From the NCBI RefSeq assembly GCF_001570365.1, contig NZ_BBYK01000056.1, forward strand, positions 62,001 through 126,000: a DNA stretch of 64,000 nt, written 5' to 3'. The notes below the pieces were generated by a model. That model saw only the letters and a program-made list of their open reading frames with translations. It was not told where the DNA came from and did not search any database. This DNA comes from Microtetraspora fusca. GTDB lineage: Bacteria; Actinomycetota; Actinomycetes; Streptosporangiales; Streptosporangiaceae. Each line of letters begins with the position of its first letter. The stretch's first letter is position 1. Below are positions 1-64,000 of the stretch, one piece after another. The translations under genes were made by a program, and so were the position numbers.

Positions 1-414
1 GCGGCGGCGGAGGCGATCGTGCAGGTCGTCCGCGTTCACGTCCCACCAGTCCTCCGCGTCCGGCCCCAACAGGAGGTCCGCGAGACCGAAGGGGAACAGG
101 GGCGGCGGGAACCCGGGGGCCGCCTGGCGGGTGCGGGTGACGCGGACCGTGATCCGGTGGGCCCCGCCGGCCGCGCGGTTGCCGCGCTCGGCGTCGTAGG
201 CGGCGCGGCGCTTGCTGTCCCGCAGGACCGCGTACGCGGCCACCACCTCCGTGAACCGCTGTCCCGCCTCCGGGCCTTCCGTCCCCGTGTCGGGGTGCAA
301 CGTACGGACCAGGCGGCGGTAGGCGGAGGCGATCTGCTGCCGCGAGGCGTCGGGCGGGACGCCGAGGGTCGCGTAGTGATCACGCCACGGTTCTGCCCCG
401 GCCACCGTGCTCAC
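1..414 (-). CDS. J-domain (DnaJ-like) protein, partial at the window edge
   Basis: This is the N-terminal part of a J-domain co-chaperone; the 3' end lies outside the window. Reading from the GTG at 414, the protein has the helix II-HPD-helix III arrangement of a J domain: YATLGVPPDAS, then AYRRLVRTLHPDTG with the essential HPD, then RFTEVVAAYAVLRDSKRRAAYD. J domains stimulate the ATPase of an Hsp70 (DnaK) partner through the HPD loop. After about residue 75 the chain leaves the J domain and shows no Gly/Phe or zinc-finger region in the part visible, so it is a type C J protein rather than DnaJ itself. The GTG was chosen because the domain begins about 14 residues later. No partner gene is adjacent. 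Confidence 0.85.
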   Translation of the reverse strand, partial: MSTVAGAEPWRDHYATLGVPPDASRQQIASAYRRLVRTLHPDTGTEGPEAGQRFTEVVAAYAVLRDSKRRAAYDAERGNRAAGGAHRITVRVTRTRQAAPGFPPPLFPFGLADLLLGPDAEDWWDVNADDLHDRLRRR

Positions 415-651
415 TTCCCTCCGTCAGAGGCCCTCTGACGTGCGAAAACCAGCATAACCGCGACGGGCATGGCAGAGAGCTCGAGTCGCTGCTCGCCGGA
501 TTCGTCCGCAGCTCTCCAGTCTTCATGCCTGGCCAGGGGCCGGGTGCCGCCGCTTGGCCTGTGGCCGTACGGGGCGCGGCGCTGGTTCGCCCCAACCTGG
601 GTAGGGGGTCCTTAACGGCAGGATCCAATCGCATATTCGGGGGGTGCGGCG

Positions 652-1086
652 ATGAGCGCACAGGAAACCGGGAAGAAGGCCCGCGACGTGATGCACGAGG
701 GCGTCCAGTGCGTCGGCGAGCACGACAGTCTGCGTACGGCGTCGCAGATGATGCGCGACCTCGGTGTGGGCGCGCTGCCGATCTGCGGGGACGACGACCG
801 GCTGAAGGGAATCATCACTGACCGTGACATCGTGGTCACGTGCTGCGCGGAGGGCCGGGACATCGACCAGACCACCGCCGGCGAGCTGGCCCGCGGCCTG
901 GTGTGGGTGGACGCCGACGCCAGCGTCGAGGAGGCGCTGTACACGATGGAGGAGCACCACATCAAGAGGCTGCCCGTGATCGAGCGGCACCGCCTGCTCG
1001 GCATGATCAGTGAGGCCGATCTCGCCAAGGAGCTGTCCGACACCAAGCTCGCGGAGTTCGTCCACCGCGTCTACGCGCTCGACTGA
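652..1086 (+). CDS. Two-CBS-domain protein
   Basis: A stand-alone cystathionine-beta-synthase (CBS) pair of 144 residues, cytoplasmic. The first CBS motif runs about residues 8-70 (ARDVMHEGVQCVGEHDSL, then GIITDRDIVV) and the second about 78-135 (EEALYTMEEHHIKRLPVIE, then GMISEADL). Such pairs bind adenine nucleotides and usually sense energy state. No catalytic or DNA-binding domain is attached. The ATG follows a G-rich stretch (ggggggtgcgg) that can serve as ribosome binding site. The gene stands alone, with 237 bases upstream in which I see no further gene. Similar small CBS proteins belong to hypoxia/dormancy regulons in other actinobacteria; nothing here proves that. Confidence 0.85.
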   Translation: MSAQETGKKARDVMHEGVQCVGEHDSLRTASQMMRDLGVGALPICGDDDRLKGIITDRDIVVTCCAEGRDIDQTTAGELARGLVWVDADASVEEALYTMEEHHIKRLPVIERHRLLGMISEADLAKELSDTKLAEFVHRVYALD

Positions 1087-1184
1087 CCGCGGGCCGGCGG
1101 CGTGCCGGACGGGATTGGAAAACGGCACAACGGATCGAGTCGGATTCGTCCTGGAGGCCGATGAAGGCGAGACATGCCGCTGCC

Positions 1185-1190
1185 TAGGGT
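1185..1190 (+). promoter_or_regulatory. Likely -10 element of a leaderless transcript for the S9 peptidase gene
   Basis: TAGGGT ends six bases before the ATG at 1197, the spacing typical of leaderless actinobacterial mRNAs. No Shine-Dalgarno sequence sits just upstream of the ATG. I see no convincing -35. Confidence 0.4.
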
Positions 1191-1196
1191 TCGGTC

Positions 1197-3095
1197 ATGT
1201 CTCGCCTCTCCCTCAGCGACATCTATCGAATCGCGGTTCCGGGAGACCCCCGGTTGCGCCCCGACGGGAGCACGGTGGCCTACACGGTCACGACGGCCGA
1301 CCGGGAGTCCGATGAGAACCGCTCCGAGATCTGGCTCGTCGCTGCCGGCGACGCGCCGCGGCGCCTGACGGGTGGCCCGCGCGACTCCTCCCCGCGCTGG
1401 TCGCCCGACGGGCGCTCGCTCGCCTTCCTGCGGCCCGTGGACGGGAAGCCGCAGCTCCACCTGCTCCCTATGGAGGGGGGCGAGCCCCGCGTCATCACCG
1501 CCGTGTCCCTCGGCGCGGGCCCCGCGGTCTGGTCGCCCGACGGGCGCTCCATCGCGTACAGCGCGCCGTCCGGCGAGATCGACCCGCACGCCCCGGTCGT
1601 GGCCGACAGCCTGGAGTACAAGGCCGACGGCACCGGCCTGCTGCGCGGCCTGACCATGCACGTCTTCGTGGTGGAGGTCGAGACGGGGGAGACCAGGCAG
1701 GTCACCTCGGGTGACTTCCACGCGGGCGAGCCCTCCTGGTCGCCGGACGGCGGGCGGCTCGCGTTCACCGCGAACATGGAGGCCGACCGCGACCTGGTCG
1801 TCGGTGGCGCCGTCTACGCGGTGGACGCCTTCGGCGGCGAGCCCGAGCGGCTCACCGGCGCCGACGTGATCTGTGCCGGAGCCTGGTGGCTGGGCGAGCG
1901 GCTGCTCGTCGTCGGGCACGCCGGCGATCCGGTGAGCCACGCCCGCATGTTCGAGCTCGGCCCGGACGGCCTCGTGGAGATCAAGACGGGGCTCGACCGC
2001 AACATCATGGTGGGCGCTCCCGGCTATCCGGGCGCCGTCCCCCAGCAGGCGGGCGACGATCTGATCTTCTGCGCCCGGGACGGCGGCTGTACCCACGTCT
2101 ATCGCGCCCCCGGTGAAAAGATCGTCGGCGGCGACCGGGTGGTCTCGGGCGTCAGCGCGGCGGGCGGCAGGATCGCCTACGTCGCGTCGACGCCGTACAG
2201 CGCGGGTGACGTCTACCTCGCCGACCTCGACGCGCTCCCGGGCGACGGCTCGGACGACACGGCCACGACACGGCTCACCGACTACGCGCTGCACGACGTC
2301 GAACTGTTCACGCCGGAGCGCCGTACCTTCACCGCGCCCGACGGGACTCCCGTGGAGGGGTTCGTGCTGCGGGACGAGACGCTCACCGAGCCGGGGCCGC
2401 TCCTGCTGGACGCGCACGGCGGCCCGCACAACGCCTGGGCGCCGGTGTTCGACGGGATCCACCTCTACCACCAGGTGCTCGCCGCGCGCGGCTGGACCGT
2501 GCTCGCCGTCAACCCGCGCGCCAGCGACGGGTACGGCGAGGCGTTCTACACGGCCGCGGTCGGCGCCTGGGGCGTCGCCGACACCGGCGACTTCCTGAGC
2601 CCGATCGACGAGCTGGTCGAGGAGGGGATCGCCGACCCCGACCGGCTCGCGGTCACCGGCTACAGCTACGGCGGCTACATGTCCTGCTGGCTGTCCACGC
2701 AGACCGGCCGGTTCAAGGCGGCCATCCCCGGCGGGTGCGTCAGCGACCTGGTCAGCATGGCCGGCACCTCGGACGCGGGGCACTTCCTCAAGGCGTACGA
2801 GTGCCGGGACGACATCACCGCGCAGTCACCGATGACGCACGTCGCCCAGGTGACCACGCCCACGCTGCTTCTGCACGGCGAGACCGACGACCGGTGCCCG
2901 GTCGGCCAGGCCGAGCAGTGGTTCGCCGCCCTGCGCGAGCAGGGCGTGCCGGTCCGGCTGGTCCGCTATCCGGGCGGCTCCCATCTGTTCATCCTCAACG
3001 GCCGCCCGTCCCATCGGGTGGACTACAACGAAAGGATCGTCGAGTGGCTGCAGCAGTGGATCCCGGTCGGTGGCACGCCCGGCTCGCCGAGCTGA
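1197..3095 (+). CDS. S9 family peptidase (prolyl-oligopeptidase / acylaminoacyl-peptidase type)
   Basis: Serine peptidase of 632 residues, the normal size for the family, with no signal peptide, so cytoplasmic. Residues 1 to about 350 form a beta-propeller with repeated WSPDG motifs (WSPDGRSLAF, WSPDGRSIAY, WSPDGGRLAF) that limits access to short peptides. The C-terminal alpha/beta-hydrolase domain has the nucleophile in GYSYGGYMS (Ser490), the likely acid in GETDDRCP (about Asp564) and the base in GGSHLF (His596). It probably removes dipeptides or acylated residues from short peptides. It is the first gene of a tightly packed run of S12 and beta-lactamase-type hydrolases, a PucR regulator and an oligopeptide transporter, which fits peptide catabolism. 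The next gene starts inside its last 52 bases. Confidence 0.92.
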   Translation: MSRLSLSDIYRIAVPGDPRLRPDGSTVAYTVTTADRESDENRSEIWLVAAGDAPRRLTGGPRDSSPRWSPDGRSLAFLRPVDGKPQLHLLPMEGGEPRVITAVSLGAGPAVWSPDGRSIAYSAPSGEIDPHAPVVADSLEYKADGTGLLRGLTMHVFVVEVETGETRQVTSGDFHAGEPSWSPDGGRLAFTANMEADRDLVVGGAVYAVDAFGGEPERLTGADVICAGAWWLGERLLVVGHAGDPVSHARMFELGPDGLVEIKTGLDRNIMVGAPGYPGAVPQQAGDDLIFCARDGGCTHVYRAPGEKIVGGDRVVSGVSAAGGRIAYVASTPYSAGDVYLADLDALPGDGSDDTATTRLTDYALHDVELFTPERRTFTAPDGTPVEGFVLRDETLTEPGPLLLDAHGGPHNAWAPVFDGIHLYHQVLAARGWTVLAVNPRASDGYGEAFYTAAVGAWGVADTGDFLSPIDELVEEGIADPDRLAVTGYSYGGYMSCWLSTQTGRFKAAIPGGCVSDLVSMAGTSDAGHFLKAYECRDDITAQSPMTHVAQVTTPTLLLHGETDDRCPVGQAEQWFAALREQGVPVRLVRYPGGSHLFILNGRPSHRVDYNERIVEWLQQWIPVGGTPGSPS

Positions 3096-4369
3096 TCACC
3101 CGGTTCGAGGTGCCCGGCGCGAACCTGGCCTTCCTCCACGAGGGTGAGGTGCACGAGTTCGCGGCGGGCGTGCTCAACACGGACACCGGGGTGGAGGTGA
3201 CCACCGACTCCCTCTTCCAGATCGGCTCGGTCACCAAGGTGTGGACCGCCACCCAGATCATGCTGCTCGCCGAGCGGGGCGAGCTGACGCTGGACACCCC
3301 GGTCGTCGAGGTGCTGCCGGAGTTCCGGGTCGCCGATCCCGAGGTGACCAAGACCGTCACGATCCGGCACCTGCTCTCGCACACCTCCGGCATCGACGGC
3401 GACCTGTTCCTCGACACGGGCCGCGGCGACGACTGCGTGGAGAAGTACGTGCGGGCGTGCGCCGACCTCGCGCAGAACCACCCCCTCGGCGTCACCCAGT
3501 CGTACTGCAACTCCGGGTTCATCGTCGCCGGGCGGGTCGTCGAGCGGCTCACCGGGAAGGTCTGGGACGCCGCGCTGCGCGAGCAGATCATCGAGCCGCT
3601 CGGCCTGACCCACACCTGGACCCTGCCGGAGGACGTGCTGCGCTTCCGCGGCGCGATGGGCCACATGGGCGGCCGCCCCGCCCCCACCTGGGGTCTGATG
3701 CGCTCGGCCGGGCCGGCGGGGCTGATCTGCGCCCGGCCCGCGGACGTGGTCGCCTTCGCGCGGGCGCACCTCGGCACCGAGCTGCTCGCCGACCCGCGGG
3801 TGATGTGGGAGCCCCAGGTGGACATCCCCAACCCGTACACGCTCGGCAAGCAGTGGGGCGTCGGCTGGATCCTGGACGAGTGGCAGGGCCGCAAGATCGT
3901 CTCTCACGGAGGCAACACCATCGGCCAGGCGGCCATGCTCTGGATGATCCCGGAGACCGAGACGGTGGTGTGCGTGCTGGCGAACGGCGGCCACACCGCC
4001 GCCTTCCACCACGCCGTGGCCACCGAGCTGTTCGACGAGCTGCTCGGCCTGGCCGTGCCGCCCGTGCTCGGCCCTCCGGCCGAGCCGTACGAGACCGACG
4101 TCGAGCGGTACGCCGGCGTGTACGAGCGGGCCGGCGTCCGGATGACGCTCTCGGTCCGCGATGGCCGGCTCTCGCTGTACGGCGAGCCGACCGGCGCCCT
4201 GGCCGGTGTGCAGCCGCCCATGGAGTTCGACCTCGTCCCGGTGAACGACACCACCTTCGTGGGCCGTCCGGACGGCGAGCCGCAGTGGACGTCGGCGGTC
4301 TTCTACGAGCTCGCCGACGGCTCCCCGTACATCCACCTCGGCGTGCGCGCCACGCCCAAGACCGCCTGA
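3044..4369 (+). CDS. Serine hydrolase of the beta-lactamase / D-aminopeptidase (S12) family
   Basis: Penicillin-recognising serine hydrolase, 441 residues. The acylation motif SxxK is SVTK (Ser62, Lys65) and the second motif is YCN (Tyr154). The first 340 residues form the catalytic fold; the last 100 or so resemble the C-terminal barrel seen in D-aminopeptidases and related EstB-type enzymes. No signal peptide is visible. I place the start at GTG 3044 because AAAGGA lies seven bases upstream and because the paralogue downstream begins at the matching position. This makes the gene overlap the S9 gene by 52 bases. Family members cleave D-amino-acid amides, D-peptides, esters or beta-lactams. 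The neighbourhood (oligopeptide uptake, D-to-L amino acid conversion) points to D-peptide hydrolysis, which is inference. Confidence 0.85.
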   Translation: MAAAVDPGRWHARLAELITRFEVPGANLAFLHEGEVHEFAAGVLNTDTGVEVTTDSLFQIGSVTKVWTATQIMLLAERGELTLDTPVVEVLPEFRVADPEVTKTVTIRHLLSHTSGIDGDLFLDTGRGDDCVEKYVRACADLAQNHPLGVTQSYCNSGFIVAGRVVERLTGKVWDAALREQIIEPLGLTHTWTLPEDVLRFRGAMGHMGGRPAPTWGLMRSAGPAGLICARPADVVAFARAHLGTELLADPRVMWEPQVDIPNPYTLGKQWGVGWILDEWQGRKIVSHGGNTIGQAAMLWMIPETETVVCVLANGGHTAAFHHAVATELFDELLGLAVPPVLGPPAEPYETDVERYAGVYERAGVRMTLSVRDGRLSLYGEPTGALAGVQPPMEFDLVPVNDTTFVGRPDGEPQWTSAVFYELADGSPYIHLGVRATPKTA

Positions 4370-4378
4370 GGAGCCGGC

Positions 4379-5719
4379 ATGCGTGAGGATCTGCAGAAGC
4401 GTTTCGACGAGGCGGCCGCTCGGCACGGAGTGCCCGGCGCCGCGCTCGCCGTCTGGACGGGCGGCGAGCTCGTCGAGGTCGCCACCGGGGTGGTGAACCG
4501 CAACACCGGCGTGGAGGCCACGCCCGACAGCGTCTTCCAGGTCGGCTCCACCACCAAGGTCTGGACCGCCGCCCTGGTCATGCAGCTCGTGGACGAGGGG
4601 CTGGTCGAGCTGGACCGGCCGGTCCGGGACTACGTGCCCGAGTTCGCCGTCGCCGACGGCGCGGAGAAGACCATCACCGTCCGGCACCTGCTCACGCACA
4701 CGGGCGGCTTCGATGGCGACCTGTTCGTGGACACCGGGCGGGGCGACGACTGCCTGGACAAGTTCGTGGACTACCTGCACGGCGCCAGTCACGTGCACGA
4801 CCCCGGCGCCCTGTTCTCCTACTGCAACGCGGGCTACTGCGTCCTGGGCGCGGTGGTCGCGCGGGTGCGGGGCACCACGTGGGAGGAGGCGATGCGCGAG
4901 CGCCTGCTGAAGCCGCTCGGCGCCACGAACTGGGCGCTCCTGCCCGAGGAGGCCATCCTCTTCCGGGCGTCGGCCGGACATGTCGGTCCCGAGGGCACCG
5001 TCTACCCCTCGTGGCAGATGCCGCGCTCCAACGCCCCGGCGGGCTCCACCATGTGCCTGGCCCCGCGCGAGCTGGTCCGCTTCGGCCGGATGTTCCTGGC
5101 CGGGGGAGTGGCCGAGGACGGCACCCGCCTGCTGTCGGAGGAGTCGGTCGCCGCCATGCGGACCCCGCAGGTGGAGGTGCCGGGGGTCCCCGGGCTGCTC
5201 GCCAACCGCTGGGGGCTCGGCTTCGAGCTGTTCGACTGGGGCGGCGAGGTCTTCGGTCACGACGGCGGGACGATCGGGCAGAGCACCTTCTGGCGGGTCG
5301 TGCCCGGTGCGGACTTCGCGATCGCGATGACCGTCAACGGCCCCGGCTTCATGGGACTGCTCGCCGACGTGGCGCTGCCGCTGATCCGCGAGGCCACCGG
5401 GCTCGACGTGCCCGACTTCCCGGTTCCGGCCGAGACGCCCGAGGTCGTGGACCTCACGGCCTACACCGGCAGGTACGACGGCCCGGCGCTTTCGTACGAG
5501 GTGGCCGGGGCGGACGGCGGCCTGGACGTCACGTTGATCCCCGGCGAGTTCATGGCGAGCACGGGGGCCGCGGAGACCACCTCCCGGTTCGTCCACTACC
5601 GCGATCACTCCTTCATCGCGGTCGAGCCGGAGGAGGGCAGGCACGAGACCCTCACCTTCCTGGTCGAGGACGGCCGGGCCGCCTACGTCCACAACAGCCG
5701 GGCGCTGCGCCGTGCGTGA
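4379..5719 (+). CDS. Second serine hydrolase of the beta-lactamase / S12 family
   Basis: Paralogue of the preceding gene, 446 residues, also without a signal peptide. SxxK is STTK (Ser57, Lys60) and the tyrosine motif is YCN (Tyr148). Both copies share blocks such as TKVWTA, RHLL.HT.G.DGDLF.DTGRGDDC and the late HGG/HDGGT.GQ motif, so they arose by tandem duplication. The copies have diverged strongly outside the active site, suggesting different substrate preferences. The ATG lies nine bases after the upstream stop and follows GAGGAG. The stop overlaps the next start by eight bases. It probably acts together with its neighbours on imported peptides carrying D-residues; esterase activity is an alternative for this family. 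Confidence 0.85.
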   Translation: MREDLQKRFDEAAARHGVPGAALAVWTGGELVEVATGVVNRNTGVEATPDSVFQVGSTTKVWTAALVMQLVDEGLVELDRPVRDYVPEFAVADGAEKTITVRHLLTHTGGFDGDLFVDTGRGDDCLDKFVDYLHGASHVHDPGALFSYCNAGYCVLGAVVARVRGTTWEEAMRERLLKPLGATNWALLPEEAILFRASAGHVGPEGTVYPSWQMPRSNAPAGSTMCLAPRELVRFGRMFLAGGVAEDGTRLLSEESVAAMRTPQVEVPGVPGLLANRWGLGFELFDWGGEVFGHDGGTIGQSTFWRVVPGADFAIAMTVNGPGFMGLLADVALPLIREATGLDVPDFPVPAETPEVVDLTAYTGRYDGPALSYEVAGADGGLDVTLIPGEFMASTGAAETTSRFVHYRDHSFIAVEPEEGRHETLTFLVEDGRAAYVHNSRALRRA

Positions 5720-6584
5720 CCTCCTGAAGGAGGTGTTCGACGACGCGGACGTGGAGGGCTTCGTCCACGTCCGCGACGTCGACGGCTCCGCCGAGATCGG
5801 GCTGAACCCCGACGAGCCGGTCGTGCTCGCCTCGGTGTTCAAGATCCCTGTAGTGCTGGAATACGCCAGGCAGGCGGCGGCGGGGACCCTGGAGCGCACC
5901 GAGCGGCTCACCGTCACCGCGGCCGACAAGGACGGAGGCATCGGCACCTCCGGGTGCGCCGACGACATCTCGCTGACCCTGCGCGACCTGGCCCACTTCA
6001 TGATGACCATGAGCGACAACGCGGCCACCGACGTGCTGCTGCGCCGAGTCGGGCTGGAGAACCTGCACGCCACGCTGCGCGGGCTCGGCCTCGGGCGTAC
6101 GCGCCTGGTCGGCGGCTGCGCCGAACTGCTGGGCAGCATGGTGACCGAGCTCGGTCTCTCCGCCGGGGACCTCTCCGAGGAGGATCTCGCCGGAGTGTCC
6201 GAGGAGCGGATGCGGGCGCTGTCGGTGCTCGACCCGGAGCGGACGACCTCGGGGACGCCTCGTGAGACCACGACCCTGCTGAGCAAGATCTGGCGGGACG
6301 AGGCCGGTCCGGCGGAGGCGTGCGCGGAGGTACGGAAGATCATGGGCAACCAGATCTGGCCGCACCGCCTCTCCTCCGGGTTCGGCGACGAGGTGAAGGT
6401 CTCCGGCAAGACCGGCACCCTTCCGGGCGTGCGCAATGAGGCCGGTGTCGTGGAATATCCGGACGGGCGGCGCTACGCCGCCGCGGTTTTTCTCCGGACG
6501 GACTCGCTCGGGTTGCGGCTGCCCCAGGCGGACGCGGCGATCGGCCGGGCGGCCCGCATGGCAATTGACTGCCTACGCGAATAA
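5712..6584 (+). CDS. Class A beta-lactamase-like serine hydrolase
   Basis: 290-residue protein with the full class A motif set: SVFK (Ser41, Lys44), SDN (Ser101-Asn103) and KTG (Lys233-Gly235). An omega-loop-like stretch (LDPERTTSGTP) contains a possible general-base glutamate, but the usual ExxLN spelling is not clear. There is no Sec or Tat signal, whereas true secreted class A beta-lactamases have one; the enzyme therefore appears cytoplasmic. It starts at GTG 5712 inside the end of the previous gene and its stop forms TAATG with the PucR start, so it is translationally coupled on both sides. A role in the intracellular breakdown of peptides or amides fits the context better than antibiotic resistance. 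Third penicillin-recognising enzyme in a row. Confidence 0.82.
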   Translation: MRDLLKEVFDDADVEGFVHVRDVDGSAEIGLNPDEPVVLASVFKIPVVLEYARQAAAGTLERTERLTVTAADKDGGIGTSGCADDISLTLRDLAHFMMTMSDNAATDVLLRRVGLENLHATLRGLGLGRTRLVGGCAELLGSMVTELGLSAGDLSEEDLAGVSEERMRALSVLDPERTTSGTPRETTTLLSKIWRDEAGPAEACAEVRKIMGNQIWPHRLSSGFGDEVKVSGKTGTLPGVRNEAGVVEYPDGRRYAAAVFLRTDSLGLRLPQADAAIGRAARMAIDCLRE

Positions 6585-8200
6585 TGTCGGTTTACGTTCA
6601 CTATCGTGAGCGGATGAACGATCGGCCCCGCGCGAGCCTGCGTCGCATCCTGGAGGACCTCGGCAGCACCGTCCTTGACGTTGCCGCCGCGGAAGGAGGC
6701 CTCCTCGACGCCGAGGTCACCGGAGTCCACATCTACGATCCGCTCGACGAGCCGCTCCTGCCCGCCGGGAGCATCGTGCTCGCCGTCGGGGTCGATCGCG
6801 CCGAGCAGATATGCGCCCTGCTCGACGCGGCGGGCCCGGCGGCGGGCGTCGTCGTCAAGCAGCCGGTGGACGTGGACGGCAGCGTCCACGCGAAGGTCCG
6901 CGAGACCGGGGTGGCGGTGCTGGGGCTCACCCGGGCCGCCTCCTGGGCGCAGGTGGCCGCGCTGCTGCGCGCCCTGCTGGCCGAGGGCGACTTCGCCGAG
7001 CCGGGGGAGACCCCGATCGACGACCTGTTCTCGCTGGCCAACGCCGTGTGCGCGCTGCTCGACGCGCCGGTCACCATCGAGGACCGGTCCTCCCGGGTGC
7101 TGGCGTACTCGGGGCGGCAGGACGAGGCCGACGCGGGGCGGATCGAGACCGTGCTCGGCCGCCAGGTGCCGGAACGCTACCGGCGGATGCTGGAGGAGCG
7201 CGGGTTCTTCCGGCAGCTCTACCAGAGCCGCGAGCCGATCTACATCGAACTGAACGACGGGACCATCGGGCGGGCCGCGGTCGCCGTACGCTCCGGGGAC
7301 GAGATCCTCGGCTCCATCTGGGCGGCGGTGCGCGAGCCGCTGAGCGGGCAGCGCCGGCAGGCGCTCGCCGACGCCGCCAAGATCGTCGCCCTGCAGTTGC
7401 TGCGGCAGCGGGCCGGGGCCGACACGCGGCGGCGGCTGCGCGCCGACCTGCTGTCCACGGTGCTGGCGGGCGGCGGGGACGCCGCCGAGGCCGCGGGCCG
7501 GCTCGGCGTGGCCAGCGAGCGCCTCTGTGTGCTCGCCGCCCAGCTCAGCGACGGCCCCGACGCCGACGCGGCCCGCCGGGAAAGCGACCGGCAGCGGTTC
7601 TGCGACGCGCTCGCCCTGCACGTCGGCGCCATCCACCCCAAGGCCGCCGCCGCGCTGGTCGGCTCGGTCGCCTACGCCGTGCTGCCGATGCACGGGAGCG
7701 GCGACGAGGAGGCCCGGGCGGTCCGGGTCGCGGAGAGTTTCCTCGCCCGGGTCGGCCCCCGGCACGCGGCCAACATCGGCGTGGGGCGCATGGCGCACAA
7801 CCTCGCCGAGGTGTCCCGGTCGCGGGCCGACGCCGACCGGGCGCTGCGGGTGCTGCGCGCCCGGAGCACGTCCGGGGCGGTCGCCTGCTACACCGGCGTC
7901 CACTTCGAGTCGTTGCTGCTCCAGCTCTCCGACCTGGTCCACGCCGAGGAGCAGACGCCCACCGGGCCGTACGAGCGGCTCCTGGAGCACGACGCCCGGC
8001 ACGGCAGCGAGCTGGTCAGCACCCTGCGGGCGTACCTGGACGCCTTCGGCGACGTGAACGCCGCGTCGGCCAAGATCCACGTGCACGCCAACACCTTCCG
8101 GTACCGGCTCAAGCGGCTGGTCCAGATCAGCGGGCTCAACCTGGCCGATCCCGAGGCCCGGCTGGCGGTGATGCTCCAGATGCGCATCTTCGGCGGTTAG
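6584..8200 (+). CDS. PucR-family transcriptional regulator
   Basis: Regulator of up to 538 residues. The N-terminal PucR domain (about residues 12-140, GSTVLDVAAAEGGLLDAEVTG) is followed by a sensor/GGDEF-like middle region and a C-terminal PucR helix-turn-helix at about 480-538 (NAASAKIHVHANTFRYRLKR). PucR proteins usually activate catabolic genes in response to nutrient signals. The ATG at 6584 overlaps the upstream stop (TAATG). An in-frame ATG at 6614 is an alternative start; neither has a strong ribosome binding site, and coupling favours 6584. Lying between the hydrolases and the transporter, it is the obvious candidate regulator of the island. Confidence 0.88.
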   Translation: MSVYVHYRERMNDRPRASLRRILEDLGSTVLDVAAAEGGLLDAEVTGVHIYDPLDEPLLPAGSIVLAVGVDRAEQICALLDAAGPAAGVVVKQPVDVDGSVHAKVRETGVAVLGLTRAASWAQVAALLRALLAEGDFAEPGETPIDDLFSLANAVCALLDAPVTIEDRSSRVLAYSGRQDEADAGRIETVLGRQVPERYRRMLEERGFFRQLYQSREPIYIELNDGTIGRAAVAVRSGDEILGSIWAAVREPLSGQRRQALADAAKIVALQLLRQRAGADTRRRLRADLLSTVLAGGGDAAEAAGRLGVASERLCVLAAQLSDGPDADAARRESDRQRFCDALALHVGAIHPKAAAALVGSVAYAVLPMHGSGDEEARAVRVAESFLARVGPRHAANIGVGRMAHNLAEVSRSRADADRALRVLRARSTSGAVACYTGVHFESLLLQLSDLVHAEEQTPTGPYERLLEHDARHGSELVSTLRAYLDAFGDVNAASAKIHVHANTFRYRLKRLVQISGLNLADPEARLAVMLQMRIFGG

Positions 8201-8294
8201 CACGAGAGATCACCCGCTTTTCGTCCCGGGCAACGAAGAAGGATCGCCCGGAACCGGCGAATGTGGGGCATCTCCCCAGCTTCCAGGAGCCCCG

Positions 8295-9881
8295 ATGAGA
8301 AACACACGAGCGGCGGCCGTGCTCGGCGCCCTCAGCCTGTTCGCCGTCGCCTGCGGCGGCAGCACGGACACCGGATCCGGCCGGAGCGCCGACGGCGGTA
8401 CCTTCACCTTCGCGATCAACGCCGACCCCGGCGTGCTCGACCCGTCCATGGCCGTGCTCTCTGTGACCAACTCCGTGTTGTCGTTCGCCTACGACACGCT
8501 CGTCCACTACGGGCCCGACGGTAAGATCGTCCCTGGACTGGCCGAGAAGTGGGACGTCAAACCCGACGCGGTCACCTTCACCCTCCGCAAGGACGTCACC
8601 TGCTCCGACGGGTCCCCGCTCACCCCCGCGGACGTGGCCGAGAGCGTCAACCACATCACCGACCCCGCCACCAAGTCGCCGATCAACGGTGTGACCGTCC
8701 CCTTCGGCATGAAGGCCGAGGCGGACGACGCGGCGGGAACGGTGAAACTCTCCACGCCGAAGCCGTTCAGCTTCATCCTGGAGAGCACCCCGCTGATATT
8801 CGTCGTCTGCGGCAAGGGGGCCAAGGACCGCTCGGTGCTCGCCCACGGCACCTCGGGTTCCGGGCCGTACACGCTGACCGAGGCGGCTCCCAGCGACCAC
8901 TACACGTTCCAGGTGCGCAAGGACTACGCCTGGGGACCCGGCGGAGCCACCACCAAGGAAACCGGGCAGCCCGCCAAGATCGTGCTGAAGGTCGTGCCGA
9001 ACGAGCAGACCGCAGCCAACATGCTGATCTCCGGCGACATCAACGGCGCGGTCATCTACGGCGCGGACCGCGCGCGGCTTGAGGCGACTCCGGGCATCGG
9101 CAAGATGGTCATCTCGGCGGGCAACGGGCAGTTCTTCTACCACCAGGGCGAGGACCGGCCCGCCAAGGACCCGGCGGTGCGCAAGGCGCTCACCCAGGCG
9201 GTCAGCCTCAAGGAGCTCGCCGGGATCGCCTCGAGCGGCACCGGCCGCCCCGCCACCGGGCTGGTGCTGGACCCGCGGCCCTGCCCGGGTGACAGCGTCA
9301 CCGGTCACGTCCCGGCCTTCGACGAGGCCGCCGCGTCCGCCGCGCTGGACGCGGCGGGTTGGAAGGCCGGCCCCGACGGTGTCCGGGTCAAGGACGGCCG
9401 CAAGCTGACCCTGCGCCTGCTCTACGGCACCACCAAGGGCGCGGGCGTGCAGGCCGCGGCCGAATACCTCGCGGCGGCGTGGAAGAAGGCGGGCGCCGAC
9501 GTCACGCTGAACGGCGTCATCGACACCAAGCTGTCGGAGTCGCTGACCACCACCCAGGACTGGGACGTCATCTGGCTGCCGATCGGTGTCACGCTGCCCT
9601 CGCAGCTCGAAGGATTCCTGTCCGGCCCGGCCGCGCCGAAGGGCGCCAACTTCGCCCACCTGGCCAACGACCGCTACGAGAAGCTCGTGACCGAGGCCAT
9701 CGGCAAGCCGGGCGAGGAGGGCTGCAAGCTCTGGCTGGAGTCGGAGTCCGCGCTGTTCGAGGACGCCGACCTGGTGCCCGTCGTGGAGAACACCGTGCTG
9801 GTCGCCAGCAAGAACGCGAAGTTCGACATACTGGCGGGCTCGGTCGTAGCGACCTCGATCCGGATGACCGAGGCGGGCTGA
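8295..9881 (+). CDS. Oligopeptide ABC transporter substrate-binding lipoprotein (family 5)
   Basis: Extracellular solute-binding protein of 528 residues, DppA/OppA type. It has a lipoprotein signal with lipobox FAVAC (Cys20), so it is anchored to the outer face of the membrane. Family 5 features include VLDPSMAVLSVTNSVLSFAYDTLV near residue 50, then the repeated phrasing of a two-lobe peptide binder. The ATG follows CAGGAGCC. It is the first gene of a transport set with two permeases and two ATPases. The ligand is most likely a short peptide; the adjacent D-peptide hydrolases suggest peptides with D-residues, such as cell-wall fragments, but the sequence alone does not fix this. Confidence 0.9.
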   Translation: MRNTRAAAVLGALSLFAVACGGSTDTGSGRSADGGTFTFAINADPGVLDPSMAVLSVTNSVLSFAYDTLVHYGPDGKIVPGLAEKWDVKPDAVTFTLRKDVTCSDGSPLTPADVAESVNHITDPATKSPINGVTVPFGMKAEADDAAGTVKLSTPKPFSFILESTPLIFVVCGKGAKDRSVLAHGTSGSGPYTLTEAAPSDHYTFQVRKDYAWGPGGATTKETGQPAKIVLKVVPNEQTAANMLISGDINGAVIYGADRARLEATPGIGKMVISAGNGQFFYHQGEDRPAKDPAVRKALTQAVSLKELAGIASSGTGRPATGLVLDPRPCPGDSVTGHVPAFDEAAASAALDAAGWKAGPDGVRVKDGRKLTLRLLYGTTKGAGVQAAAEYLAAAWKKAGADVTLNGVIDTKLSESLTTTQDWDVIWLPIGVTLPSQLEGFLSGPAAPKGANFAHLANDRYEKLVTEAIGKPGEEGCKLWLESESALFEDADLVPVVENTVLVASKNAKFDILAGSVVATSIRMTEAG

Positions 9882-10904
9882 ATGGCGGAGTCTCTGCGCC
9901 CGTCCGCCGCCGGCCCGTCCGCCGAGGGCGGGCGGGCCGCTCGGCGGACGCTCGCCGGCCGGGTCCGTAACGGGTTCGTGCTGCGGCGCGTCGTCCGGTT
10001 CGTCGTCTCCCTGGCCGTGCTGCTCGTCGCGTCCTTCGCGATGATGCACCTGATCCCGGGCGACCCCGTACGCGCCTCGCTCGGCCCGGCCGCGCCGGTC
10101 GAACTCGTCGCCGCCAGGCGGGCGGCGCTCGGGCTGGACGAGCCGATCCTGTCCCAGCTCCTGTCCTACGTACGCAACGTGCTCAGCGGGGACTTCGGCA
10201 CGTCGTTCCTCAGCGGGGAGCCGGTCCGGGAGATCATCGCCTCCCGGCTCCCCAACACCCTCGGGCTCGCCCTGATCGCGACCGTCGTGGCGCTGCTCGT
10301 GGCCGTGCCGCTCGGCATGTGGGCCGCGATCCGCACCGAGAACGGCCGCAACCGGGGCACCGAGGTGACCTTCACCTCGGCGACCGGCGCGGCCGTCGCC
10401 GTTCCCGAGTTCCTCTACTCGATCGCCCTGGTCACCGTGTTCGCGATCGGACTCCGCTGGTTCCCTCCCGCGGGCAAGGCGGGACCGGTGTCCTACATCC
10501 TGCCGATCCTCTCCCTGTCCATCTCGCCGACGGCGATGATCGCCCGCATCTCCCGCGTGGAGACCCTGCGCGAACTGGGCTCCGACTACGTCCGGCTGGC
10601 GCGGGCCAAGCGGCTGCCCGCCGCCCGGCTGTACTTCCGGCACGTCCTGCCCAACACGCTCACCGCGACGCTGACCGTGGGCGGCCTGCTGCTCACCGCT
10701 CTGATCGCCGGGAGCGTGCTCGTCGAGTACGTCTTCGCCTGGCCGGGCCTGGGACTGCGGATCGTGGAGTCCATCACCCAGAAGGACTATCCGGTGGCCC
10801 AGGGCGTGATCCTCGTCTACGGCGCGATCGTGCTGGTGGTGAACCTGCTCGTCGACCTGCTGCTCGGGGTGCTCGACCCCACCTCCAAGCTGAAGGAGAC
10901 CTGA
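9882..10904 (+). CDS. Oligopeptide ABC transporter permease (DppB type)
   Basis: Inner-membrane permease, 340 residues, with about six transmembrane helices. It begins with a roughly 40-residue cytoplasmic extension rich in Ser, Ala and Arg before the first helix (RRVVRFVVSLAVLLVASF). DppB hallmarks include MMHLIPGDPVRASLG and the EAA-type loop ELGSDYVRLARAKRLPA, which docks with the ATPase. The ATG directly follows the binding-protein stop. It pairs with the DppC-like half of the next gene, whose ATG overlaps its TGA stop by one base. Confidence 0.92.
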   Translation: MAESLRPSAAGPSAEGGRAARRTLAGRVRNGFVLRRVVRFVVSLAVLLVASFAMMHLIPGDPVRASLGPAAPVELVAARRAALGLDEPILSQLLSYVRNVLSGDFGTSFLSGEPVREIIASRLPNTLGLALIATVVALLVAVPLGMWAAIRTENGRNRGTEVTFTSATGAAVAVPEFLYSIALVTVFAIGLRWFPPAGKAGPVSYILPILSLSISPTAMIARISRVETLRELGSDYVRLARAKRLPAARLYFRHVLPNTLTATLTVGGLLLTALIAGSVLVEYVFAWPGLGLRIVESITQKDYPVAQGVILVYGAIVLVVNLLVDLLLGVLDPTSKLKET

Positions 10905-12730
10905 TGCGTCACCTGCTGCGGACCCCCGCCGGGATCGCCGGGACCCTCCTGGTCGCGCTCATGGTGATCCTGGCGATCGCCGGGCCGCTGATCTGGGGAG
11001 CGGAGGCCGAACGCATCGACTCCGCGGCCATCCTCCAGGGCGCCTCGGCCGCGCACCCGCTCGGCACCGACAACCTGGGCCGCGACATCCTCGCCCGGGT
11101 GCTGGTCGGCGGACGGCTCTCGCTCGGCCTCGCCCTGATCGCCACACTCATCGGCGCGGTGGCCGGCGTCCTCCTCGGCGCGCTTCCCTCGGTGCTGCCG
11201 CGTAGGGCCGCGCGCCTGGTCACCGGTACGGTCAACGCGCTGGTCGCGTTCCCCGGCCTGCTGCTCGCGATGTTCACCGCGGTGATCGCGGGTCTCGGCG
11301 CGCGCGGCGCCGTGCTGGGCATCGGCGCCGCCCTCGCCCCCGGATTCGCCCGGCTCACCCAGACGCTGGCGGCCTCCGTCGCCGGTGCCGACTACGTGTC
11401 GGTCGCCCGCATGCTGGGCGTCTCCCGGTGGCGGGTCCTGACCAGGCACGTGCTGCCCAACATCGCCGAGCCGCTCATCCTCAATCTCACCCAGGCGCTG
11501 GGCGGCGCTCTCATCGCGCTCGCCGGGATGTCCTTCCTCGGTCTCGGCGTGCAGCCGCCCTCGTTCGACTGGGGACGGCTGCTCTTCGACGGCTTCGGCC
11601 GGATCTACGCCACCCCGGCCGTCGCCCTCGGCCCGGCCGCCGCGATCGCGCTCGCGGGCATCGGTTTCAACCTGCTGGGAGACGTCCTGGCACGGGCGGC
11701 GTCGCGCCGTGCCACGCCGCCCGGTGAGGCCGCCGGACGACCCGTACCCGAGGTGGGCGAGCTCGGCGAGCCCGACCAGGACGCGGTCCTGGAGGTGCGG
11801 GACCTGACCGTCGCCTTCCCCGGCGGCGTCACGCCGGTGCGCGGGCTGTCCCTGACCGTCGCGCCCGGCGAGATCGTCGGCCTGGTGGGGGAGTCCGGCA
11901 GCGGGAAGAGCCTGACCGCGTCGGCGATCGGCGGGCTGGTGCCGTACCCGGGAGAGGTGAGCGCCAGGCGGCTGCGGCTGTGCGGCGCCGACCTCGACGA
12001 GCTGCCGGAACAGGAACGCCGCAAGCTGCTCGGGACGTCGCTGGCGATGGTCTTCCAGGACCCGATGGCCTCGCTCAACCCGGCGCTGCGCATCGGCGGG
12101 CAGCTCGCCGAGGTGGCGACCGTCCACCAGGGCGCGAGCCGGACCGAGGCCTTCGCCCGGGCGGTGGACCGGCTGGAGCACGTGCGCATCCCGGAGCCCG
12201 CCGCGCGGGCGCGGCAGCACCCGCACGAGCTGTCCGGCGGCATGCGGCAGCGCGCCGTCATCGCCATGGGCCTGATGGGCGAGCCGCGGCTGATCATCGC
12301 CGACGAGCCGACCACCGCCCTCGACGTGACCGTGCAGCGGGAGATCCTCCGGCTGCTGCGCGAGGTGACCGACGAGACCGGCGCGGCCACCCTGTTCATC
12401 TCCCACGACATCGCCGTCATCGGCGAGCTGTGCCACCGCGTCGTGGTGATGTACGCGGGCCGGGTGGTCGAGGAGCTGCCGGTCGAGGGGCTGGCCTCGG
12501 ACGCCGCGCACCCCTACACGCGGGCGCTGGTCGCCTCGCTGCCCGACATGGAGACCGACAGGTCGCGGCCGCTGGCGAGCATCCCCGGCCGGCAGCCGTC
12601 TCCGGCGGAGGTGCCCGACGGATGCGCCTTCGCGGACCGCTGCGAGCTGGCGAGCGCCAAGTGCGCCGAGCTGCCGCCCCTGATCCCGTACCGCGCGGGG
12701 CACCGCGTCGCCTGCTGGGAGGCTAAGTGA
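10904..12730 (+). CDS. Permease-ATPase fusion (DppC-DppD) of the oligopeptide ABC transporter
   Basis: 608-residue fusion of two transporter parts. Residues 1 to about 265 are a DppC-like permease (LGTDNLGRDILARVLVGG; EAA loop SVAGADYVSVARMLGVS). A linker of about 30 residues, rich in Pro, Glu and Gly, follows. Residues about 295-608 are a DppD-like ATPase with Walker A GESGSGKS, signature LSGGMRQR, Walker B LIIADEPT and an oligopeptide-transporter C-terminal region with a Cys cluster (GCAFADRCELASAKC) like that which binds an iron-sulphur cluster in some DppD/OppD proteins. The start overlaps the upstream TGA (TGATG). The normal pattern is two separate genes; the fusion fixes stoichiometry. 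Confidence 0.9.
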   Translation: MRHLLRTPAGIAGTLLVALMVILAIAGPLIWGAEAERIDSAAILQGASAAHPLGTDNLGRDILARVLVGGRLSLGLALIATLIGAVAGVLLGALPSVLPRRAARLVTGTVNALVAFPGLLLAMFTAVIAGLGARGAVLGIGAALAPGFARLTQTLAASVAGADYVSVARMLGVSRWRVLTRHVLPNIAEPLILNLTQALGGALIALAGMSFLGLGVQPPSFDWGRLLFDGFGRIYATPAVALGPAAAIALAGIGFNLLGDVLARAASRRATPPGEAAGRPVPEVGELGEPDQDAVLEVRDLTVAFPGGVTPVRGLSLTVAPGEIVGLVGESGSGKSLTASAIGGLVPYPGEVSARRLRLCGADLDELPEQERRKLLGTSLAMVFQDPMASLNPALRIGGQLAEVATVHQGASRTEAFARAVDRLEHVRIPEPAARARQHPHELSGGMRQRAVIAMGLMGEPRLIIADEPTTALDVTVQREILRLLREVTDETGAATLFISHDIAVIGELCHRVVVMYAGRVVEELPVEGLASDAAHPYTRALVASLPDMETDRSRPLASIPGRQPSPAEVPDGCAFADRCELASAKCAELPPLIPYRAGHRVACWEAK

Positions 12731-13419
12731 TCATCAAGAACCTGACCGTCCGGTTCGGCTCCTTCACCGCCGTGGACGACGTCACCCTGGAGATCCCCGA
12801 CGGCGCGATCGTCGGCCTGGTGGGCGAGTCCGGGTCGGGCAAGTCCACGCTGGCGCGTGCGGTGAGCGGGCTGGTGCCGTACACGGGGGCCGTCGAGGGG
12901 GTGGACCCGGGCCGGGTGCAGATGGTCTTCCAGGACCCGCTCACCTCCCTCGACCCGCGTATGACGGTCGGCGCGTCGGTCGCGGAGGGCCTGCGCCTGC
13001 CGCGGGCCGCCCGCCAGGCGGAGGTGGAGCGGCTGCTGACCCTGGTGTCCCTGCCCGTCTCGCTCGCGGGGCGCTACCCGCGCGAGCTGTCCGGGGGCCA
13101 GCGGCAGCGGGTGGCGATCGCCCGCGCGCTCGGCGCCCGGCCGGCGCTGCTGATCGCCGACGAGATCACCTCCGCCCTGGACGTCTCCGTCCAGGGCGCG
13201 GTGCTCAACCTGATCCGCTCGCTGCGCGAGGAGATCGGGCTGTCGATGCTGTTCATCTCCCACAACCTGGCCGTGGTGCGGTACGTCTCCGACGTGGTGG
13301 CGGTGATGCACCGGGGCAGACTGGTCGAGGCGGGGCCGGCCGAGGAGGTGGTGAAGGCGCCCGCGGACGCCTACACCCGCTCCCTCCTCGACGCGGTTCC
13401 CCGCCTCGCGCGAAGCTGA
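12727..13419 (+). CDS. Oligopeptide ABC transporter ATPase (DppF type), short form
   Basis: Cytoplasmic ATPase of 230 residues with Walker A GESGSGKS, Q-loop MVFQDP, signature LSGGQRQR, Walker B LLIADEIT and H-loop FISHN. It is about 90 residues shorter than a classical DppF because it ends soon after the nucleotide-binding fold (SLLDAVPRLARS) and lacks the usual C-terminal oligopeptide-transporter extension. It starts at GTG 12727, overlapping the previous stop. It would form the ATPase heterodimer with the C-terminal half of the fusion protein. It converges on the racemase gene with only 13 bases between stop codons. Confidence 0.9.
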   Translation: MIIKNLTVRFGSFTAVDDVTLEIPDGAIVGLVGESGSGKSTLARAVSGLVPYTGAVEGVDPGRVQMVFQDPLTSLDPRMTVGASVAEGLRLPRAARQAEVERLLTLVSLPVSLAGRYPRELSGGQRQRVAIARALGARPALLIADEITSALDVSVQGAVLNLIRSLREEIGLSMLFISHNLAVVRYVSDVVAVMHRGRLVEAGPAEEVVKAPADAYTRSLLDAVPRLARS

Positions 13420-13432
13420 GAAGCTCCGGAAA

Positions 13433-14533
13433 CTATCTGCTGATCCATTCGGTGGAGGTGGTGACCTCGTCCAGGATGTCCGGGACGGGGTCCACCCCGA
13501 TGCCGGGCCCGGCCGGGACGTCCAGGTGGCCGTCCCGCAGCTCGAACGGCGTGGTGATGTCCGTCGCGAAGTAGCGGCGCGAGGCCGAGGTGTCGCCCGG
13601 CAGCGTGAAGCCGGGCAGGGCGGCCAGCGCGACGTTGGCGGCGCGGCCGATGCCCGTCTCCAGCATCCCGCCGCACCACAGGGCGACGCCGTGGGCGCGG
13701 GCCAGGTCGTGGATGCGGCGCGCCTCCAGGTAGCCCCCGATCCGGCCCGGCTTGACGTTGATGATCGAGCACGCGCCCAGCGTGATGGCGGCCGCGGCGT
13801 GCTCGGCCGACTCGATCGACTCGTCCAGGCAGATCGGGGTGGAGACCCTGCGGGCGAGCGCGGCGTGCTGGACCATGTCGTCGTTGGCCAGCGGCTGCTC
13901 GATGAGCAGCAGGTCGAAGGCGTCCAGCTTGGCCAGGTGCGGGGCGTCGGCCAGCGTGTACGCGGCGTTGGCGTCGACCTGGAGCAGCAGGTCAGGGCCG
14001 AACCGCTCGCGTACGGCGCGGACCGGCTCCAGGTCCCAGCCCGGCTCGATCTTCAGCTTGATCCGGACGTAGCCCTCGGCCACGTAGCCCTCGACGGCGT
14101 CGAGCAACTCGGGGATCGAGTTCATGATGCCGACCGACACCCCGCAGGGGACCCGCTCACGGGTCGCGCCGAAGAACGCCGCGAACGACTCGCCGCGGGC
14201 CCGGAGCTGGGCGTCCAAGACCGCGGTCTCCAGCGCGGACTTGGCCATCCGGTGCCCCTTGAACGGCGCGAGCGCCCGGCCGGCGGCCTGGGCGTCGGCG
14301 TGGGCGGGCAGCGCCGGGATGAGGAAGCGGCGCATGACCTCGGCCGCGCCGTCGACGTACTCGGAGGAGTAGAGCGGCCGTGACATGGCCGAGCACTCGC
14401 CCCACCCCTCGGCCTCGGGCGTGACGACCCGCACGAGCAGCACGTCGCGCGCGGTCTCCGTCCCGAACGAGGTGCGGAACGGCGCGACCAGCGGCATCGC
14501 GATCCGCCGAAGCTCGATTCCAGTGATCTTCAT
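13433..14533 (-). CDS. N-succinylamino-acid racemase / o-succinylbenzoate synthase family enolase
   Basis: Enolase-superfamily enzyme of 366 residues in the NSAR/OSBS group. Catalytic residues align fully: KxK (Lys159, Lys161 in IKLKIEPG), metal ligands Asp187 (VDANAAY), Glu212 (IEQPL), Asp237 (CLDES) and Lys261 (NVKPGRIGG). The family racemises N-succinyl amino acids by proton exchange between the two lysines and can also make o-succinylbenzoate for menaquinone. Nothing else for menaquinone is nearby, whereas the upstream genes encode a GNAT and an M20 peptidase, the partners of NSAR in the D-to-L amino acid pathway. The start is ATG 14533; an upstream in-frame extension lacks family similarity. 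The sequence closely matches my recollection of Amycolatopsis NSAR. Confidence 0.9.
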   Translation of the reverse strand: MKITGIELRRIAMPLVAPFRTSFGTETARDVLLVRVVTPEAEGWGECSAMSRPLYSSEYVDGAAEVMRRFLIPALPAHADAQAAGRALAPFKGHRMAKSALETAVLDAQLRARGESFAAFFGATRERVPCGVSVGIMNSIPELLDAVEGYVAEGYVRIKLKIEPGWDLEPVRAVRERFGPDLLLQVDANAAYTLADAPHLAKLDAFDLLLIEQPLANDDMVQHAALARRVSTPICLDESIESAEHAAAAITLGACSIINVKPGRIGGYLEARRIHDLARAHGVALWCGGMLETGIGRAANVALAALPGFTLPGDTSASRRYFATDITTPFELRDGHLDVPAGPGIGVDPVPDILDEVTTSTEWISR

Positions 14534-14595
14534 GGTGGTGTGCGGCGTCTCGCCGCGTCTCCTTCCGGTAGGACCGTCGCCGCGCAGGGCCGCGA

Positions 14596-15372
14596 TCAGA
14601 CGGTGCGTTCCACGATGTAGCACGTTCTCCGGTGGAAACCGGTGATCCGGGCCCCCTCCTCCAGCAGGCCGCCGAGCACCTCGCGTACGGCGTGCCGCCA
14701 CGCCTTGGCCGCGCCGGGGTCGGTGCGGCGCAGGCTCTCGATGTCGTCCGGCACCGCCACGAGGACCGTCCCCGCGTCCGTCCGGCCGAGGACCGGCCGC
14801 CCGTCCACGTCGGCCAGCCCGACCGCCGCGTCCGCGGGGACCGCAGGCTCGTACGGCTCCCGCCGTACGGCGGCGAGCACGAGCGGATCGGTCAGCCGCC
14901 AGACGGCGAGCATCCGGTCCGACTCGTCCCCGGCGTTGATCGCGTCCTCCATGACGCCGTAGAACGACGGCAGGTACTCCTCCGGGCGGGCGCCGAGCTT
15001 GGCCAGGTTGAAGTAGGCGTTGCGGCGCACGAGGGGGTCGTAGGTCCAGGTGATCCGCTCGATGCCCCGTTCGAGCGCCCAGGCCCGCTGATGTGTCTTG
15101 AGCGCGAACCCGATCCCACGGCCGGCCGCGGCACCGGTGACGTGCGAGTGCAGGACCCGCCCCGCCGGGGCCCCCAGGAAACCGACCGAGGCGCCGGCCA
15201 GCCGGCCGTCCTCGTAGACCCCGGCCACGTAGTTGCCCGCGTGGGACAGCGCCCGCATCAGCTCGACGCTGATGGGCGCCCCGCCCGGCTCGGGATGCCA
15301 GATGTCGTCGAAGAGCCGGTAGACGTCCTCGAACTCCTGGATGCTGTGCAGCTCCCGCGGCGCGGCGGTCAT
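14596..15372 (-). CDS. GNAT acyltransferase, likely D-amino-acid N-succinyltransferase
   Basis: 258-residue GCN5-related N-acyltransferase, cytoplasmic. The acyl-CoA-binding motif A region is about residues 67-95 (RVLHSHVTGAAAGRGIGFALK, read in two parts around the G-rich loop), followed by YFNLAKLGARPEEYLPSFYG, a block typical of the subgroup found beside NSAR. In Geobacillus kaustophilus the equivalent enzyme succinylates D-amino acids so that NSAR can racemise them (Sakai et al. 2006, established for that operon). Here the gene lies between the racemase and the M20 peptidase and overlaps the latter by four bases, supporting the same job. The acyl group could be acetyl instead; sequence does not decide. 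Confidence 0.82.
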   Translation of the reverse strand: MTAAPRELHSIQEFEDVYRLFDDIWHPEPGGAPISVELMRALSHAGNYVAGVYEDGRLAGASVGFLGAPAGRVLHSHVTGAAAGRGIGFALKTHQRAWALERGIERITWTYDPLVRRNAYFNLAKLGARPEEYLPSFYGVMEDAINAGDESDRMLAVWRLTDPLVLAAVRREPYEPAVPADAAVGLADVDGRPVLGRTDAGTVLVAVPDDIESLRRTDPGAAKAWRHAVREVLGGLLEEGARITGFHRRTCYIVERTV

Positions 15373-16457
15373 GCGAGCACCGCCCGGATCAGCTCGGCCA
15401 GCAGCCGGGTGCGGCCGGGCATCTCCGCGACGAGCGCGTGCTCGTGCGCCGCGTGCGCGCCGCCGCCGACCGCGCCGAGTCCGTCGAGCGTGGGACAGCC
15501 GACGCCCGCGGTGATGTTGCCGTCGGAGGCGCCGCCCACGGCCGCGCCCCGCAGCGGGGGCAGGTCCAGGCCGTCGGCGATTCGGCGGGCCAACTCGAAC
15601 AGCCCCGCCGACGAGGCGTCCTCCAGCGGCGGGCGGTTCGGCCCGCCGCTCACCCGCAGCCGGGTTCCGGCCACGCGCGGGGCCAGCGCCCGTACCAGCT
15701 CGTCCACCCGCTTCTGCTCCTCGACCGTGGGGACGCGCACGTCCACCGCGACCGAGGCCAGGGCGGGCACGGTGTTCATCGTGCTCCCGGCGGACACCAG
15801 GGTCGGCGTCACCGTGGTCGCGCCGTCGCCCATCGCGCTCAGGGCGAGGATCTGGTGGGCCAGCTCGACCGCCGCGTTGGCCCCCGCGTGCGGTTCCAGG
15901 CCCGCGTGCGCGGCCTTCCCCAGCACCGTGAGCTCGTAGGCGGAGATCCCTTTGCGGGCGGTCTTGAGCGCGCCGCCGTCGGCGCTCGCCTCCAGCACGA
16001 ACGCGGCCGAGCAGCCGCGCGCCGCGTCCTCGATCAGCGCCCGCGAGGTGGGGGAGCCGAGCTCCTCGTCACCCGTGATCAGCAGGCACACCCCTTCGGG
16101 GGAGGGCAGCGCGGCCAGCGCGTGGAAGGCCTGCACCAGCCCGGCCTTCATGTCGAACACGCCCGGTCCCCGGGCGACGCCGTCCCGCACCGACCAGGGG
16201 TGCTCGCGCAGCGACCCGATCGGCCACACCGTGTCGTGGTGCCCGACGAGCAGCACGCGGGGACGGCCGAAGGTCCACCGCAGGTGGCTGACCCCGTCGA
16301 TCACGATCGTCTCCGGGGGCGTCCCGAGCCGGCGGGCCCCCTGCTCGGCGACCACGGCGGCGCTGCGGGCGACCGCCTCGTGGTCGGCGGAGAAGGACTC
16401 GCAGACGACGAGCTCCTCCAGATCCTGGAGCATCAGGTCGAGGTTCACCGCGGGCAC
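15369..16457 (-). CDS. M20 family metallopeptidase, likely N-acyl-L-amino-acid deacylase
   Basis: Zinc-dependent deacylase of 362 residues. Metal-binding positions are visible: H-x-D in VGHHDTVWP (His73, Asp75), Asp102 in GVFDMKAG, Glu131-Glu132 in ITGDEELGS (catalytic base and ligand), an acidic residue in LEASADGG and a late His in GGGAHAAHEH. In the Geobacillus pathway the M20 enzyme hydrolyses only the N-succinyl-L-amino acid, pulling racemisation in one direction. It is the first gene of the three-gene minus-strand operon; its TGA overlaps the GNAT start as ATGA. The 183 bases between it and the DUF2075 gene carry several TTCGTCCG repeats but no recognised promoter. Confidence 0.88.
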   Translation of the reverse strand: MPAVNLDLMLQDLEELVVCESFSADHEAVARSAAVVAEQGARRLGTPPETIVIDGVSHLRWTFGRPRVLLVGHHDTVWPIGSLREHPWSVRDGVARGPGVFDMKAGLVQAFHALAALPSPEGVCLLITGDEELGSPTSRALIEDAARGCSAAFVLEASADGGALKTARKGISAYELTVLGKAAHAGLEPHAGANAAVELAHQILALSAMGDGATTVTPTLVSAGSTMNTVPALASVAVDVRVPTVEEQKRVDELVRALAPRVAGTRLRVSGGPNRPPLEDASSAGLFELARRIADGLDLPPLRGAAVGGASDGNITAGVGCPTLDGLGAVGGGAHAAHEHALVAEMPGRTRLLAELIRAVLA

Positions 16458-16641
16458 CCCCGCCGGGCGATCCGGGCGCGGTGATGAAGACCAACGGACA
16501 ACGCGTACCAGCCCTCCGGTCGATGTTTACCGCCACGGTATGAGAAGGGCCGGTCGGGGAATTCGTCCGTTTTTCCGAAGACCGCCGAGCTGTTCGTCCG
16601 TTCGTCCAAGATCGCCGGCGAGGCTCGGGCCCCGCCGGGGC

Positions 16642-18510
16642 CTATCGCTCCAGCAGACCGGCGATGAAGTCCTGCGTATCGGGATCGACCGAATAGATCG
16701 TCGTGCCGACCATGCCGCGGGTGAGCAGCACCTTGTAGGTGTTGCGGATCAACCGGTCCGCCTGCTCGTCCGTGACGGACCTCTTCGTCAGCGCGGGATC
16801 CCTGCTGGCGGCACGTACGGTGACCAGTCGTCCGTCGCGGTAGACCAGGTCGGGGCCGATGATGACGCCGTTCCAGTCGTACTCGAAGCCCTGGGCGGTG
16901 TACACGCAGCCGACCTGCTCGAAGCCGCCGTCCATGGTGGCCCACAATGCGCTGGCCGGGGCGTTTCCGACCGACCGGTCGCCCTTGGCGTTCCACGGCT
17001 TGGACCACTCGCCGATCCGCACGTCCGTGACCAGGGCGTCCTCGACAGGGTCGCTCCAACGCCAGCAGTAGCCGGCCGTCATCCGGGCCGAGTAGCCGTC
17101 CTGGAGCTTGCCGCGCAGCAGCGCCTCCAGTTCGTACGGCGACTCGGCCGGCGTGATGTCGAAGTGGTCGTCGCCCTTCCACGGCTCGGGGTTGCGGCCG
17201 TCCAGGCCGAGCAGGCACAGGACCCATTCCTCGTACACACGGCTGCCCCCACAGCGGTACTGCGCGTCAAGGTCGATCCGGTGGACAGCCAGGCCGAGGG
17301 ACGCGGCATGGGCCGTGATGTCGGCGACGCTTCCGGTCTCGCCCGGCCGCACCACCTGGTGCTCGTCCAGGAGGAAGACCGGCACGCGGGCGGCGGCGAT
17401 CAACTCGTCGAGCTGGGGACGCCCGGTGCGCTGGGCGGCCTTGGTGAAGCGGTTGGCCGATGTCTCCCGGATGCGGTGGGCCTCGTCGCAGATGAGCACG
17501 TCGAGGTCGTTGGGCGTGGCCGTCATGAAGTTGTTGAAGTATTTGAACATCGCCTTCATCCGCGTGGACCCCTTGGCCACGTGGCGGCGCATGGTCTCGG
17601 TGAAGGACCGTGACCCCGTGGCGTGGTGCGTCGCGTAGCCGCGCCCGGCCAGCTCGCCGAGCAGCGACAGGGCGATGACGCTCTTGCCCGAGCCCGGACC
17701 GCCGGTGACGATCACGACTTCCTTGGAGTTGGCCACACGGGCCTTCTCCACCGCGTGCAGCACCATCTCGTAGGCCAGGCGCTGCTGATCCAGCAGGACG
17801 AACTGGCCGCGATTCTTGATCTCGGCCGCGGCGACCGCCAGCAGCTGCTTGGACGGCCTGATCCTTGAGGACAGCAGCCGGTCGGCGGCGCCGGCGCCGG
17901 ACTCCGGAGCGAACTGCGCCTTGAGGTAATCGAGGAACGCGCCCCGGCGGGTCTTACTGAACAGGCGGGTGCGCTCGTCCTCGACCTTGTCGTAGAGGTC
18001 GCGGATATCCGGATCGCCGGCGTTGTGAAGGTAGGCGACGCCGCGGACCGCGTCGCGCCGGTCCTCGAGGGCGCTGACGAAGTCGGCGAGGTAGTCGCAG
18101 TAGCCGCGCACCTGGGTCACGGGGTGGAGCTTGGGGCAGGCGCCCAGACCGGAGACGAGGACCAGTTCCGGGTCGTCCTCGTACAGCTCCGCCTGGCTCC
18201 ACTGCTTAAGTTCGACGATCACGTACGCGTCCCCGCCGCCGCGCCGGTCCACCCCCGCGAGGATCACGTCGGCGCGCTTGCTCGTGAGGGGCAACTGGTA
18301 CTCCACGAGCATCTCGACGTTGCCGAGCCCGGCGTCGACCAGGTCGCGGGCCAGAACGGGCAGGCTGCGGTCCCATGACCTGCGCTCGCTCCTGCCCGGA
18401 TTGATGCCATGGGTGGAGCGCAGCGTCTCGGCGATCACCTCGCTCAACACCCTCTCCGGCATCGACGCGAGCTGGACCAGACTTTCCGCCGAGTGCCGAA
18501 TGACGGCCAC
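16642..18510 (-). CDS. PD-(D/E)XK nuclease-like domain fused to a DUF2075 ATPase/helicase
   Basis: A protein of about 622 residues with two parts. The N-terminal part has a restriction-nuclease-like signature: a conserved Asp in KRADVILAG followed by the E-x-K motif in YVIVELKQW. The rest is a DUF2075 (schlafen-like) P-loop ATPase with Walker A TGGPGSGKS, Walker B LDVLICDEAHRI and a C-terminal arginine region NTYKVLLTRGM. It probably acts on nucleic acid. I prefer GTG 18510 (VAVIRHS) because a GGGGGTAGG stretch precedes it; GTG 18531 is the longer alternative. It stands alone between unrelated operons, as many solitary defence or repair genes do. Function is inferred from domains only. Confidence 0.78.
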   Translation of the reverse strand: MAVIRHSAESLVQLASMPERVLSEVIAETLRSTHGINPGRSERRSWDRSLPVLARDLVDAGLGNVEMLVEYQLPLTSKRADVILAGVDRRGGGDAYVIVELKQWSQAELYEDDPELVLVSGLGACPKLHPVTQVRGYCDYLADFVSALEDRRDAVRGVAYLHNAGDPDIRDLYDKVEDERTRLFSKTRRGAFLDYLKAQFAPESGAGAADRLLSSRIRPSKQLLAVAAAEIKNRGQFVLLDQQRLAYEMVLHAVEKARVANSKEVVIVTGGPGSGKSVIALSLLGELAGRGYATHHATGSRSFTETMRRHVAKGSTRMKAMFKYFNNFMTATPNDLDVLICDEAHRIRETSANRFTKAAQRTGRPQLDELIAAARVPVFLLDEHQVVRPGETGSVADITAHAASLGLAVHRIDLDAQYRCGGSRVYEEWVLCLLGLDGRNPEPWKGDDHFDITPAESPYELEALLRGKLQDGYSARMTAGYCWRWSDPVEDALVTDVRIGEWSKPWNAKGDRSVGNAPASALWATMDGGFEQVGCVYTAQGFEYDWNGVIIGPDLVYRDGRLVTVRAASRDPALTKRSVTDEQADRLIRNTYKVLLTRGMVGTTIYSVDPDTQDFIAGLLER

Positions 18511-18730
18511 GGACCTACCCCCAGGCAGCACGAAGGACTCGTGCGGTATGGGGGCGTGTCCGCTCTCAGGCGAGCAGCGGAAGCCCGTCGGGCCGCATCA
18601 ACCGATACGCCGGGAAGATTACAGTGATCTACCGACGGAAGTCAGCCCGATGACCGTGCGCCGACCTCGCCCGACGGCGGAGGTCCGAGCAGGCGAGCCC
18701 GGGTTCCGCCGGCAGGCGGGGCGTCCGGGG

Positions 18731-19144
18731 TCAGGATGAGGGACGCCAGGAGGTGCCTTCGCCCTTCTCCGCCTCGTAGGCGGGGCGCGCGGTGACGGTG
18801 TCGTAGATGATGTGCAACGCGGCGATCCGGCCGTCGTCGGCGAGTTCGAGGACGTCGACGCATTCGAAGTCGGCCGGCTGGCCCGAGGGCAGCGTCCAGT
18901 CGAACTGGAACCAGATGGTGACGATCCGGCCGCCGCTCGTCGCGGCCCCCTCGGCCGCGCCGAGGAGGTTGAGCTTGGCCCGGCCCGTGTCCGCGAACAG
19001 TTCGGGATAGAACTCGGTGGCCGGGATCGGCCCGTACAGGGGCGAGTGCACGATCGCGCCGGGACGGTACAACGCCAGGACGGCGGGCAGGTCGCCGCGC
19101 GCCAGGGCGTCGAGGTAGGTCTCGGCGAGCTCCTTCGGGGTCAT
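18731..19144 (-). CDS. SnoaL-like / NTF2-fold protein
   Basis: 137-residue protein with the cone-shaped NTF2 fold expected from ELAETYLDALARGDLPAVLALYRPGAIVHSPLYG at the N-terminus (given as family phrasing, residues 4-37) and a C-terminal sheet ending VLELADDGRIAALHIIYD. SnoaL-like proteins are cyclases, isomerases, hydrolases or simple binding proteins in secondary metabolism. The start is ATG 19144, overlapping the stop of the upstream synthetase-like gene (ATGA). As last gene of the five-gene operon it may process the product. No catalytic residue can be assigned with confidence. Confidence 0.72.
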   Translation of the reverse strand: MTPKELAETYLDALARGDLPAVLALYRPGAIVHSPLYGPIPATEFYPELFADTGRAKLNLLGAAEGAATSGGRIVTIWFQFDWTLPSGQPADFECVDVLELADDGRIAALHIIYDTVTARPAYEAEKGEGTSWRPSS

Positions 19145-20688
19145 GCGGGTCGGGTCCTTTCTCCGCCGCTGAGGCGGTCCAGCGTGTCGAGGTCGAGGGT
19201 CAGCGCGGCGACGCCGTCGGGCAGGCGGAGGCGGCGCAGGACGGCGGGATCGAGTTCGCCCGCCTCGCCGACCGAGGTCCCGTCCACGGTCAGGCGGGCC
19301 CACCGATCGCCGTGCCAGGGCCAGGCGCTTCGCGTGCCGCCCGGCCCGCCCTCGGTCCGGAGGCGCAGGCCCCAGTGAAGGCCCACCGCGTGACCCGCGG
19401 TGACGGCGGCGTGCCAGTCGCCGCCTGTCAGGGCCGCCGCCAGGTGATGGGGCTGGGCGGGGATCGCCGCGTCCAGGGCCGCCAGCTCCTCCGGGCGCGG
19501 CGGGCTGCCCGCGGGCAGCGGCGGCGGGTGGAGGCCGCCGGGCGGGCGCGGGAAGACGGCCCCCTGCTCGAACACCATCAGGCCGCCCGGAGAGCGCCGC
19601 GCCCGTAGCTCGGCGAGTACGCCGGGGAGCAGCGAGGTGCGCAGCGCGGCCGGGTACCCGTCGAGGGGGTTGGCGACACGCAACTGGGCGCGGTGCGGGT
19701 CGTCCGGCGGCAGGCCGAACGCGTCCCAGACGGCCGGGTCCAGGAACGGGAAGGTCTGGGTCTCCGTCCAGCCGGCGGCGGTGAGCGCGTGTGCCGCCGC
19801 CTGCCGTCGCCGGAACGGCGACACCGGCTCCGCCCGGGCGAGAGCGCCCGGGACGCGCGCCCGGTTCGCCGCCGGGCGAGGCGGGGCGAGAAGGGGCTCG
19901 CCCGCCCGTGCCGCCGCCGGGCGAGGGCGGTCACTCGGGACGTCCGCCCGCACCGCGGCCGGGCGAGGCCGGTCGTGCCCGAGTACGTCGCGGATGTCGC
20001 GCAGCCCGTGGCGCAGCATCAGCGTGCGTTCGACCCCCAGGCCGAAGGCGAAGCCCGTGTGGCGGCCCGGGTCGACGCCGCAGGTGGCCAGCACACGCGG
20101 GTGGACCATGCCGCAGCCCGCCCACTCGATCCAGCCGTCCTCGCACAGGTCGCATCCTCCGCCCCGGCAGGTCGGGCAGCGCACGTCCGCCTCCGCCGAC
20201 GGGTCGGTGTAGGCGAACCAGTGCGGGCGCAGCCGTACCGGCGTGCTGTCCCCGAACATCGCGGCGGCCAGGTGCCCGAGCGTGGCGCACAGGTCGTCCA
20301 TCGTCAGCCCTTCGGCGACGGCCAGCCCCTCGGCCTGGTGGAAGACGGGGCTGTGCGTGGCGTCCGGCGGATCGGGACGGAAGACGCGGCCGACCGTCAC
20401 CATGCGGAGCGGCGCGCGGTGGCCGAGCATCGCACGCACCTGCACGGGTGACGTGTGGCCGCGCAGCACCAGGCCCGACGGCCCGCCGCCGGAACCGTGG
20501 ATGGAGAAGGTGCCGTCGGCGGAGCGGCTGGGGTGGTCGGCGGCCATGTTGAGCGCGTCGAAGTTCAGCCACTCGGCCTCGACCTCGGGTCCCTCGGCGA
20601 CGCGGTATCCCTCGCCGGCGAGCAGGTCCACGATCTCCTCGGCCAGGGCCGCCACCGGATGGCGGGCGGCGGCCGGACGGTCGGCCAT
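19141..20688 (-). CDS. Single-chain PheS-PheT hybrid (phenylalanyl-tRNA synthetase paralogue)
   Basis: A 515-residue protein joining two halves of phenylalanyl-tRNA synthetase. Residues 1-238 are a PheS catalytic core: HTSPVQ (78-83), motif 2 GRVFRPD (Arg101-Arg104), FHQAEG, a zinc knuckle C171PTC174...C179DLC182, GMVHP and motif 3 FGLGVER (Arg221). A linker of about 60 residues with repeats follows. Residues about 295-510 match the pseudo-catalytic core of PheT (AAGWTETQTFPF, ANPLDGYPAALRTSLLPG, GEAGELDP). Missing are the PheS N-terminal coiled coil and PheT's editing, tRNA-binding and FDX-ACB domains. It is therefore unlikely to charge tRNA normally; adenylation and amide or ester formation on another acceptor is the inference. 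It overlaps the SnoaL gene by four bases. Confidence 0.88.
   Translation of the reverse strand: MADRPAAARHPVAALAEEIVDLLAGEGYRVAEGPEVEAEWLNFDALNMAADHPSRSADGTFSIHGSGGGPSGLVLRGHTSPVQVRAMLGHRAPLRMVTVGRVFRPDPPDATHSPVFHQAEGLAVAEGLTMDDLCATLGHLAAAMFGDSTPVRLRPHWFAYTDPSAEADVRCPTCRGGGCDLCEDGWIEWAGCGMVHPRVLATCGVDPGRHTGFAFGLGVERTLMLRHGLRDIRDVLGHDRPRPAAVRADVPSDRPRPAAARAGEPLLAPPRPAANRARVPGALARAEPVSPFRRRQAAAHALTAAGWTETQTFPFLDPAVWDAFGLPPDDPHRAQLRVANPLDGYPAALRTSLLPGVLAELRARRSPGGLMVFEQGAVFPRPPGGLHPPPLPAGSPPRPEELAALDAAIPAQPHHLAAALTGGDWHAAVTAGHAVGLHWGLRLRTEGGPGGTRSAWPWHGDRWARLTVDGTSVGEAGELDPAVLRRLRLPDGVAALTLDLDTLDRLSGGERTRPA
19862..19975 (-). repeat. Imperfect triplicated linker repeat in the PheS-PheT hybrid gene
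   Basis: Three imperfect copies of a GC-rich unit containing GCCGCCGGGCGAGG or a near match lie about 42-45 bases apart. They encode PRPAAVRA, PRPAAARA and PRPAANRA, at roughly residues 240-280. They form the flexible link between the PheS-like and PheT-like modules, so the linker has probably grown by local duplication. Confidence 0.65.
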
Positions 20689-20691
20689 GGG

Positions 20692-21903
20692 TCAGCGCCC
20701 TTCGAGGACCCAGGCCGCGATGCGGTTGTGGACGAGGTCCATCTGGTCCCAGGCCCGGCGGCAGATCGCCACGAGCCGGGGGATCTCCGAGGGAGGCATC
20801 GTGGCCAGCCGGTGGCGCCCGAGCTCCCGGTGCTCGTCGTCGGCGACGGCGTGCAGGGCGAAGAAGTCGTCGCCTGCGGCGTCCCGGGCGCACACGTCAG
20901 AGGCGGTGGAGTCGCCGCACATGCCGGAGGGGGCGGAGTCCCGGCCGTACACGTCGGAGGCGGCCCCTCCGAACAGATGGCCGCTGGTCTCGACGACCAT
21001 GTGGACCAGGACGATCTTCTGGGCCTCGTCCAGCTGGTACATCTGGGCGACGAACCAGGTGCAGACCGCGTCCAGCACGGGGTCGTCGACCTCGTCGAGG
21101 ACGCCGTAACGGTCGCGCAGCAGCCGGTCGTGGCCGTACTCCTCACGCAGGTGCGCCTCGTACTCCTCGCGCAGGACGGGATCGACGCAGACGGCCTGGC
21201 GGGCGAGCAGCATCCGCTGGAAGTGGCGCGACCACACGTGCAGCGCCGCGACGAAACGGGCGCGCATCCGCGGATCCTTCCGGAGCCGGCCGGTGCGCAG
21301 CAGCCGGAACAGGTCGTTGCCGGTGTGCCGCTCGGCGAGGGAGGCGTTGATCTCCTCCAGCTCCGCGAGCGACGCCGGGACGTCGGAGCCGTCCGGGACC
21401 GCCTCCACGATGTCGTCCACTGCGCCGCCCACTGCGTCGTCCGCGGTGTCGTCCATGTCGTCGGCGAACGACACCCGGGGCGCGAGCTCGTCCTCGTACA
21501 GGCCGGCGCCCTCGAACTGCACGGACAGGCCGTGGAACTCCTGGCCCGGCTCGGTGCGGAACCCGTGCGCGCATCCGGGAGGCACGCACACCACGTCGCC
21601 TTCGGAGAGTGGTCGTTCCCGCTCTCCCAGCAGCCGCACCGATCCCCGGCAGACGATGATCATCGAACTCGTCGGGTGGCTGTGCACGGCCAGCTCCTCG
21701 CCATCGCGGAGCCGTACCCACGCGAAGGACGGCCGTCCGTAGTCGGGCAGGAACGCCGATAGGACGGGGTGGCGCCGGAAGTCGCGCTGCTGCCCGAGCC
21801 GGTGCACCTCCCCGTCGACCACGACCGAGGTGATCGGCCGGATCTGCGCGCGTGCGACGGAGGTCACGGATGTGACGGCGTCCGTCGTCGCCATTGTGGT
21901 CAT
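20692..21903 (-). CDS. Cupin fused to a haem-oxygenase-like diiron (HDO) domain
   Basis: 403-residue fusion. Residues about 55-130 form a cupin with metal-ligand spacing (HSHPTSS, His74 and His76; a later His in CAHGF). Residues about 175-403 form a haem-oxygenase-like helical domain. Candidate diiron ligands lie on three helices: REEYEAHLREEYGH (Glu247/248, His251, Glu254/255, His258), HMVVETSGH (His301, Glu305, His309) and HAVADDEH (His351, Asp355/356, His358). HDO enzymes oxidise amines, amino acids or fatty acids. AGAAGGA lies five bases before the ATG at 21903. The start overlaps the aminotransferase stop; only three bases separate its stop from the next ATG. Iron and substrate assignments are inference. 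Confidence 0.8.
   Translation of the reverse strand: MTTMATTDAVTSVTSVARAQIRPITSVVVDGEVHRLGQQRDFRRHPVLSAFLPDYGRPSFAWVRLRDGEELAVHSHPTSSMIIVCRGSVRLLGERERPLSEGDVVCVPPGCAHGFRTEPGQEFHGLSVQFEGAGLYEDELAPRVSFADDMDDTADDAVGGAVDDIVEAVPDGSDVPASLAELEEINASLAERHTGNDLFRLLRTGRLRKDPRMRARFVAALHVWSRHFQRMLLARQAVCVDPVLREEYEAHLREEYGHDRLLRDRYGVLDEVDDPVLDAVCTWFVAQMYQLDEAQKIVLVHMVVETSGHLFGGAASDVYGRDSAPSGMCGDSTASDVCARDAAGDDFFALHAVADDEHRELGRHRLATMPPSEIPRLVAICRRAWDQMDLVHNRIAAWVLEGR
20884..20964 (-). repeat. Three tandem 27-base repeats inside the cupin-HDO gene
   Basis: Three imperfect 27-base units, each containing CAC or TAC, then GTC/GCC and GGAGGCGG or a variant. They encode nine-residue units: ASDVYGRDS, APSGMCGDS and TASDVCARD (about residues 316-342). 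They sit between two of the helices that carry predicted metal ligands, where most family members have a short loop. Confidence 0.75.
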
Positions 21904-23060
21904 GTGGGTCCTTCTCTTTCGTCTATGTGGACGCCGTTCTCGGCGAGGACGGCGAGGAGCCGGTCGTTGTCGGCCGGTTCTCCGACCGAGAAGCGCAGGC
22001 GGCCGCGCCAGCCCATCGGGTCGGGCAGGACGGCCAGGCCGGCGGCGCGCAGCCGTCCGGCGACCTCGGACGCCGGGCGCTCCGTGCGCACGGTCACGAA
22101 CCCCGCCGCCGCGCCGACCCAGAGGATGCCGGGGCAGCGGCGCAGCCCTGCGGCGAGCCGATCGCGTTCCGCCGTGAACATCTCGACGCCGCGGCGCAGG
22201 GCCGCCGGATCGGCCAGCGCCGCGGCCGCTTCCGCGGCCACCGGGGCCGGGAGCGCGAAGGGCAGGCGGGCCCGCCGCAGCGCGGCGACGATCCCGGGCT
22301 GCGCGAGCACCGCCCCCAGCCGCAGCCCGGCCAGCCCGAGCGCCTTGGACATGGAGCGGACGACGACGAGGTTCGGATGGCGGGGGACGAGGTGCCGGTG
22401 GGAGGCGCGGCCGGTGTACTCCACGTAGGCCTCGTCCACCACCACGAGGCCGTCGTAGGCGGCCAGCAGCCGCTCGACCTCGCCTTGACGCAGCGACGTC
22501 CCTGACGGGTTGCCCGGATCGCACAGGATGACGCCGGCCGCCCCCGAGCGGGCCAGCGTCGGGACGTCCAGCCGGTCGTGCCCGGGACCGAGGAGCGGCC
22601 CCCGCAGCCGCTCGACCTCGTGGACGGCGGCCAGCTCGTCGAAGAGCGCGAAAAACGGCGGCGTGACCGCCACCGCGTCCGCGCGGGGTTCGAAGAAGGC
22701 GCGGAACACCAGGTCCAGGGCGTCACCGGCGCCGCGGGTGAGCAGGATCGTCTCCGGGCCCCAGCGCCAGTCCTCAGGCGGAGCCGCCGCGGCGGCTCCG
22801 TGGCCCTCGAGGACGTCGAGCGCATCGGCGTACAGGCCGACCAGCGGGCGGTTCGTGTTGTCGGGGTAGCGCCGGTGCGGGCCGGCGAACGGGTTCTCGT
22901 TGTCCCTGAGGTTGACCAGGCCCTCGTCCTCGGGACGCGACTCGAACAGGAACGAGGGGCGGAGCGACCTGATCGCCCTCCGGGCGGGCCATCCGCCCCC
23001 TTCAACCGCGGCCCGCCGCGCTCCGGGCGCGGCGGGCGTGGGTCCGGCCGGTCCGGCCAT
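21900..23060 (-). CDS. HisC-like PLP-dependent aminotransferase
   Basis: 386-residue class I/II aminotransferase, cytoplasmic. It has DNENPFAGPHRRYPD near residue 53, as in histidinol-phosphate aminotransferases, then NPSG (Asn184), VVVDEAY (Asp209) and the PLP lysine Lys239 in SMSKALGLAGLRLG. An Ala/Gly/Pro-rich extension of about 25 residues precedes the fold. A housekeeping HisC would sit in a his operon; this copy lies between an EF-hand gene and the cupin-HDO gene, overlapping both (TGATG and ATGA), so a pathway-specific role in making or consuming an amino acid is likely. The substrate cannot be read from the sequence. Confidence 0.87.
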   Translation of the reverse strand: MAGPAGPTPAAPGARRAAVEGGGWPARRAIRSLRPSFLFESRPEDEGLVNLRDNENPFAGPHRRYPDNTNRPLVGLYADALDVLEGHGAAAAAPPEDWRWGPETILLTRGAGDALDLVFRAFFEPRADAVAVTPPFFALFDELAAVHEVERLRGPLLGPGHDRLDVPTLARSGAAGVILCDPGNPSGTSLRQGEVERLLAAYDGLVVVDEAYVEYTGRASHRHLVPRHPNLVVVRSMSKALGLAGLRLGAVLAQPGIVAALRRARLPFALPAPVAAEAAAALADPAALRRGVEMFTAERDRLAAGLRRCPGILWVGAAAGFVTVRTERPASEVAGRLRAAGLAVLPDPMGWRGRLRFSVGEPADNDRLLAVLAENGVHIDEREGPT

Positions 23061-23629
23061 CAGCGGGCGGGCGCCGTCAATCCGTGGACGGGGATGTCGG
23101 AGCGCGCCGACGTGTAGTAGTCCACGATGGTCGCGGCCCAGACGTCCACCGGGACCAGGCCGTCGCCCGACTCGTCCAGGTCGGCGAAGAGCCTCTCGAC
23201 GTTGGCCTTGGCGAACCCGACCGTGGTCATGAGCGTGACGAAGTCGTCGAGCTCGATGAACCCGTCGTCGTTCCGGTCCGCCAGGGCGGCCAGCGACTCC
23301 GCGTAGCCGACGACGGTCTCCCGGGCCTCGACGGGTGCTCCGAGCCGTGCCATGTACTCCTGCGGGCTGATCCGGCCGTCGCCGTCGGTGTCGAGCGCCG
23401 CGAGCAGGCCCTCCCAGTAGCGCCGGTGTCCGGCCAGGACCGCCTGCCCCTTCCGCGACCCCTCCGGCTCGTCCATCGCCGCCAGGACGTCGGCGGCCAG
23501 CCGTTCGAAGTCGTCACTCTCCAGGTATCCGTTGCCGTCGGCGTCGAGCATCCGGAACCGGAATCGCAGCCGCTCCAGCACGCCGGGGCTCGCCTCGGTG
23601 CCCGACATGTGCGCAGGTTCGTAAGACAT
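23060..23629 (-). CDS. Four-EF-hand calcium-binding protein (calerythrin-like)
   Basis: 189-residue soluble protein with four EF-hand loops: DADGNGYLESDD, DTDGDGRISPQE, DRNDDGFIELDD and DESGDGLVPVDV. Positions 1, 3, 5 and 12 are intact in the first three loops; the fourth ends in Val rather than Glu, so it may not bind calcium well. The overall arrangement resembles calerythrin and sarcoplasmic calcium-binding proteins. I choose ATG 23629, four bases after GGGAGG; ATG 23641 would place that ribosome binding site inside the gene. It is the first gene of the operon and its stop overlaps the aminotransferase start. Calcium buffering or calcium-dependent control of the pathway is inference. Confidence 0.87.
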   Translation of the reverse strand: MSYEPAHMSGTEASPGVLERLRFRFRMLDADGNGYLESDDFERLAADVLAAMDEPEGSRKGQAVLAGHRRYWEGLLAALDTDGDGRISPQEYMARLGAPVEARETVVGYAESLAALADRNDDGFIELDDFVTLMTTVGFAKANVERLFADLDESGDGLVPVDVWAATIVDYYTSARSDIPVHGLTAPAR

Positions 23630-23677
23630 ACGACCTCCCATCGCTTTGCGCGTTCATGAAGATACATTGAGTGACCG

Positions 23678-23705
23678 TTGACGGAGTGTGATCGCGCGCT
23701 AAAGG
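23678..23705 (+). promoter_or_regulatory. Candidate promoter upstream of the inositol-monophosphatase-like gene
   Basis: TTGACG at 23678-23683 and TAAAGG at 23700-23705 are separated by 16 bases, about 50 bases before the ATG at 23757. A second possible -10, TATCCT at 23744-23749, ends seven bases before the ATG and would give a leaderless transcript. Confidence 0.4.
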
Positions 23706-23756
23706 CGGGAGTCCCCGGACGCGGGCCGTCCCGGCGGCCTGTCTATCCTGCGCATC

Positions 23757-24560
23757 ATGTTGATCACAGATGAGGAGCTGGCCCTCGCGGCGGCGGAGGC
23801 GGGGGCGGCCGTCGTGCGCGCCATGTACGGTTCGTCACCGGTGCGCGTCCAGAAGGCCGCCGGCGACTTCGCCACGGCCGCCGACATCGAGGCGGAGCAG
23901 GCGATCCTCGACGTCATCCGCGCCGCCCGGCCGGACGACGCCGTGACCGGCGAGGAGAGCGGACGTACGGGATCGGCCGGCGCGGGACGGATGTGGCTGG
24001 TCGACCCGCTGTGCGGCACGCTCAACTACGCCGCGCGGACCATGCTGGTCGCGGTGAACGTCGCCCTGCGCGTCGGCTCGGACGTCACCGCGGCGGCCTC
24101 CGCCGATCCGTTCGCCGACGAGGTGTTCTGGACGGACGGCGACCGCGCCTACGTCCGCCGCGACGGCGTGGACGAGAGGCTCGCGCCGTCGTCCGGTTCC
24201 CGGCTGGTGGACGTCAATCTCGATCCGCCGTTCCCGAACGCGCCGGGCTTCCAGGCGGCCCGCCTGCTCTGCGACCCGCGGTTCGTCGAGCGGTTCCGCC
24301 CGCGCGTCGTGTCCACCACCCTGGCGGTGGCCTGGGTCGCCGCCGGCCGGCGCGCCGCGTACGTCACCGACGGCCACCTGCGGGACAGCGTTCACTTCGC
24401 GAGCGGGATCGCGCTGTGCCAGGCCGCCGGATGCGTGGTGACCGACCTGCGCGGCGAGCCGCCGCACACCGGAGCGGGCGGGCTGGTCGCGGCGGCCGAC
24501 CGGGAGACGCACGCCGCGCTGCTGGAACTCATCGGCGACCAGCGGTCGCCCGATCGGTGA
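23757..24560 (+). CDS. Inositol-monophosphatase-family protein with an altered metal site
   Basis: 267 residues of the lithium-sensitive phosphatase fold (inositol monophosphatase, CysQ, fructose bisphosphatase). GDFATAADIEAE and GEESG (Glu66-Glu67) are conserved. The key motif, normally DPxDGT, reads DPLCGT: Asp83 is kept but the second metal-ligand Asp is Cys86. The later WD-x-A-A-G motif is also lost (DSVHFASGIALC). The protein therefore probably has altered or no phosphatase activity, or is a subfamily with a different metal arrangement. It is divergent from the EF-hand operon and is followed after about 70 bases by nicotinate phosphoribosyltransferase, perhaps co-transcribed. Confidence 0.82.
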   Translation: MLITDEELALAAAEAGAAVVRAMYGSSPVRVQKAAGDFATAADIEAEQAILDVIRAARPDDAVTGEESGRTGSAGAGRMWLVDPLCGTLNYAARTMLVAVNVALRVGSDVTAAASADPFADEVFWTDGDRAYVRRDGVDERLAPSSGSRLVDVNLDPPFPNAPGFQAARLLCDPRFVERFRPRVVSTTLAVAWVAAGRRAAYVTDGHLRDSVHFASGIALCQAAGCVVTDLRGEPPHTGAGGLVAAADRETHAALLELIGDQRSPDR

Positions 24561-24630
24561 CGCCGGTGCCCCGCCCCTGATCGGAGCCTCGTCCGTGCCT
24601 GTCCACCTCGTGGGTGGGCAGGGGAGTGGC

Positions 24631-25959
24631 ATGCCGGGTGGACTGCTGACCGACATGTACGAGCTGAACATGGCGGCGAGCTACCTGCGGCACGGCATGA
24701 CGGACCAGGCGACCTTCAGCCTGTTCGCCCGCCGCCTGCCCGCGGGCCGGGGCTTCCTGGTCGCCGCCGGGCTGGAGGACGCCCTGGACTTCCTCGAGAG
24801 CTTCGCGCTTGAGCCCGAGGATCTCGCCTACCTGCGTGAAGTCCAGGGGTACGACGCCGAGACGCTCCGCGCGCTCGCCGGCCTGCGGTTCACCGGGGAG
24901 GTCTGGGCCGTCCCCGAGGGGCGCGCGGTCTTCGCGGGCGAGCCGCTGCTGGAGGTGACCGCGCCGATCGCCGAGGCGCAGCTCGTCGAGACCGTCCTGC
25001 TCAACCACCTGACCTTCCAGACGAGCGTGGCCTCCAAGGCGGCCCGCTGCGTGCTCGCCGCCGACGGAGCGCGGCTGATCGACTTCGCGTTCCGTCGTAC
25101 GCAGGGGATCGAGGCCGGCGTCGCCGTGGCTCGGGCGACCGCGATCGCCGGGTTCGCGGCCACCAGCAACGCGGAGGGCGCCCGGCGGCACGGCCTGCCC
25201 GCCTCAGGGACCATGGCGCACTCTTACGTCCAGGCGTTCCCGGACGAGGAGGCGGCGTTCGCCGCCTTCGCGGCGGACTTCCCCGACCGGACGACGTTCC
25301 TGGTGGACACGTACGACACGGTCGCCGGTGTGCGGACCGCCGCCGAGGTGGCGCGGCGGCTGGAGCTCGCGGGCAGCGCCGTGGGCGTGCGCCTGGACTC
25401 GGGCGACCTGGCCGACCTGGCCGTGCGGGCGCGCCGGCTGCTGGACGCCGCCGGGCTGCGGCAGGCGGTGATCGTGGCGAGCGGAGGGCTGGACGAGTAC
25501 GCGATCGCGGACCTGGTACGGGCCGGGGCCCCGATCGACGCGTACGGCGTGGGCACCAGGGTCGGCGTCTCGGCCGACGCGCCCTCGCTGGACACGGCCT
25601 ACAAGCTGGTGGCCTACGGCGACCGCCCCGTGATGAAGCTCTCCCCGGGGAAGATGACGCTGCCGGGGGCGAAGCAGGTGTTCCGCGGGCCGCGCTCCGA
25701 CGTGATCGCGCTGCGCGAGGAGGCCCCGCCGCCCGGCTGGCGGCCGCTGCTCGTCCCCGTGGTGGTCGCGGGCCACCGGGTCGCTCCTCCCGAACGCATC
25801 GGGGTGATGCGCGACCGCTGCATGAGCGAGCTGGCCCGGCTGCCGGCGCCCGTCCGGGTCCTGCGCGCGCCCGGCACGGTCCCCGTGGAGATCAGCCCCC
25901 GGCTGCGGCGGCTCCAGGACGACCTCGTACGGACCCTCCGTGGGCGCGGCCCGGCGTGA
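24631..25959 (+). CDS. pncB: Nicotinate phosphoribosyltransferase
   Basis: Cytoplasmic enzyme of NAD salvage: nicotinate plus PRPP (with ATP) gives nicotinate mononucleotide. The 442-residue protein shows LLTDMYELNMAASYL at the N-terminus, DFAFRRTQGIEAG, then ASGTMAHSYVQAF with the catalytic His of the family, LDSGDL, and VGTRVGVSADAPSLDTAYKL for phosphate binding. I choose ATG 24631 because AGGGGAG precedes it and the family begins there; GTG 24595 would add 12 residues. The gene follows the phosphatase-like gene on the same strand. Confidence 0.92.
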   Translation: MPGGLLTDMYELNMAASYLRHGMTDQATFSLFARRLPAGRGFLVAAGLEDALDFLESFALEPEDLAYLREVQGYDAETLRALAGLRFTGEVWAVPEGRAVFAGEPLLEVTAPIAEAQLVETVLLNHLTFQTSVASKAARCVLAADGARLIDFAFRRTQGIEAGVAVARATAIAGFAATSNAEGARRHGLPASGTMAHSYVQAFPDEEAAFAAFAADFPDRTTFLVDTYDTVAGVRTAAEVARRLELAGSAVGVRLDSGDLADLAVRARRLLDAAGLRQAVIVASGGLDEYAIADLVRAGAPIDAYGVGTRVGVSADAPSLDTAYKLVAYGDRPVMKLSPGKMTLPGAKQVFRGPRSDVIALREEAPPPGWRPLLVPVVVAGHRVAPPERIGVMRDRCMSELARLPAPVRVLRAPGTVPVEISPRLRRLQDDLVRTLRGRGPA

Positions 25960-26007
25960 TCATCGGGCCCACGGGACTCGAAGGCGCCTGACGCCCGGAC
26001 GCCTCGG

Positions 26008-28407
26008 TCAGCGTTCTTCGCCGCTCGCGGGCAAGGGGAACGTGCGGCTCTCGCCGCGCCGCAGCCGCACGTGGCGTCCGGTCACGGCGACGTCCAGCGT
26101 GGGCGGCCCGTCGTCGGCCCGGGTGATCCGCACCTGGGCGGGGCCGGCCTCGATCGCCAGCTCCGCGCCGCGATAACGCAGGCACAGCGACAGCATGGTG
26201 AACCGCGCGGGGAGCACGGGGTTCAGATGCAGCCCGTCGTGCCGGGGTTCGAGGTCGAGGTAGCAGCGCTCGACCAGGTCCACCGTCCCCGCCATCGCTC
26301 CCAGGTGGACGCCCTCGGCGGTGGTTCCGCCCTGGACGTCGTTCAGGTCGCCGGTGAGCGTCTCGGTGAAGAACCGCCACGATCCGGCGCGGTCGGCACG
26401 GGCCAGCACCCAGGCGTGGACCACCGCGCTCAGCGTGGAGCCGTGGCTGGTGCGCGAGAGGTAGTGGCGCACCGTGCGGCGGACCATGTCCGGCGCGATC
26501 GGATAGCCCAGCCGTTCCAGGATCCGCCGCAGCTCCCCGGCCGTGAGCAGGTAGAAGAGCATGAGCACGTCGGCCTGCTTGGACGCCTGGTAGCGGTTGG
26601 TGCTGTCCCCCTCCGCGTCCAGCGCCCGGTCCAGCCGCCGTACGCCGGCGTAGCGCTCCCAGTCCAGCTCGGCCAGCTTCTCGTAGCCGCTGAACTGGCT
26701 GATGACGCCGTCGGGGAGGAAGTCCACCCGCATCAGGCGGCTGATCTCCTCCCAGCGCTCCGTCTCGGCGTCCGTCAGATCGAGGCGGCGGCGCAGCTCC
26801 TCACGGGCGCGGCGGGGCAGCAGGTCGAGCGTCTGCCGGGCGCGCAGCAGCAGCCACACCGTCATGATGTTGGTGTACGCGTTGTTGTCGAGCCCGGGGG
26901 AGGCCGCGCCCGGATAGCCGTCGTGGTACTCGTCCGGCCCCATCACCCCGTGGATCTCGTACCGGCCGGACAGGGGGTCGAGCCGGGCAAGGGATGCGAA
27001 GAAACGGGCGGTCTCCACCAGCAGGCAGGCGCCGGTGCCGGCCAGGAACTCCATGTCGCCGGTGATCGCGTAGTGCAGCCAGGCGTTGTAGCCGACGGCC
27101 AGGCCCACATGGCGCTGGAGCCGCGAGTTGTCCGGGTGCCACCGCCCGGAACGGGGGTTGAGATGGAACCGCTGGGTCTCGTCCCGTCCGTCGCTGCCGC
27201 TCTGCCACGGGAACATCGCCCCCCGCAGGCCCAGTGCGCGGGCGGCCGCCCGCGCCTCCGGCAGCCGCCGCAGCCGGTAGCGCAGCACACCCCGGGCGAT
27301 CTCCGGGAAGCGCAGGCTGAGCCACGGCAGCACGAACAGCTCGTCCCAGAAGACGTGCCCCCGGTACGCCTCGCCGTGCAGGCCGCGCGCGGGCACGCCG
27401 ACGTCGAGATCGGCCGTGTGGGGCGAGAGCGTCTGCAGGAGGTGGAAGGTGTTGAGCCGGATGTCCCGCTGGATGTGGGCGCGCATCACCTCCAGCCGGG
27501 CCCGCTCCCACAGCCCGTGCCAGGCGGTCGCGTGCCGTTTGAGCAGGGTGGCGAAGCCCGGCGCGCGGCGGGCCGACCGCACCGCGCCGGACCAGGCGTC
27601 CGCGACGGCGTGGTCCTGGGACGTCACCAGCGCGACGGTCTTGGTGACCGTCACCGGTCGGCCCCGTTCCAGCGCCAGGACCCGCGTCTCGGTGACGCGG
27701 TCGTCGCTCCGGTCGATCTCCGGCTGTCCTCCGCACTCCGGCGGAGTGGCGCGCAGGCGCGCGGCGAGGACGACCTCCACGCCCGAGGAGCGGGTCCGCG
27801 CGCGCAGCCAGGTCAGCGCGCCCTCGATCCCCGTCGCGTGGCCGGTCAGGTGGTCGCCGCGCAGCTGGCGGTACCGGGGCACGCCGCCGTTGACGACCCT
27901 GCCGTCCAGGGCGGACGCCACGCGCAGCGGGCCGGACCAGTCCTCCGCCGTGAAGGTCGTCTCCAGCGCGGCCAGGAACGGGTCGGCCATGGAGACGAGG
28001 CGGCGCTGCCGCACCGAGGTGACGCGGCCGTCCGCGTCGCGGAAGCGGAGCCGCCGGTGCAGGACGCCGTGCCGCAGGTCCAGCTCCTGCCGGTAGTCGA
28101 GCAGGTCGGCCGAGCGCGGGGAGAACCAGGCGCCGTCCGGGGTGGCGAAGGTCAGCGGCAGCCAGTTCGGCAGGTTCACCAGGTCCTCGTTGGTCACCTG
28201 GTGACCGGCGACGGAGGAGGTGAGCCGGTTGTAGCAGCCCGCGACGTAGGTGCCCGGGTAGTGGACGCCGTCGGCCGCCGACTCCGGCGCCGCGCCCCGG
28301 GTGGCGAAGCGGCCGTTGCCCAGCGTGCACAGCGCCTCCCGGCGCCCCTCCTGGTCCGGGTCGAACCCCTCGTACACCAGGGACCACGGATTCACCCCCG
28401 TTTTCAC
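26008..28407 (-). CDS. GH65 glycoside phosphorylase (maltose/trehalose/kojibiose type)
   Basis: 799-residue protein, cytoplasmic, of usual family length. The N-terminal beta-sandwich (about 1-270, with NPWSLVYEGFDP and TLGNGRFATRG) is followed by the (alpha/alpha)6 barrel with the general acid Glu in MGPDEYHDGYPGA and the phosphate-binding region RTSHGSTLSAVVHAW, then a small C-terminal barrel. The phosphate-binding residues favour phosphorolysis of an alpha-glucobiose to beta-glucose 1-phosphate plus glucose over hydrolysis. The start is GTG 28407, five bases after GGAAGGAG. It is divergent from a CBS-BON gene and shares its 147-base upstream region. No beta-phosphoglucomutase gene is adjacent, although one often is. 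Confidence 0.9.
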   Translation of the reverse strand: MKTGVNPWSLVYEGFDPDQEGRREALCTLGNGRFATRGAAPESAADGVHYPGTYVAGCYNRLTSSVAGHQVTNEDLVNLPNWLPLTFATPDGAWFSPRSADLLDYRQELDLRHGVLHRRLRFRDADGRVTSVRQRRLVSMADPFLAALETTFTAEDWSGPLRVASALDGRVVNGGVPRYRQLRGDHLTGHATGIEGALTWLRARTRSSGVEVVLAARLRATPPECGGQPEIDRSDDRVTETRVLALERGRPVTVTKTVALVTSQDHAVADAWSGAVRSARRAPGFATLLKRHATAWHGLWERARLEVMRAHIQRDIRLNTFHLLQTLSPHTADLDVGVPARGLHGEAYRGHVFWDELFVLPWLSLRFPEIARGVLRYRLRRLPEARAAARALGLRGAMFPWQSGSDGRDETQRFHLNPRSGRWHPDNSRLQRHVGLAVGYNAWLHYAITGDMEFLAGTGACLLVETARFFASLARLDPLSGRYEIHGVMGPDEYHDGYPGAASPGLDNNAYTNIMTVWLLLRARQTLDLLPRRAREELRRRLDLTDAETERWEEISRLMRVDFLPDGVISQFSGYEKLAELDWERYAGVRRLDRALDAEGDSTNRYQASKQADVLMLFYLLTAGELRRILERLGYPIAPDMVRRTVRHYLSRTSHGSTLSAVVHAWVLARADRAGSWRFFTETLTGDLNDVQGGTTAEGVHLGAMAGTVDLVERCYLDLEPRHDGLHLNPVLPARFTMLSLCLRYRGAELAIEAGPAQVRITRADDGPPTLDVAVTGRHVRLRRGESRTFPLPASGEER

Positions 28408-28461
28408 CGGTGCTCCTTCCCATACGGCCGGGCGACCCCGCCGCGTCCGCCCGCCGGGTCC

Positions 28462-28494
28462 CGTACGGGTGACGTACGGGTGACGTATGGGTAC
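28462..28494. repeat. Three tandem 11-base repeats in a divergent promoter region
   Basis: The units CGTACGGGTGA (28462-28472 and 28473-28483) and CGTATGGGTAC (28484-28494) repeat head to tail, one per helical turn. They lie midway between the GH65 start (28407) and the CBS-BON start (28555), where a regulator could control both genes. Confidence 0.6.
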
Positions 28495-28554
28495 GCGGGA
28501 CGGCGTAACGTCGGAAGTGTCATCCGAACATGATCGAGACGTGGGGCGATCGCC

Positions 28555-29151
28555 ATGCTCGTCGCGGAGATGATGACGACCCCGGTGGTGTCGGTACCTC
28601 GTACGTGGAGTGTGAAACAGGCGGTCCGCCTGCTCTACGAACAGGACATCACGGCCGCGCCCGTGGTGGACGAGCGGGGGCGCATGGTGGGGATCGTCAG
28701 CGAGATGGACCTGCTGCGCGCGGAGTTCGAGACGGACCCGGGATCCTACCGCCGTCCCGCCGCCGAAGCGGGCTCGCGGCCGTCCGTGGGCGTCGCGGAC
28801 GTCATGACGACCGCCGTGCGCACGGTCCAGGAGGACGCCGACATCCTCGACCTCGCGGCGCTGATGATCACGATGGGCGTGAAGAGCGTGCCGGTGCTGC
28901 GCGGCGACGAGCTGGTGGGCATCGCCAGCCGCCGCGACCTGATGGGAGTTCTCGCGGAGGGGGACGAGCGGATCCGCGACGACGTCCTCGCCGCGTTGCG
29001 CGACTCCACTGAGACGGCGGGGTGGCGGGTGGCCGTGCACGACGGGCTCGTGGAGCTGTCCGGCGGCGACGCGGACGAGCGGTCGGCGCGGATCGCCGAG
29101 CTCATCGCCGGCACGGTGCCGGGCGTCGCCGGCGTCACGCTCACCCGGTGA
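28555..29151 (+). CDS. CBS-pair protein with a C-terminal BON domain
   Basis: 198-residue cytoplasmic protein. CBS1 is about residues 1-62 (VAEMMTTPVVSVPRTWSVKQA), CBS2 about 82-140 (VADVMTTAVRTVQEDADI), and the last 55 residues (WRVAVHDGLVELSGGDADE) form a BON domain, which binds membranes or ligands. CBS-BON proteins are common in actinobacteria and often hypoxia-induced; that link is not shown here. It starts with ATG 28555 and is divergent from the GH65 gene. A strong hairpin follows its stop. Confidence 0.88.
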   Translation: MLVAEMMTTPVVSVPRTWSVKQAVRLLYEQDITAAPVVDERGRMVGIVSEMDLLRAEFETDPGSYRRPAAEAGSRPSVGVADVMTTAVRTVQEDADILDLAALMITMGVKSVPVLRGDELVGIASRRDLMGVLAEGDERIRDDVLAALRDSTETAGWRVAVHDGLVELSGGDADERSARIAELIAGTVPGVAGVTLTR

Positions 29152-29162
29152 CCCGCGCCCGC

Positions 29163-29200
29163 CCGGCCGGCGGGGGCCGCGAAACGCCCCCGCCGGCCGG
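29163..29200. terminator. Strong bidirectional hairpin between convergent genes
   Basis: A perfect 15-base-pair stem (arms 29163-29177 and 29186-29200) with an eight-base loop. It lies between the CBS-BON stop (29151) and the FtsX permease stop (29204). There is no T run, as is usual in high-GC actinobacteria. Confidence 0.8.
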
Positions 29201-29203
29201 AGT

Positions 29204-31813
29204 TCAGCCGCGGACCCGGTCGGCCGGCCTGCCCGCGAGGGCGGCACGGGCGGGGAGCAGGGTCGCGGCGAAGGCCAGGCCCAGCGTGGCGGCCACCATC
29301 GCGGCCAGCACCGCCGGCCGCACGTGGGGGATCGCCGAGCCCGTCAGCCCGTAGCTCACCGCCGCCAGCGTGGGCACCGCGATCGCCGTGCCGACGACCA
29401 GCGCGACGCCGCCGACCAGCAGCGCCTCCCAGCGGATCACGCCGAGCACCTGGCGGCGGGTGCCGCCGACCAGGCGGAGCAGCGCGAACTCGCGCACCCG
29501 CCCGGCCGTCGCCATGACCAGCGTGTTGACCACCGAGATGGCGATGAACACGATGATCAGGCCGAGCGCGAGCAGGTTGACCCAGTCGTTCAGCTCCGCC
29601 GCCGCGTCCCGGTCGGCCTTGGCTCCCGCGCGGTCCGTCACCGTCAGCCCCGGGCTCACCGCGGCGAGGCGGCTCCGGACCGACCCGTCGCCCACGACGA
29701 GGAGCCGGTCGGCCATGCCGGAGGCGGTGTGGGCGCGCACCAGGTCGTACGGCAGGGCCACGTCGCCGAAGCCGAGCCCTCTGTCGTAGACGGCCACCAC
29801 CGTCGGCGTGATCGGCGTGCCGTCGCCGAGGCGCAGCCGCACCCTGTCGCCGACCGACGCGCCGAAGGAGCCCGCGGCGAGCGTGCTCAAGGCAACCGTC
29901 TTCCCGGCGTCCCCGCGCAGCCGGTCCAGCGACCCGGCCCGGACGTCCAGGTCGAGCCCGTGCGCCGGGACGGTGAGCCCGAGCGCGCCGTACGGGCGCA
30001 GCGTGGGCTCGCCCAGCTCGTCGAAGTGGCCGATCACCCGGGTGTCGATCACCTCGGTCACCCCGGCGACCCCGGGGAGCGCCCGTACGGCGTGGGCGGC
30101 GTCCGCCGGCACCCCCGGCCCGGCCGAGCTCACCACGTAGTCGGCCCGCATGCCCTCGGCGGCCTGCCGCTCGGTCGCGTGGCCGATCGTCGACTGGGTG
30201 AAGACGGTGGTGCCGGCGAAGGCCAGCATCAGGGTGAGCGGGCTGACCACGGCGGCCAGACTCCTGGCCCCGGTACGGGTGTTCGCGACGGCGAGGTAGC
30301 CGCCCACCCGCGACGCCCGGCCGAGCGCGCCGCCCACCAGCGCGACCGCGACCCGGACCAGCCACGGTCCCAGCAGCGCGGCGGCCACGGTGAGGAGGAT
30401 CACGATGCCGCCCGCGCTCATCGCCGCCGTCTCGCCGGTCATGAACATCGAGAGACCGCACAGAGCCGTGCCCAGGGCCAGGAAGACCAGCCCGGTGACG
30501 GCGCGGACGCGGCCCAGCGCGCGGGGCTCGGCCGCGGCCTCGCCCAGCGCCTCGGTCGGGCGGATCCGGGTGGCCCGCCGCACGGCTCCCCGGGCCGACA
30601 GCCAGGCCGTGGCCGTCCCCAGCGCCACGGCGACCAGCATCGGCACCGGTCCGACCGTGAGCGGGAAGGCGTCCGGGATCATCCCCTTGGAGACGAGCTC
30701 GCCGAACATCCACCGGCCCGCGGCGACGCCCGCCGGCACGCCGGCCGCGCTCGCCACCGCGCCGATCAGCAGCGCCTCCTTGCCGGTCATCGACCGGACC
30801 TGTGCGGGGGTGGCGCCGATCGCCCGCAGCAGCGCGATCTCCCGCCCGCGCTGGCGCAGGGCGAGCCCGAACGTGCCGGCGACCACGAAGGCCGCCACCA
30901 TGACCGCGATGCCGCCGAGGCTGCCGCTGAGCACGACGAGCGTCTCCCTGGCCGCCGAGGACCGCGGCTCCTCGCCGAAGCCGCGCTCGTCGCCCGCGTA
31001 CGTCACCGGACCGGCCGCGGCCGGCGCGTCGCCGCCCTTCCGACCGCCCTTCAGCCCCAGGGAGACGCGGCCCGTCGCGTTCTCCGACCTCGGCAGCGCG
31101 GCGTCGATCCTGTCCTTCAGCCGTTCGGGGTCGCCGGAGCCGAACACCCCGAACGCGGACACCCGGCCCTGATGGCCGAACAGCTCGGCCGCCCGCGGCG
31201 CGGAGAAGAAGACCGCCGGCTGCCGGGCGACGCCGGAGCCGGAGCCGGCGATGCCGGCCACCGTGTAGGCGCGGAGGCCGTCCCGGCCCAGCACGCGCGC
31301 CGTCGTGCCGACCTTCAGCCGCGCCGCGTCCGCCAGGACGGCGTCGAGGACGATCTCGTCGGGCGAGGCGGGCGCGCGTCCGGCGCGCAGCGTGTACGGC
31401 GTGAGCCGCGCGGACTCCCACCCGTGGCCGTAGACGCTTCCGTGGACGGCGCGGCCGTCCGCGTCCAGCAGCCCGACCGGGAAGGTCAGGTCGGGCACGA
31501 CCTCCCGCACGCCGGACACCTTCGCGAGGTCGGCGGCCAGCGAGGCCGGGATCGTCGTGGGCTCCTCCAGCGGCACGCTCTCGGTCACCTCGATCGGGCC
31601 GTCCTCCTTCTTGAGGATCGAGGTCGACTGCGGTCCGGCCACCACGACGGGGGCGGCGCCGTACCGCTCCGGCCGGATCTGGGCGCGCAGGCCGGTCTCC
31701 ATGAGCACCCCGCAGGCGGTGACCAGGACGGCGGCGAACAGCAGGGCGAGGACGGAGCCGACCAGCGACGGCAGCCGGCGGCGCATGGTGGCGAAGGCGA
31801 GGCCGAGCATCAC
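29204..31813 (-). CDS. FtsX-like ABC transporter permease
   Basis: Large membrane protein of 869 residues with two FtsX repeats. An N-terminal transmembrane helix (VGSVLALLFAAVLVTACGV) is followed by an extracytoplasmic domain of about 220 residues, then three helices with FALALRQRGREIALLRAIGATPAQVR-type loops (quoted in family form), a second extracytoplasmic domain and three final helices (FALLRLVGGTRRQVLGVI). Such permeases are mechanotransmitters that export or extract lipids, peptides or antibiotics rather than import. The start is GTG 31813 or ATG 31810; both overlap the ATPase stop. It pairs with the upstream ATPase. The substrate is unknown. Confidence 0.9.
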   Translation of the reverse strand: MMLGLAFATMRRRLPSLVGSVLALLFAAVLVTACGVLMETGLRAQIRPERYGAAPVVVAGPQSTSILKKEDGPIEVTESVPLEEPTTIPASLAADLAKVSGVREVVPDLTFPVGLLDADGRAVHGSVYGHGWESARLTPYTLRAGRAPASPDEIVLDAVLADAARLKVGTTARVLGRDGLRAYTVAGIAGSGSGVARQPAVFFSAPRAAELFGHQGRVSAFGVFGSGDPERLKDRIDAALPRSENATGRVSLGLKGGRKGGDAPAAAGPVTYAGDERGFGEEPRSSAARETLVVLSGSLGGIAVMVAAFVVAGTFGLALRQRGREIALLRAIGATPAQVRSMTGKEALLIGAVASAAGVPAGVAAGRWMFGELVSKGMIPDAFPLTVGPVPMLVAVALGTATAWLSARGAVRRATRIRPTEALGEAAAEPRALGRVRAVTGLVFLALGTALCGLSMFMTGETAAMSAGGIVILLTVAAALLGPWLVRVAVALVGGALGRASRVGGYLAVANTRTGARSLAAVVSPLTLMLAFAGTTVFTQSTIGHATERQAAEGMRADYVVSSAGPGVPADAAHAVRALPGVAGVTEVIDTRVIGHFDELGEPTLRPYGALGLTVPAHGLDLDVRAGSLDRLRGDAGKTVALSTLAAGSFGASVGDRVRLRLGDGTPITPTVVAVYDRGLGFGDVALPYDLVRAHTASGMADRLLVVGDGSVRSRLAAVSPGLTVTDRAGAKADRDAAAELNDWVNLLALGLIIVFIAISVVNTLVMATAGRVREFALLRLVGGTRRQVLGVIRWEALLVGGVALVVGTAIAVPTLAAVSYGLTGSAIPHVRPAVLAAMVAATLGLAFAATLLPARAALAGRPADRVRG

Positions 31814-32553
31814 ACGGCCGCCATCGACCGGCCGAGGGCGGACATCCGCCGCGCGATGGCGTCGGAGGTGCCGGAGCGGACGGTGTCCACGATGACGCCC
31901 TCCGCCAGGAAGAGCACCTGGTCGGCGTAGGCCGCCGCCACCGGGTCATGGGTCACCATCACCACGGTCTGGCCCATGGCGTCCACCACCTGGCGCAGCA
32001 GGCCGAGCACCTCGGCGGCCGTCGTGCCGTCGAGAGCGCCGGTCGGCTCGTCGGCGAAGACCACCTCGGGCCGGGTCACCAGCGCGCGGGCGAGCGCCAC
32101 CCGCTGCTGCTGGCCTCCCGAGAGCTGGGACGGCCGGTGCGCGACACGGTCGCCGAGCCCGACCCGCCGGACGACCTCGTCCAGCCAGGCCCGGTCGGTC
32201 CGCCCTCCGGCCAGCCGGAGCGGCAGCGTGATGTTGTCGGCGACGCTGAGCGAGGGGATCAGGTTGAACGCCTGGAAGACGAAGCCCGCCTTCTCCCGCC
32301 GCAGCTCGGTCAGCCGGGTCTCGCCCATCCGCGACAGCTCCACGTCGCCCAGGTGGACCGTGCCCGACGTCGGCGTGTCCAACCCGGCCGCGCAGTGCAG
32401 GAACGTGCTCTTGCCCGACCCCGACGGCCCCATCACGGCGGTGAACCCGCCCCTGGGCAGCCCGACCGTCACACCGCGCAGGGCGTGCACCTCGTGCGCT
32501 CCCCGCCGGTACGTCTTCGTCACCGCATTCATGCGAATGGCAGGTGATGCCAC
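31810..32553 (-). CDS. ABC transporter ATPase (LolD/MacB type) partner of the FtsX permease
   Basis: 247-residue ATPase with Walker A GPSGSGKS, Q-loop FVFQAFN, signature LSGGQQQR, Walker B VVFADEPT and H-loop VMVTHD. The phrase AFNLIPSLSVADNI is typical of the LolD/MacB branch that works with FtsX permeases. I use GTG 32553 because GGGGGA precedes it; ATG 32532 is the shorter alternative. The stop overlaps the permease start, so the pair is translationally coupled. Confidence 0.9.
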   Translation of the reverse strand: MASPAIRMNAVTKTYRRGAHEVHALRGVTVGLPRGGFTAVMGPSGSGKSTFLHCAAGLDTPTSGTVHLGDVELSRMGETRLTELRREKAGFVFQAFNLIPSLSVADNITLPLRLAGGRTDRAWLDEVVRRVGLGDRVAHRPSQLSGGQQQRVALARALVTRPEVVFADEPTGALDGTTAAEVLGLLRQVVDAMGQTVVMVTHDPVAAAYADQVLFLAEGVIVDTVRSGTSDAIARRMSALGRSMAAV

Positions 32554-32658
32554 CTGAATCCCCCGTTTGTCCCGAGTTCTGATTACCGGGTCAACCGTAT
32601 GGACCAGGGGGTTTCCCACGGGAGAAGGCGTTCCGCCGTCTCGGTGGTAGGGCTGGCC

Positions 32659-33546
32659 CTACTGTCCGTCGGCGTCCGCCGCGTCGGCCTGGACCGCCAG
32701 CAGCTCCGCCGAGTCGGTGAGGCTGAGCTTCCTGCGTACGCGTTCGTAGAACGTGGTCAGGCCGAGCCGTACGACGTGGGCGGCGGCGGGCCGGGGGCGG
32801 ATGCCGATGCGGTCGCCGGGCTCGACGTAGCCCGCCACGTTCCCGTCCACCTCGACGGCGAGCCGCCCGCTGGTCGGTAGCACGGCCAGTTCGACGGTGT
32901 CCCGCAGCGACAGCACCACCCCGCGGTTGCTCGCGGAGTGCGGGGCGGCCGGGGTCACGAGCAGGGCCTCGACCTCGGGGTTCACGATCGGGCCCCCGGC
33001 CGAGAAGCTGTAGGCGGTGGACCCGGTCGTGGTCGCGACGATGACGGCGTCGCCCGCGTAGCCGATGAACGGCCGGCCGTCCACGCGCACCGCCACGACG
33101 GCGCTTTTTTGCCCGGGGACGCGGACCACCGCGACGTCGTTGAAGGCGGTGACGCCCCGGGAGCCGAGGACGGCGTCCACGGCCAGCCGGGGCTCGATCG
33201 TGTAGCGCCCGGCGTCGATGGCCGACAGCGCGCCGTGCAGGTCGGGAACGTCGACCTCGGCCAGGAATCCGAGCTTGCCCACGTTCACCCCGAGGACGGG
33301 GGCGCACTGCCGGTCGGCCAGCCGCATCGCCCTGAGCATGGTGCCGTCGCCGCCGAGGCTGATCAGGAGCTCCGACCGCGGGCCCAGCTCCTCGGGCGGC
33401 ACCGGGACCACCGCGTGGTCGAGCCGCTGAACCTCGTCCTGGACGCCGAGGACCAGCGCGTCCCTGCGAGCGGCCCACTCCAGGATCGCGACGACCGCCC
33501 CGGCGCAGTCGCGCCGGGGGTGCAGAACCAAGCCGACAGTGCGCAT
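32659..33546 (-). CDS. nadK: NAD kinase
   Basis: Converts NAD to NADP with ATP (or polyphosphate). The 295-residue protein has the diagnostic GGDGT motif (65-69, LISLGGDGTM), the NVGKLGFLAE block, a substrate-binding AFNDVAV and the Gly-rich TGSTAYSFSAGGPIVNP motif. The ATG at 33546 follows GGAGG by nine bases. Actinobacteria often carry more than one NAD kinase and the housekeeping copy usually sits beside recN; this one does not, so it may be a second copy. It stands between the ABC exporter operon and a 301-base gap. Confidence 0.9.
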   Translation of the reverse strand: MRTVGLVLHPRRDCAGAVVAILEWAARRDALVLGVQDEVQRLDHAVVPVPPEELGPRSELLISLGGDGTMLRAMRLADRQCAPVLGVNVGKLGFLAEVDVPDLHGALSAIDAGRYTIEPRLAVDAVLGSRGVTAFNDVAVVRVPGQKSAVVAVRVDGRPFIGYAGDAVIVATTTGSTAYSFSAGGPIVNPEVEALLVTPAAPHSASNRGVVLSLRDTVELAVLPTSGRLAVEVDGNVAGYVEPGDRIGIRPRPAAAHVVRLGLTTFYERVRRKLSLTDSAELLAVQADAADADGQ

Positions 33547-33847
33547 GACGGCGAGCCTCCGTGGTCCGGCCCGGGGGACGCGGGCGCCGTTCCGCGCTGG
33601 TGAACGCGGTCCGCTGCTCTTCGCCCAGGGCGGCGCTCGCTCATCACCGGGGGAGCGGTGCCGCCACACCCGCCGCCTTCGGAGTTCCCGCCGAGTCGGA
33701 ATCTGATTTATCTCAGAAATGACATTTTAGTGATGAGGAGTCGGATCTCTGGAGGCGGCCCGCGGCAACCGGCCGTGCTGTGGCCGCCGGTCGCGGCATG
33801 TCCTGGTTCGCGTCTGTGATGACGGGGCCCTGGGCGCCGGGCGGCTC
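33547..33847. other. Gap without a gene upstream of the NAD kinase gene
   Basis: The gap includes a short AT-rich segment (about 33700-33735) unusual for this genome. Within it TCTGA and TCAGA arms at 33702-33717 form a small dyad around TTTATC. It probably holds the NAD kinase promoter. I see no coding potential on either strand. Confidence 0.5.
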
Positions 33848-35110
33848 TCAGCGGGGGCGGGAGAGGAACAGCCCCAGCCCCACGGCCGGGAGCGGCACCA
33901 TGCACAGGATCGTGAAGACCCCCTCCGGGCCGTACGCCTCGGCCGCGGCACCCAGGGCGGGGGCGGCCAGGCCGCCGACGCTCACGGCGAGCCCGAGCGT
34001 GACGCCGGCGGCGGTGCCCGGCCGGTTCGGCAGGTAGTCCTGGCCCAGCTTGACGAGCACGGCGAACGGGATGTTGATCGCGATCCCGGCGAGTACCGCG
34101 AACAGCAGCGGGAGGTAGGGGCCGGGCGCGATACGCAGGAGGACGAGCGCCGGGACGGCCAGCACACTGCCGAGCTGCACCGTACGGACGAGGCCGATCC
34201 GGTCGGCGATGCGCCCGCCCAGCACCGTTCCGGCGACCCCGCCGACCAGGAACCCGGCCAGCGCCGTACCCGCGACGCCGCGCCCGGCGTCCAGGTGCCT
34301 GATCCAGAACAGCTCGATGAAGGTGAGCACGCCGAAGAACACCACCGAGCGGACGATCTCGACGCCGGTGAGCACCATGAAGGGCGCCCACCTGTCGGTC
34401 CCCGACCGGCCGGCCGCCTGTACGGCGACGGCCGCGGGCCGGTTCCTGAGCAGGACGAAGGCGATGAGCACGGCGGGCGGGATGAACAGCGCCGTCGCGC
34501 CGACGCCCATCGCCATCAGCGCGGGGGTGGCGAGGACCGGCGCCAGGAAGAACCCGACGCTGCCTCCCGCGGCGAAGACGCCCATCGCCGTGGTGCTCTC
34601 ACCGGCCACCTCCCGGGCCGCCTTGCCCGCCGAGGGGTGGAACATCGCCACCCCGAGCCCGGAGAGCAGGATCAGCGTCCACACCGCCGCGTACGACTGC
34701 ACCAGCCCGGACAGGCCGAGCCCGAGCCCGGCGAGGGCGACGCCCGCGGCGGCGAGCCAGCCCAGGCGGAAGCGGTCGACCGCGAGGCCGATGAACGGCT
34801 GCGGGATCGAGCTGCCCAGGGCCGCCGCCAGGGTGAGCCCGGAGGCGGCCACATATCCGTAGTGCCGGTCGAGCACGAAGTACGGCACGCAGGCCGGGAC
34901 CAGTCCCTGGTAGAGGTCGTCGACGGCGTGCGCGGCGGCCCACACCCAGATGCGCCGCCCGGGGGAGGCCGGGGCCGTTTCGTCGCCGTCCTGCCCGTGT
35001 GGTCGCGCCGTCCCGGCCGCCTCGGCCGCTCCGCTGAGTCCGGCGGGCCTGGTCGGCCCGGCTGGTCCGGCTGGTCCGGCTGGTCCGGCTGTCTCGGTTG
35101 TTTCGGTCAC
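33848..35110 (-). CDS. MFS transporter (fosmidomycin-resistance / drug efflux type)
   Basis: 420-residue membrane protein with twelve predicted helices after a disordered N-terminal tail of about 50 residues. The tail includes a collagen-like GPAGPAGPAGP stretch. The core shows AHAVDDLYQGLVPACVPYF and a cytoplasmic loop AVDRFRLGW, typical of the Fsr-like branch of the major facilitator superfamily, usually proton-driven export of small drugs. GTG 35110 is chosen because AAGGAG lies seven bases upstream. It is divergent from an AraC regulator 76 bases away, the arrangement of a self-regulated efflux pair such as NimR/NimT of E. coli. Confidence 0.87.
   Translation of the reverse strand: MTETTETAGPAGPAGPAGPTRPAGLSGAAEAAGTARPHGQDGDETAPASPGRRIWVWAAAHAVDDLYQGLVPACVPYFVLDRHYGYVAASGLTLAAALGSSIPQPFIGLAVDRFRLGWLAAAGVALAGLGLGLSGLVQSYAAVWTLILLSGLGVAMFHPSAGKAAREVAGESTTAMGVFAAGGSVGFFLAPVLATPALMAMGVGATALFIPPAVLIAFVLLRNRPAAVAVQAAGRSGTDRWAPFMVLTGVEIVRSVVFFGVLTFIELFWIRHLDAGRGVAGTALAGFLVGGVAGTVLGGRIADRIGLVRTVQLGSVLAVPALVLLRIAPGPYLPLLFAVLAGIAINIPFAVLVKLGQDYLPNRPGTAAGVTLGLAVSVGGLAAPALGAAAEAYGPEGVFTILCMVPLPAVGLGLFLSRPR
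35060..35090. repeat. Nine-base tandem repeat at the start of the MFS gene
   Basis: The unit GGCTGGTCC is repeated three times and then partly. It encodes Gly-Pro-Ala triplets on the minus strand in the disordered N-terminal tail. Slippage could change tail length without shifting frame. Confidence 0.7.
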
Positions 35111-35172
35111 TGAGGGTCTCCTTGTCGTTGCCCGAACGAGCATTTCGGAGGACCACATCAGCGGGCTAGCGA

Positions 35173-35178
35173 TACTCT
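35173..35178 (+). promoter_or_regulatory. Likely -10 element of a leaderless AraC-family gene
   Basis: TACTCT ends eight bases before the ATG at 35187. No ribosome binding site is visible upstream of the ATG, which supports a leaderless transcript. Confidence 0.4.
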
Positions 35179-35186
35179 GCCGTCTT

Positions 35187-35933
35187 ATGTCGACAACCAG
35201 CCAACGTGGCCACGGCGGGCCGGTGCGCATCCCGCTGGCGCACCGGGAGCGCATCGACTGGCACGACCACGCCGAGCATCAGCTCATCGCCCCGCGTCTC
35301 GGCGTGCTGCGCATCTCCACCCCGACGGGGACGTGGGCCGTGCCCCCTCATCGGGGCGTGTGGATCCCGGCGGGCGTGCCGCACGCGCACGAGGCGTACG
35401 GCCCCACCGAGATGCGGGCGATCGTCTTCGACCGCACGGTCAACCCGCTGCGGGCGGACTGCCCGACGGTCCTGGCGATCACGCCCCTGCTGCGGGAGGT
35501 CGTCATCGCCCTCACCGACGAGGGCGACCTGACCGCCGGGCAGCGGCGCAACCTGGAACGCGTGGTCCTCGACCAGCTCCGCCGGGTTGAGGCGCTCCAG
35601 GTCTTCCTGCCGTCCCCGTCCGACCCGAGGCTGCGGGACATCGCCGTGATCCTGGACGCGGACCCGGCCGACGGCCGCACGCTCGCCCAGCTCGGCACGG
35701 CGGTCGGGGCGTCCGAACGCACGCTGAGCCGGTTGTTCCGGAGCGAGACCGGCATGAGCTTCCCTCAGTGGCGAGCCCAGTTGCGGCTGCACCGCTCGCT
35801 CACTCTGCTCGCCGCGGGCGCGTCGGTGACCTCGATCGCCGCCGCCTGCGGCTACAGCGGACCCAGCGCCTTCATTCACGCTTTCAAGCACGCCTTCGGC
35901 ACCACCCCGGGCGCGTACGGCACGGACGACTGA
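35187..35933 (+). CDS. AraC-family transcriptional regulator
   Basis: 248-residue regulator. The N-terminal cupin-like sensor domain (about 15-90) has DWHDHAEHQLIAPRLGVLR and VPPHRGVWIPAGVPHAHE, as in NimR-type regulators. The C-terminal double helix-turn-helix (about 150-245) has LAQLGTAVGASERTLSRLF and SIAAACGYSGPSAFIHAFK. The start is ATG 35187; no Shine-Dalgarno sequence precedes it. The divergent MFS gene is the probable target, with the pair controlling export of the compound sensed by the cupin domain. The inducer is unknown. Confidence 0.9.
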   Translation: MSTTSQRGHGGPVRIPLAHRERIDWHDHAEHQLIAPRLGVLRISTPTGTWAVPPHRGVWIPAGVPHAHEAYGPTEMRAIVFDRTVNPLRADCPTVLAITPLLREVVIALTDEGDLTAGQRRNLERVVLDQLRRVEALQVFLPSPSDPRLRDIAVILDADPADGRTLAQLGTAVGASERTLSRLFRSETGMSFPQWRAQLRLHRSLTLLAAGASVTSIAAACGYSGPSAFIHAFKHAFGTTPGAYGTDD

Positions 35934-36006
35934 TCCGGCGCCGGCCCCGCCTCCCAGTGACCTGCACGGCAGACACCATCGGCTGACCGGCGCCGGCCGC
36001 TCCGTG

Positions 36007-36037
36007 TTGACCTCAAGCATGCTTGAGGTTCTACGGT
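36007..36037 (+). promoter_or_regulatory. SoxR/MerR-type promoter with an 18-base palindrome
   Basis: TTGACC (36007-36012) and TACGGT (36032-36037) are separated by 19 bases, the overlong spacer characteristic of MerR-family-activated promoters. Between and overlapping them lies the perfect palindrome CCTCAAGCATGCTTGAGG (36011-36028). Its CCTCAAG and CTTGAGG arms are those of the E. coli soxS operator. The next gene starts at 36078. Confidence 0.85.
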
Positions 36038-36077
36038 CGTCCCTGTTCCGGTGTTGTGTGGAAAGGGGTGTGTCGGC

Positions 36078-36536
36078 GTGACGATCAAGGAGTACCCGCA
36101 GGAAGTGGTGGCCGCCCAGCCCATCGGGGCGTGGAGCGGCGAGGCGTACCGGCGGGTGGTGGGCGCCCTTCGTGGGGAGCTGGCGCGGGAGAACCTCACC
36201 CAGCCTCATTGGTGGACGCTGAACCATGTCGCCGGGGAGCCCGGCACGTGGACCAGGGAAGCGCTGACCGAGCGGCTGACGCCGTACGAGGACCTCGGGA
36301 TCGGCTTCGACGGCGTGTTCGACGACCTGGTCGCCCGCGGTTGGATGACCGAGGACGCGGGGGTCATGACGCTGACCGAGGCGGGTGAGGCCGGGCGTCT
36401 CCGGGCCCGCGAGCGCAACCTGCGGGTCCACGAGCGGACGCACGACGGCATCGACACGGCCGACTACGTGACCACGGTCAACGTCCTGCGCCGGATGGTC
36501 GCGAACCTGGGCGGGAACGGCGACCTGCCCGACTGA
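36078..36536 (+). CDS. MarR-like winged-helix protein behind a SoxR-type promoter
   Basis: 152-residue protein. The central region (about 25-110: RVVGALRGELARENLTQPHWWTL, then a winged helix with LTERLTPYEDLGIGFDGVFDDLVARGWM read in parts) resembles MarR-family DNA-binding proteins of actinobacteria. I place the start at GTG 36078 after GAAAGGGG; an in-frame GTG at 36051 is possible but would add an atypical Cys-rich start. The promoter carries a SoxR-like box, so the gene is probably induced by redox-active compounds through a SoxR protein encoded elsewhere. Its targets are unknown. It lies in the same orientation as nothing else nearby, so it is monocistronic. Confidence 0.72.
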   Translation: MTIKEYPQEVVAAQPIGAWSGEAYRRVVGALRGELARENLTQPHWWTLNHVAGEPGTWTREALTERLTPYEDLGIGFDGVFDDLVARGWMTEDAGVMTLTEAGEAGRLRARERNLRVHERTHDGIDTADYVTTVNVLRRMVANLGGNGDLPD

Positions 36537-36614
36537 GGTCCCATGCCTCGCAGACGCTGCGCAGGCCGGATCGCGGCCGGGGTGCCCGGCCGCGATCATC
36601 TGCCCGGCCGATCG

Positions 36615-37205
36615 TCAGTGCGGTCGGCGGAGTCCCGCGATGAGGATCCCGACCAGTCGACGCGCGTCGTAGCGGGGATCGCTGTCCGCGCCTATGCAGA
36701 GGTTCCCGACGCCGCGCATGAGCTCGTAGGCCTCCAGGTCGGATCGGATCTCGCCGGAACCGGCCGCGGCGTCGAGCAGCTCGGTGCACACGGGCACGAG
36801 ACGGTCGAGGAAGTAGGCGTGCAGGGCGTCGAAGCCGGCGTCGTCGGACCGCAGCGCGGCGGCGAGTCCGTGCTTGGTGACCAGGAAGTCGACGAAGAGG
36901 TCGATCCATCGCCCCAATGCGGCGTAGGGAGTCACGCTGGTCGCCAGCAGCGCTGGACCGGCCTCCACGCAGGCCTCGACCTGGTGCCGGTAGACCGCGA
37001 TGATGAGATCCGCTCGAGTCGGGAAGTGACGGTAGATCGTGGCCGTCCCGACGCCGGCCTTGGCCGCGATGTCGCGTACCGGCGCTTCCACGCCCGACGT
37101 CACGAAGATCGCGGCGGCCGCGTCGAGCAGGGTCTCCTTGTTGCGCCGCGCGTCCGCCCGTTTGGGCCGGGCCGCGTGCCCTGCGCCACGGTCGCCGTCG
37201 TTCAC
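36615..37205 (-). CDS. TetR-family repressor
   Basis: 196-residue regulator. The N-terminal helix-turn-helix (about 20-65) reads LLDAAAAIFVTSGVEAP then RDIAAKAGVGTATIYRHF, a standard TetR DNA-binding unit; the C-terminal part is the ligand-binding helical domain (TetR_C_33-like, with RWIDLFVDFLVTKHGLAAAL). GTG 37205 follows GGAGGG by nine bases. It is divergent from an aldo-keto reductase gene, and two near-identical 21-base operators lie between them. Autorepression and control of the reductase are therefore likely. The ligand is unknown. Confidence 0.9.
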   Translation of the reverse strand: MNDGDRGAGHAARPKRADARRNKETLLDAAAAIFVTSGVEAPVRDIAAKAGVGTATIYRHFPTRADLIIAVYRHQVEACVEAGPALLATSVTPYAALGRWIDLFVDFLVTKHGLAAALRSDDAGFDALHAYFLDRLVPVCTELLDAAAGSGEIRSDLEAYELMRGVGNLCIGADSDPRYDARRLVGILIAGLRRPH

Positions 37206-37230
37206 TTCGCCGTTCCCTCCACCATCGAGA

Positions 37231-37259
37231 TTGCTAAACGGGACAACGTTCCGTATCTT
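37231..37259 (+). promoter_or_regulatory. Promoter of the aldo-keto reductase gene overlapped by an operator
   Basis: TTGCTA (37231-37236) and TATCTT (37254-37259) are 17 bases apart. The first TetR-type operator (37236-37256) fills the spacer, an ideal place for repression. The ATG is at 37361, giving a leader of about 95 bases. Confidence 0.6.
37236..37256. promoter_or_regulatory. TetR-type operator 1
   Basis: A 21-base imperfect palindrome with arms AAACGGGAC and GTTCCGTAT around ACA-like centre bases. It matches operator 2 at nearly every position. Confidence 0.7.
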
Positions 37260-37260
37260 C

Positions 37261-37281
37261 AAGCGGGACATGGTTCCGTTT
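37261..37281. promoter_or_regulatory. TetR-type operator 2
   Basis: A 21-base imperfect palindrome with arms AAGCGGGAC and GTTCCGTTT, centred 25 bases from operator 1. The pair probably binds the divergently encoded TetR protein. Confidence 0.7.
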
Positions 37282-37360
37282 GCTCATGATGCCAGAGCAG
37301 GGGACCGGCGACCAAGCCACGCGTCGCCACCACACTTCACCCGCAATGGAGGAGACGGTC

Positions 37361-38380
37361 ATGCAGTACCGCACCTTGGGTCGTACCGGTGTGCAGGTCA
37401 GCTCCCTCGCGCTCGGCGCGATGAACTTCGGTGCGATCGGACGCACCACCCAGGACGAGGCCACCGCCATCGTCGACGCCGCCATCGAAGCCGGGATCAA
37501 CCTCATCGACACCGCCGACATGTACAGCGGCGGCGGGTCGGAAGAGATGGTCGGTAAAGCCATCGCCGGTCGCCGCGACGACATCGTGCTGGCCACGAAG
37601 GCGACCATGCCCATGGGCGACGAGCGCAACCATCGGGGCAGTTCGCGCCGCTGGCTGGTCACGGCGCTGGACGACAGCCTGCGCCGCCTCGGCGTGGACC
37701 ACGTCGATCTCTACCAGATCCACCGGTGGGACCCGAGCACCAGCGACGAGGAGACGTTGTCGGCTCTGACCGACCTGCAGCGCGCGGGAAAGATCCGCTA
37801 CTTCGGCTCCTCGACCTTCCCCGCGTACCGCATCGTGCAGGCGCAGTGGGCCGCCCGCGAGCACCGCCTGAGCCGGTACGTCACCGAACAGCCCAGCTAC
37901 TCGATCCTGCAGCGCGGGATCGAGAGCCACGTACTGCCCGTGACCGAGGAGTACGGGCTCGGCGTGCTGGTGTGGAGCCCGTTGGCCTCGGGCTGGCTGT
38001 CGGGAGCGATCCGTGAGGGCCGGGAGATCGCCACCCACCGCTCGACGTTCATGCCGCAACGCTTCGACACCGCCATTCCGTCCAACCGGGCCAGGCTGGA
38101 CGCCGTCGAGCGGTTGGCCGGCGTCGCCGACGAGGCCGGCCTGACGGTGATCCAGCTCGCGCTCGGATTCGTGACCGCGCATCCCGCCGTGACCAGCGCG
38201 ATCATCGGTCCCCGCACGCTGGACCACCTGCACTCGCAACTCGCGGCCGCCGACACCGTGCTCTCCGCCGACGTGCTCGACGCGATCGACGCGATCGTCG
38301 CCCCCGGCACCGACCTCGCGGCACACGAGAAGTTCGACACTCCGCCCGCGCTGCTCGACCCGTCACTGCGACGTCGCTGA
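37361..38380 (+). CDS. Aldo/keto reductase
   Basis: NADPH-dependent oxidoreductase of 339 residues with an (alpha/beta)8 barrel, cytoplasmic. The catalytic tetrad is visible: Asp50 (NLIDTADMYS), Tyr55, Lys80 (VLATKATMP) and a His in LYQIHRWDP. The C-terminal SAIIGPRTLDHLHSQL region binds the cofactor's phosphate side. GGAGGAGA precedes the ATG at 37361. The protein belongs to the AKR family that includes YajO and voltage-channel beta-subunit-like enzymes, which reduce aldehydes or detoxify. Two TetR operators upstream show that it is probably induced by a specific compound. Confidence 0.93.
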   Translation: MQYRTLGRTGVQVSSLALGAMNFGAIGRTTQDEATAIVDAAIEAGINLIDTADMYSGGGSEEMVGKAIAGRRDDIVLATKATMPMGDERNHRGSSRRWLVTALDDSLRRLGVDHVDLYQIHRWDPSTSDEETLSALTDLQRAGKIRYFGSSTFPAYRIVQAQWAAREHRLSRYVTEQPSYSILQRGIESHVLPVTEEYGLGVLVWSPLASGWLSGAIREGREIATHRSTFMPQRFDTAIPSNRARLDAVERLAGVADEAGLTVIQLALGFVTAHPAVTSAIIGPRTLDHLHSQLAAADTVLSADVLDAIDAIVAPGTDLAAHEKFDTPPALLDPSLRRR

Positions 38381-38438
38381 CCGCCCGAGGGGCAGCCTCC
38401 ACGTCCTCTGACCTCGCGGCGCTCGGCCTCGCCTGATG

Positions 38439-38846
38439 TCACACAGGTGTGTACGGCGTCCAGGCGATGACGAATGCGGTGACCAGCAGGAGTGGCAAGA
38501 CCTGCACCAACGCGATGTCCCGTCGGTGACGCCTCCACGCGACGACGGCAACCGCCAGCAGAATCAGGGCCACGACCGCCGATGACGTGTAAGCGGCAGC
38601 GGAACGGAAGTTCATCTCCGCCAGCCATTCGGCGGGGGTCGGGTCTTCCCGCCCATCACACCAGACACTGGCCCCATCACAGAGCTTTCCCCGGAGGTGA
38701 ACACTGCTTCGAACCCACCCCGCCACCAACAGGAGGAGCATGTCTCCCATCAGGATCGCACCGGCGGACACGACTCGCTGGGTGGCGGGAACTTCCCCGG
38801 CCTTGTGATCCTTCACCCCTCGATCGTACGGAAGGCATGCCTGCAT
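38439..38846 (-). CDS. Small membrane protein of unknown function
   Basis: Up to 135 residues with three hydrophobic segments: AGAILMGDMLLLLVAGW, SAVVALILLAVAVVAW and VLPLLLVTAFVIAWTPY. A hydrophilic stretch with two cysteines (KLCDGASVWCDG) lies between the first two, probably outside and possibly a disulphide. The start is uncertain: ATG 38846 gives the longest form and GTG 38816 a shorter one. I do not recognise the family. It converges on the aldo-keto reductase gene, with no clear operon partner. Confidence 0.55.
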   Translation of the reverse strand: MQACLPYDRGVKDHKAGEVPATQRVVSAGAILMGDMLLLLVAGWVRSSVHLRGKLCDGASVWCDGREDPTPAEWLAEMNFRSAAAYTSSAVVALILLAVAVVAWRRHRRDIALVQVLPLLLVTAFVIAWTPYTPV

Positions 38847-39170
38847 CCCGCCCTGCCGGAGACGCCGACGCCGTCCGCGACCACCTGCGGGACTACGTCG
38901 TCGTCACTTGGGAGCGGTGCTGGCCGCGGACGAGGTGGGGCCCGGCGTGCTGAAGGCGGTCAGGAGCATGCGGCGAGCAGCTTCTTGGTGGCCGCGTCGG
39001 CCTTGCGAAGGGCGGAGACCTCGGCGGCTGATCGGCTTGCGGGCTCCTTGCGGTGTGGGCGGCAGGCTTTGATCAAGCGCTCTGCAAGCGGGTGAGCTTT
39101 CACTGCGTGCACAAGCCCGGGAGGCACCGCCAAGCCGGACCGGGACCTGCCCGTCATCCCAGGAGATCCG
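38847..39170. other. Gap with possible gene debris
   Basis: No intact gene is visible. On the plus strand a short reading (38837-38953, MPASRPAGDADAVRDH...) looks coding and appears to continue in another frame (VLAADEVGPGVLKAV), as after a frameshift. On the minus strand a short stretch ends ALRKADAATKKLLAACS at 38960. These may be remnants or chance. The end of the gap must hold the promoter of the next gene, whose ribosome binding site is AGGAGA. Confidence 0.35.
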
Positions 39171-40181
39171 ATGAAGCACACCACACCTGGCCCGGCCACC
39201 GCCACGCTCGCGTCGAAGCGGCGTGTCCTGTCCGGACTCGCCCTTGTCCCCATGGTGGTGACCCCTCTGCTGCTCGCGCCCGACGCCGCTCTCGCCCGCA
39301 CCGCCCCGGCCGCCGGGGCCGGGGGAGCCGGTGCGGTAGGGGCGGCCGCCGCGTCCACAAGTGCGGCGCCGAAGCCGCTCGAGGGGGTCGCCGTCTACTA
39401 CAAGGAGGGCAAGGGCACGATCAGACGGTACGAGCCCGGTAAGGGGTTTACCAAGATCGGCAAGGCGCCGGACTTTTCGTCCCAGTTCTCCGCCTCGCCC
39501 GACGGAACGAAACTCGCCTGGATCACAGAGGACGGCCGGCTCCACGTCGGTGACGGGAGCACGGAGAAGGTCGTGGCCAAAGGCGCGGCCGCCGGGTTCC
39601 CCTGTCTCACGCCGGTCTGGTCTCCCGACTCCACCCAGGTCGCCTACTTCCCCAAGGCCAATGCCGACAAGTTGCCGCTGATGGTGGTCAACGCGGACGG
39701 CACGGGCGCACGCAAGGTCGGCGAGGTGCTCGGCGACTGCCACCTCGCCTGGTCCGCCGACGGGCGCCATCTTGCCGGGGCGTCCGGCTCCACTGACCGC
39801 GTCTACGTGTTCGACATGCGGACCGGGACCTCCGTCCGGGCCAAGGGCATCAAGCTGGCCAACCACGTGCAGAGCCTGTCGCCGGACGGCAGGAAGGTCG
39901 TGGTGCACGCGCTGTCGCCGGAGGATCCGTCGGGCGATGGGCTTTGGCCGGAGATGTTCAGGCCGACGGTCGTCGACACCGTCACCGGGAAGAAGGTGCC
40001 CATCTCGGTGAAGGGCCTGAAGATCGGCGCGTTCTACCTCGCCGACGGCCGCCTGGTGGTCCGCGTCGCCGGCCGCAAGTACAACACCCTGGTCGTGCTC
40101 GACTCGTCCGGCATGGAACTGCAGCGGCTCGCCGAGCCGGCGGAGGTGCGCGACCAGGGCATCCTCCAGATCGTCAGATGA
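39171..40181 (+). CDS. Secreted WD40-like / TolB-type beta-propeller protein
   Basis: 336-residue exported protein. An N-terminal signal (basic KRR, then VLSGLALVPMVVTPLLLAPDAALA) is followed by an Ala/Gly-rich linker to about residue 65. The remainder carries PD40-type propeller repeats: SASPDGTKLAWI, WSPDSTQVAYF, WSADGRHLAGA, LSPDGRKVVV. Such propellers bind ligands or partner proteins; no catalytic domain is attached. AGGAG lies just before the ATG. It faces the LamG gene across 269 bases. The function is unknown. Confidence 0.78.
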   Translation: MKHTTPGPATATLASKRRVLSGLALVPMVVTPLLLAPDAALARTAPAAGAGGAGAVGAAAASTSAAPKPLEGVAVYYKEGKGTIRRYEPGKGFTKIGKAPDFSSQFSASPDGTKLAWITEDGRLHVGDGSTEKVVAKGAAAGFPCLTPVWSPDSTQVAYFPKANADKLPLMVVNADGTGARKVGEVLGDCHLAWSADGRHLAGASGSTDRVYVFDMRTGTSVRAKGIKLANHVQSLSPDGRKVVVHALSPEDPSGDGLWPEMFRPTVVDTVTGKKVPISVKGLKIGAFYLADGRLVVRVAGRKYNTLVVLDSSGMELQRLAEPAEVRDQGILQIVR

Positions 40182-40450
40182 CCGGCACCGCCGGAACGGC
40201 CCCCGGCTCCCGACGAAAGAGCGGTCACGTCGTCGCGGCCGGCTCGGCACGGTGCTGCCTCTGTCTGAGCTCCATGCGCCAATGCCGCTTGGATAGTGGC
40301 TCCGGTGAGGTGTGGATTGGGACGACAGGGGAGCAGAGTTGGACGTCCTCTCCTTCCCTGTCCCCTCACCGGGGGCACGGCTTCACTCGAAGGTGCGGCC
40401 AGAACCCAGAACCCTGCGTAGAACCACCTGAACCCGGTCCCGTCTCTTTG

Positions 40451-42133
40451 TCAGCTGATGGGCTGGTTCATGTCGACCAGGATCTGGTCGCGGGTCAGGG
40501 CCACGTTGTAGACGCGAACCTCGTCGATCAACCCATGGAAGTATTCACCTCGGGAACTGCTGCCTATGCGCAAGGTGCTCCAGCTTGTATTGATCCCCTG
40601 GCCTGCGCCGCTGTGGCCTCCGACGAGTTCGCCATTGATGTAGAGGCGACCGCCATCCGGGCCGAAGGTGTAGGCGAGATGGCTCCAGGTGTTCAGCGGG
40701 AGGGCAGGCCCTCCCGCGCCCCAACACCCCGATGCTAGGCAGACCATTCCCTGCGGGATGTTGTCGAAGCTGGGCTGCATGGACGACCAGAGTCCGTAAT
40801 CAAAGGACGTGGTCGTCCCCGCGTCCTTTGTCACCACAGCGCTCTTGAAGTTGAGTACGCCGTAGGACGCCGGCTTGACCCAGGCCTCGATGGTCAGCGC
40901 GCTGGCGGCCACAGGGGAGGAGGGTGACGGGGACACCTCCACCCAACTCGAGGTTCCATCGAAGGACAGCGCGTTTCCGTACTTCCCGATCGCCCAGGTG
41001 GTGTTTCGGGCGACGCCTTTGTTGTTCTGACCAGAGGAATCGCGAACGACGGTTCCGGTCCCTTCTTGCATGCCATAGGCCGCGAAGGGTATCGGATGGG
41101 GCGGCTTGACCACGCCGACGGCCTCGGGGGTCATCGGACCGGCCTGTCCCGCGCTGTCCACGGCGACGATCCGGTAGTAGTAGCGCGTCCCGACAGAACG
41201 ACTCGGGTCCGTGTAGCCCGGCGTGGCGACCGTGGCGATGAGATTGCCGACCGAAGGCGTGAAACCGGGAGACGTGGAGCAGTGGATGCGGTAGGCGGCG
41301 ATCCGCCTGTCGTCCTTGGATGCGCTCCAGGTGAGCTGAATGTCAGCTCTGTAGCCGCCCGCCGGAGCCGTCCCGCCGGTCGCGGTGAAGTCGCCTGGTT
41401 GGGTGGGCGGTGTGTCACGTGTCGTGAGCCCGTTCACCGAGGTGGCCATATCCGCCTGGATTCCACCGGCGTCGAGCGCTGCGTCGTAAATCCTCACCTC
41501 GTCGACACGACCCTTGACAGTGGCTCCGCCGGACTGCGGATTGAGCACCAGGGGTTGAGCATCGTAGGCGATGGTCTGAACGATGGAGCGATTGGCGATT
41601 TCGACCCCGTTGACGTAAAGGCGTACGGTGCTTCCGTCATAGGTGCCCGCCACATGACTCCAGGTATCGGGCGGCAGCGTCCGACTCGCAGTGACCGGGG
41701 CGGTACCCACGCGGAACGCCGCCAACCCGCTCAGGACCGTCAGGCCATATGACAGCGCGCTCGTCCCGTATTTTTTCGACAGGATCCAGAAGCTGGAGTT
41801 TCCGGTCGGCGAGGCCAATGACGATGGGTTCACCCAGGCTTCCACCGTTATTCCGTTGGCCGGGCGAAGGGATGGCGAATCGCTGATCGTGACCGAACTT
41901 GTCGGATCGGTGAAGGCAAGAGCCTGACCGAACGCTCCGTCCTCCCACAGGGGCTGGCTCACCGTGCCGTCATTACCGTTCCCCGAACTGTCGTGCACGA
42001 TCGTGCCCGAACCTTCGTCGAGCGCGTACGACGCGACCGGCGCGGGTTGCGCCTCGGCCCTGCCGGGTAACGCGAGCAGGGTCGTGACGATCACCCCGGC
42101 GATCGCCCCGCGCCCGACTTTCATGAATCCCAT
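40451..42133 (-). CDS. Secreted protein with two LamG domains and a central FN3 domain
   Basis: 560-residue exported protein. The signal peptide (GAIAGVIVTTLLALPGRAEA) is followed by LamG 1 at about 35-220 (YALDEGSGTIVHDSSGNGNDG; NPSSLASPTGN; DEVRIYDAALDAGGIQADM), an FN3 domain at about 235-335 (LTWSASKDDRRIAAYRIH; YYYRIVAVDSAGQ) and LamG 2 at about 345-555 (YGMQEGTGTVVRDSSGQNN; IDEVRVYNVALTRDQILVD). LamG jelly rolls bind carbohydrate or protein, sometimes with calcium. There is no catalytic module. GAGGGG precedes the ATG at 42133. The two LamG domains are tandem duplicates. Glycan binding outside the cell is likely. Confidence 0.85.
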   Translation of the reverse strand: MGFMKVGRGAIAGVIVTTLLALPGRAEAQPAPVASYALDEGSGTIVHDSSGNGNDGTVSQPLWEDGAFGQALAFTDPTSSVTISDSPSLRPANGITVEAWVNPSSLASPTGNSSFWILSKKYGTSALSYGLTVLSGLAAFRVGTAPVTASRTLPPDTWSHVAGTYDGSTVRLYVNGVEIANRSIVQTIAYDAQPLVLNPQSGGATVKGRVDEVRIYDAALDAGGIQADMATSVNGLTTRDTPPTQPGDFTATGGTAPAGGYRADIQLTWSASKDDRRIAAYRIHCSTSPGFTPSVGNLIATVATPGYTDPSRSVGTRYYYRIVAVDSAGQAGPMTPEAVGVVKPPHPIPFAAYGMQEGTGTVVRDSSGQNNKGVARNTTWAIGKYGNALSFDGTSSWVEVSPSPSSPVAASALTIEAWVKPASYGVLNFKSAVVTKDAGTTTSFDYGLWSSMQPSFDNIPQGMVCLASGCWGAGGPALPLNTWSHLAYTFGPDGGRLYINGELVGGHSGAGQGINTSWSTLRIGSSSRGEYFHGLIDEVRVYNVALTRDQILVDMNQPIS

Positions 42134-42247
42134 GCGGTCCCCTCATGATGGATCCGACCTGAACCCGGTTTTCGTGCGCGCTCTGTCTTCTTGCTGAAAT
42201 GCGCACACGGATTCCGAAGCAAGCGTCCACCGCCCCTGTATATCGGC

Positions 42248-42278
42248 GGTATATTTCGATGTTCCGCAGTCGAGTCAA
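42248..42278 (-). promoter_or_regulatory. Candidate promoter for the LamG gene
   Basis: On the minus strand TTGACT (42278-42273) precedes TATACC (42253-42248) with 19 bases between, longer than the ideal 17. The leader would be about 105 bases. Confidence 0.3.
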
Positions 42279-42644
42279 GCCCGTATGTCCGAAGCCCGAT
42301 GCCGTATAGATAGCAGTTGATCAGGGTCTTTGCTGGGCGGCCGACGGTGTGGACAAGAGTGTGACGGTCGGTGGACCCGCGTACCGGCGGTGCGCGACTT
42401 GGTGGAGGGTTCGGGGCCAGGAGGCGTCGGCTGGCTCAGGGGAAAGGCCACGCGGTAGGTGACCGAGCGGCGCACGATGCGGACAGTGCCGAGCGACTTG
42501 ATCCTCCAGTCGAGTCAGATGCCGGGGCGGATTCGAGGAGGTGTCGCCGGCCGGCCGGTGCCGTGCCGGTTCCGGGGCGCGGCACCGGTGACGCGGATCG
42601 CCGACCTGTGAGGTCGCGCCCTGCGGCCCCGAGCGTCGGCGCGT

Positions 42645-42660
42645 GGTGCCAATTCATTCC
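42645..42660. promoter_or_regulatory. Palindromic operator copy a (GH18-like gene)
   Basis: Twelve of 16 positions match the palindrome GGAATGAATTCATTCC; the right half AATTCATTCC is perfect. It is centred 89 bases upstream of copy b. Confidence 0.5.
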
Positions 42661-42733
42661 ATTTTTCTCCCTTCACTTCGGGGCTATGGTTTCGCCATCT
42701 CACGGATTCCTGTGTCCGGATATTTCGTCATCC

Positions 42734-42749
42734 GGCATTAATTCATTCC
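42734..42749. promoter_or_regulatory. Palindromic operator copy b (GH18-like gene)
   Basis: Fourteen of 16 positions match GGAATGAATTCATTCC. It ends just before the ribosome binding site GGAGGTGA (42753-42760) of the GH18-like gene, so binding would block transcription. Confidence 0.7.
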
Positions 42750-42767
42750 TGTGGAGGTGACTTTCCT

Positions 42768-44975
42768 GTGCCTTCTGGCCTTATGAGGATCGCCGGGGCG
42801 CTCGTGCTCGCCCTGGCGACTGTGCCGGCGGTCGCGGTCGCCGCTCAGGCGGCGGAGCCGCCGTCGGTGGTGATCGATTCATCCGAGACCGCGCCCGGCG
42901 TCGTACGGCTCGCCGGCCGGTTCACCGCGGCGTACGACGTGAACGTCGTGGTGAACGGCGAGCGGATCGAGCGTGCCAGGGTGAACGACCCGGACGCCGA
43001 CGACAACGGGACGTGGTCCTACGACCTGGACACGAGCGACATCGACGGCGAGATCGAGGTCTACGCCAAGGCCACGGTGGCGGAGACGCGGTACGGCACC
43101 TGGTCGCAGCCGCTGCGGCTCACGGTCGACAACCCGCGGGCCAGGTCGCCGAAGGTGTCGATCGCCGAACCGGCCGACGGGGCCCGGCTGACCCGGCCCA
43201 CACCCGTACGGGTGAAGGTCGCCGGAAATGACGTGCGCTCGGTGCGGGTCCGGATCAACGGCGGTCCCTGGCAGCGCGCATCCGGCGCGGCCGGGCGGTA
43301 CGTCGTCCTGGTGAACCCGGCGAAGTACGGCGACGTCATGGCGAGCCTGGAGGCGGAGGCGGTCGACGCGCGCGGCCACGTGTCCCGGTCGGCCAGCACC
43401 TACGTGGCGTTCGGCGCGGCGAAGAAGGAGCGCCCGGAGCGGCACCGGCAGGACCGGGCGATGTGGATCTGGGAGAAGGCCTCCTACAACCTGGTGCTCA
43501 ACGCCGGGTCCCGCCGCCTGCTGGAGACCGTCCTCGCGCCCGGCTCGACGATGTACCTGGGCGTGGACACGTACGCCGGGCGCGACATGATCGAGGACGC
43601 GCGTCCGCAGCTGCGCGACCTCGTCGCCTGGGCGCACGGCCGGGGGATGAAGGTGCACGCCACGGTGGCCGGCGGAACGCGGCCGCCCTACCTCGGGGCG
43701 CTCTCCCGCTACCGCGACCGGGCCGTCCGGGAGATGGAGCGGGTGCTCGACTACAACCTCTCGTCGGCGCCGGCCGAGCGTTTCGACGGGATCAACGTGG
43801 ACATCGAGCCCTACATCCTGCCGTGGTTCAACAGCGCCAAGCCGGACGTGCAGGTCCAGTGGCTGGACACGCTGCGCGCGATGATCGCCCGCCGGGACGT
43901 GTCCGGGCAGCCGCTGCTGTTCGGCCCCGCCGTGCCCCGCTGGCTGGACACCTCCGCCTGCTGCACGGACATCACGTACGGCGGGACCACCCGCACGATG
44001 GCCGAGCACATCCAGGACATGACGGACTACATCGCGATCATGGACTACCGGGACCAGGCGGACGGCTCCGCGGGGATCATCGCGCAGGCCGCCGACGAGA
44101 TCGCGTACGCTGAGCGGATCGGCAAGCCGGAGTCGGTGGTGGTCGGGGTGGAGACCCTCGACATCGCGACCAGCGGCGACCCGTCCAGCATCACCTTCCG
44201 TGAAGAGGGCAGGGACGTTTTGGAGACCGAGCTGGCGAAGGTCTACCAGGCGTTCTCCGGCAGCCCCGCCTTCGCCGGGGTGGCGCTGCACCACTACGAC
44301 TCCTACCGGGAGCTGCCCACGGTGTGGGGCGCGTCCGCGCGGTGGCCCGACCTGCCCGCCGACTCCGGCCCGCCCACGGGCGTCGAGTCGCCGCCGAAGG
44401 CCGTCGCGTTCGACCACGCCACCGTCGATCTGACGTACGGGCGCGCGTACGACGACACCGAGGTCGAGTTCTACGAGGTGCACCGATCGACGGATCCGCG
44501 CTTCACGCCGGGGCCGGGCACCGTCGCCGGGCGGGCGCGCGGCCTGACCTACACCGACGCCGGACTGCTGCCCGGCACCACGTACACGTACCGGATAGTG
44601 CCGGTGGACGTGGCGGGACACCGCGGCCCCGCCTCCGCCCCGGTCACCGTGACGACCGGGACCACCGACCTGCGCCCGATGGTGGTGGAGTCGATGGCCG
44701 TCACGCTGGAGGGCGGCGCGGCGCGGGTGCGGCTGCGCGTCGTCGACAAGGAGACCGGGCGGCCGGTGGCCGCGACCGTGCGCGGCCGGTTCACCTTCTC
44801 CGGGGGACGGTACGTGACGGTGACGGCGGACGCCGACGGCCGGGCCACGGCGACGTCCGAGGGATTGAAACTGCCGACGGGCGAGATCGGCTTCGCCGGC
44901 CACCGGCTGACCGCCCCCGGCCACTACTGGGCCGCCGCCTACGACCGGGACCGGGAGGTCACCGCCCGCTGGTGA
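42768..44975 (+). CDS. Secreted GH18-like glycoside hydrolase with Ig/FN3 modules
   Basis: 735-residue exported protein. Signal peptide MRIAGALVLALATVPAVAVA is followed by two Ig-like domains (to about residue 215) and a TIM-barrel domain at about 220-545. Strand 4 carries FDGINVDIEPY, the GH18 DxxDxDxE pattern with Asn in place of the middle Asp and Glu347 as likely acid. An FN3 domain (about 555-625) and a C-terminal beta domain follow. GH18 enzymes cleave beta-1,4 links next to N-acetylglucosamine, which fits the intracellular GH20 in the same locus. Start GTG 42768 lies seven bases after GGAGGTGA. Two operator copies upstream place it under the GntR-type regulator. The exact substrate is unknown. 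Confidence 0.75.
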   Translation: MPSGLMRIAGALVLALATVPAVAVAAQAAEPPSVVIDSSETAPGVVRLAGRFTAAYDVNVVVNGERIERARVNDPDADDNGTWSYDLDTSDIDGEIEVYAKATVAETRYGTWSQPLRLTVDNPRARSPKVSIAEPADGARLTRPTPVRVKVAGNDVRSVRVRINGGPWQRASGAAGRYVVLVNPAKYGDVMASLEAEAVDARGHVSRSASTYVAFGAAKKERPERHRQDRAMWIWEKASYNLVLNAGSRRLLETVLAPGSTMYLGVDTYAGRDMIEDARPQLRDLVAWAHGRGMKVHATVAGGTRPPYLGALSRYRDRAVREMERVLDYNLSSAPAERFDGINVDIEPYILPWFNSAKPDVQVQWLDTLRAMIARRDVSGQPLLFGPAVPRWLDTSACCTDITYGGTTRTMAEHIQDMTDYIAIMDYRDQADGSAGIIAQAADEIAYAERIGKPESVVVGVETLDIATSGDPSSITFREEGRDVLETELAKVYQAFSGSPAFAGVALHHYDSYRELPTVWGASARWPDLPADSGPPTGVESPPKAVAFDHATVDLTYGRAYDDTEVEFYEVHRSTDPRFTPGPGTVAGRARGLTYTDAGLLPGTTYTYRIVPVDVAGHRGPASAPVTVTTGTTDLRPMVVESMAVTLEGGAARVRLRVVDKETGRPVAATVRGRFTFSGGRYVTVTADADGRATATSEGLKLPTGEIGFAGHRLTAPGHYWAAAYDRDREVTARW

Positions 44976-44984
44976 TTCGCTTCC

Positions 44985-45012
44985 CGCGGCCTCCCCGCAG
45001 CGGGAGGCCGCG
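44985..45012 (+). terminator. Hairpin after the GH18-like gene (first of two)
   Basis: A perfect 11-base-pair stem (44985-44995 with 45002-45012, CGCGGCCTCCC arm) with a six-base loop, ten bases after the stop. Confidence 0.65.
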
Positions 45013-45078
45013 ACCCACAGATGATCGGAGCTGACCGACGGCCGGAGCTGACCGTCCGCCGGTGACCCTCGCCTGTCC

Positions 45079-45107
45079 AGGGCCGCCTCCCCGCCGGAGG
45101 CGGCCCT
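45079..45107 (+). terminator. Hairpin after the GH18-like gene (second)
   Basis: A perfect 12-base-pair stem (AGGGCCGCCTCC at 45079-45090 with 45096-45107) and a five-base loop, followed by TTC. It insulates the regulator operon from the GH18-like gene. Confidence 0.8.
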
Positions 45108-45124
45108 TTCCTGTGCCGGTCATT

Positions 45125-45140
45125 GGGATAAATTCATTCC
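45125..45140. promoter_or_regulatory. Palindromic operator copy c (regulator gene)
   Basis: GGGATAAATTCATTCC matches the palindrome at 14 of 16 positions. It lies about 45 bases upstream of TTGACA (45173-45178), a possible -35. Confidence 0.7.
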
Positions 45141-45208
45141 GTTTAACCGCGAAATATGGGGTGAATTTAGGATTGACATTACGGACATATGGCGAGAAGA
45201 ATCCCGTT

Positions 45209-46342
45209 ATGGAGCCACCTGATGGAATGAATTCCCTCCCAAGGGGACGGCGATTCCGCACCCTGGCCGCACGCCTGCGGCAGGAGATCGTGCAGGGTCG
45301 CTGGCCGGTCGGCGGCAGGCTGCCGACCGAGGCCGAGCTGGCGCAGACCTACTCGGTCGGGGTGAACACGGTGCGCCGCGCGGTCGACCTCCTGGTCGAG
45401 GAGGGGCTCGTCCGGCGGCGGCAGGGGTCGGGCACGTTCGTGACCGCCTCCGCCACCACGGGGGCCAGGCCGCGCCTCATCGGCGCGCTCGTTCCGTCGA
45501 ACACCTACTACTTCCCCCAGGTCGTCCAGGGCATCGAGCGGGCGGCCACCGCCGCCGGCGTCCAGCTCGTGCTCGCGTGCTCCAACTACGACCCCGGCGT
45601 CGAGCTCGCGCAGATCCAGCAGCTCGTCGACGTCGGGGTCGCGGGCCTGCTGCTGGTGCCCAACCTGCACCTCGCCGCGGACCCCGCCGCGCACCTGGCC
45701 CGGCTGCGCGAGCTGCCCGTGCCGTACGTGCTGGTGGAGCGGAGGCCGTCCGACCCCCGCCCGGCCGACCCCACCTCCTACGTCTGCACGGACGTGCACG
45801 GGGGCGGCTACGCCGCGGTCCAGCACCTGAGCGGGCTCGGCCGCGGCCGGATCGGCTACCTCGGCCGGATCGGCACCGCCACGTCCGAGCAGGTCTTCGC
45901 CGGGTACCGCCAGGCCGTGGCCGACCTCGGACTGCCGGAGATCCCGGAGGCCGTGGCCCGGCAGCCCGTCTGGACCGGCAACGACATGCTCGCGTTCGCC
46001 AACGCCTGCGTCACCCACAAGGTCCGCGCGGTGGTGTGCCTCGGTGACCGCGAGGCGACCGCGCTCCTGCCTTACCTGCGCCGGGTCGGCCTGAACGTCC
46101 CGGACGACGTCGCCGTCGTCGCCTACGACGACGAGGTCGCCGACCTGTCCGAGGTGCCGCTCACCGCCGTCTCCCCGCCCAAGGCGGAGGTCGGGCGCAT
46201 GGCCACGGAGCTCCTGCTCCGCCGGATCGAGCTCGGCTCCGTCGCTCCCGTCTGCCGCGTCGTGCTGCAGCCCCGCCTGGCCGTACGGGCCTCCTGTGGC
46301 GCCGCCTCCGGCAGCCTCGTCGAGGTCCGCGTCCCCATGTGA
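45209..46342 (+). CDS. GntR-LacI hybrid transcriptional regulator of the carbohydrate locus
   Basis: 377-residue regulator built like AraR of Bacillus. The N-terminal GntR winged helix (about 10-75) reads LRQEIVQGRWPVGGRLPTE and VNTVRRAVDLLVEEGLVRR; the C-terminal LacI-type periplasmic-binding fold (about 88-360) reads GALVPSNTYYFPQVVQGIE, then VVCLGDREATALLPYLRRV and VAVVAYDDEVA. It should bind a sugar and release DNA. The start is ATG 45209 with GAGAAG upstream; ATG 45227 is an alternative. Palindromic sites flank its own start, indicating autoregulation. The sugar transporter and enzyme genes follow in the same direction with no further operator, so they are probably co-transcribed. Confidence 0.88.
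   Translation: MEPPDGMNSLPRGRRFRTLAARLRQEIVQGRWPVGGRLPTEAELAQTYSVGVNTVRRAVDLLVEEGLVRRRQGSGTFVTASATTGARPRLIGALVPSNTYYFPQVVQGIERAATAAGVQLVLACSNYDPGVELAQIQQLVDVGVAGLLLVPNLHLAADPAAHLARLRELPVPYVLVERRPSDPRPADPTSYVCTDVHGGGYAAVQHLSGLGRGRIGYLGRIGTATSEQVFAGYRQAVADLGLPEIPEAVARQPVWTGNDMLAFANACVTHKVRAVVCLGDREATALLPYLRRVGLNVPDDVAVVAYDDEVADLSEVPLTAVSPPKAEVGRMATELLLRRIELGSVAPVCRVVLQPRLAVRASCGAASGSLVEVRVPM
45224..45239. promoter_or_regulatory. Palindromic operator copy d (within the regulator start region)
   Basis: GGAATGAATTCCCTCC matches the palindrome at 14 of 16 positions. It covers the second in-frame ATG (45227) of the regulator gene, 99 bases from copy c. Confidence 0.6.
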
Positions 46343-46393
46343 CGCCGGCCGCGTCTTCCTCACCCCCTTCCCCCCTTCCTGCTGGAGGTCCTC

Positions 46394-47683
46394 ATGAGAG
46401 TGCGCATGCTCGCCGCCGCGGCGGTGGCCGTCCTGACCGTCGGCGGCACGGCCGCGTGCGGCGGCTCCGCCGACGACTCGGGAGCGGTCACGCTGAAGCT
46501 CGGCTTCTACGCCGCCGCCGGTGACCCGGCCGACACGACCATGCGCGAGCTCGTCAAGGAGTTCACGGCCGCCAACCCGTCGATCAAGGTCGAGCTTGAG
46601 GTCGCGCCGTACGTCAAGTTCTTCGAGCGGCTGCGCACCCAGATCGCCGGCGGCCAGGCGCCGCAGGTGTGGCTGTCGGACGGCGTACTCGTGCAGGAGT
46701 TCGCCGCGCGCGGCGCCCTCGCCGACCTGACCGACCGGGTCAAGACCGTGAACGCCGACGACTACTCCGGCATCGAGCTGAACCGGGACGCCAAGGGCCG
46801 GATCTACGGCTTCCCGCAGGGCGCCCAGACGCCGGTGCTGTTCTACAACAAGAAGCTGTTCGCCGACGCCAAGGTCGCCGAGCCGACGGCCGACTGGACG
46901 TACGACGACCTGGCCGCGGCGGCGAAGAAGCTGACCACGGACACGAACGGCGACGGCAAGCCGGACACGTACGGCTTCCGCGCCTACTCGCCGGGCTTCA
47001 CCGAGAGCTGGTGGCCGATCATCAAGGCGTTCGGCGGCGACATCGTCACCGACGGCAACCGCAAGGTGGTCGTGGACAGCCAGCAGTCGAAGGCCGCGCT
47101 CGACTGGATGCTCGGCGCGATGGGCAAGGACGGGTTCGCCCCCGACTACGCGACCACCGAGGGCCTCGGCAAGGGCGTCGTGCACACGCTGTTCGCCACC
47201 GGCCGGGTCGCCATGTCGTACGGCATCTACGCCCGCAGCCTGCCCGCGACCACCGCGGGCGTCGACTTCGGGGTGGCGCCGATGCCGAAGGGCCCGGCCG
47301 GCCGCGGCAACGTCGCGATCGTCAACTCGTGGGTGGTCAACAAGACGGCCTCGGCGGCGCAGGCCGACGCGGCGTGGAAGTGGATCACCTTCTTCTCCGG
47401 CGAGGGCCCGCAGCGCAAGTGGGCCGAGCTGGGCGAGGCGATCCCGATCAACAAGAAGGTCGCCTCCACGGCCCTGCCCGCCGACCGCCATGCCTTCCTC
47501 GACTCGCTCGACGCGGCCACCGACCTCGGCGTCAACGCCGTGTGGTCGGAGTACACCGAGGCCCTGTCCAAGCGGATCAACGAGGCGCTGTCCGGAGCCA
47601 CGCCCGTGGACACGGCGCTCACGGCCGGGCAGAAGGACGCCCAGGAGGTCATCGACCGCTTCTACGCGGGGCAGACGCAGTGA
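46394..47683 (+). CDS. Sugar ABC transporter substrate-binding lipoprotein
   Basis: 429-residue family 1 solute-binding protein, anchored outside the membrane. The lipoprotein signal ends in the lipobox GTAAC (Cys22). The mature chain has LREL-type opening (TMRELVKEFTAANPSIKVELE, residues 50-70 in family form), GFPQGAQTPVLFYNKKLFADA and VAMSYGIYARSLPATTAGVDF, as in binding proteins for oligosaccharides. GGAGG precedes the ATG. Its stop overlaps the first permease start. The ligand is likely a hexosaminide-containing sugar, inferred from the GH18-like and GH20 genes. Confidence 0.92.
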   Translation: MRVRMLAAAAVAVLTVGGTAACGGSADDSGAVTLKLGFYAAAGDPADTTMRELVKEFTAANPSIKVELEVAPYVKFFERLRTQIAGGQAPQVWLSDGVLVQEFAARGALADLTDRVKTVNADDYSGIELNRDAKGRIYGFPQGAQTPVLFYNKKLFADAKVAEPTADWTYDDLAAAAKKLTTDTNGDGKPDTYGFRAYSPGFTESWWPIIKAFGGDIVTDGNRKVVVDSQQSKAALDWMLGAMGKDGFAPDYATTEGLGKGVVHTLFATGRVAMSYGIYARSLPATTAGVDFGVAPMPKGPAGRGNVAIVNSWVVNKTASAAQADAAWKWITFFSGEGPQRKWAELGEAIPINKKVASTALPADRHAFLDSLDAATDLGVNAVWSEYTEALSKRINEALSGATPVDTALTAGQKDAQEVIDRFYAGQTQ

Positions 47684-48630
47684 CCGTGCTCACCGGAAGA
47701 GCCGGGAAGGCCGGGAAGGCCGGGAAGACGGCCGCCGACCGGCGGCCGTCCGCCCGCAAACGGCTCGCGGGGGAGCGGGCCTGGGCGATCGGCTTCGCCT
47801 CGCCCTACCTGCTCCACCTGGTCGCGCTGGCCGCCTGGCCGCTGCTCGCCTCGCTGTGGTTCAGCATGACGGACTACGACCTGGTCTCCTCGCCGAAGTT
47901 CATCGGGTTCGACAACTTCGTCCGGATGTTCAACGACGGCCTCTTCTGGCGGACGCTCGGCAACACGGCGTACTTCGCGGTGCTGTTCGTGCCGACCCAG
48001 ACCGCCCTGGCCCTGGGCCTGGCGATCGCGCTCAACCAGCGGCTGCGCGGCATGGCCCTGTTCCGCGCTGCCTACTTCGTCCCGGTCGTCTCGTCGTGGG
48101 TGGTCGTCGCGTACGTCGCCGACGCCGTCTTCAACCCGCAGACCGGCCTCGCCAACCAGGTGCTCGACTTCTTCGGGCTGCCGGCCGAGAACTGGCTGCA
48201 GGACCCGGCGCTGGTCATCCCCACGCTCGCGGCGGTCGCGGTGTGGAAGGGCGTCGGCTACATGATGGTGCTCTTCCTCGCCGGCCTGCAGGCCATCCCG
48301 GAGGAGCGCTACGAGGCGGCGAAGATCGACGGCGCGTCGGCGTGGAACCGGTTCCGCTACATCACCCTGCCCGGCATCTCCGGCACCACGTTCCTGGTGC
48401 TGGTGCTCACCTCGATCGAGACGCTGCAGTCGTTCGAGCAGGTCTTCGTGATGACCGACGGCGGTCCGCACGGGGCGAGCGAGCTGACCGTGCTCCACCT
48501 CTACCGGCAGGGATTCCAGTTCTTCCAGATGGGCTACGCCTCGGCCATCGCGTGGGTGCTGTTCGTGCTCGTCCTCGCGCTCACCCTGGTGCAGTTCCGG
48601 CTCCAGCGCAGGTGGGTGCACTATGCGTAA
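47680..48630 (+). CDS. Sugar ABC transporter permease (MalF type)
   Basis: 316-residue inner-membrane permease with six helices after a basic cytoplasmic tail containing GRAGKAGKAGK. The EAA loop that contacts the ATPase is EERYEAAKIDGASAWNRF. GTG 47680 overlaps the binding-protein stop (GTGA). It forms the channel with the next gene product. No ATPase gene is in the operon; transporters of this class commonly share an MsiK-type ATPase encoded elsewhere. Confidence 0.92.
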   Translation: MTVLTGRAGKAGKAGKTAADRRPSARKRLAGERAWAIGFASPYLLHLVALAAWPLLASLWFSMTDYDLVSSPKFIGFDNFVRMFNDGLFWRTLGNTAYFAVLFVPTQTALALGLAIALNQRLRGMALFRAAYFVPVVSSWVVVAYVADAVFNPQTGLANQVLDFFGLPAENWLQDPALVIPTLAAVAVWKGVGYMMVLFLAGLQAIPEERYEAAKIDGASAWNRFRYITLPGISGTTFLVLVLTSIETLQSFEQVFVMTDGGPHGASELTVLHLYRQGFQFFQMGYASAIAWVLFVLVLALTLVQFRLQRRWVHYA

Positions 48631-49435
48631 GACCCTCTCCTACGTCCTGGTCACGGCGGGCGCGCTGGTCATGCTGGTGCCGTTCGTGGCCGCGCTCAGC
48701 AACTCGCTCAAGAGCTTCGCGCAGTACATCCAGGTGCCGCCGACGTGGATCCCCGACCCGATCCAGTGGGACAACTACGTGGAGGTGTGGCGGCGCACCC
48801 CGTTCGGGCTCTATCTGGTCAACAGCCTGGTGATCGCGGTCCTCGCCGTGGCCGGCAACGTGCTGACCAGCGCGGTGGTCGGCCACGCCCTGGCCCGGAT
48901 GCGGCTGCCGGGCCGGCAGGCGCTGCTCACCATGGCGCTCGGGACCATGATGCTGCCGACCGTCATCACGATCGTGCCGAACTTCCTGCTGTTCCGCTCG
49001 CTGGGCTGGCTGGACACCCTGCTGCCGCTCATCGTGCCGTACTGGCTGGCCACGCCCATCGGGATCTTCCTGATGCGGCAGACCTTCCTCGGCATCCCGA
49101 AGGACTTCGAGGAGGCCGCGAGCCTCGACGGCGCCAACCCCTGGCAGGTGTTCTGGCGGATCCACGTGCCGCTGGCCAAGCCGGCGCTGGCCACGCTCGC
49201 GGTCTTCACGTTCACGACCTCGTGGAAGGCCGTGCTGGAGCCCACCATCTACCTCACCTCGCCGGAGAACTACACGCTGCCGGTCGGCGTGCTGAGCCTG
49301 AAGGGCCAGTTCGTCGGGAACGACCAGCTCGTCACGGCGGCCGCGATGATGAGCCTGCTGCCGATGCTGGTCGTGTTCGTCCTGGCCCAGCGCTATTTCG
49401 TCCGCGGAACCATGTCCGCGGGACTCAAGGGCTGA
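48623..49435 (+). CDS. Sugar ABC transporter permease (MalG type)
   Basis: 270-residue permease with six helices. It starts with LSYVLVTAGALVMLVPFVAAL, has a DPIQWDNYVEVWRRTPFGLYL extracytoplasmic part (residues 38-58) and the EAA loop KDFEEAASLDGANPW. The ATG overlaps the previous gene by eight bases. It completes the sugar importer. Confidence 0.92.
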   Translation: MRKTLSYVLVTAGALVMLVPFVAALSNSLKSFAQYIQVPPTWIPDPIQWDNYVEVWRRTPFGLYLVNSLVIAVLAVAGNVLTSAVVGHALARMRLPGRQALLTMALGTMMLPTVITIVPNFLLFRSLGWLDTLLPLIVPYWLATPIGIFLMRQTFLGIPKDFEEAASLDGANPWQVFWRIHVPLAKPALATLAVFTFTTSWKAVLEPTIYLTSPENYTLPVGVLSLKGQFVGNDQLVTAAAMMSLLPMLVVFVLAQRYFVRGTMSAGLKG

Positions 49436-49465
49436 AGCGCCCCCATCCCTATCGGAAAGGAAATC

Positions 49466-50473
49466 GTGACCACATCATCCGGGCTGCGCCTGGGCGTCAT
49501 CGGCGCGGGCACCATCGCGGAGTTCCACGTGGCCGCCGCCCGCCGGACGGCCGGACGGGCCAACGTCGTCGCGGTGTGCGACGTGCGGGCCGAGGCGGCG
49601 GAGAAGCTGGCCGCCGAGGCCGGGGCCCGCGCCTTCACCGACCACCAGGCGATGATCGACGCGGGCGGCCTCGACGCCGTCGTGATCACCGTCCCGCACG
49701 CCCTGCACGCCCCGATCACCCTGGACGCGGCCGCGGCCGGGCTGCACGTCCTGCTGGAGAAGCCGATCGCCACCACGCGTGAGGACGCGATCCGCATGAT
49801 CGACGCCTGCCGCGCGGCCGGTGTCGTGTTCGCGGTCGGGCACGTCCTGCGCTTCGTCCCGACGCTGCGCGCCGCGGCCGCCTACCTCGCCTCCGGCGAG
49901 ATCGGCGGCGTCGTGGTGGCCTCGGAGCGGCGTACCGCCGACTACGCCGACCCCGCGCGGCCCCGCTGGTTCCTCGACGCGGGCATGGCCGGCGGCGGCA
50001 TCGTGCTCAACGTCGGCACCCACAGCATCGACAAGCTCCAGATGCTCGTCGGCTCGCCGATCGTCGAGGTCACCGCCCACACGGCCGCGCCCGAGGGCGG
50101 ATCGGTCGAGACGGAGGCCGTCGCGCTCGCCCGGCACGCCGACGGCACCCGTTCGACGATCTCCGTCACCGGCACCGGCCTGCCGTTCACCGACGAGGCC
50201 GAGATCGTGTGCGGCGAGGGCGCGGTACGGATCAGCCGCGGCGAGGGCGTCTGGTCCTTCCGCAGAGGGGCCGCCTCCCAGGTGGCCGCGCCCGAGCCCG
50301 GCGAGATGGCCGCCGCGTTCGCCGCCCAGCTCGCCGACTTCGCGCGGGCCTGCGCGGAGGGGAGCACGCCCGAGGTCACGCCCGAGTACGCGCTGTCGGT
50401 CCTCGACGTCGCCCTCGCCGTCTACGAGTCATCCCGTCAAGGTTCCACCGTCACAGTGAAGGGACACCTGTGA
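49466..50473 (+). CDS. Gfo/Idh/MocA-family oxidoreductase
   Basis: 335-residue NAD(P)-dependent dehydrogenase. The Rossmann domain starts LGVIGAGTIAEFHVAAAR; the EKP motif is LLEKPIATTREDA, whose Lys is part of the active site; the second domain has GGGIVLNVGTHSIDKLQM with the catalytic Asp/His region. Such enzymes oxidise sugar hydroxyls or sugar lactols. In this locus it may oxidise the monosaccharide released by GH20 to a lactone or keto sugar. GTG 49466 follows AAAGGAAA. It overlaps the next gene (GTGA). Confidence 0.9.
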   Translation: MTTSSGLRLGVIGAGTIAEFHVAAARRTAGRANVVAVCDVRAEAAEKLAAEAGARAFTDHQAMIDAGGLDAVVITVPHALHAPITLDAAAAGLHVLLEKPIATTREDAIRMIDACRAAGVVFAVGHVLRFVPTLRAAAAYLASGEIGGVVVASERRTADYADPARPRWFLDAGMAGGGIVLNVGTHSIDKLQMLVGSPIVEVTAHTAAPEGGSVETEAVALARHADGTRSTISVTGTGLPFTDEAEIVCGEGAVRISRGEGVWSFRRGAASQVAAPEPGEMAAAFAAQLADFARACAEGSTPEVTPEYALSVLDVALAVYESSRQGSTVTVKGHL

Positions 50474-51240
50474 ACCCGCTCGCGTTCAGCACGCTCGGCA
50501 TGCCGGGCGCCCCCGCCGCCGACGTCATCGAGACCGCCTCCCGGTACGGTTGCGCCGGCGTGGAGCTGCGCTGCGCCGACGGCGAGATCGTCGCGCCGGA
50601 CACGCCCACCGCCGAACTGCGCGAGATCGCCCGCGCGTTCTCCGCGGCCGGGGTCGAGATCGTCGCGGTCTGCTCCTACACCCGGGTGGCGCGGCCGGAC
50701 GGCGACCCGGTCGCCGAGGTGCTGCGGCACGTGGAGATCGCCGAGGCCCTCGGCTCGCCGTACGTGCGGGTCTTCGGCGGAGTGGAGGGGCAGGCCGACC
50801 CGGCCGCCGCCGCGACTCGGAGGCTCGCGGAGGTGGCGGAGCGGCTGCCGGACAACGGCGTCGACGTGCTCCTGGAGACCCACGACGTCTTCCTCACCGG
50901 CGAGGCGATCGCCGGGGTCCTCGCCGGTGTCGGCTCGCCGCGGGTTGGCGCGCTGTGGGACGTGGTCAACCCGTGGCGGGCGGGGGAGAGCGCCGCGGCC
51001 ACGGCGGACGTGCTCGCGCCGTACCTGCGGCACGTGCAGATCAAGGACGCGGCGGCGCCCACCGAGCTGGCGCCGGTGCTGCCCGGACGGGGCGCCGTCG
51101 GCGTGGCCGACGTGCTCGCCGAACTCGACCGCATCGGCTACTCCGGATATCTCGCGCTCGAATGGGAACGCGCGTGGTACCCCGACGCGCCGCCCGTCGG
51201 AGAGGCGCTCGCCGCCTTCCGCGAGGTGCTCGGGCGGTGA
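50470..51240 (+). CDS. Sugar phosphate isomerase/epimerase-like TIM-barrel protein
   Basis: 256 residues of the xylose-isomerase-like (AP endonuclease 2) fold. The N-terminal LAFSTLGMPGAPAADVIE, a central LLETHDVFLTGEA and late GALWDVVNPW, HVQIKDA and LALEWERAW supply the metal-binding Glu, Asp, His and Glu expected of the family. It probably isomerises or epimerises a sugar or sugar acid (or opens a keto-lactone). The start is GTG 50470; both ends overlap neighbours by four bases, so it is fully coupled within the operon. Confidence 0.87.
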   Translation: MNPLAFSTLGMPGAPAADVIETASRYGCAGVELRCADGEIVAPDTPTAELREIARAFSAAGVEIVAVCSYTRVARPDGDPVAEVLRHVEIAEALGSPYVRVFGGVEGQADPAAAATRRLAEVAERLPDNGVDVLLETHDVFLTGEAIAGVLAGVGSPRVGALWDVVNPWRAGESAAATADVLAPYLRHVQIKDAAAPTELAPVLPGRGAVGVADVLAELDRIGYSGYLALEWERAWYPDAPPVGEALAAFREVLGR

Positions 51241-52670
51241 TCCCCCAGGTCGCCTCCTTCATCCCCGGAGAAGGGCGGTTCCCGCTGGACCTCGGCGTGC
51301 GGGTGAGCGGCCCGCACGCCGAGGCGGCGCGCGGGCTGCTCGGGACCGCCGCGGACGGCGACGGCCCCGGAGAGATCGTCCTGGGCCTCGTGGACGACCC
51401 GACCCTCGGGGACGAGGGGTACACCCTCACCGTCACCCCCGGGGAGGTCCGGATCGCCGCGGCGACCGCCGCCGGGCTGCGCTGGGGCGTCCAGACGCTG
51501 CGCCAGCTCGACGGGCCCGGCGGCGTCCCGTGCTGCGCCGTACGCGACGTGCCGAGGTACGCCTGGCGCGGCGTCATGATCGACGTGGCGCGCTGGTGGC
51601 GTCCGGTGTCCTTCCTGCGCACGTACGTCGACCTGCTGGCGCTGCACAAGTTCAACGTCCTGCACCTGCACCTCACCGACGACCAGGGCTGGCGGTTCGA
51701 GGTGCGCGGGCACCCGCGGCTCACCGAGGTCGGGGCGCACCGGGCCGAGTCCTCGGCCGGCCACGCGCGGGACGGCAGATTCGACGGGACCCCGCACGGC
51801 GGCTTCTACACCCAGCGGGAGCTGCGCGACCTCGTCGATTACGCGGCCGCCCGCGGCGTGACCGTGGTCCCCGAGATCGAGTTCCCCGGGCACTCCCAGG
51901 CCGCGATCGCGGCCTACCCGTGGCTCGGTCACTCGTCCACGGAGCCCGTCGAGGTGCGGACCTCGTGGGGCATCTCGTCGCACGTGCTCAACGTGAGCGA
52001 CCGCGCCGCCGGGTTCGCCCGGGACGTGCTCGACGAGCTGAGCGACGTGTTCCCGTCCCGGTACGTCCACATCGGCGGGGACGAGGTGCGCGGCGGCGAG
52101 TGGGCCGCCAGCCCCGAGGCGGCACGGCGCGTGGCGAGCGAAGGGCTCGCCGGGCCGGCCGCGCTGCTCGGCTGGTGGGGGCGGCTCCTCGCCGACCACC
52201 TGCGCGGGCTCGGCCGCCGCGCCGTGGCCTGGGACGACATGCTCGACCACGACCCGCCCGACGACATGGTGATCATGGCGTGGCGGGGCGTGGACCGGAT
52301 CGAGGCGGCCCTGCGGGCCGGGCACGACGTGGTGGCGGCCCCGCACACCCACACCTACCTCGACTACGCCCAGTCCGACGCTCCAGGGGAGCCGCTCTGC
52401 ATATCGGGGCCGCTCCTCTCCCTGGAAACCGCGTACGGATTCGACGCGGGGGAGGGCGTCCTCGGCATGCAGGCCCAGCTCTGGAGCGAGTACCTCCCCA
52501 CGAAGGAACGCTTCGACTACAACGCCTTCCCCCGCCTGTGCGCCGTCGCCGAGGCCGCCTGGTCCTCCGGCCGGGACCTGGGCGACTTCACCCGGCGGCT
52601 GACCGCCCATCTGCCGCTTCTCGACGAGATGGGTGTGCGTTACCGGCGGCCTCACGACGAAGGAGTGTGA
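51237..52670 (+). CDS. GH20 beta-N-acetylhexosaminidase, intracellular
   Basis: 477-residue enzyme. A short N-terminal alpha/beta domain (to about 105) is followed by the TIM barrel with MIDVARWWRPVSFL, LHLTDDQGWRFEV and the catalytic pair Asp282-Glu283 in HIGGDEV. GH20 uses the substrate's acetamido group as nucleophile to remove terminal GlcNAc or GalNAc. No signal peptide is present, so it acts on imported oligosaccharides. GTG 51237 overlaps the previous stop. Its presence is the main clue that the locus handles hexosaminides. Confidence 0.9.
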   Translation: MIPQVASFIPGEGRFPLDLGVRVSGPHAEAARGLLGTAADGDGPGEIVLGLVDDPTLGDEGYTLTVTPGEVRIAAATAAGLRWGVQTLRQLDGPGGVPCCAVRDVPRYAWRGVMIDVARWWRPVSFLRTYVDLLALHKFNVLHLHLTDDQGWRFEVRGHPRLTEVGAHRAESSAGHARDGRFDGTPHGGFYTQRELRDLVDYAAARGVTVVPEIEFPGHSQAAIAAYPWLGHSSTEPVEVRTSWGISSHVLNVSDRAAGFARDVLDELSDVFPSRYVHIGGDEVRGGEWAASPEAARRVASEGLAGPAALLGWWGRLLADHLRGLGRRAVAWDDMLDHDPPDDMVIMAWRGVDRIEAALRAGHDVVAAPHTHTYLDYAQSDAPGEPLCISGPLLSLETAYGFDAGEGVLGMQAQLWSEYLPTKERFDYNAFPRLCAVAEAAWSSGRDLGDFTRRLTAHLPLLDEMGVRYRRPHDEGV

Positions 52671-52671
52671 G

Positions 52672-53697
52672 ATGTTCACCTCTGAACAGCAACTCGAGGA
52701 CCGGCTGGCCACCCCGTCGGCCGCGCTGGTCGCCGACATGGGCCGGCTGGACGGCGACCTCGTCGTGCTCGGCGCGGGCGGCAAGATGGGGCCCAGCCTG
52801 GTCCGGCTGGCCCGGCGTGCCCTGGACGCCGCGGGACGCGGCTCCGCCCGCGTGTACGCGGTGTCACGCTGGTCGGACGAGGCCGCGGCCAAAGCTCTGA
52901 CAGAGCAGGGCATCGACGTGGTGCGCCACGACCTGATGGGCGGCGGCGACCTCGCCGAGCTGCCCGACGCGGCGAACGTCGTCTTCATGGTCGGCGCGAA
53001 GTTCGGCACGTCGGCCGCGCCGTACCAGGCCTGGGCCGTCAACGCGGCGCTGCCCGCGGCCGTCGCGCGGCGCTACCGCGACTCGGCGATCGCCGCCTTC
53101 TCCACCGGCAACGTCTACCCGCTGGTGGACGTCTCCTCCGGCGGCAGCGCGGAGGAGGACCGGCCCGATCCGGTCGGCGAGTACGCGATGAGCTGCCTCG
53201 GCAGGGAGCGCGTCTTCGAGCACGCCGCCGCGACCTACGGCACCCGGGTCGCGATCCTTCGGCTCAACTACGCGGTGGATCTGCGCTACGGCGTGATCGC
53301 GGACATCGCCGCCGCCCTGGCGGCGGGCGAGCCGGTGGACGTCACGACCGGCCACGTCAACGTCGTGTGGCAGGGCTACGCGAACGAGGTGGCGCTGCGC
53401 GCGCTGCGGCACGCGCGCGATCCGGAGGCGTTCACGCTCAACCTGACCGGGCCCGAGACGGCCTCGGTGCGGCGTACGGCGACCCGCCTGGCCGCCGCGC
53501 TCGGCGTCGAGGCGACCTTCACCGGCAGGGAGAGCGGCACCGCGCTGCTGAACGACGCCTCCCGCTGCCACGGCCTCTTCGGCTATCCGGACGTGCCGCT
53601 GGACACGCTGATCGCCTGGCAGGCCGACTGGCTCTCGCGCGGGCTGCCGCTGTCGGGGAAGCCGACCAAGTTCGCGGTCCGCGACGGGAGGTTCTGA
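52672..53697 (+). CDS. NAD-dependent epimerase/dehydratase-like protein lacking the usual lysine
   Basis: 341-residue short-chain dehydrogenase of the extended type. The NAD-binding loop is VVLGAGGKMGPSLVRLA and the STGNVYPL block holds the catalytic Ser/Thr region. The family YxxxK motif reads YAMSC (GEYAMSCLGRERVFE), so the general-base lysine is replaced by cysteine. Either another lysine or arginine substitutes, or the reaction differs from standard epimerisation. ATG 52672 follows AGGAG. It lies one base before the DapA-like gene and probably acts on the same keto sugar or lactone. Confidence 0.8.
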   Translation: MFTSEQQLEDRLATPSAALVADMGRLDGDLVVLGAGGKMGPSLVRLARRALDAAGRGSARVYAVSRWSDEAAAKALTEQGIDVVRHDLMGGGDLAELPDAANVVFMVGAKFGTSAAPYQAWAVNAALPAAVARRYRDSAIAAFSTGNVYPLVDVSSGGSAEEDRPDPVGEYAMSCLGRERVFEHAAATYGTRVAILRLNYAVDLRYGVIADIAAALAAGEPVDVTTGHVNVVWQGYANEVALRALRHARDPEAFTLNLTGPETASVRRTATRLAAALGVEATFTGRESGTALLNDASRCHGLFGYPDVPLDTLIAWQADWLSRGLPLSGKPTKFAVRDGRF

Positions 53698-53698
53698 G

Positions 53699-54706
53699 AT
53701 GTCGATCGACCTGCTCAGGGAGGGGACGGTCATCCCCGCCCACCCGCTGGCGCTGACCGAGCGGCGCACGCTGGACGAGCGCCGCCAGCGCGCGCTCACC
53801 CGCTACTACCTCGCCTCGGGCGCGGGCGGGGCGGCCGTCGCCGTCCACACCACGCAGTTCGAGATCCGCGAGGTGGGGCTGCTCAGGCCGGTGCTGGAGA
53901 TCGCCGCCGAGGTGGTGGCGAAGGAGGCCGACCGGCCCTTCGTCATGGTCGCCGGAGCGTGCGGGGACACCGCCCAGGCGGTCGCGGAGGCGGAGCTGGC
54001 GGCCTCGCTCGGCTACCACGCCGTGCTGCTGTCGCCGAAGGTGCCCGGCGCCGGCGAGCCGGAGCTGCTGGAGCGGGCCAGGGCGGTAGGCGAGGTGCTG
54101 CCTGTCATCGGCTTCTACCTCCAGGAGGCGGTGGGCGGCCGCAGGCTGAGCCCGTCCTTCTGGAGGTCGCTGAGCGAGCAGGAGTCCCTGGTCGCGATCA
54201 AGATGGCGCCCTTCGACCGGTACCGCACGGTGGACGTGGTCAGGGCGGTCGCCGCCTCCGGGCGCGGTGACGACATCGCGCTCTACACCGGCAACGACGA
54301 CAACATCCTGGCCGACCTGCTCACGCCGGTCCAGGGACGCCGCGTCGTCGGCGGCCTGCTCGGTCAGTGGGCGGTGTGGACCCGCTCGGCGGTGCTCATG
54401 TTCGAGGAGGTACGGCGGGCCTGGGCCGGGGACGACGAGGTCCTGCGCTCCCTGCTGGCCCGCGCCGCCGACCTCACCGACGCCAACGGCGCCGTCTTCG
54501 ACGTGGCGGGCGGCTTCCACGGCTGCATCGCCGGGGTCCACGAGGTGCTGCGCGGGCAGGGCCTCCTGGCCGGCACCTGGTGCCTCGACCCGAACGAGGG
54601 GCTGTCCCCGGGACAGGCCGAGGAGATCGCCCGGGTGCGCGCCGCCTATCCCTGGCTGGTCGACGACGACTTCGTCGCCGCCCACCTGGACGACTGGCTG
54701 CGCTGA
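53699..54706 (+). CDS. Dihydrodipicolinate synthase (DapA) family lyase/aldolase
   Basis: 335-residue TIM-barrel class I aldolase. The Schiff-base Lys168 (LVAIKMAPF) and Tyr140 (IGFYLQEAVGG) are 28 residues apart, exactly as in E. coli DapA (Tyr133, Lys161). The family includes keto-deoxy-sugar-acid aldolases and dehydratases and N-acetylneuraminate lyase. As the last gene of the carbohydrate operon it probably cleaves or dehydrates a 2-keto-3-deoxy sugar acid to pyruvate and an aldehyde. The protein is about 35 residues longer than DapA and lacks a clear GTTGE motif, reading instead AVAVHTTQFEIR. Confidence 0.85.
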   Translation: MSIDLLREGTVIPAHPLALTERRTLDERRQRALTRYYLASGAGGAAVAVHTTQFEIREVGLLRPVLEIAAEVVAKEADRPFVMVAGACGDTAQAVAEAELAASLGYHAVLLSPKVPGAGEPELLERARAVGEVLPVIGFYLQEAVGGRRLSPSFWRSLSEQESLVAIKMAPFDRYRTVDVVRAVAASGRGDDIALYTGNDDNILADLLTPVQGRRVVGGLLGQWAVWTRSAVLMFEEVRRAWAGDDEVLRSLLARAADLTDANGAVFDVAGGFHGCIAGVHEVLRGQGLLAGTWCLDPNEGLSPGQAEEIARVRAAYPWLVDDDFVAAHLDDWLR

Positions 54707-55001
54707 CCGCCCCCGCCTTGGCGTCGCCGATCAGCCTGGAAGGACCCAGCGCAGGTCGGCGCGCCGGGCACGTACACGACCTGCTCGCCCCTGGTGATGC
54801 GCATGCGGAACGCTTGCTGAGGCGGTGATGACGCCTTTCGCCACCCGCTGATGGCCGACTCAACGTCATCCCACAGCCGCAGCGTGCCACCTTGCCGGAA
54901 GATCCACCCCGTCACCGTCGGGGGGCAGCCACGCCCACGACCTGCTGGCCTGGTCGACCAGCCAACCACCCGAGTACGGCGCGGCGTAAACGGGAACACC
55001 A
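54707..55001. other. Gap with a possible decayed reading frame on the minus strand
   Basis: No intact gene is seen. On the minus strand two overlapping frames read like protein: YSGGWLVDQASRSWAWL (about 54930-54990) and then TLRLWDDVESAISGW (about 54840-54890). A frameshift between them would join the two. This could be a broken gene or chance. Confidence 0.3.
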
Positions 55002-55044
55002 AGAGGGGCCGCTCGGCGTGCTGCCGACCGGCCCCTCTCGTTTT
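55002..55044 (+). terminator. Hairpin with T run after the carbohydrate operon
   Basis: Arms AGAGGGGCCG (55002-55011) and CGGCCCCTCT (55029-55038) form a perfect 10-base-pair stem, followed by CGTTTT. It ends plus-strand transcription and also lies just beyond the minus-strand DUF4190 gene. Confidence 0.8.
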
Positions 55045-55050
55045 CCCCGC

Positions 55051-55907
55051 CTACTGGAGGTACATGAACGCCCCGTTCGACCCCTCAGACCCGAACATGG
55101 CGATCACCCGCGGCGTCGTCTTCTCCGGCAGGTCGAACACCAGCGTCCGGGTGACCTTCTGGCCGGGGTTGATCTTGTCGTAGATGCCCGCGCTGTTCTC
55201 CAGGTTCTGGCTGATCGTCGCGCTGCTGTCGACGTTGTACTGCTTGGCGTCGGCGTCCAGCAGCCCCGAGTCCATCCCGTCGAACTGGGCCGGGCCGTCG
55301 CCGGTGTTCTTCACCAGGACCTTGACCACCACCCAGCTGCCCTGCGCTGTGTGATTGTCGATCGAACTGCTCACGGTCTTCGCCCGCTCGGCGGAAAGGA
55401 TCTTCAGCGCGAATGGAGGCTCGCTGGCCACTTTCCCGAACGCGAGCGGCTTCGGCGCCGAGCTCTTCGTCGCCCTGGCCACCGGGTCAGTCGACAGCGC
55501 CTGGTCGATCGCCGTGACCGCGTCCTTCGTGGCGTTAACCGTGATGACCAGCCCCCACGACGCGCGCCCCAGGGCGGCCAGGCCGACGATGGCACCCGAC
55601 AGGGCGACCCCGCCGTTGGACGCCGTCCCCTTGCTGGCGCGCGAGCGGCCGACGAAACCGAAGATGACCGCGAGCAGGCCGAGAGTGCCGGCGAGCCAGA
55701 ACAGCAGCGGGATGAGCCCAGACAAGGCCCCGACGATGCTGAGCACCAGTGCGGCCACGCCGAGCCCGTTGCGCATCAGCTGGGGGTGATGCCCGCCGCC
55801 CGGCGGCATCCCGTACCCCTGGGGCGGTCCGTACCCATGCGGCTGGCCGACCCCTGCGGGTAGCCCTGGGGCTGCGTCATGGGCTGCTGATCGTACGGGT
55901 TGGACAT
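55051..55907 (-). pseudogene. DUF4190 / DUF4352 membrane protein with a frameshift near its N-terminus
   Basis: The intact frame (55051-55809, 252 residues from ATG) has two hydrophobic segments of a DUF4190 unit (LGVAALVLSIVGALSGLIPLL) and an extracytoplasmic DUF4352 Ig-like domain (WVVVKVLVKNTGDGPAQFDG). The best start is ATG 55907, preceded by GGAGGA: it reads MSNPYDQQPMTQPQGYPQG, the usual Pro/Gln/Gly/Tyr-rich tail. After about base 55850 the frame shifts, and the expected continuation QPHGYGPPQGYGMPPGGG lies in the other frame. A one-base deletion or a sequence error explains this. If an error, the gene is intact at about 285 residues; otherwise only a shortened protein from 55809 is made. 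Confidence 0.7.
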
Positions 55908-56012
55908 GCGAATCCTCCGTCTATCCCTGGCGCTTCACCGCAGGTCGCCCCGATCCCATGCGATGTGCGAAAGGAGATCGTAATGGCACGCTCCACAGGC
56001 CCACCGCAACCT

Positions 56013-56026
56013 TGACACAACTGTCA
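56013..56026. repeat. Inverted repeat upstream of the DUF4190 gene
   Basis: TGACA and TGTCA arms flank CAAC. It lies about 110 bases before the gene's proposed start and could be an operator or part of a promoter. Confidence 0.35.
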
Positions 56027-56039
56027 TACAAACGACGAA

Positions 56040-56067
56040 GGGGGCCGGTCACCTCAGACCGGCCCCC
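56040..56067 (-). terminator. Terminator of the toxin-antitoxin operon
   Basis: Arms GGGGGCCGGTC (56040-56050) and GACCGGCCCCC (56057-56067) form a perfect 11-base-pair stem with a six-base loop, 15 bases beyond the PIN-domain stop on the minus strand. Confidence 0.75.
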
Positions 56068-56081
56068 TTCCGCTGCCCCGG

Positions 56082-56507
56082 CTACTCCTCGGGGTCAGCG
56101 ATCTCGGCGACCTGCACGCCGTCCAGCTCCAGCTCCGACCAGCGGCCGGCATCCAGGGTGAGGATGACCGCGCCCTCCTGCCGCGCCAGCAGGGCCGTGT
56201 GCGCGTCCTCCCACAGCCGCTTGTCGCCCATCGCCGCGGCCGTGTGGCCAAGCTCAAGCGCGTCGTCGAACCCGACGAGCGGCCCGTACGCCCCGTGCTC
56301 CAGGCGGGCGATGCCCCGCACCGCCGGTAGATACGTCGCCTCGTCACCGCCGCCTATCTCCGCGGCCACCGCCGATACCACCAGTGCTGGCACCACCAGC
56401 TGCAGCCCGCGCTCGTCCAGCTCGAACAGCATCGTGATCAGCGGCAGATCGCCCCGCGCGACCTCCGACACCACGGTGGCGTCCAGGACGTACCCGCGCG
56501 GGCTCAC
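56082..56507 (-). CDS. PIN-domain protein, VapC-like toxin
   Basis: 141-residue putative RNase. The acidic PIN residues are visible: Asp in YVLDATVVSEV, Glu in VAAEIGG, Asp in WEDAHTALLA and Asp in ILTLDAGRW. VapC toxins cleave tRNA or rRNA until neutralised. It starts at GTG 56507, overlapping the antitoxin stop as GTGA, the standard toxin-antitoxin coupling. It is followed by a strong terminator. Confidence 0.82.
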   Translation of the reverse strand: MSPRGYVLDATVVSEVARGDLPLITMLFELDERGLQLVVPALVVSAVAAEIGGGDEATYLPAVRGIARLEHGAYGPLVGFDDALELGHTAAAMGDKRLWEDAHTALLARQEGAVILTLDAGRWSELELDGVQVAEIADPEE

Positions 56508-56764
56508 CCGGCGGCGCGCACGTCGGACTGCGCCAGCAGGCGGTCGGTCATCCGCCGTACCTTCGCCGAGGCGCCGGGGTCCGAGCGCACAGCCTGCACC
56601 GCGGCGCGCACCGCCGCATCGGCCGCGCGGTCGGCCTCGGCCACCCGGGCCAGGGCGGCGTTGACCACGGCTGACACCGACCGGGCCCGCCCGGCCGCAA
56701 CTTCGGCGTTCGCGTACTCGAGCAGCTGCTCGTCGATGGTGACGCTGATGGGTTTGGTAGACAT
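56504..56764 (-). CDS. Ribbon-helix-helix antitoxin, VapB-like
   Basis: 86-residue protein. The N-terminal KPISVTIDEQLLEYANAEV followed by AGRARSVSAVVNAALARVAE is a typical ribbon-helix-helix DNA-binding unit; the C-terminal tail (DRLLAQSDVRAA) would wrap the toxin. ATG 56764 was chosen because the domain begins there. The reading frame stays open upstream into an ATP-grasp remnant, so a longer fused product from GTG 57076 is possible. Two direct repeats at its start are likely its operator. Confidence 0.8.
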   Translation of the reverse strand: MSTKPISVTIDEQLLEYANAEVAAGRARSVSAVVNAALARVAEADRAADAAVRAAVQAVRSDPGASAKVRRMTDRLLAQSDVRAAG

Positions 56765-56780
56765 GCGATAACCATACGAT
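56762..56780 (-). promoter_or_regulatory. Direct repeats at the antitoxin start, likely its operator
   Basis: On the minus strand ATCGTATG (56780-56773) and ATCGCATG (56769-56762) repeat with an 11-base period, the spacing used by ribbon-helix-helix dimers. The second copy includes the antitoxin ATG. Confidence 0.5.
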
Positions 56781-56835
56781 GACCGGGCTCGAGCTGGAAG
56801 CACCCTTGAATACCGCACAGTCCGGAACCAGGGAA

Positions 56836-57076
56836 CGTGGGCGTCAGCGAGTCGATTCGCGATCAGCGTCGAGGGGATCTCGAACCCGACGCGCTTGGCT
56901 ATTCGGAATTGGAGCGGCTTGTGCTCGGCCGCCATGATCTTCCACGGGTGGCTGACGTACCGGCACGGCAGCGACGCCAGGACACCGCCGAGTCCGTACC
57001 GGGCCTCTGCGGCGGCGAACTCCTCGATCTGGGATGGGTAGTTCCACATGTATGGCGTGGACCGCCTGTAGCTCAC
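56836..57076 (-). pseudogene. Remnant of an ATP-grasp graspetide synthetase (TgmB/MvdD-like)
   Basis: About 80 residues match the middle of the N-terminal domain of ATP-grasp peptide maturases: SYRRSTPYMWNYPS (usually WYRRPTPF), AEARYGLGGVLASLPC, VSHPWKIMAAEHKPLQF and VGFEIPSTLIANRLADA. The first 65 or so residues and the whole ATP-grasp catalytic domain are missing, so it cannot be active. It begins exactly at the MFS stop codon (GTGA) and its frame continues into the antitoxin. I see no precursor peptide gene. It marks a past deletion or recombination between a graspetide cluster and the toxin-antitoxin locus. Confidence 0.72.
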
Positions 57077-58299
57077 GGCTCGCGGCGCAGCGGCGAGAAG
57101 AGGATCGGCACCCAGCTCAGCGCCAGGATCAGCGTGCCCAGCCACATCGGCGCCCGCACCCCCCACAGCTCTCCGAGCACCCCGGCGAGCAGCCCGCCGA
57201 GTCCGACCGAGCCCATCAGGAGCAGGCGCATCGTCGCCGTCATCCGGCCCAGCATCTCGTCGGGCGTGACGCGCTGCCTCAGGCTGACGAGCAGCACGTT
57301 GTTGATTCCGGTCCGGAACGTCAGCACGAACCACGCTGCCGTCGCCGCCCACAGCGACGGTCCACGGTCGAGGAACGGGATCACGAACGCCGCCGGCGAG
57401 GTGACCAGACCGACCATCCACACGGCCCGGCCGGTGCCGAGGCGGCGGCCGAGCAGGTGCGCGGCGGACGACCCCGCGAGCACGCCGAGGCCGCCGGCCG
57501 CCAGGTACGCGCCGACCACCCATTCGGGCAGCCCGAGCCGATCCACGATGAGCACGGGCAGCAGGACCGAGCAGAGCGGGTACGCCAGGTTGGCCATCGA
57601 GCCCTGGAGAAGGGCCGCGGTAAGCACCGGGTTGCCGAACACGAAGCGCACACCGGCCGAGATCTGCCGCGCGATGGGCGGGTGCGGTGTGTCGGGCGCC
57701 GCCTGGACCGGCTCCCGGACGCGGCGCAGCCAGGCGGCCGACCACAGGTAGCTGAGCGCGTCGAGCAGGATGGCCACGGGCGCTCCGGCCGCCTGCACCA
57801 GCACGCCCGCCAGGCTGCGCCCCGCGACGTCCATGCCCGAGTTCGTGCCCACGAGCAGCGAGTTGGCAGATGTCAGCCGGTCTCGCCCGACGATGCCCGG
57901 CACGAGGCTGAACGAGGCCACGTCGAAGAACAGCGTTCCGGCGCCGACCAGCGTGGCCACCAGATAGAGCTGCGCCATGGACAGCCACCCCGCCCACCAG
58001 GCGACCGGTACGGAGAACAGGACGAGCGCCCGCGCCAGGTCGGTGGCCAGCATCACGGGACGCCGCCTGACCCGGTCCACCCAGGCGCCGGCGGGCAATC
58101 CGAGAACGAGCACCGTGAGCGTGCTCAGCGCGCTCAGCAGGCCGACCTCGGCGGGGCCCGCGCTCAGCGCGGTGACCGCGAGCAGCGGCAGCGCCACGTA
58201 GCTGATCTGGCTGCCTGCCTGGCTGATCGTTCCCGCGACGTAGAGGTTGCGGAAGTCGGGAAGCCGCAGCAGGGGAGTTTCCACTTGTGTTGCCGTCAT
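57073..58299 (-). CDS. MFS efflux transporter (enterobactin-exporter / macrolide type)
   Basis: 408-residue membrane protein with about twelve helices. It starts LLRLPDFRNLYVAGTISQAG and has the MFS motif AGAWVDRVRRRPVML between helices 2 and 3, then TSANSLLVGTNSGMDVAGRSLAG, as in EntS-like exporters. ATG 58299 is close to a divergent regulator start, with 58 bases between. Its stop overlaps the ATP-grasp remnant. It probably exports a small molecule under control of the neighbour. Confidence 0.9.
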   Translation of the reverse strand: MTATQVETPLLRLPDFRNLYVAGTISQAGSQISYVALPLLAVTALSAGPAEVGLLSALSTLTVLVLGLPAGAWVDRVRRRPVMLATDLARALVLFSVPVAWWAGWLSMAQLYLVATLVGAGTLFFDVASFSLVPGIVGRDRLTSANSLLVGTNSGMDVAGRSLAGVLVQAAGAPVAILLDALSYLWSAAWLRRVREPVQAAPDTPHPPIARQISAGVRFVFGNPVLTAALLQGSMANLAYPLCSVLLPVLIVDRLGLPEWVVGAYLAAGGLGVLAGSSAAHLLGRRLGTGRAVWMVGLVTSPAAFVIPFLDRGPSLWAATAAWFVLTFRTGINNVLLVSLRQRVTPDEMLGRMTATMRLLLMGSVGLGGLLAGVLGELWGVRAPMWLGTLILALSWVPILFSPLRREP

Positions 58300-58357
58300 G
58301 CCGCAAAGATGCTGACATGTCGCTCAAAGGGCCACCGATTAAGTGAGAAGCGAATCC

Positions 58358-59380
58358 ATGACGCTGGAGCTGACGTTCACCACCCGCGACATCGCCAACA
58401 TCCGCTTCGCCGTCTCCCCGCTCGGCGAGGTCGTCGCGAGCGTCCGCGTCGTGAAGAACCCCGCGGCCCACCCGCTGCTGCGTCCCTGGGCGGAGCAGGT
58501 ACGGCGGCGCCTGGCGGACGTGGACTGGCGCCTGCTGTCGGATCTCGTACCGGTGCCCACGATCTCGATCGCCGGCTTCACCTGCACGCCGCCCGCCACC
58601 TCCATCCCCGACCTGGAACTGGAGCTGGCCACGATGCGGGCCGCGGCCGACCGGGTCCGCACCGACCTGGACGACGCCGGCACCCCCCGCACCAAGCGCG
58701 TCGAGGCCCTCTACGCCGACCCCGGCAAGGGCCTGGAACGCCTGGCGCAGGAAGTGGAGAACTATTGGGCGGCGGCCATCGCCCCGTACTGGCCGCGGCT
58801 CAGGTCCCTGCTCGAAGGGGAGATCCTCTACCGCGCCAAGCTCCTCGCGGAGGGTGGCGCGCAGCGCATGCTGACCGACCTCGACCCGAGCGTGACCTGG
58901 CACGACGGCACGCTGCGCGTGGAACACCGCTACGTGTCGGGGACCCGTTCACTGCGCGGTCTCGGGCTGTTGCTCGTGCCCTGCGTGTTCGTCTGGCCGC
59001 AGGTCTTCTCCGTCACGACCCCGCCGTACCAGCCCACGGTCCGCTACTCGCCGCGCGGCATCGGCACGCTCTGGGAGCGTCGCGGACTGGAGCCGCCGCG
59101 GGCCTTGGCCGCCGTGCTCGGCAGGACGCGGGCACGTCTGCTGGCCGAGCTGGACCAACCCGCCTCCACCCGCGACCTGGCCCTGCGTGTCGGGCTCTCC
59201 GAGCCCGGCGTCAACCAGCACCTCACCGCGTTGCGCGACGCCGGTTTGTGCACTGCGCACCGCACCGGGCGGTACATCCTCTACGCCCGTACGACGACGG
59301 CCGAGGCTCTGCTGGCGGGCGACCACCTCGACGGGACGCCCTCGCCCGAGGCGGGCTCCCGCACTCCATCCGCCGGCTGA
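58358..59380 (+). CDS. DUF5937 / ArsR-type winged-helix regulator
   Basis: 340-residue regulator. Residues 1 to about 240 form the DUF5937 region (LTFTTRDIANIRFAVSPLGE; AQEVENYWAAAIAPYWPR). The C-terminal winged helix (about 245-320) reads LLAELDQPASTRDLALRVG then EPGVNQHLTALRDAGLC and HRTGRYILYA. ATG 58358 is preceded by GAGAAG; GTG 58343 is a possible longer start. The divergent MFS gene is the expected target, and an eight-base palindrome GACATGTC (58314-58321) lies between them. Confidence 0.85.
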   Translation: MTLELTFTTRDIANIRFAVSPLGEVVASVRVVKNPAAHPLLRPWAEQVRRRLADVDWRLLSDLVPVPTISIAGFTCTPPATSIPDLELELATMRAAADRVRTDLDDAGTPRTKRVEALYADPGKGLERLAQEVENYWAAAIAPYWPRLRSLLEGEILYRAKLLAEGGAQRMLTDLDPSVTWHDGTLRVEHRYVSGTRSLRGLGLLLVPCVFVWPQVFSVTTPPYQPTVRYSPRGIGTLWERRGLEPPRALAAVLGRTRARLLAELDQPASTRDLALRVGLSEPGVNQHLTALRDAGLCTAHRTGRYILYARTTTAEALLAGDHLDGTPSPEAGSRTPSAG

Positions 59381-59443
59381 ACCCGCCCCGGAACCTCGAC
59401 CTGCTATGCCGCGACGTGCCGGCCGCCCCCGAACGTCTCCCGG

Positions 59444-60589
59444 TCAGGCGACCCAGTGCGCCGAGGCGAGGGAGCGGACCGCGTCCTCGTCCACCTCGAC
59501 GCCGAGGCCCGGCCCTGTCGGCACCAGGGCCGTGCCGTCGACGACCTCCACCGTGGTGCCCCCGACGTACGCCGAGTGGACGAACTGCCGCCCGTTGAGA
59601 TCGACGGGGGTGTCCACGCCGAACGCGGCGAACAGGTGCAGCGAGGCGGCGAACCCGAGATCGGTGTCGGTCAGCCCCGACCCCATGATGCGCAGCCCCG
59701 CGTCCTCGGCGAGCTGGCACAGCCGCCGCGAGAGCGTGAGCCCGCCAGAGCGCTGCACCTTGGCGATCGCGATGTCCACCGCGTCGAGCTTCACGAACGT
59801 GGCCAGGTCGGAGGGGTGGCGCAGGCTCTCGTCCAGCGCCACCGGAAGCGGGCTGTGGTCGCGCAGCCGGCGCAGGCCGGTGACGTCGTTGGCGGGCAGC
59901 GGCTGCTCGAACGCCGACACGTCGAGGTCGGCCAGCCTGCGCGCCATGCGCAGTGCGCCGTCCACGGTGTAGGCCTGGTTCGCGTCCACCCAGATGGGCG
60001 CGTCCGGCGCCGCCTCCCTGACCGCCGCCACGACCGAGACGTCCGTCGCCTCGTCGTGCAGGCCCACCTTCACCTTGTACGCCTGGTAGCCCTGCGCTCG
60101 CCCCTCCTCGACGGCCTGCCGTACCTCGGCGGGGGTCTGGCCGGCCACGATCCAGCCGAGCCTGATCCGGTCAAGGCGGCGCTGGCCCCAGAGCACGCCG
60201 ACGGAGACGCCGAGGGCCCGGCCGAGCAGGTCGTGCAGCGCGATGTCGAGCGCGGACTTGGCGATGGGGGAGCCGATCGTCAGGCCACGGTTGATCACCT
60301 TCTCGTAGGCCGCGCAGGCGCCGTCCAGATCCCACGCCCGCCGTCCGATCAGCGCGGGGGCGAGGTAGCGGTGGATCGTCGTCGAGATCGACTCCACGGT
60401 CTCGTACGTCCAGGAGGGCGTCGGGGTCGCCTCACCCCAGCCGGTCCGGTCGCCGGCCGTGACCTTGACCAGCACTCGTTCCGTGGGCTTGCCCGCCGTG
60501 GTGACGCTCCCTCCGGAAATGCTGAACGACCGGATGGACGGCAATTCCACGACGAACGTTTCCACCCGCTCGACGACCAGCGACTCCAT
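59444..60589 (-). CDS. Enolase-superfamily enzyme (muconate-lactonising subgroup)
   Basis: 381-residue enzyme. Active-site residues are complete: Lys172 and Lys174 (YKVKVGL), metal ligands Asp202 (VDANQAY), Glu228 (FEQPL), Asp253 (ALDES) and Lys277 (IAKVQRSGG). The subgroup includes cycloisomerases, dipeptide epimerases and some sugar-acid dehydratases; the mandelate-racemase His-Asp dyad is absent. Two copies of the GGAATGAATTCATTCC palindrome lie directly upstream, the same motif found before the GH18-like gene and the GntR-type regulator, so it is probably a member of that carbohydrate pathway. It differs clearly from the racemase at 13.4-14.5 kb. Confidence 0.88.
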   Translation of the reverse strand: MESLVVERVETFVVELPSIRSFSISGGSVTTAGKPTERVLVKVTAGDRTGWGEATPTPSWTYETVESISTTIHRYLAPALIGRRAWDLDGACAAYEKVINRGLTIGSPIAKSALDIALHDLLGRALGVSVGVLWGQRRLDRIRLGWIVAGQTPAEVRQAVEEGRAQGYQAYKVKVGLHDEATDVSVVAAVREAAPDAPIWVDANQAYTVDGALRMARRLADLDVSAFEQPLPANDVTGLRRLRDHSPLPVALDESLRHPSDLATFVKLDAVDIAIAKVQRSGGLTLSRRLCQLAEDAGLRIMGSGLTDTDLGFAASLHLFAAFGVDTPVDLNGRQFVHSAYVGGTTVEVVDGTALVPTGPGLGVEVDEDAVRSLASAHWVA

Positions 60590-60601
60590 GATTCTCCCGT
60601 C

Positions 60602-60617
60602 GGAATGAATTCATGCT
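60602..60617. promoter_or_regulatory. Palindromic operator copy e (enolase gene)
   Basis: GGAATGAATTCATGCT matches the palindrome at 14 of 16 positions. It lies 13 bases upstream of the enolase ATG (minus strand). Confidence 0.75.
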
Positions 60618-60674
60618 TATTCACCTGCTGTAATGCCCTGAACCTAGCATGTTGGAATTATTTGGCGAATTAAC

Positions 60675-60690
60675 GGAATGAATTCATGGC
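60675..60690. promoter_or_regulatory. Palindromic operator copy f (enolase gene)
   Basis: GGAATGAATTCATGGC matches at 14 of 16 positions, 73 bases from copy e. On the minus strand a possible promoter (TTCGCC, 17 bases, TAGGTT) lies between the two copies. Confidence 0.75.
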
Positions 60691-60761
60691 ATTTCCGGAG
60701 CAGGCGTGGGACGGCTGGTTCGGTGCCCGCGAGCAGCGCGGACCGAGATGTCGCGTGAATG

Positions 60762-61424
60762 TCAGGAGGTGCGTGGGACGACGAGGCCGGATTCGTAGGC
60801 GAGGACCACGAGTTGGGCGCGGTCACGGGCATGGAGCTTGGCCATCGCCCGGTTGATATGGGTTTTCGCGGTCAGCGAGCTGATCACCATGCGGTCGGCG
60901 ATCTGGTCGTTGGACAGGCCCTGCGCGACCAGGACGACGGCCTCGCGTTCACGGTTGGTCAGCTCTTTCAGCCCCGTGCCGGCATCGGTGTGGAGCGGCT
61001 CGGTGATGTACCGGTTGATCAGCTTGCGGGTGATCGACGGTGCGAGCAGGGCGTCACCGCGCGCGGCGACGCGCACGGCGTGGAGGAAGTCTTCCGGCAC
61101 GATGTCTTTGACAAGGAATCCGGCGGCGCCGGCGCGCAGTGCGTTGAAGACGTATTCGTCCATGCCGTAGTTGGTCAGGATGACGACGTGCACCCCGGCC
61201 AGGGCCGGGTCCGCGGCGATGCGCCGGGTCGCCTCGATGCCGTCGACGACCGGCATCTGGACGTCGACGAGCGCGATGTCGGGCAGGTGTTCCTTGACCA
61301 GAGCCAGGCACTCCTTCCCGTCGGAGGCCTCGGCCACCACCTCGATGTCGTCTTCGAGGTCGAGGAGCGCGCGGAATCCGCTGCGAATGAGCGGCTGGTC
61401 GTCGGCCAGCAGGACACGGATCAT
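60762..61424 (-). CDS. NarL/LuxR-type response regulator
   Basis: 220-residue regulator. The receiver domain (1-120) has the acidic pair LLADDQ, phospho-acceptor Asp54 (ALVDVQMP) and Lys in FLVKDI. The LuxR helix-turn-helix (about 150-215) reads LTNREREAVVLVAQGLSND then LTAKTHINRAMAKLHARDR. Its ATG overlaps the histidine kinase stop (ATGA), so the pair is coupled. The targets are unknown; the divergent DUF6223 gene beyond the kinase is a candidate. Confidence 0.93.
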   Translation of the reverse strand: MIRVLLADDQPLIRSGFRALLDLEDDIEVVAEASDGKECLALVKEHLPDIALVDVQMPVVDGIEATRRIAADPALAGVHVVILTNYGMDEYVFNALRAGAAGFLVKDIVPEDFLHAVRVAARGDALLAPSITRKLINRYITEPLHTDAGTGLKELTNREREAVVLVAQGLSNDQIADRMVISSLTAKTHINRAMAKLHARDRAQLVVLAYESGLVVPRTS

Positions 61425-62548
61425 GACGTTCGGTCCACGGGAAGCTCGGCTTGGACGGTGAAGCCGCCCCCGTCGCGGGGTTCGGCACGCAGGCGGCCGC
61501 CGAGGGCGGTGACGCGCTCGTGCATACCGAGCAGTCCGATGCCCGGCGTCGGGGCGGCGCCCGGCGCGGCCGTGCCGTCGTCGTCGACGCGTACGGCGAG
61601 GGCGCTCGGACGGTAGTCGATCCGGACCGAGGCCGTGGTGGCGGCGGCGTGGCGGGCGACGTTGGTGAGCGACTCCTGGACGATGCGATAGGCGGTCCGC
61701 TCCACCGCGGCCGGCACGTCGCATCGCTGTCCTTCGATCGTGAGCGTCGTGTCCAGACCGGTCGTCCGCGACCGTTGCACCAGTTCCGCGACGTGGTCGA
61801 GGCCATGCGGCGGGGTCGTGTCGTCGTCGCGGAGCGCCTCCAGGGTCGCCCGCAGCTCCCGCATCGCCTCCCGAGCGGCCTCCTGGATCGCCAGCAGAGC
61901 CTCCGGCACCTGCTCACCGCGCTTGCGGGCCACGTGGACGGCGACGTCGGCCTGCACCTTGATGACCGAGATCTGGTGGGTGAGCGAATCGTGCAGCTCA
62001 CGTGCGATGTGCAGCCGTTCCTCGTCGGCGCGGCGGCGCGCGGTCTCCTCCCGCGTGCGCTCGGCCTCGTCCGCCCGCCGCTCGGCCTGCCGCAGCGCTT
62101 CGCCCGCGGCGCCGGCCGCGATCAGCCAGGCGATCTCGAGGGCGCCCCGGGCCTGCGCGAACGCCTCGCCCGTCTCGTGCAGGCCCGAGGCCAGGGCCGC
62201 GAGCGGGAGAGAGGCCAGCATGGCCGCGCTCGCCGCCACCGTGACGATGCGGTGTCCCGCCCGCATGGCCGCGTACACCGCGAACAGGTACGCGACGGCG
62301 GGCACGTCGAAACCGGCCGCCTGGTAACCCACCGTGCACAGCCCGGTGACGGCCAGGACGAGAACCGGAGTCCGGCGGCGCGCGACCAGCGCCAGGCCGC
62401 CGGCCGCCAGGAGCGCGTAGCCGAGCAGGCCGAGGTACGTCGCGGAGTGCTGCCCGGACAGCCCGGTGACCAGCAGCGTCACCGCCACGCCGACGGCGAT
62501 CGCGCAATCCATGACACGTGCCCGGACACCGGACCGTCCTGTGCTCAT
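61421..62548 (-). CDS. NarL-type sensor histidine kinase
   Basis: 375-residue membrane kinase. Residues 1 to about 145 carry four or five hydrophobic segments (VGVAVTLLVTGLSG; LLGYALLAAGGLALVA; MLASLPLAALASGL). A coiled coil (RQAERRADEAERTREETA) leads to the HisKA_3 box RELHDSLTHQISV with the phosphorylated His, and the ATPase domain has NVARHAA and GIGLLGM. There is no large extracytoplasmic sensor, so the signal is sensed in the membrane. It partners the overlapping response regulator. Confidence 0.92.
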   Translation of the reverse strand: MSTGRSGVRARVMDCAIAVGVAVTLLVTGLSGQHSATYLGLLGYALLAAGGLALVARRRTPVLVLAVTGLCTVGYQAAGFDVPAVAYLFAVYAAMRAGHRIVTVAASAAMLASLPLAALASGLHETGEAFAQARGALEIAWLIAAGAAGEALRQAERRADEAERTREETARRRADEERLHIARELHDSLTHQISVIKVQADVAVHVARKRGEQVPEALLAIQEAAREAMRELRATLEALRDDDTTPPHGLDHVAELVQRSRTTGLDTTLTIEGQRCDVPAAVERTAYRIVQESLTNVARHAAATTASVRIDYRPSALAVRVDDDGTAAPGAAPTPGIGLLGMHERVTALGGRLRAEPRDGGGFTVQAELPVDRTS

Positions 62549-62766
62549 GCGCGCACCTTAGCCGGATGCTCGCGCGGGCGACTCCTGCGCACGGATGATC
62601 GGCCGCCTACCGCACTCGCGGTACCTTCGCGGCTCCTGCGGCGTCCGCGGCAGCCGGCTACGGCTTCGGCGGCAGCGCGAATTGCCCGCCTCGGCAGGAC
62701 GATCGGCGGCGGGTCCGGCGGACATGATCGGGCGACGTCCCGTCGTAGGAGAAGAAGGAGCACCTC

Positions 62767-63177
62767 ATGTCCGTTCATCACCCCCTTGCCGCCCTGCTCG
62801 GAGGTTTCGGACGTGCCGAATCGGCGGCCGCGCACGTCTTGGCCCAGTCGGCCGACGTCGGCGCCTACGACTTGACCGCCGGGCGTCTCTGGTCCTTGGT
62901 GGGCGCGCTGCTGGGGCTGGCCGGCGTGGTCATCGGCGGGCTGGCTCTGGCCCGCTCCGCCGGTCGTATCGGCACCGGCAACGGGAGAAGGGGGGCCGTC
63001 GTGGCCCTCGCGGCGGGGCTGGCCGGCGTGGTCGTCGGCGGCCTGGTCGTGGCCCTCGCCGAAGGCGGTCCCGGCACCGGCTACGGAATAGTCGGGGGCT
63101 TCATGGCCCTGGTGGTGGGACTGATCGCCATGCTCCTCGGCGGGCTCGCTCTGGCCCGCTCCCGCCGCACCGCCTGA
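62767..63177 (+). CDS. DUF6223-type small membrane protein
   Basis: 136-residue protein with three hydrophobic segments: LWSLVGALLGLAGVVIGGL, VALAAGLAGVVVGGLVVAL and FMALVVGLIAMLLGGLALA. Segments 1 and 3 both end GGLALARS, an internal repeat. I recognise the pattern as DUF6223, of unknown function. GAAGGAG lies seven bases before the ATG. It is divergent from the two-component system, 218 bases away, and such genes are often adjacent to regulators in actinobacteria. Confidence 0.75.
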   Translation: MSVHHPLAALLGGFGRAESAAAHVLAQSADVGAYDLTAGRLWSLVGALLGLAGVVIGGLALARSAGRIGTGNGRRGAVVALAAGLAGVVVGGLVVALAEGGPGTGYGIVGGFMALVVGLIAMLLGGLALARSRRTA

Positions 63178-63432
63178 CCGGTGAACGGCTCGACGCCCAC
63201 CGGCCGCCGCCGGTTGCCGGCCCTGCGCCCCTGACGGATGCGGAACCTGATGCGCCTCCGCCGAGGTGTCGTCGCGGGGTGGGCAATCTGTACAGCGAAA
63301 CCGCGATGCCGCCCGACATACATGGCAGATCGAATAGCGACTTCTCGGCTTCTTGCGCAGCCACTTTCCCATGCGTTCACATATGCGAAGTCCGCCCGTT
63401 TTTGGGGAGGCAGCGAGCCATTGGAGGAGATC

Positions 63433-64000
63433 GTGAGCATCCAGCAGACCCTCACCGACCAGGAACGCCTGGCCGAACTCAACCTCGACGAGCTGAAGCA
63501 GCTCGTGGGCCTGGTTTCCTACGACGACTCCACCGACCCCTTCCCCGTGACCGGATGGGACGCCATCGAATGGGTGGTGGGCAACGCCACGCAGTCGGCG
63601 CACTACTTCCAGTCCGCCCTCGGCATGGAGCTGGTGGCGTACTCCGGCCCGGTGACCGGCAACCGTGACCACCACGCGTACGTGCTCAGGAGCGGGGCCA
63701 TCCGGTTCGTCATCAAGGGCGGCGTCGCGCCGGACAGCCCGCTGCACGACCACCACCGCGCGCACGGGGACGGGATCGTCGACATCGCGCTCGAGGTGCC
63801 CGACGTGGACCGCTGCGTCGAGCACGCCCGCGCCCAGGGCGCGACCGTGGTCGAGGAGCCGCACGACGTCACCGACGAGCACGGCACGATCCGCATCGCG
63901 GCCATCGCCACGTACGGCGAGACCCGCCACAGCCTGGTGGACCGTTCGCGCTACAACGGCCCGTACCGGCCCGGCTATGTGGAGCGGACCTCGTCCTACG
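63433..64000 (+). CDS. hppD: 4-Hydroxyphenylpyruvate dioxygenase, partial at the window edge
   Basis: The first 189 residues of a Fe(II) dioxygenase of tyrosine breakdown, which turns 4-hydroxyphenylpyruvate into homogentisate. The visible part is the N-terminal vicinal-oxygen-chelate domain: FPVTGWDAIEWVVGNATQSA, FQSALGMELVAYSGP, YVLRSGAIRFVI and HGDGIVDIALEVPDVD. The iron-binding His-His-Glu of the C-terminal domain lies beyond the window, so activity cannot be judged. GTG 63433 follows GGAGGAGA. The 255 bases upstream hold an AT-richer promoter region with no second gene. Confidence 0.95.
   Translation, partial: MSIQQTLTDQERLAELNLDELKQLVGLVSYDDSTDPFPVTGWDAIEWVVGNATQSAHYFQSALGMELVAYSGPVTGNRDHHAYVLRSGAIRFVIKGGVAPDSPLHDHHRAHGDGIVDIALEVPDVDRCVEHARAQGATVVEEPHDVTDEHGTIRIAAIATYGETRHSLVDRSRYNGPYRPGYVERTSSY

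Follow-up and report, generated by a model that had tools for sequence, protein, structure and literature searches.

The window considered here is a stretch of 64,000 nucleotides from Microtetraspora fusca (contig NZ_BBYK01000056.1, positions 62,001 to 126,000). On its minus strand, from 23629 to 18731, five genes follow one another. These genes and the sites within them are:

23060..23629, minus strand: EF-hand protein, 189 aa, the optional first gene (Pfam EF-hand_7, 7e-21)
21900..23060, minus strand: HisC-like, fold type I PLP aminotransferase, 386 aa (Pfam Aminotran_1_2, 3e-40)
20692..21903, minus strand: cupin-HDO fusion, 403 aa, with an N-terminal cupin (Cupin_2, 1.5e-8) and a predicted C-terminal haem-oxygenase-like diiron (HDO) domain
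21565..21684, minus strand: within the fusion, codons of the three-His cupin metal site, H74 (21684-21682), H76 (21678-21676) and H113 (21567-21565)
20830..21141, minus strand: within the fusion, codons of the candidate diiron ligands E255, H258, E305, H351, D355 and H358
19141..20688, minus strand: single-chain PheS-PheT hybrid, 515 aa (tRNA-synt_2d, 1.6e-76; tRNA_synthFbeta CLM domain, 2.5e-25)
20209..20217, minus strand: within the hybrid, codons F158-A159-Y160, where housekeeping PheS proteins have the FPF motif (alignment with 12 of them)
18731..19144, minus strand: SnoaL-like protein, 137 aa (SnoaL_2, 1.3e-10; 42.2 bits against a cut-off of 27)

The EF-hand and HisC-like genes overlap in TGATG, the HisC-like and cupin-HDO genes in ATGA, and the hybrid and SnoaL-like genes again in ATGA, while a three-base spacer separates cupin-HDO from the hybrid. 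The original prediction described just this succession, and the coordinates bear it out. The EF-hand reading frame starts with the ATG at 23629, though the frame is open from a second in-frame ATG at 23641 as well. The nearest solved chains to its product are 3akb and calerythrin (1nya). The HisC-like protein finds its best NCBIfam match in TIGR01141 (hisC), with 209.5 bits, short of the 276.55 that the equivalog cut-off demands, and on that score it is not taken to be histidinol-phosphate aminotransferase. Aromatic substrates are not obligatory for HisC-like enzymes.

Four of the genes, those for the HisC-like enzyme, the cupin-HDO, the hybrid and the SnoaL-like protein, form a core that stands in the same order in five of six related named loci (L010-L014), carried by Microtetraspora niveoalba, three Streptosporangium species and Samsonia erythrinae. 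In M. malaysiensis it survives only in decayed form (L009). The SnoaL-like protein is 65-89% identical to its counterparts in L010-L014. Values of dN/dS between the window and L010, L011 and L013 (for the EF-hand gene, L010 and L013 only) run from 0.18 to 0.66, a sign of purifying selection. Because the order recurs and dN/dS speaks for selection, a chance neighbourhood can be rejected. The original prediction had staked itself beforehand on co-occurrence in other genomes, and in L010-L014 the core does recur. The claim that all five genes make up a unit holds for these four and fails for the EF-hand gene, which adjoins the core in only three of the six complete loci (the window, L010 and L013); its relatives lie next to HisC in L010, L013, L055 and L056, and not in L011, L012 and L014. 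The gene set is rare; it was found in a few soil actinobacteria and in one unrelated bacterium, the enterobacterium Samsonia. Beyond the family, the cupin-HDO was found in 1 of 396 genomes of the window's phylum (its own), in 1 of 398 of Samsonia's phylum and in 1 of 295 of Samsonia's order (Samsonia itself).

In the cupin-HDO fusion, the Cupin_2 match covers residues 62-118, and H74, H76 and H113 are invariant in both alignments of the cupin (7/7 rows of A1, 8/8 rows of A4). Seven long helices (at least 15 residues) are predicted within residues 179-401, and this helical part presents six candidate His/Glu/Asp ligands as expected of the HDO family, identical in all nine rows of alignment A5, from which the decayed copy of L009 was left out; that copy deviates at E255 and H351. 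The HDO half of the window's protein matches PF14518 at E=0.06, below the Pfam gathering score; across the family, seven of nine HDO regions match at E<=1, the best at 8.5e-7. A search of solved sequences at E<=10 gave no match to the HDO half, hhalign gave none between A5 and HamA-type HDO or TenA (probabilities of 1.2 and 0.2%), and the 50 Foldseek matches listed are all of cupin type. Taken together, the sequence evidence for an HDO fold is moderate.

The hybrid joins a PheS core (residues 5-239) to the CLM domain of PheT (residues 292-500), the only two Pfam families matched. The class II adenylation motifs fRxD and GxGxER are retained in 6/6 hybrids aligned. Where 12/12 housekeeping PheS proteins have FPF, all six of these have F-[AS]-Y and the hybrid of L086 has F-T-Y, so that F-[AST]-Y describes 7/7. 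In the trees, the six hybrids placed, Samsonia's included, fall in one clade (support of 99/99 and 100/100) beside actinobacterial PheRS; judged by these trees, the hybrid is of single origin. Its structure model is poor (mean pLDDT of 52). Extra synthetase copies are known as a form of self-resistance, and with its catalytic motifs kept the hybrid might be thought a spare or resistant PheRS that serves translation, or an amino acid sensor, rather than an enzyme of a pathway. Such a role is very improbable. The Pfam search of the hybrid matched no N-terminal coil, no B1-B5, FDX-ACB, anticodon or editing domain and no DNA-binding domain, and the lack of a match to any tRNA-handling domain led to the rejection of a spare PheRS. 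Moreover, each of the seven operon-bearing or once-bearing genomes examined has a separate PheS of its own.

The modules are sometimes found apart. The cupin-HDO occurs without the hybrid in L055, L056 and L058, a relative in Embleya has different partner genes, and in L086, in another genome, the reading frame of a hybrid is intact but is accompanied by none of the genes for HisC, cupin-HDO and SnoaL. Perhaps, then, the locus holds two loosely linked units, HisC and cupin-HDO acting in one pathway and the hybrid having a separate job. This is unlikely in view of the fact that for six of the seven distinct hybrids, Samsonia's among them, the gene comes immediately after those for HisC and cupin-HDO, always in that order, and that the genes of the operon in the window overlap so tightly. 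L055 and L056 are sister operons that keep the EF-hand, HisC and cupin-HDO genes and have, in place of the hybrid and SnoaL, a gene closest to the tyrosine decarboxylase TIGR03811 (4e-95 in L055 and 7e-81 in L056, both below the cut-off). Among the best four chains for the L055 protein is 6ebn, solved as a 'non canonical aromatic amino acid decarboxylase'. By their sequence relationships, the two unrelated families that occupy the hybrid's position both have their place in the chemistry of the alpha-carboxyl of aromatic amino acids. It is therefore probable that HisC and cupin-HDO together deliver an aromatic amino acid in oxidised form, and that its carboxyl is afterwards either activated or removed.

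The preferred reading, to which a probability of about 0.42 is given, is that the operon is self-contained, directs the synthesis of a small metabolite with an aromatic amino acid as its scaffold, and has passed between distant bacteria at least once. The HisC-like enzyme would make or recycle an aromatic-type alpha-amino acid by transamination, and the cupin-HDO would use O2 to oxidise that amino acid at two non-haem metal sites that work as a coupled pair. The diiron site would act first, in N-oxygenation or C-C cleavage, and the three-His cupin would follow with a step of its own, as in SznF (where the domains have the other order). The hybrid, an offshoot of PheRS without the parts that handle tRNA, would adenylate the carboxyl of the amino acid and pass on the acyl group, with a small molecule as acceptor, and the SnoaL-like protein may close a ring in the product or rearrange it. 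In the sister operons, the tyrosine-decarboxylase-like enzyme, taking the place of hybrid and SnoaL, would have the same carboxyl as its target. The EF-hand protein perhaps confers regulation dependent on calcium. Nearly as probable, if still short of an even chance, is the more specific proposal that a pheS-pheT pair of actinobacterial origin was reduced to a tRNA-less single-chain ligase that activates the oxidised aromatic amino acid delivered by the HisC and cupin-HDO module, carboxyl activation and decarboxylation being interchangeable exits. The sequence of transamination, diiron oxidation and activation by a synthetase paralogue first put forward for the five genes fits the families and the pocket residues; as stated it is not supported, inasmuch as the five-gene unit is not fixed.

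Searches of open-access papers aimed at this gene set yielded no characterised cluster that has it, which within that scope upholds the original impression that no such pathway has been described. If the more specific proposal is true, a PheRS has been recruited into a metabolite pathway and a cupin-HDO chemistry is at work, two things for which those searches turned up no description. Synthetase paralogues, HDO enzymes and cupin enzymes each flag routes to unusual, often nitrogen-oxidised metabolites, and a compact four-gene set common to actinobacteria and one enterobacterium offers a clean entry to new chemistry. The decarboxylase swap makes it possible to test the class of substrate from within the system itself. 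A PheRS reduced to a single-chain catalytic alpha-beta module could also become a tool for forming amides or esters.

As far as the cited passages describe them, the hydrazine synthetases PyrN, Spb40 and RHS1 resemble the locus in that a synthetase-derived enzyme without tRNA stands beside a cupin and a candidate N-oxygenase, the same three roles (PMC8664883, PMC11705231). By analogy, the HDO would N-hydroxylate an amine, the hybrid would esterify the N-OH by way of an aminoacyl adenylate, and the cupin would rearrange the ester to a hydrazine. Such an N-N pathway is doubtful here. The partner in those systems is MetRS-like, whereas the hybrid derives from PheRS, and here the cupin is fused to the HDO. 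Moreover, D63 and the essential E69 of RHS1, as given in the cited passage, correspond to H74 and S80 in this cupin, the latter found in 8/8 rows of A4 (L in the decayed L009), and in L055 and L056 the cupin-HDO has no adjoining synthetase gene. Lacking both a MetRS-like partner and the catalytic cupin Glu, the locus is not counted among the hydrazine synthetases.

The ham, mgo and pvf clusters, in the passages seen, likewise bring together an HDO, a cupin, a cyclase-like protein, an aminotransferase and amino acid activation, and on paper the roles correspond to HDO HamA, cupin HamB, cyclase-like HamE and aminotransferase HamG (PMC5878181, PMC11659414), so that a similar route to a diazeniumdiolate signal or metallophore might be imagined, with the hybrid replacing the NRPS HamD. 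That too is improbable, and decidedly so. In the reference used, L068, an unannotated Burkholderia cenocepacia record assigned as ham by its gene content, HamA is of DUF3050 type and HamE of Polyketide_cyc2 type rather than SnoaL, and HamA has no hhalign match to A5, though both relate to PF14518. Activation by NRPS and an AurF-type oxygenase, which belong to those clusters as the sources describe them, are absent from the five genes. The operon has cupin-HDO and SnoaL_2 proteins where ham has HamA and HamE of the types just named, and it is not assigned to ham. SnoaL matches on Burkholderia plasmids number 57 records; of the six neighbourhoods inspected one carries no annotation, and in the five annotated ones the genes are solitary, three beside a LysR-type regulator and none beside HDO, AurF or NRPS genes.

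Two further comparisons concern the hybrid itself. With housekeeping PheS and PheT it shares the class II catalytic core, the CLM domain and actinobacterial ancestry, and it differs from them in its single chain, its lack of matched tRNA-handling domains and the change of FPF to F-[AST]-Y. Like SrmL (NF051887), which NCBIfam marks as a ligase of mystery role and on which no paper was found among the open-access matches listed, it is derived from PheS; at 113.7 bits, however, it stays below the cut-off of 300 and is not called SrmL. An SrmL-like gene, itself below the cut-off, was found in 1 of 198 genomes (L087/L088), among other genes and, by eye, without a CLM part; no cupin-HDO of the window's type, HisC or SnoaL lies near it.

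The cupin-HDO differs from SznF in the placing of the cupin, C-terminal in SznF and here N-terminal (62-118), with the HDO at about 179-401, and in the spacing of the first Glu-His ligand pair, 10 in SznF and 3 here. The two nevertheless have in common the ligand run H-x3-D-x2-H (SznF residues as given in the cited part of PMC11705231) and, by prediction in the present case, the union in one chain of a three-His cupin with a diiron HDO domain.

The operon is genuine, rare and conserved. Its five genes lie on the minus strand (window 23629-18731) just where the original prediction had put them, joined in turn by the overlaps TGATG and ATGA, a three-base gap and ATGA again. They encode an EF-hand protein, a HisC-like aminotransferase, a 403-residue fusion of an N-terminal cupin with a putative C-terminal haem-oxygenase-like diiron oxidase (cupin-HDO), a 515-residue single-chain PheS-PheT hybrid and a SnoaL-like protein. 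Pfam named four of the five proteins outright and the fifth, cupin-HDO, in its cupin half. The neighbours in the window are as follows.

Window 16642-18531, minus strand: Schlafen group 3 type DNA/RNA helicase domain protein (PF09848, 5e-84), lying downstream of the operon and in its orientation; in L010 (Microtetraspora niveoalba) the operon is followed by a different gene
Window 23757-25959, plus strand: inositol-monophosphatase family gene (1.9e-37), divergent from the operon, then, by eye, a nicotinate phosphoribosyltransferase-like reading

A single scan of the species-genome collection with cupin-HDO gave 18 stretches matching the pattern, of which six proved to be relatives.

Relatives of cupin-HDO from the species-genome scan
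L009: Microtetraspora malaysiensis
L010: M. niveoalba
L011: Streptosporangium saharense
L012: S. violaceochromogenes
L013: S. carneum
L014: Samsonia erythrinae, an enterobacterium

The expectation that all five genes would occur together elsewhere held for the four-gene core: HisC, cupin-HDO, hybrid and SnoaL follow one another in the same order in five of the six relatives, with protein identities to the window of 40-89%. It held only in part for the EF-hand gene, related copies of which precede HisC in L010 and L013 but were not found there in L011, L012 or L014 when these loci were compared with the window. Among intact copies (window versus L010, L011 and L013; for EF-hand, L010 and L013 only), dN/dS ranged over all five genes from 0.18 to 0.66, with dS probably underestimated in such GC-rich DNA. 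Small EF-hand reading frames distinct from the operon's own EF-hand gene lie upstream of the operon at four Streptosporangium-type loci (L011 8114-8278, L012 5868-6035, L013 7151-7321 and L086 11493-11708). Directly upstream of the M. niveoalba operon (L010 5883-8159, plus strand) are a TenA/PqqC-like gene (2.9e-39) and a PucR-type regulator (4.7e-25), a pair seen beside the operon in none of the other loci read.

The copy in M. malaysiensis (L009 9827-11400) has decayed, and is adjoined at 8911-9714 by a close copy of the window's inositol-monophosphatase family gene. Its HisC is an end portion interrupted by a stop, its hybrid matches over 18 residues, its cupin-HDO is altered at two ligand positions, and dN/dS against the window is 0.78.

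Rarity was gauged in genome samples rather than in all genomes. In the window's family, 39 of 200 genomes match the cupin-HDO profile at E<=0.001: six over the full length (E<=4e-162), three of which appear, from identical alignment values, to be those of L010, L012 and L009, and 33 in the N-terminal, cupin-containing half only. At stricter limits, the wider phylum yielded one of 396 genomes (the window's own), Samsonia's order and phylum one of 295 and one of 398 (both Samsonia itself), and plasmid records one of 72,556 (Embleya, 35% identity).

The core is not the only setting of these genes. In two family genomes (G157 and G178; loci L055 and L056), EF-hand, HisC and cupin-HDO are followed by a pyridoxal-dependent decarboxylase in the place of hybrid and SnoaL. 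Among NCBIfam families this enzyme comes closest to tyrosine decarboxylase TIGR03811, with 319.5 bits (4e-95) and 272.5 bits (7e-81) where the cut-off is 905.3. The best solved chains for the L055 enzyme are 5hsi and the 7cwx group, named only as decarboxylases, which we take to be tyrosine decarboxylases, and also 6ebn, named a non canonical aromatic amino acid decarboxylase. On an Embleya megaplasmid (L058 8820-13008, plus strand), a distant cupin-HDO relative comes after an ALDH-MaoC fusion and a zinc alcohol dehydrogenase. Conversely, a hybrid search that scored seven candidates in each of 200 family genomes gave four at E<=1e-130. In one of the four, G141, the hybrid is a 578-residue reading frame (L086 9119-10855, minus strand), and across 19.9 kb there HisC, cupin-HDO and SnoaL give no match below E=0.04. 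The flanks of this hybrid are those of the Streptosporangium operon, and upstream of it lie a transporter-like gene and a small reading frame with two EF-hands. In all, ten cupin-HDO genes lie in the core (6), the decarboxylase version (2), the decayed copy (1) or among other partners (1), and six of seven distinct hybrids lie in the core, the seventh without it. SnoaL accompanies the hybrid in all six core operons and was not found at the loci examined in L009, L055, L056, L058 and L086.

Pfam finds two PheRS domains in the hybrid, the catalytic core of PheS at residues 5-239 and the CLM domain of PheT at 292-500, and no others. Six hybrids were aligned with 12 housekeeping PheS proteins, seven from genomes with a present or past operon and five others. 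All six retain fRxD and GxGxER, while the F-P-F of all 12 PheS proteins, which lines the phenylalanine pocket in PheRS structures, has become F-A-Y (5) or F-S-Y (1); the L086 hybrid has F-T-Y. In trees from which L086 was left out (PheS part, 18 rows; PheT part, 17 rows, without the window genome's own PheT), the six form one clade (99/99 and 100/100) within or beside actinobacterial rows, with weak support at the surrounding forks. We read this as a single descent of the hybrids from an actinobacterial pheS and pheT. The Samsonia hybrid falls inside the clade, apart from Samsonia's own PheRS, and we read the operon as having been transferred towards Samsonia; because its GC content there is 52% and that of the flanks 49%, the sequence suggests that the transfer was not recent. 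Elsewhere, L088 6451-8227 (plus strand) carries a PheS paralogue like the PheS-related ligase SrmL (292.3 bits against a cut-off of 300), its neighbours housekeeping-like by eye and an FDX-ACB-like reading frame apparently continuing the gene.

Judged by gene content, HisC and cupin-HDO form a shared module. Behind it comes either an adenylating enzyme descended from PheRS or a relative of tyrosine decarboxylase, an alternation that points to aromatic amino acid chemistry with the alpha-carboxyl as target. In the simplest scheme that we can infer, HisC and cupin-HDO would supply an aromatic amino acid, probably in oxidised form, and the hybrid or the decarboxylase, as second module, would determine what becomes of its carboxyl. 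Such a mechanism is plausible, and the product is probably an undescribed metabolite; among the open-access papers listed on the set and its parts, on ham and on Samsonia gene clusters, neither this gene set nor any pathway using a PheRS-derived ligase in this way came up.

The candidate diiron ligands E255, H258, E305, H351, D355 and H358 are identical in all nine rows of the cupin-HDO alignment, which includes Embleya and leaves out L009. Beyond the ligands, the case for an HDO fold is moderate: PF14518 matches seven of nine family members at E<=1, and the predicted model of the HDO half has seven long helices. That half gave no match to solved sequences, nor by hhalign to TenA or to HamA, the HDO of the ham system, and the 50 Foldseek matches listed, of 155 significant ones, are to cupin-type proteins only.

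Among known systems, hydrazine synthetases (PMC8664883) and ham (PMC11659414 and PMC5878181) were compared as families; the operon fits neither, and both serve as analogies of role. S80 of the window's cupin stands at the position of Glu69, which is essential in the RHS1 cupin of hydrazine synthesis (PMC8664883). SznF joins HDO and cupin in one chain and is set apart from other characterised HDOs by its C-terminal cupin (PMC13108848). By comparison with PMC11705231, the first Glu-His pair is spaced by 3 in cupin-HDO but by 10 in SznF, whereas the H-x3-D-x2-H motif equals the SznF run H311, D315 and H318, and the window's cupin residues H74, H76 and H113 resemble H407, H409 and H448 of SznF.
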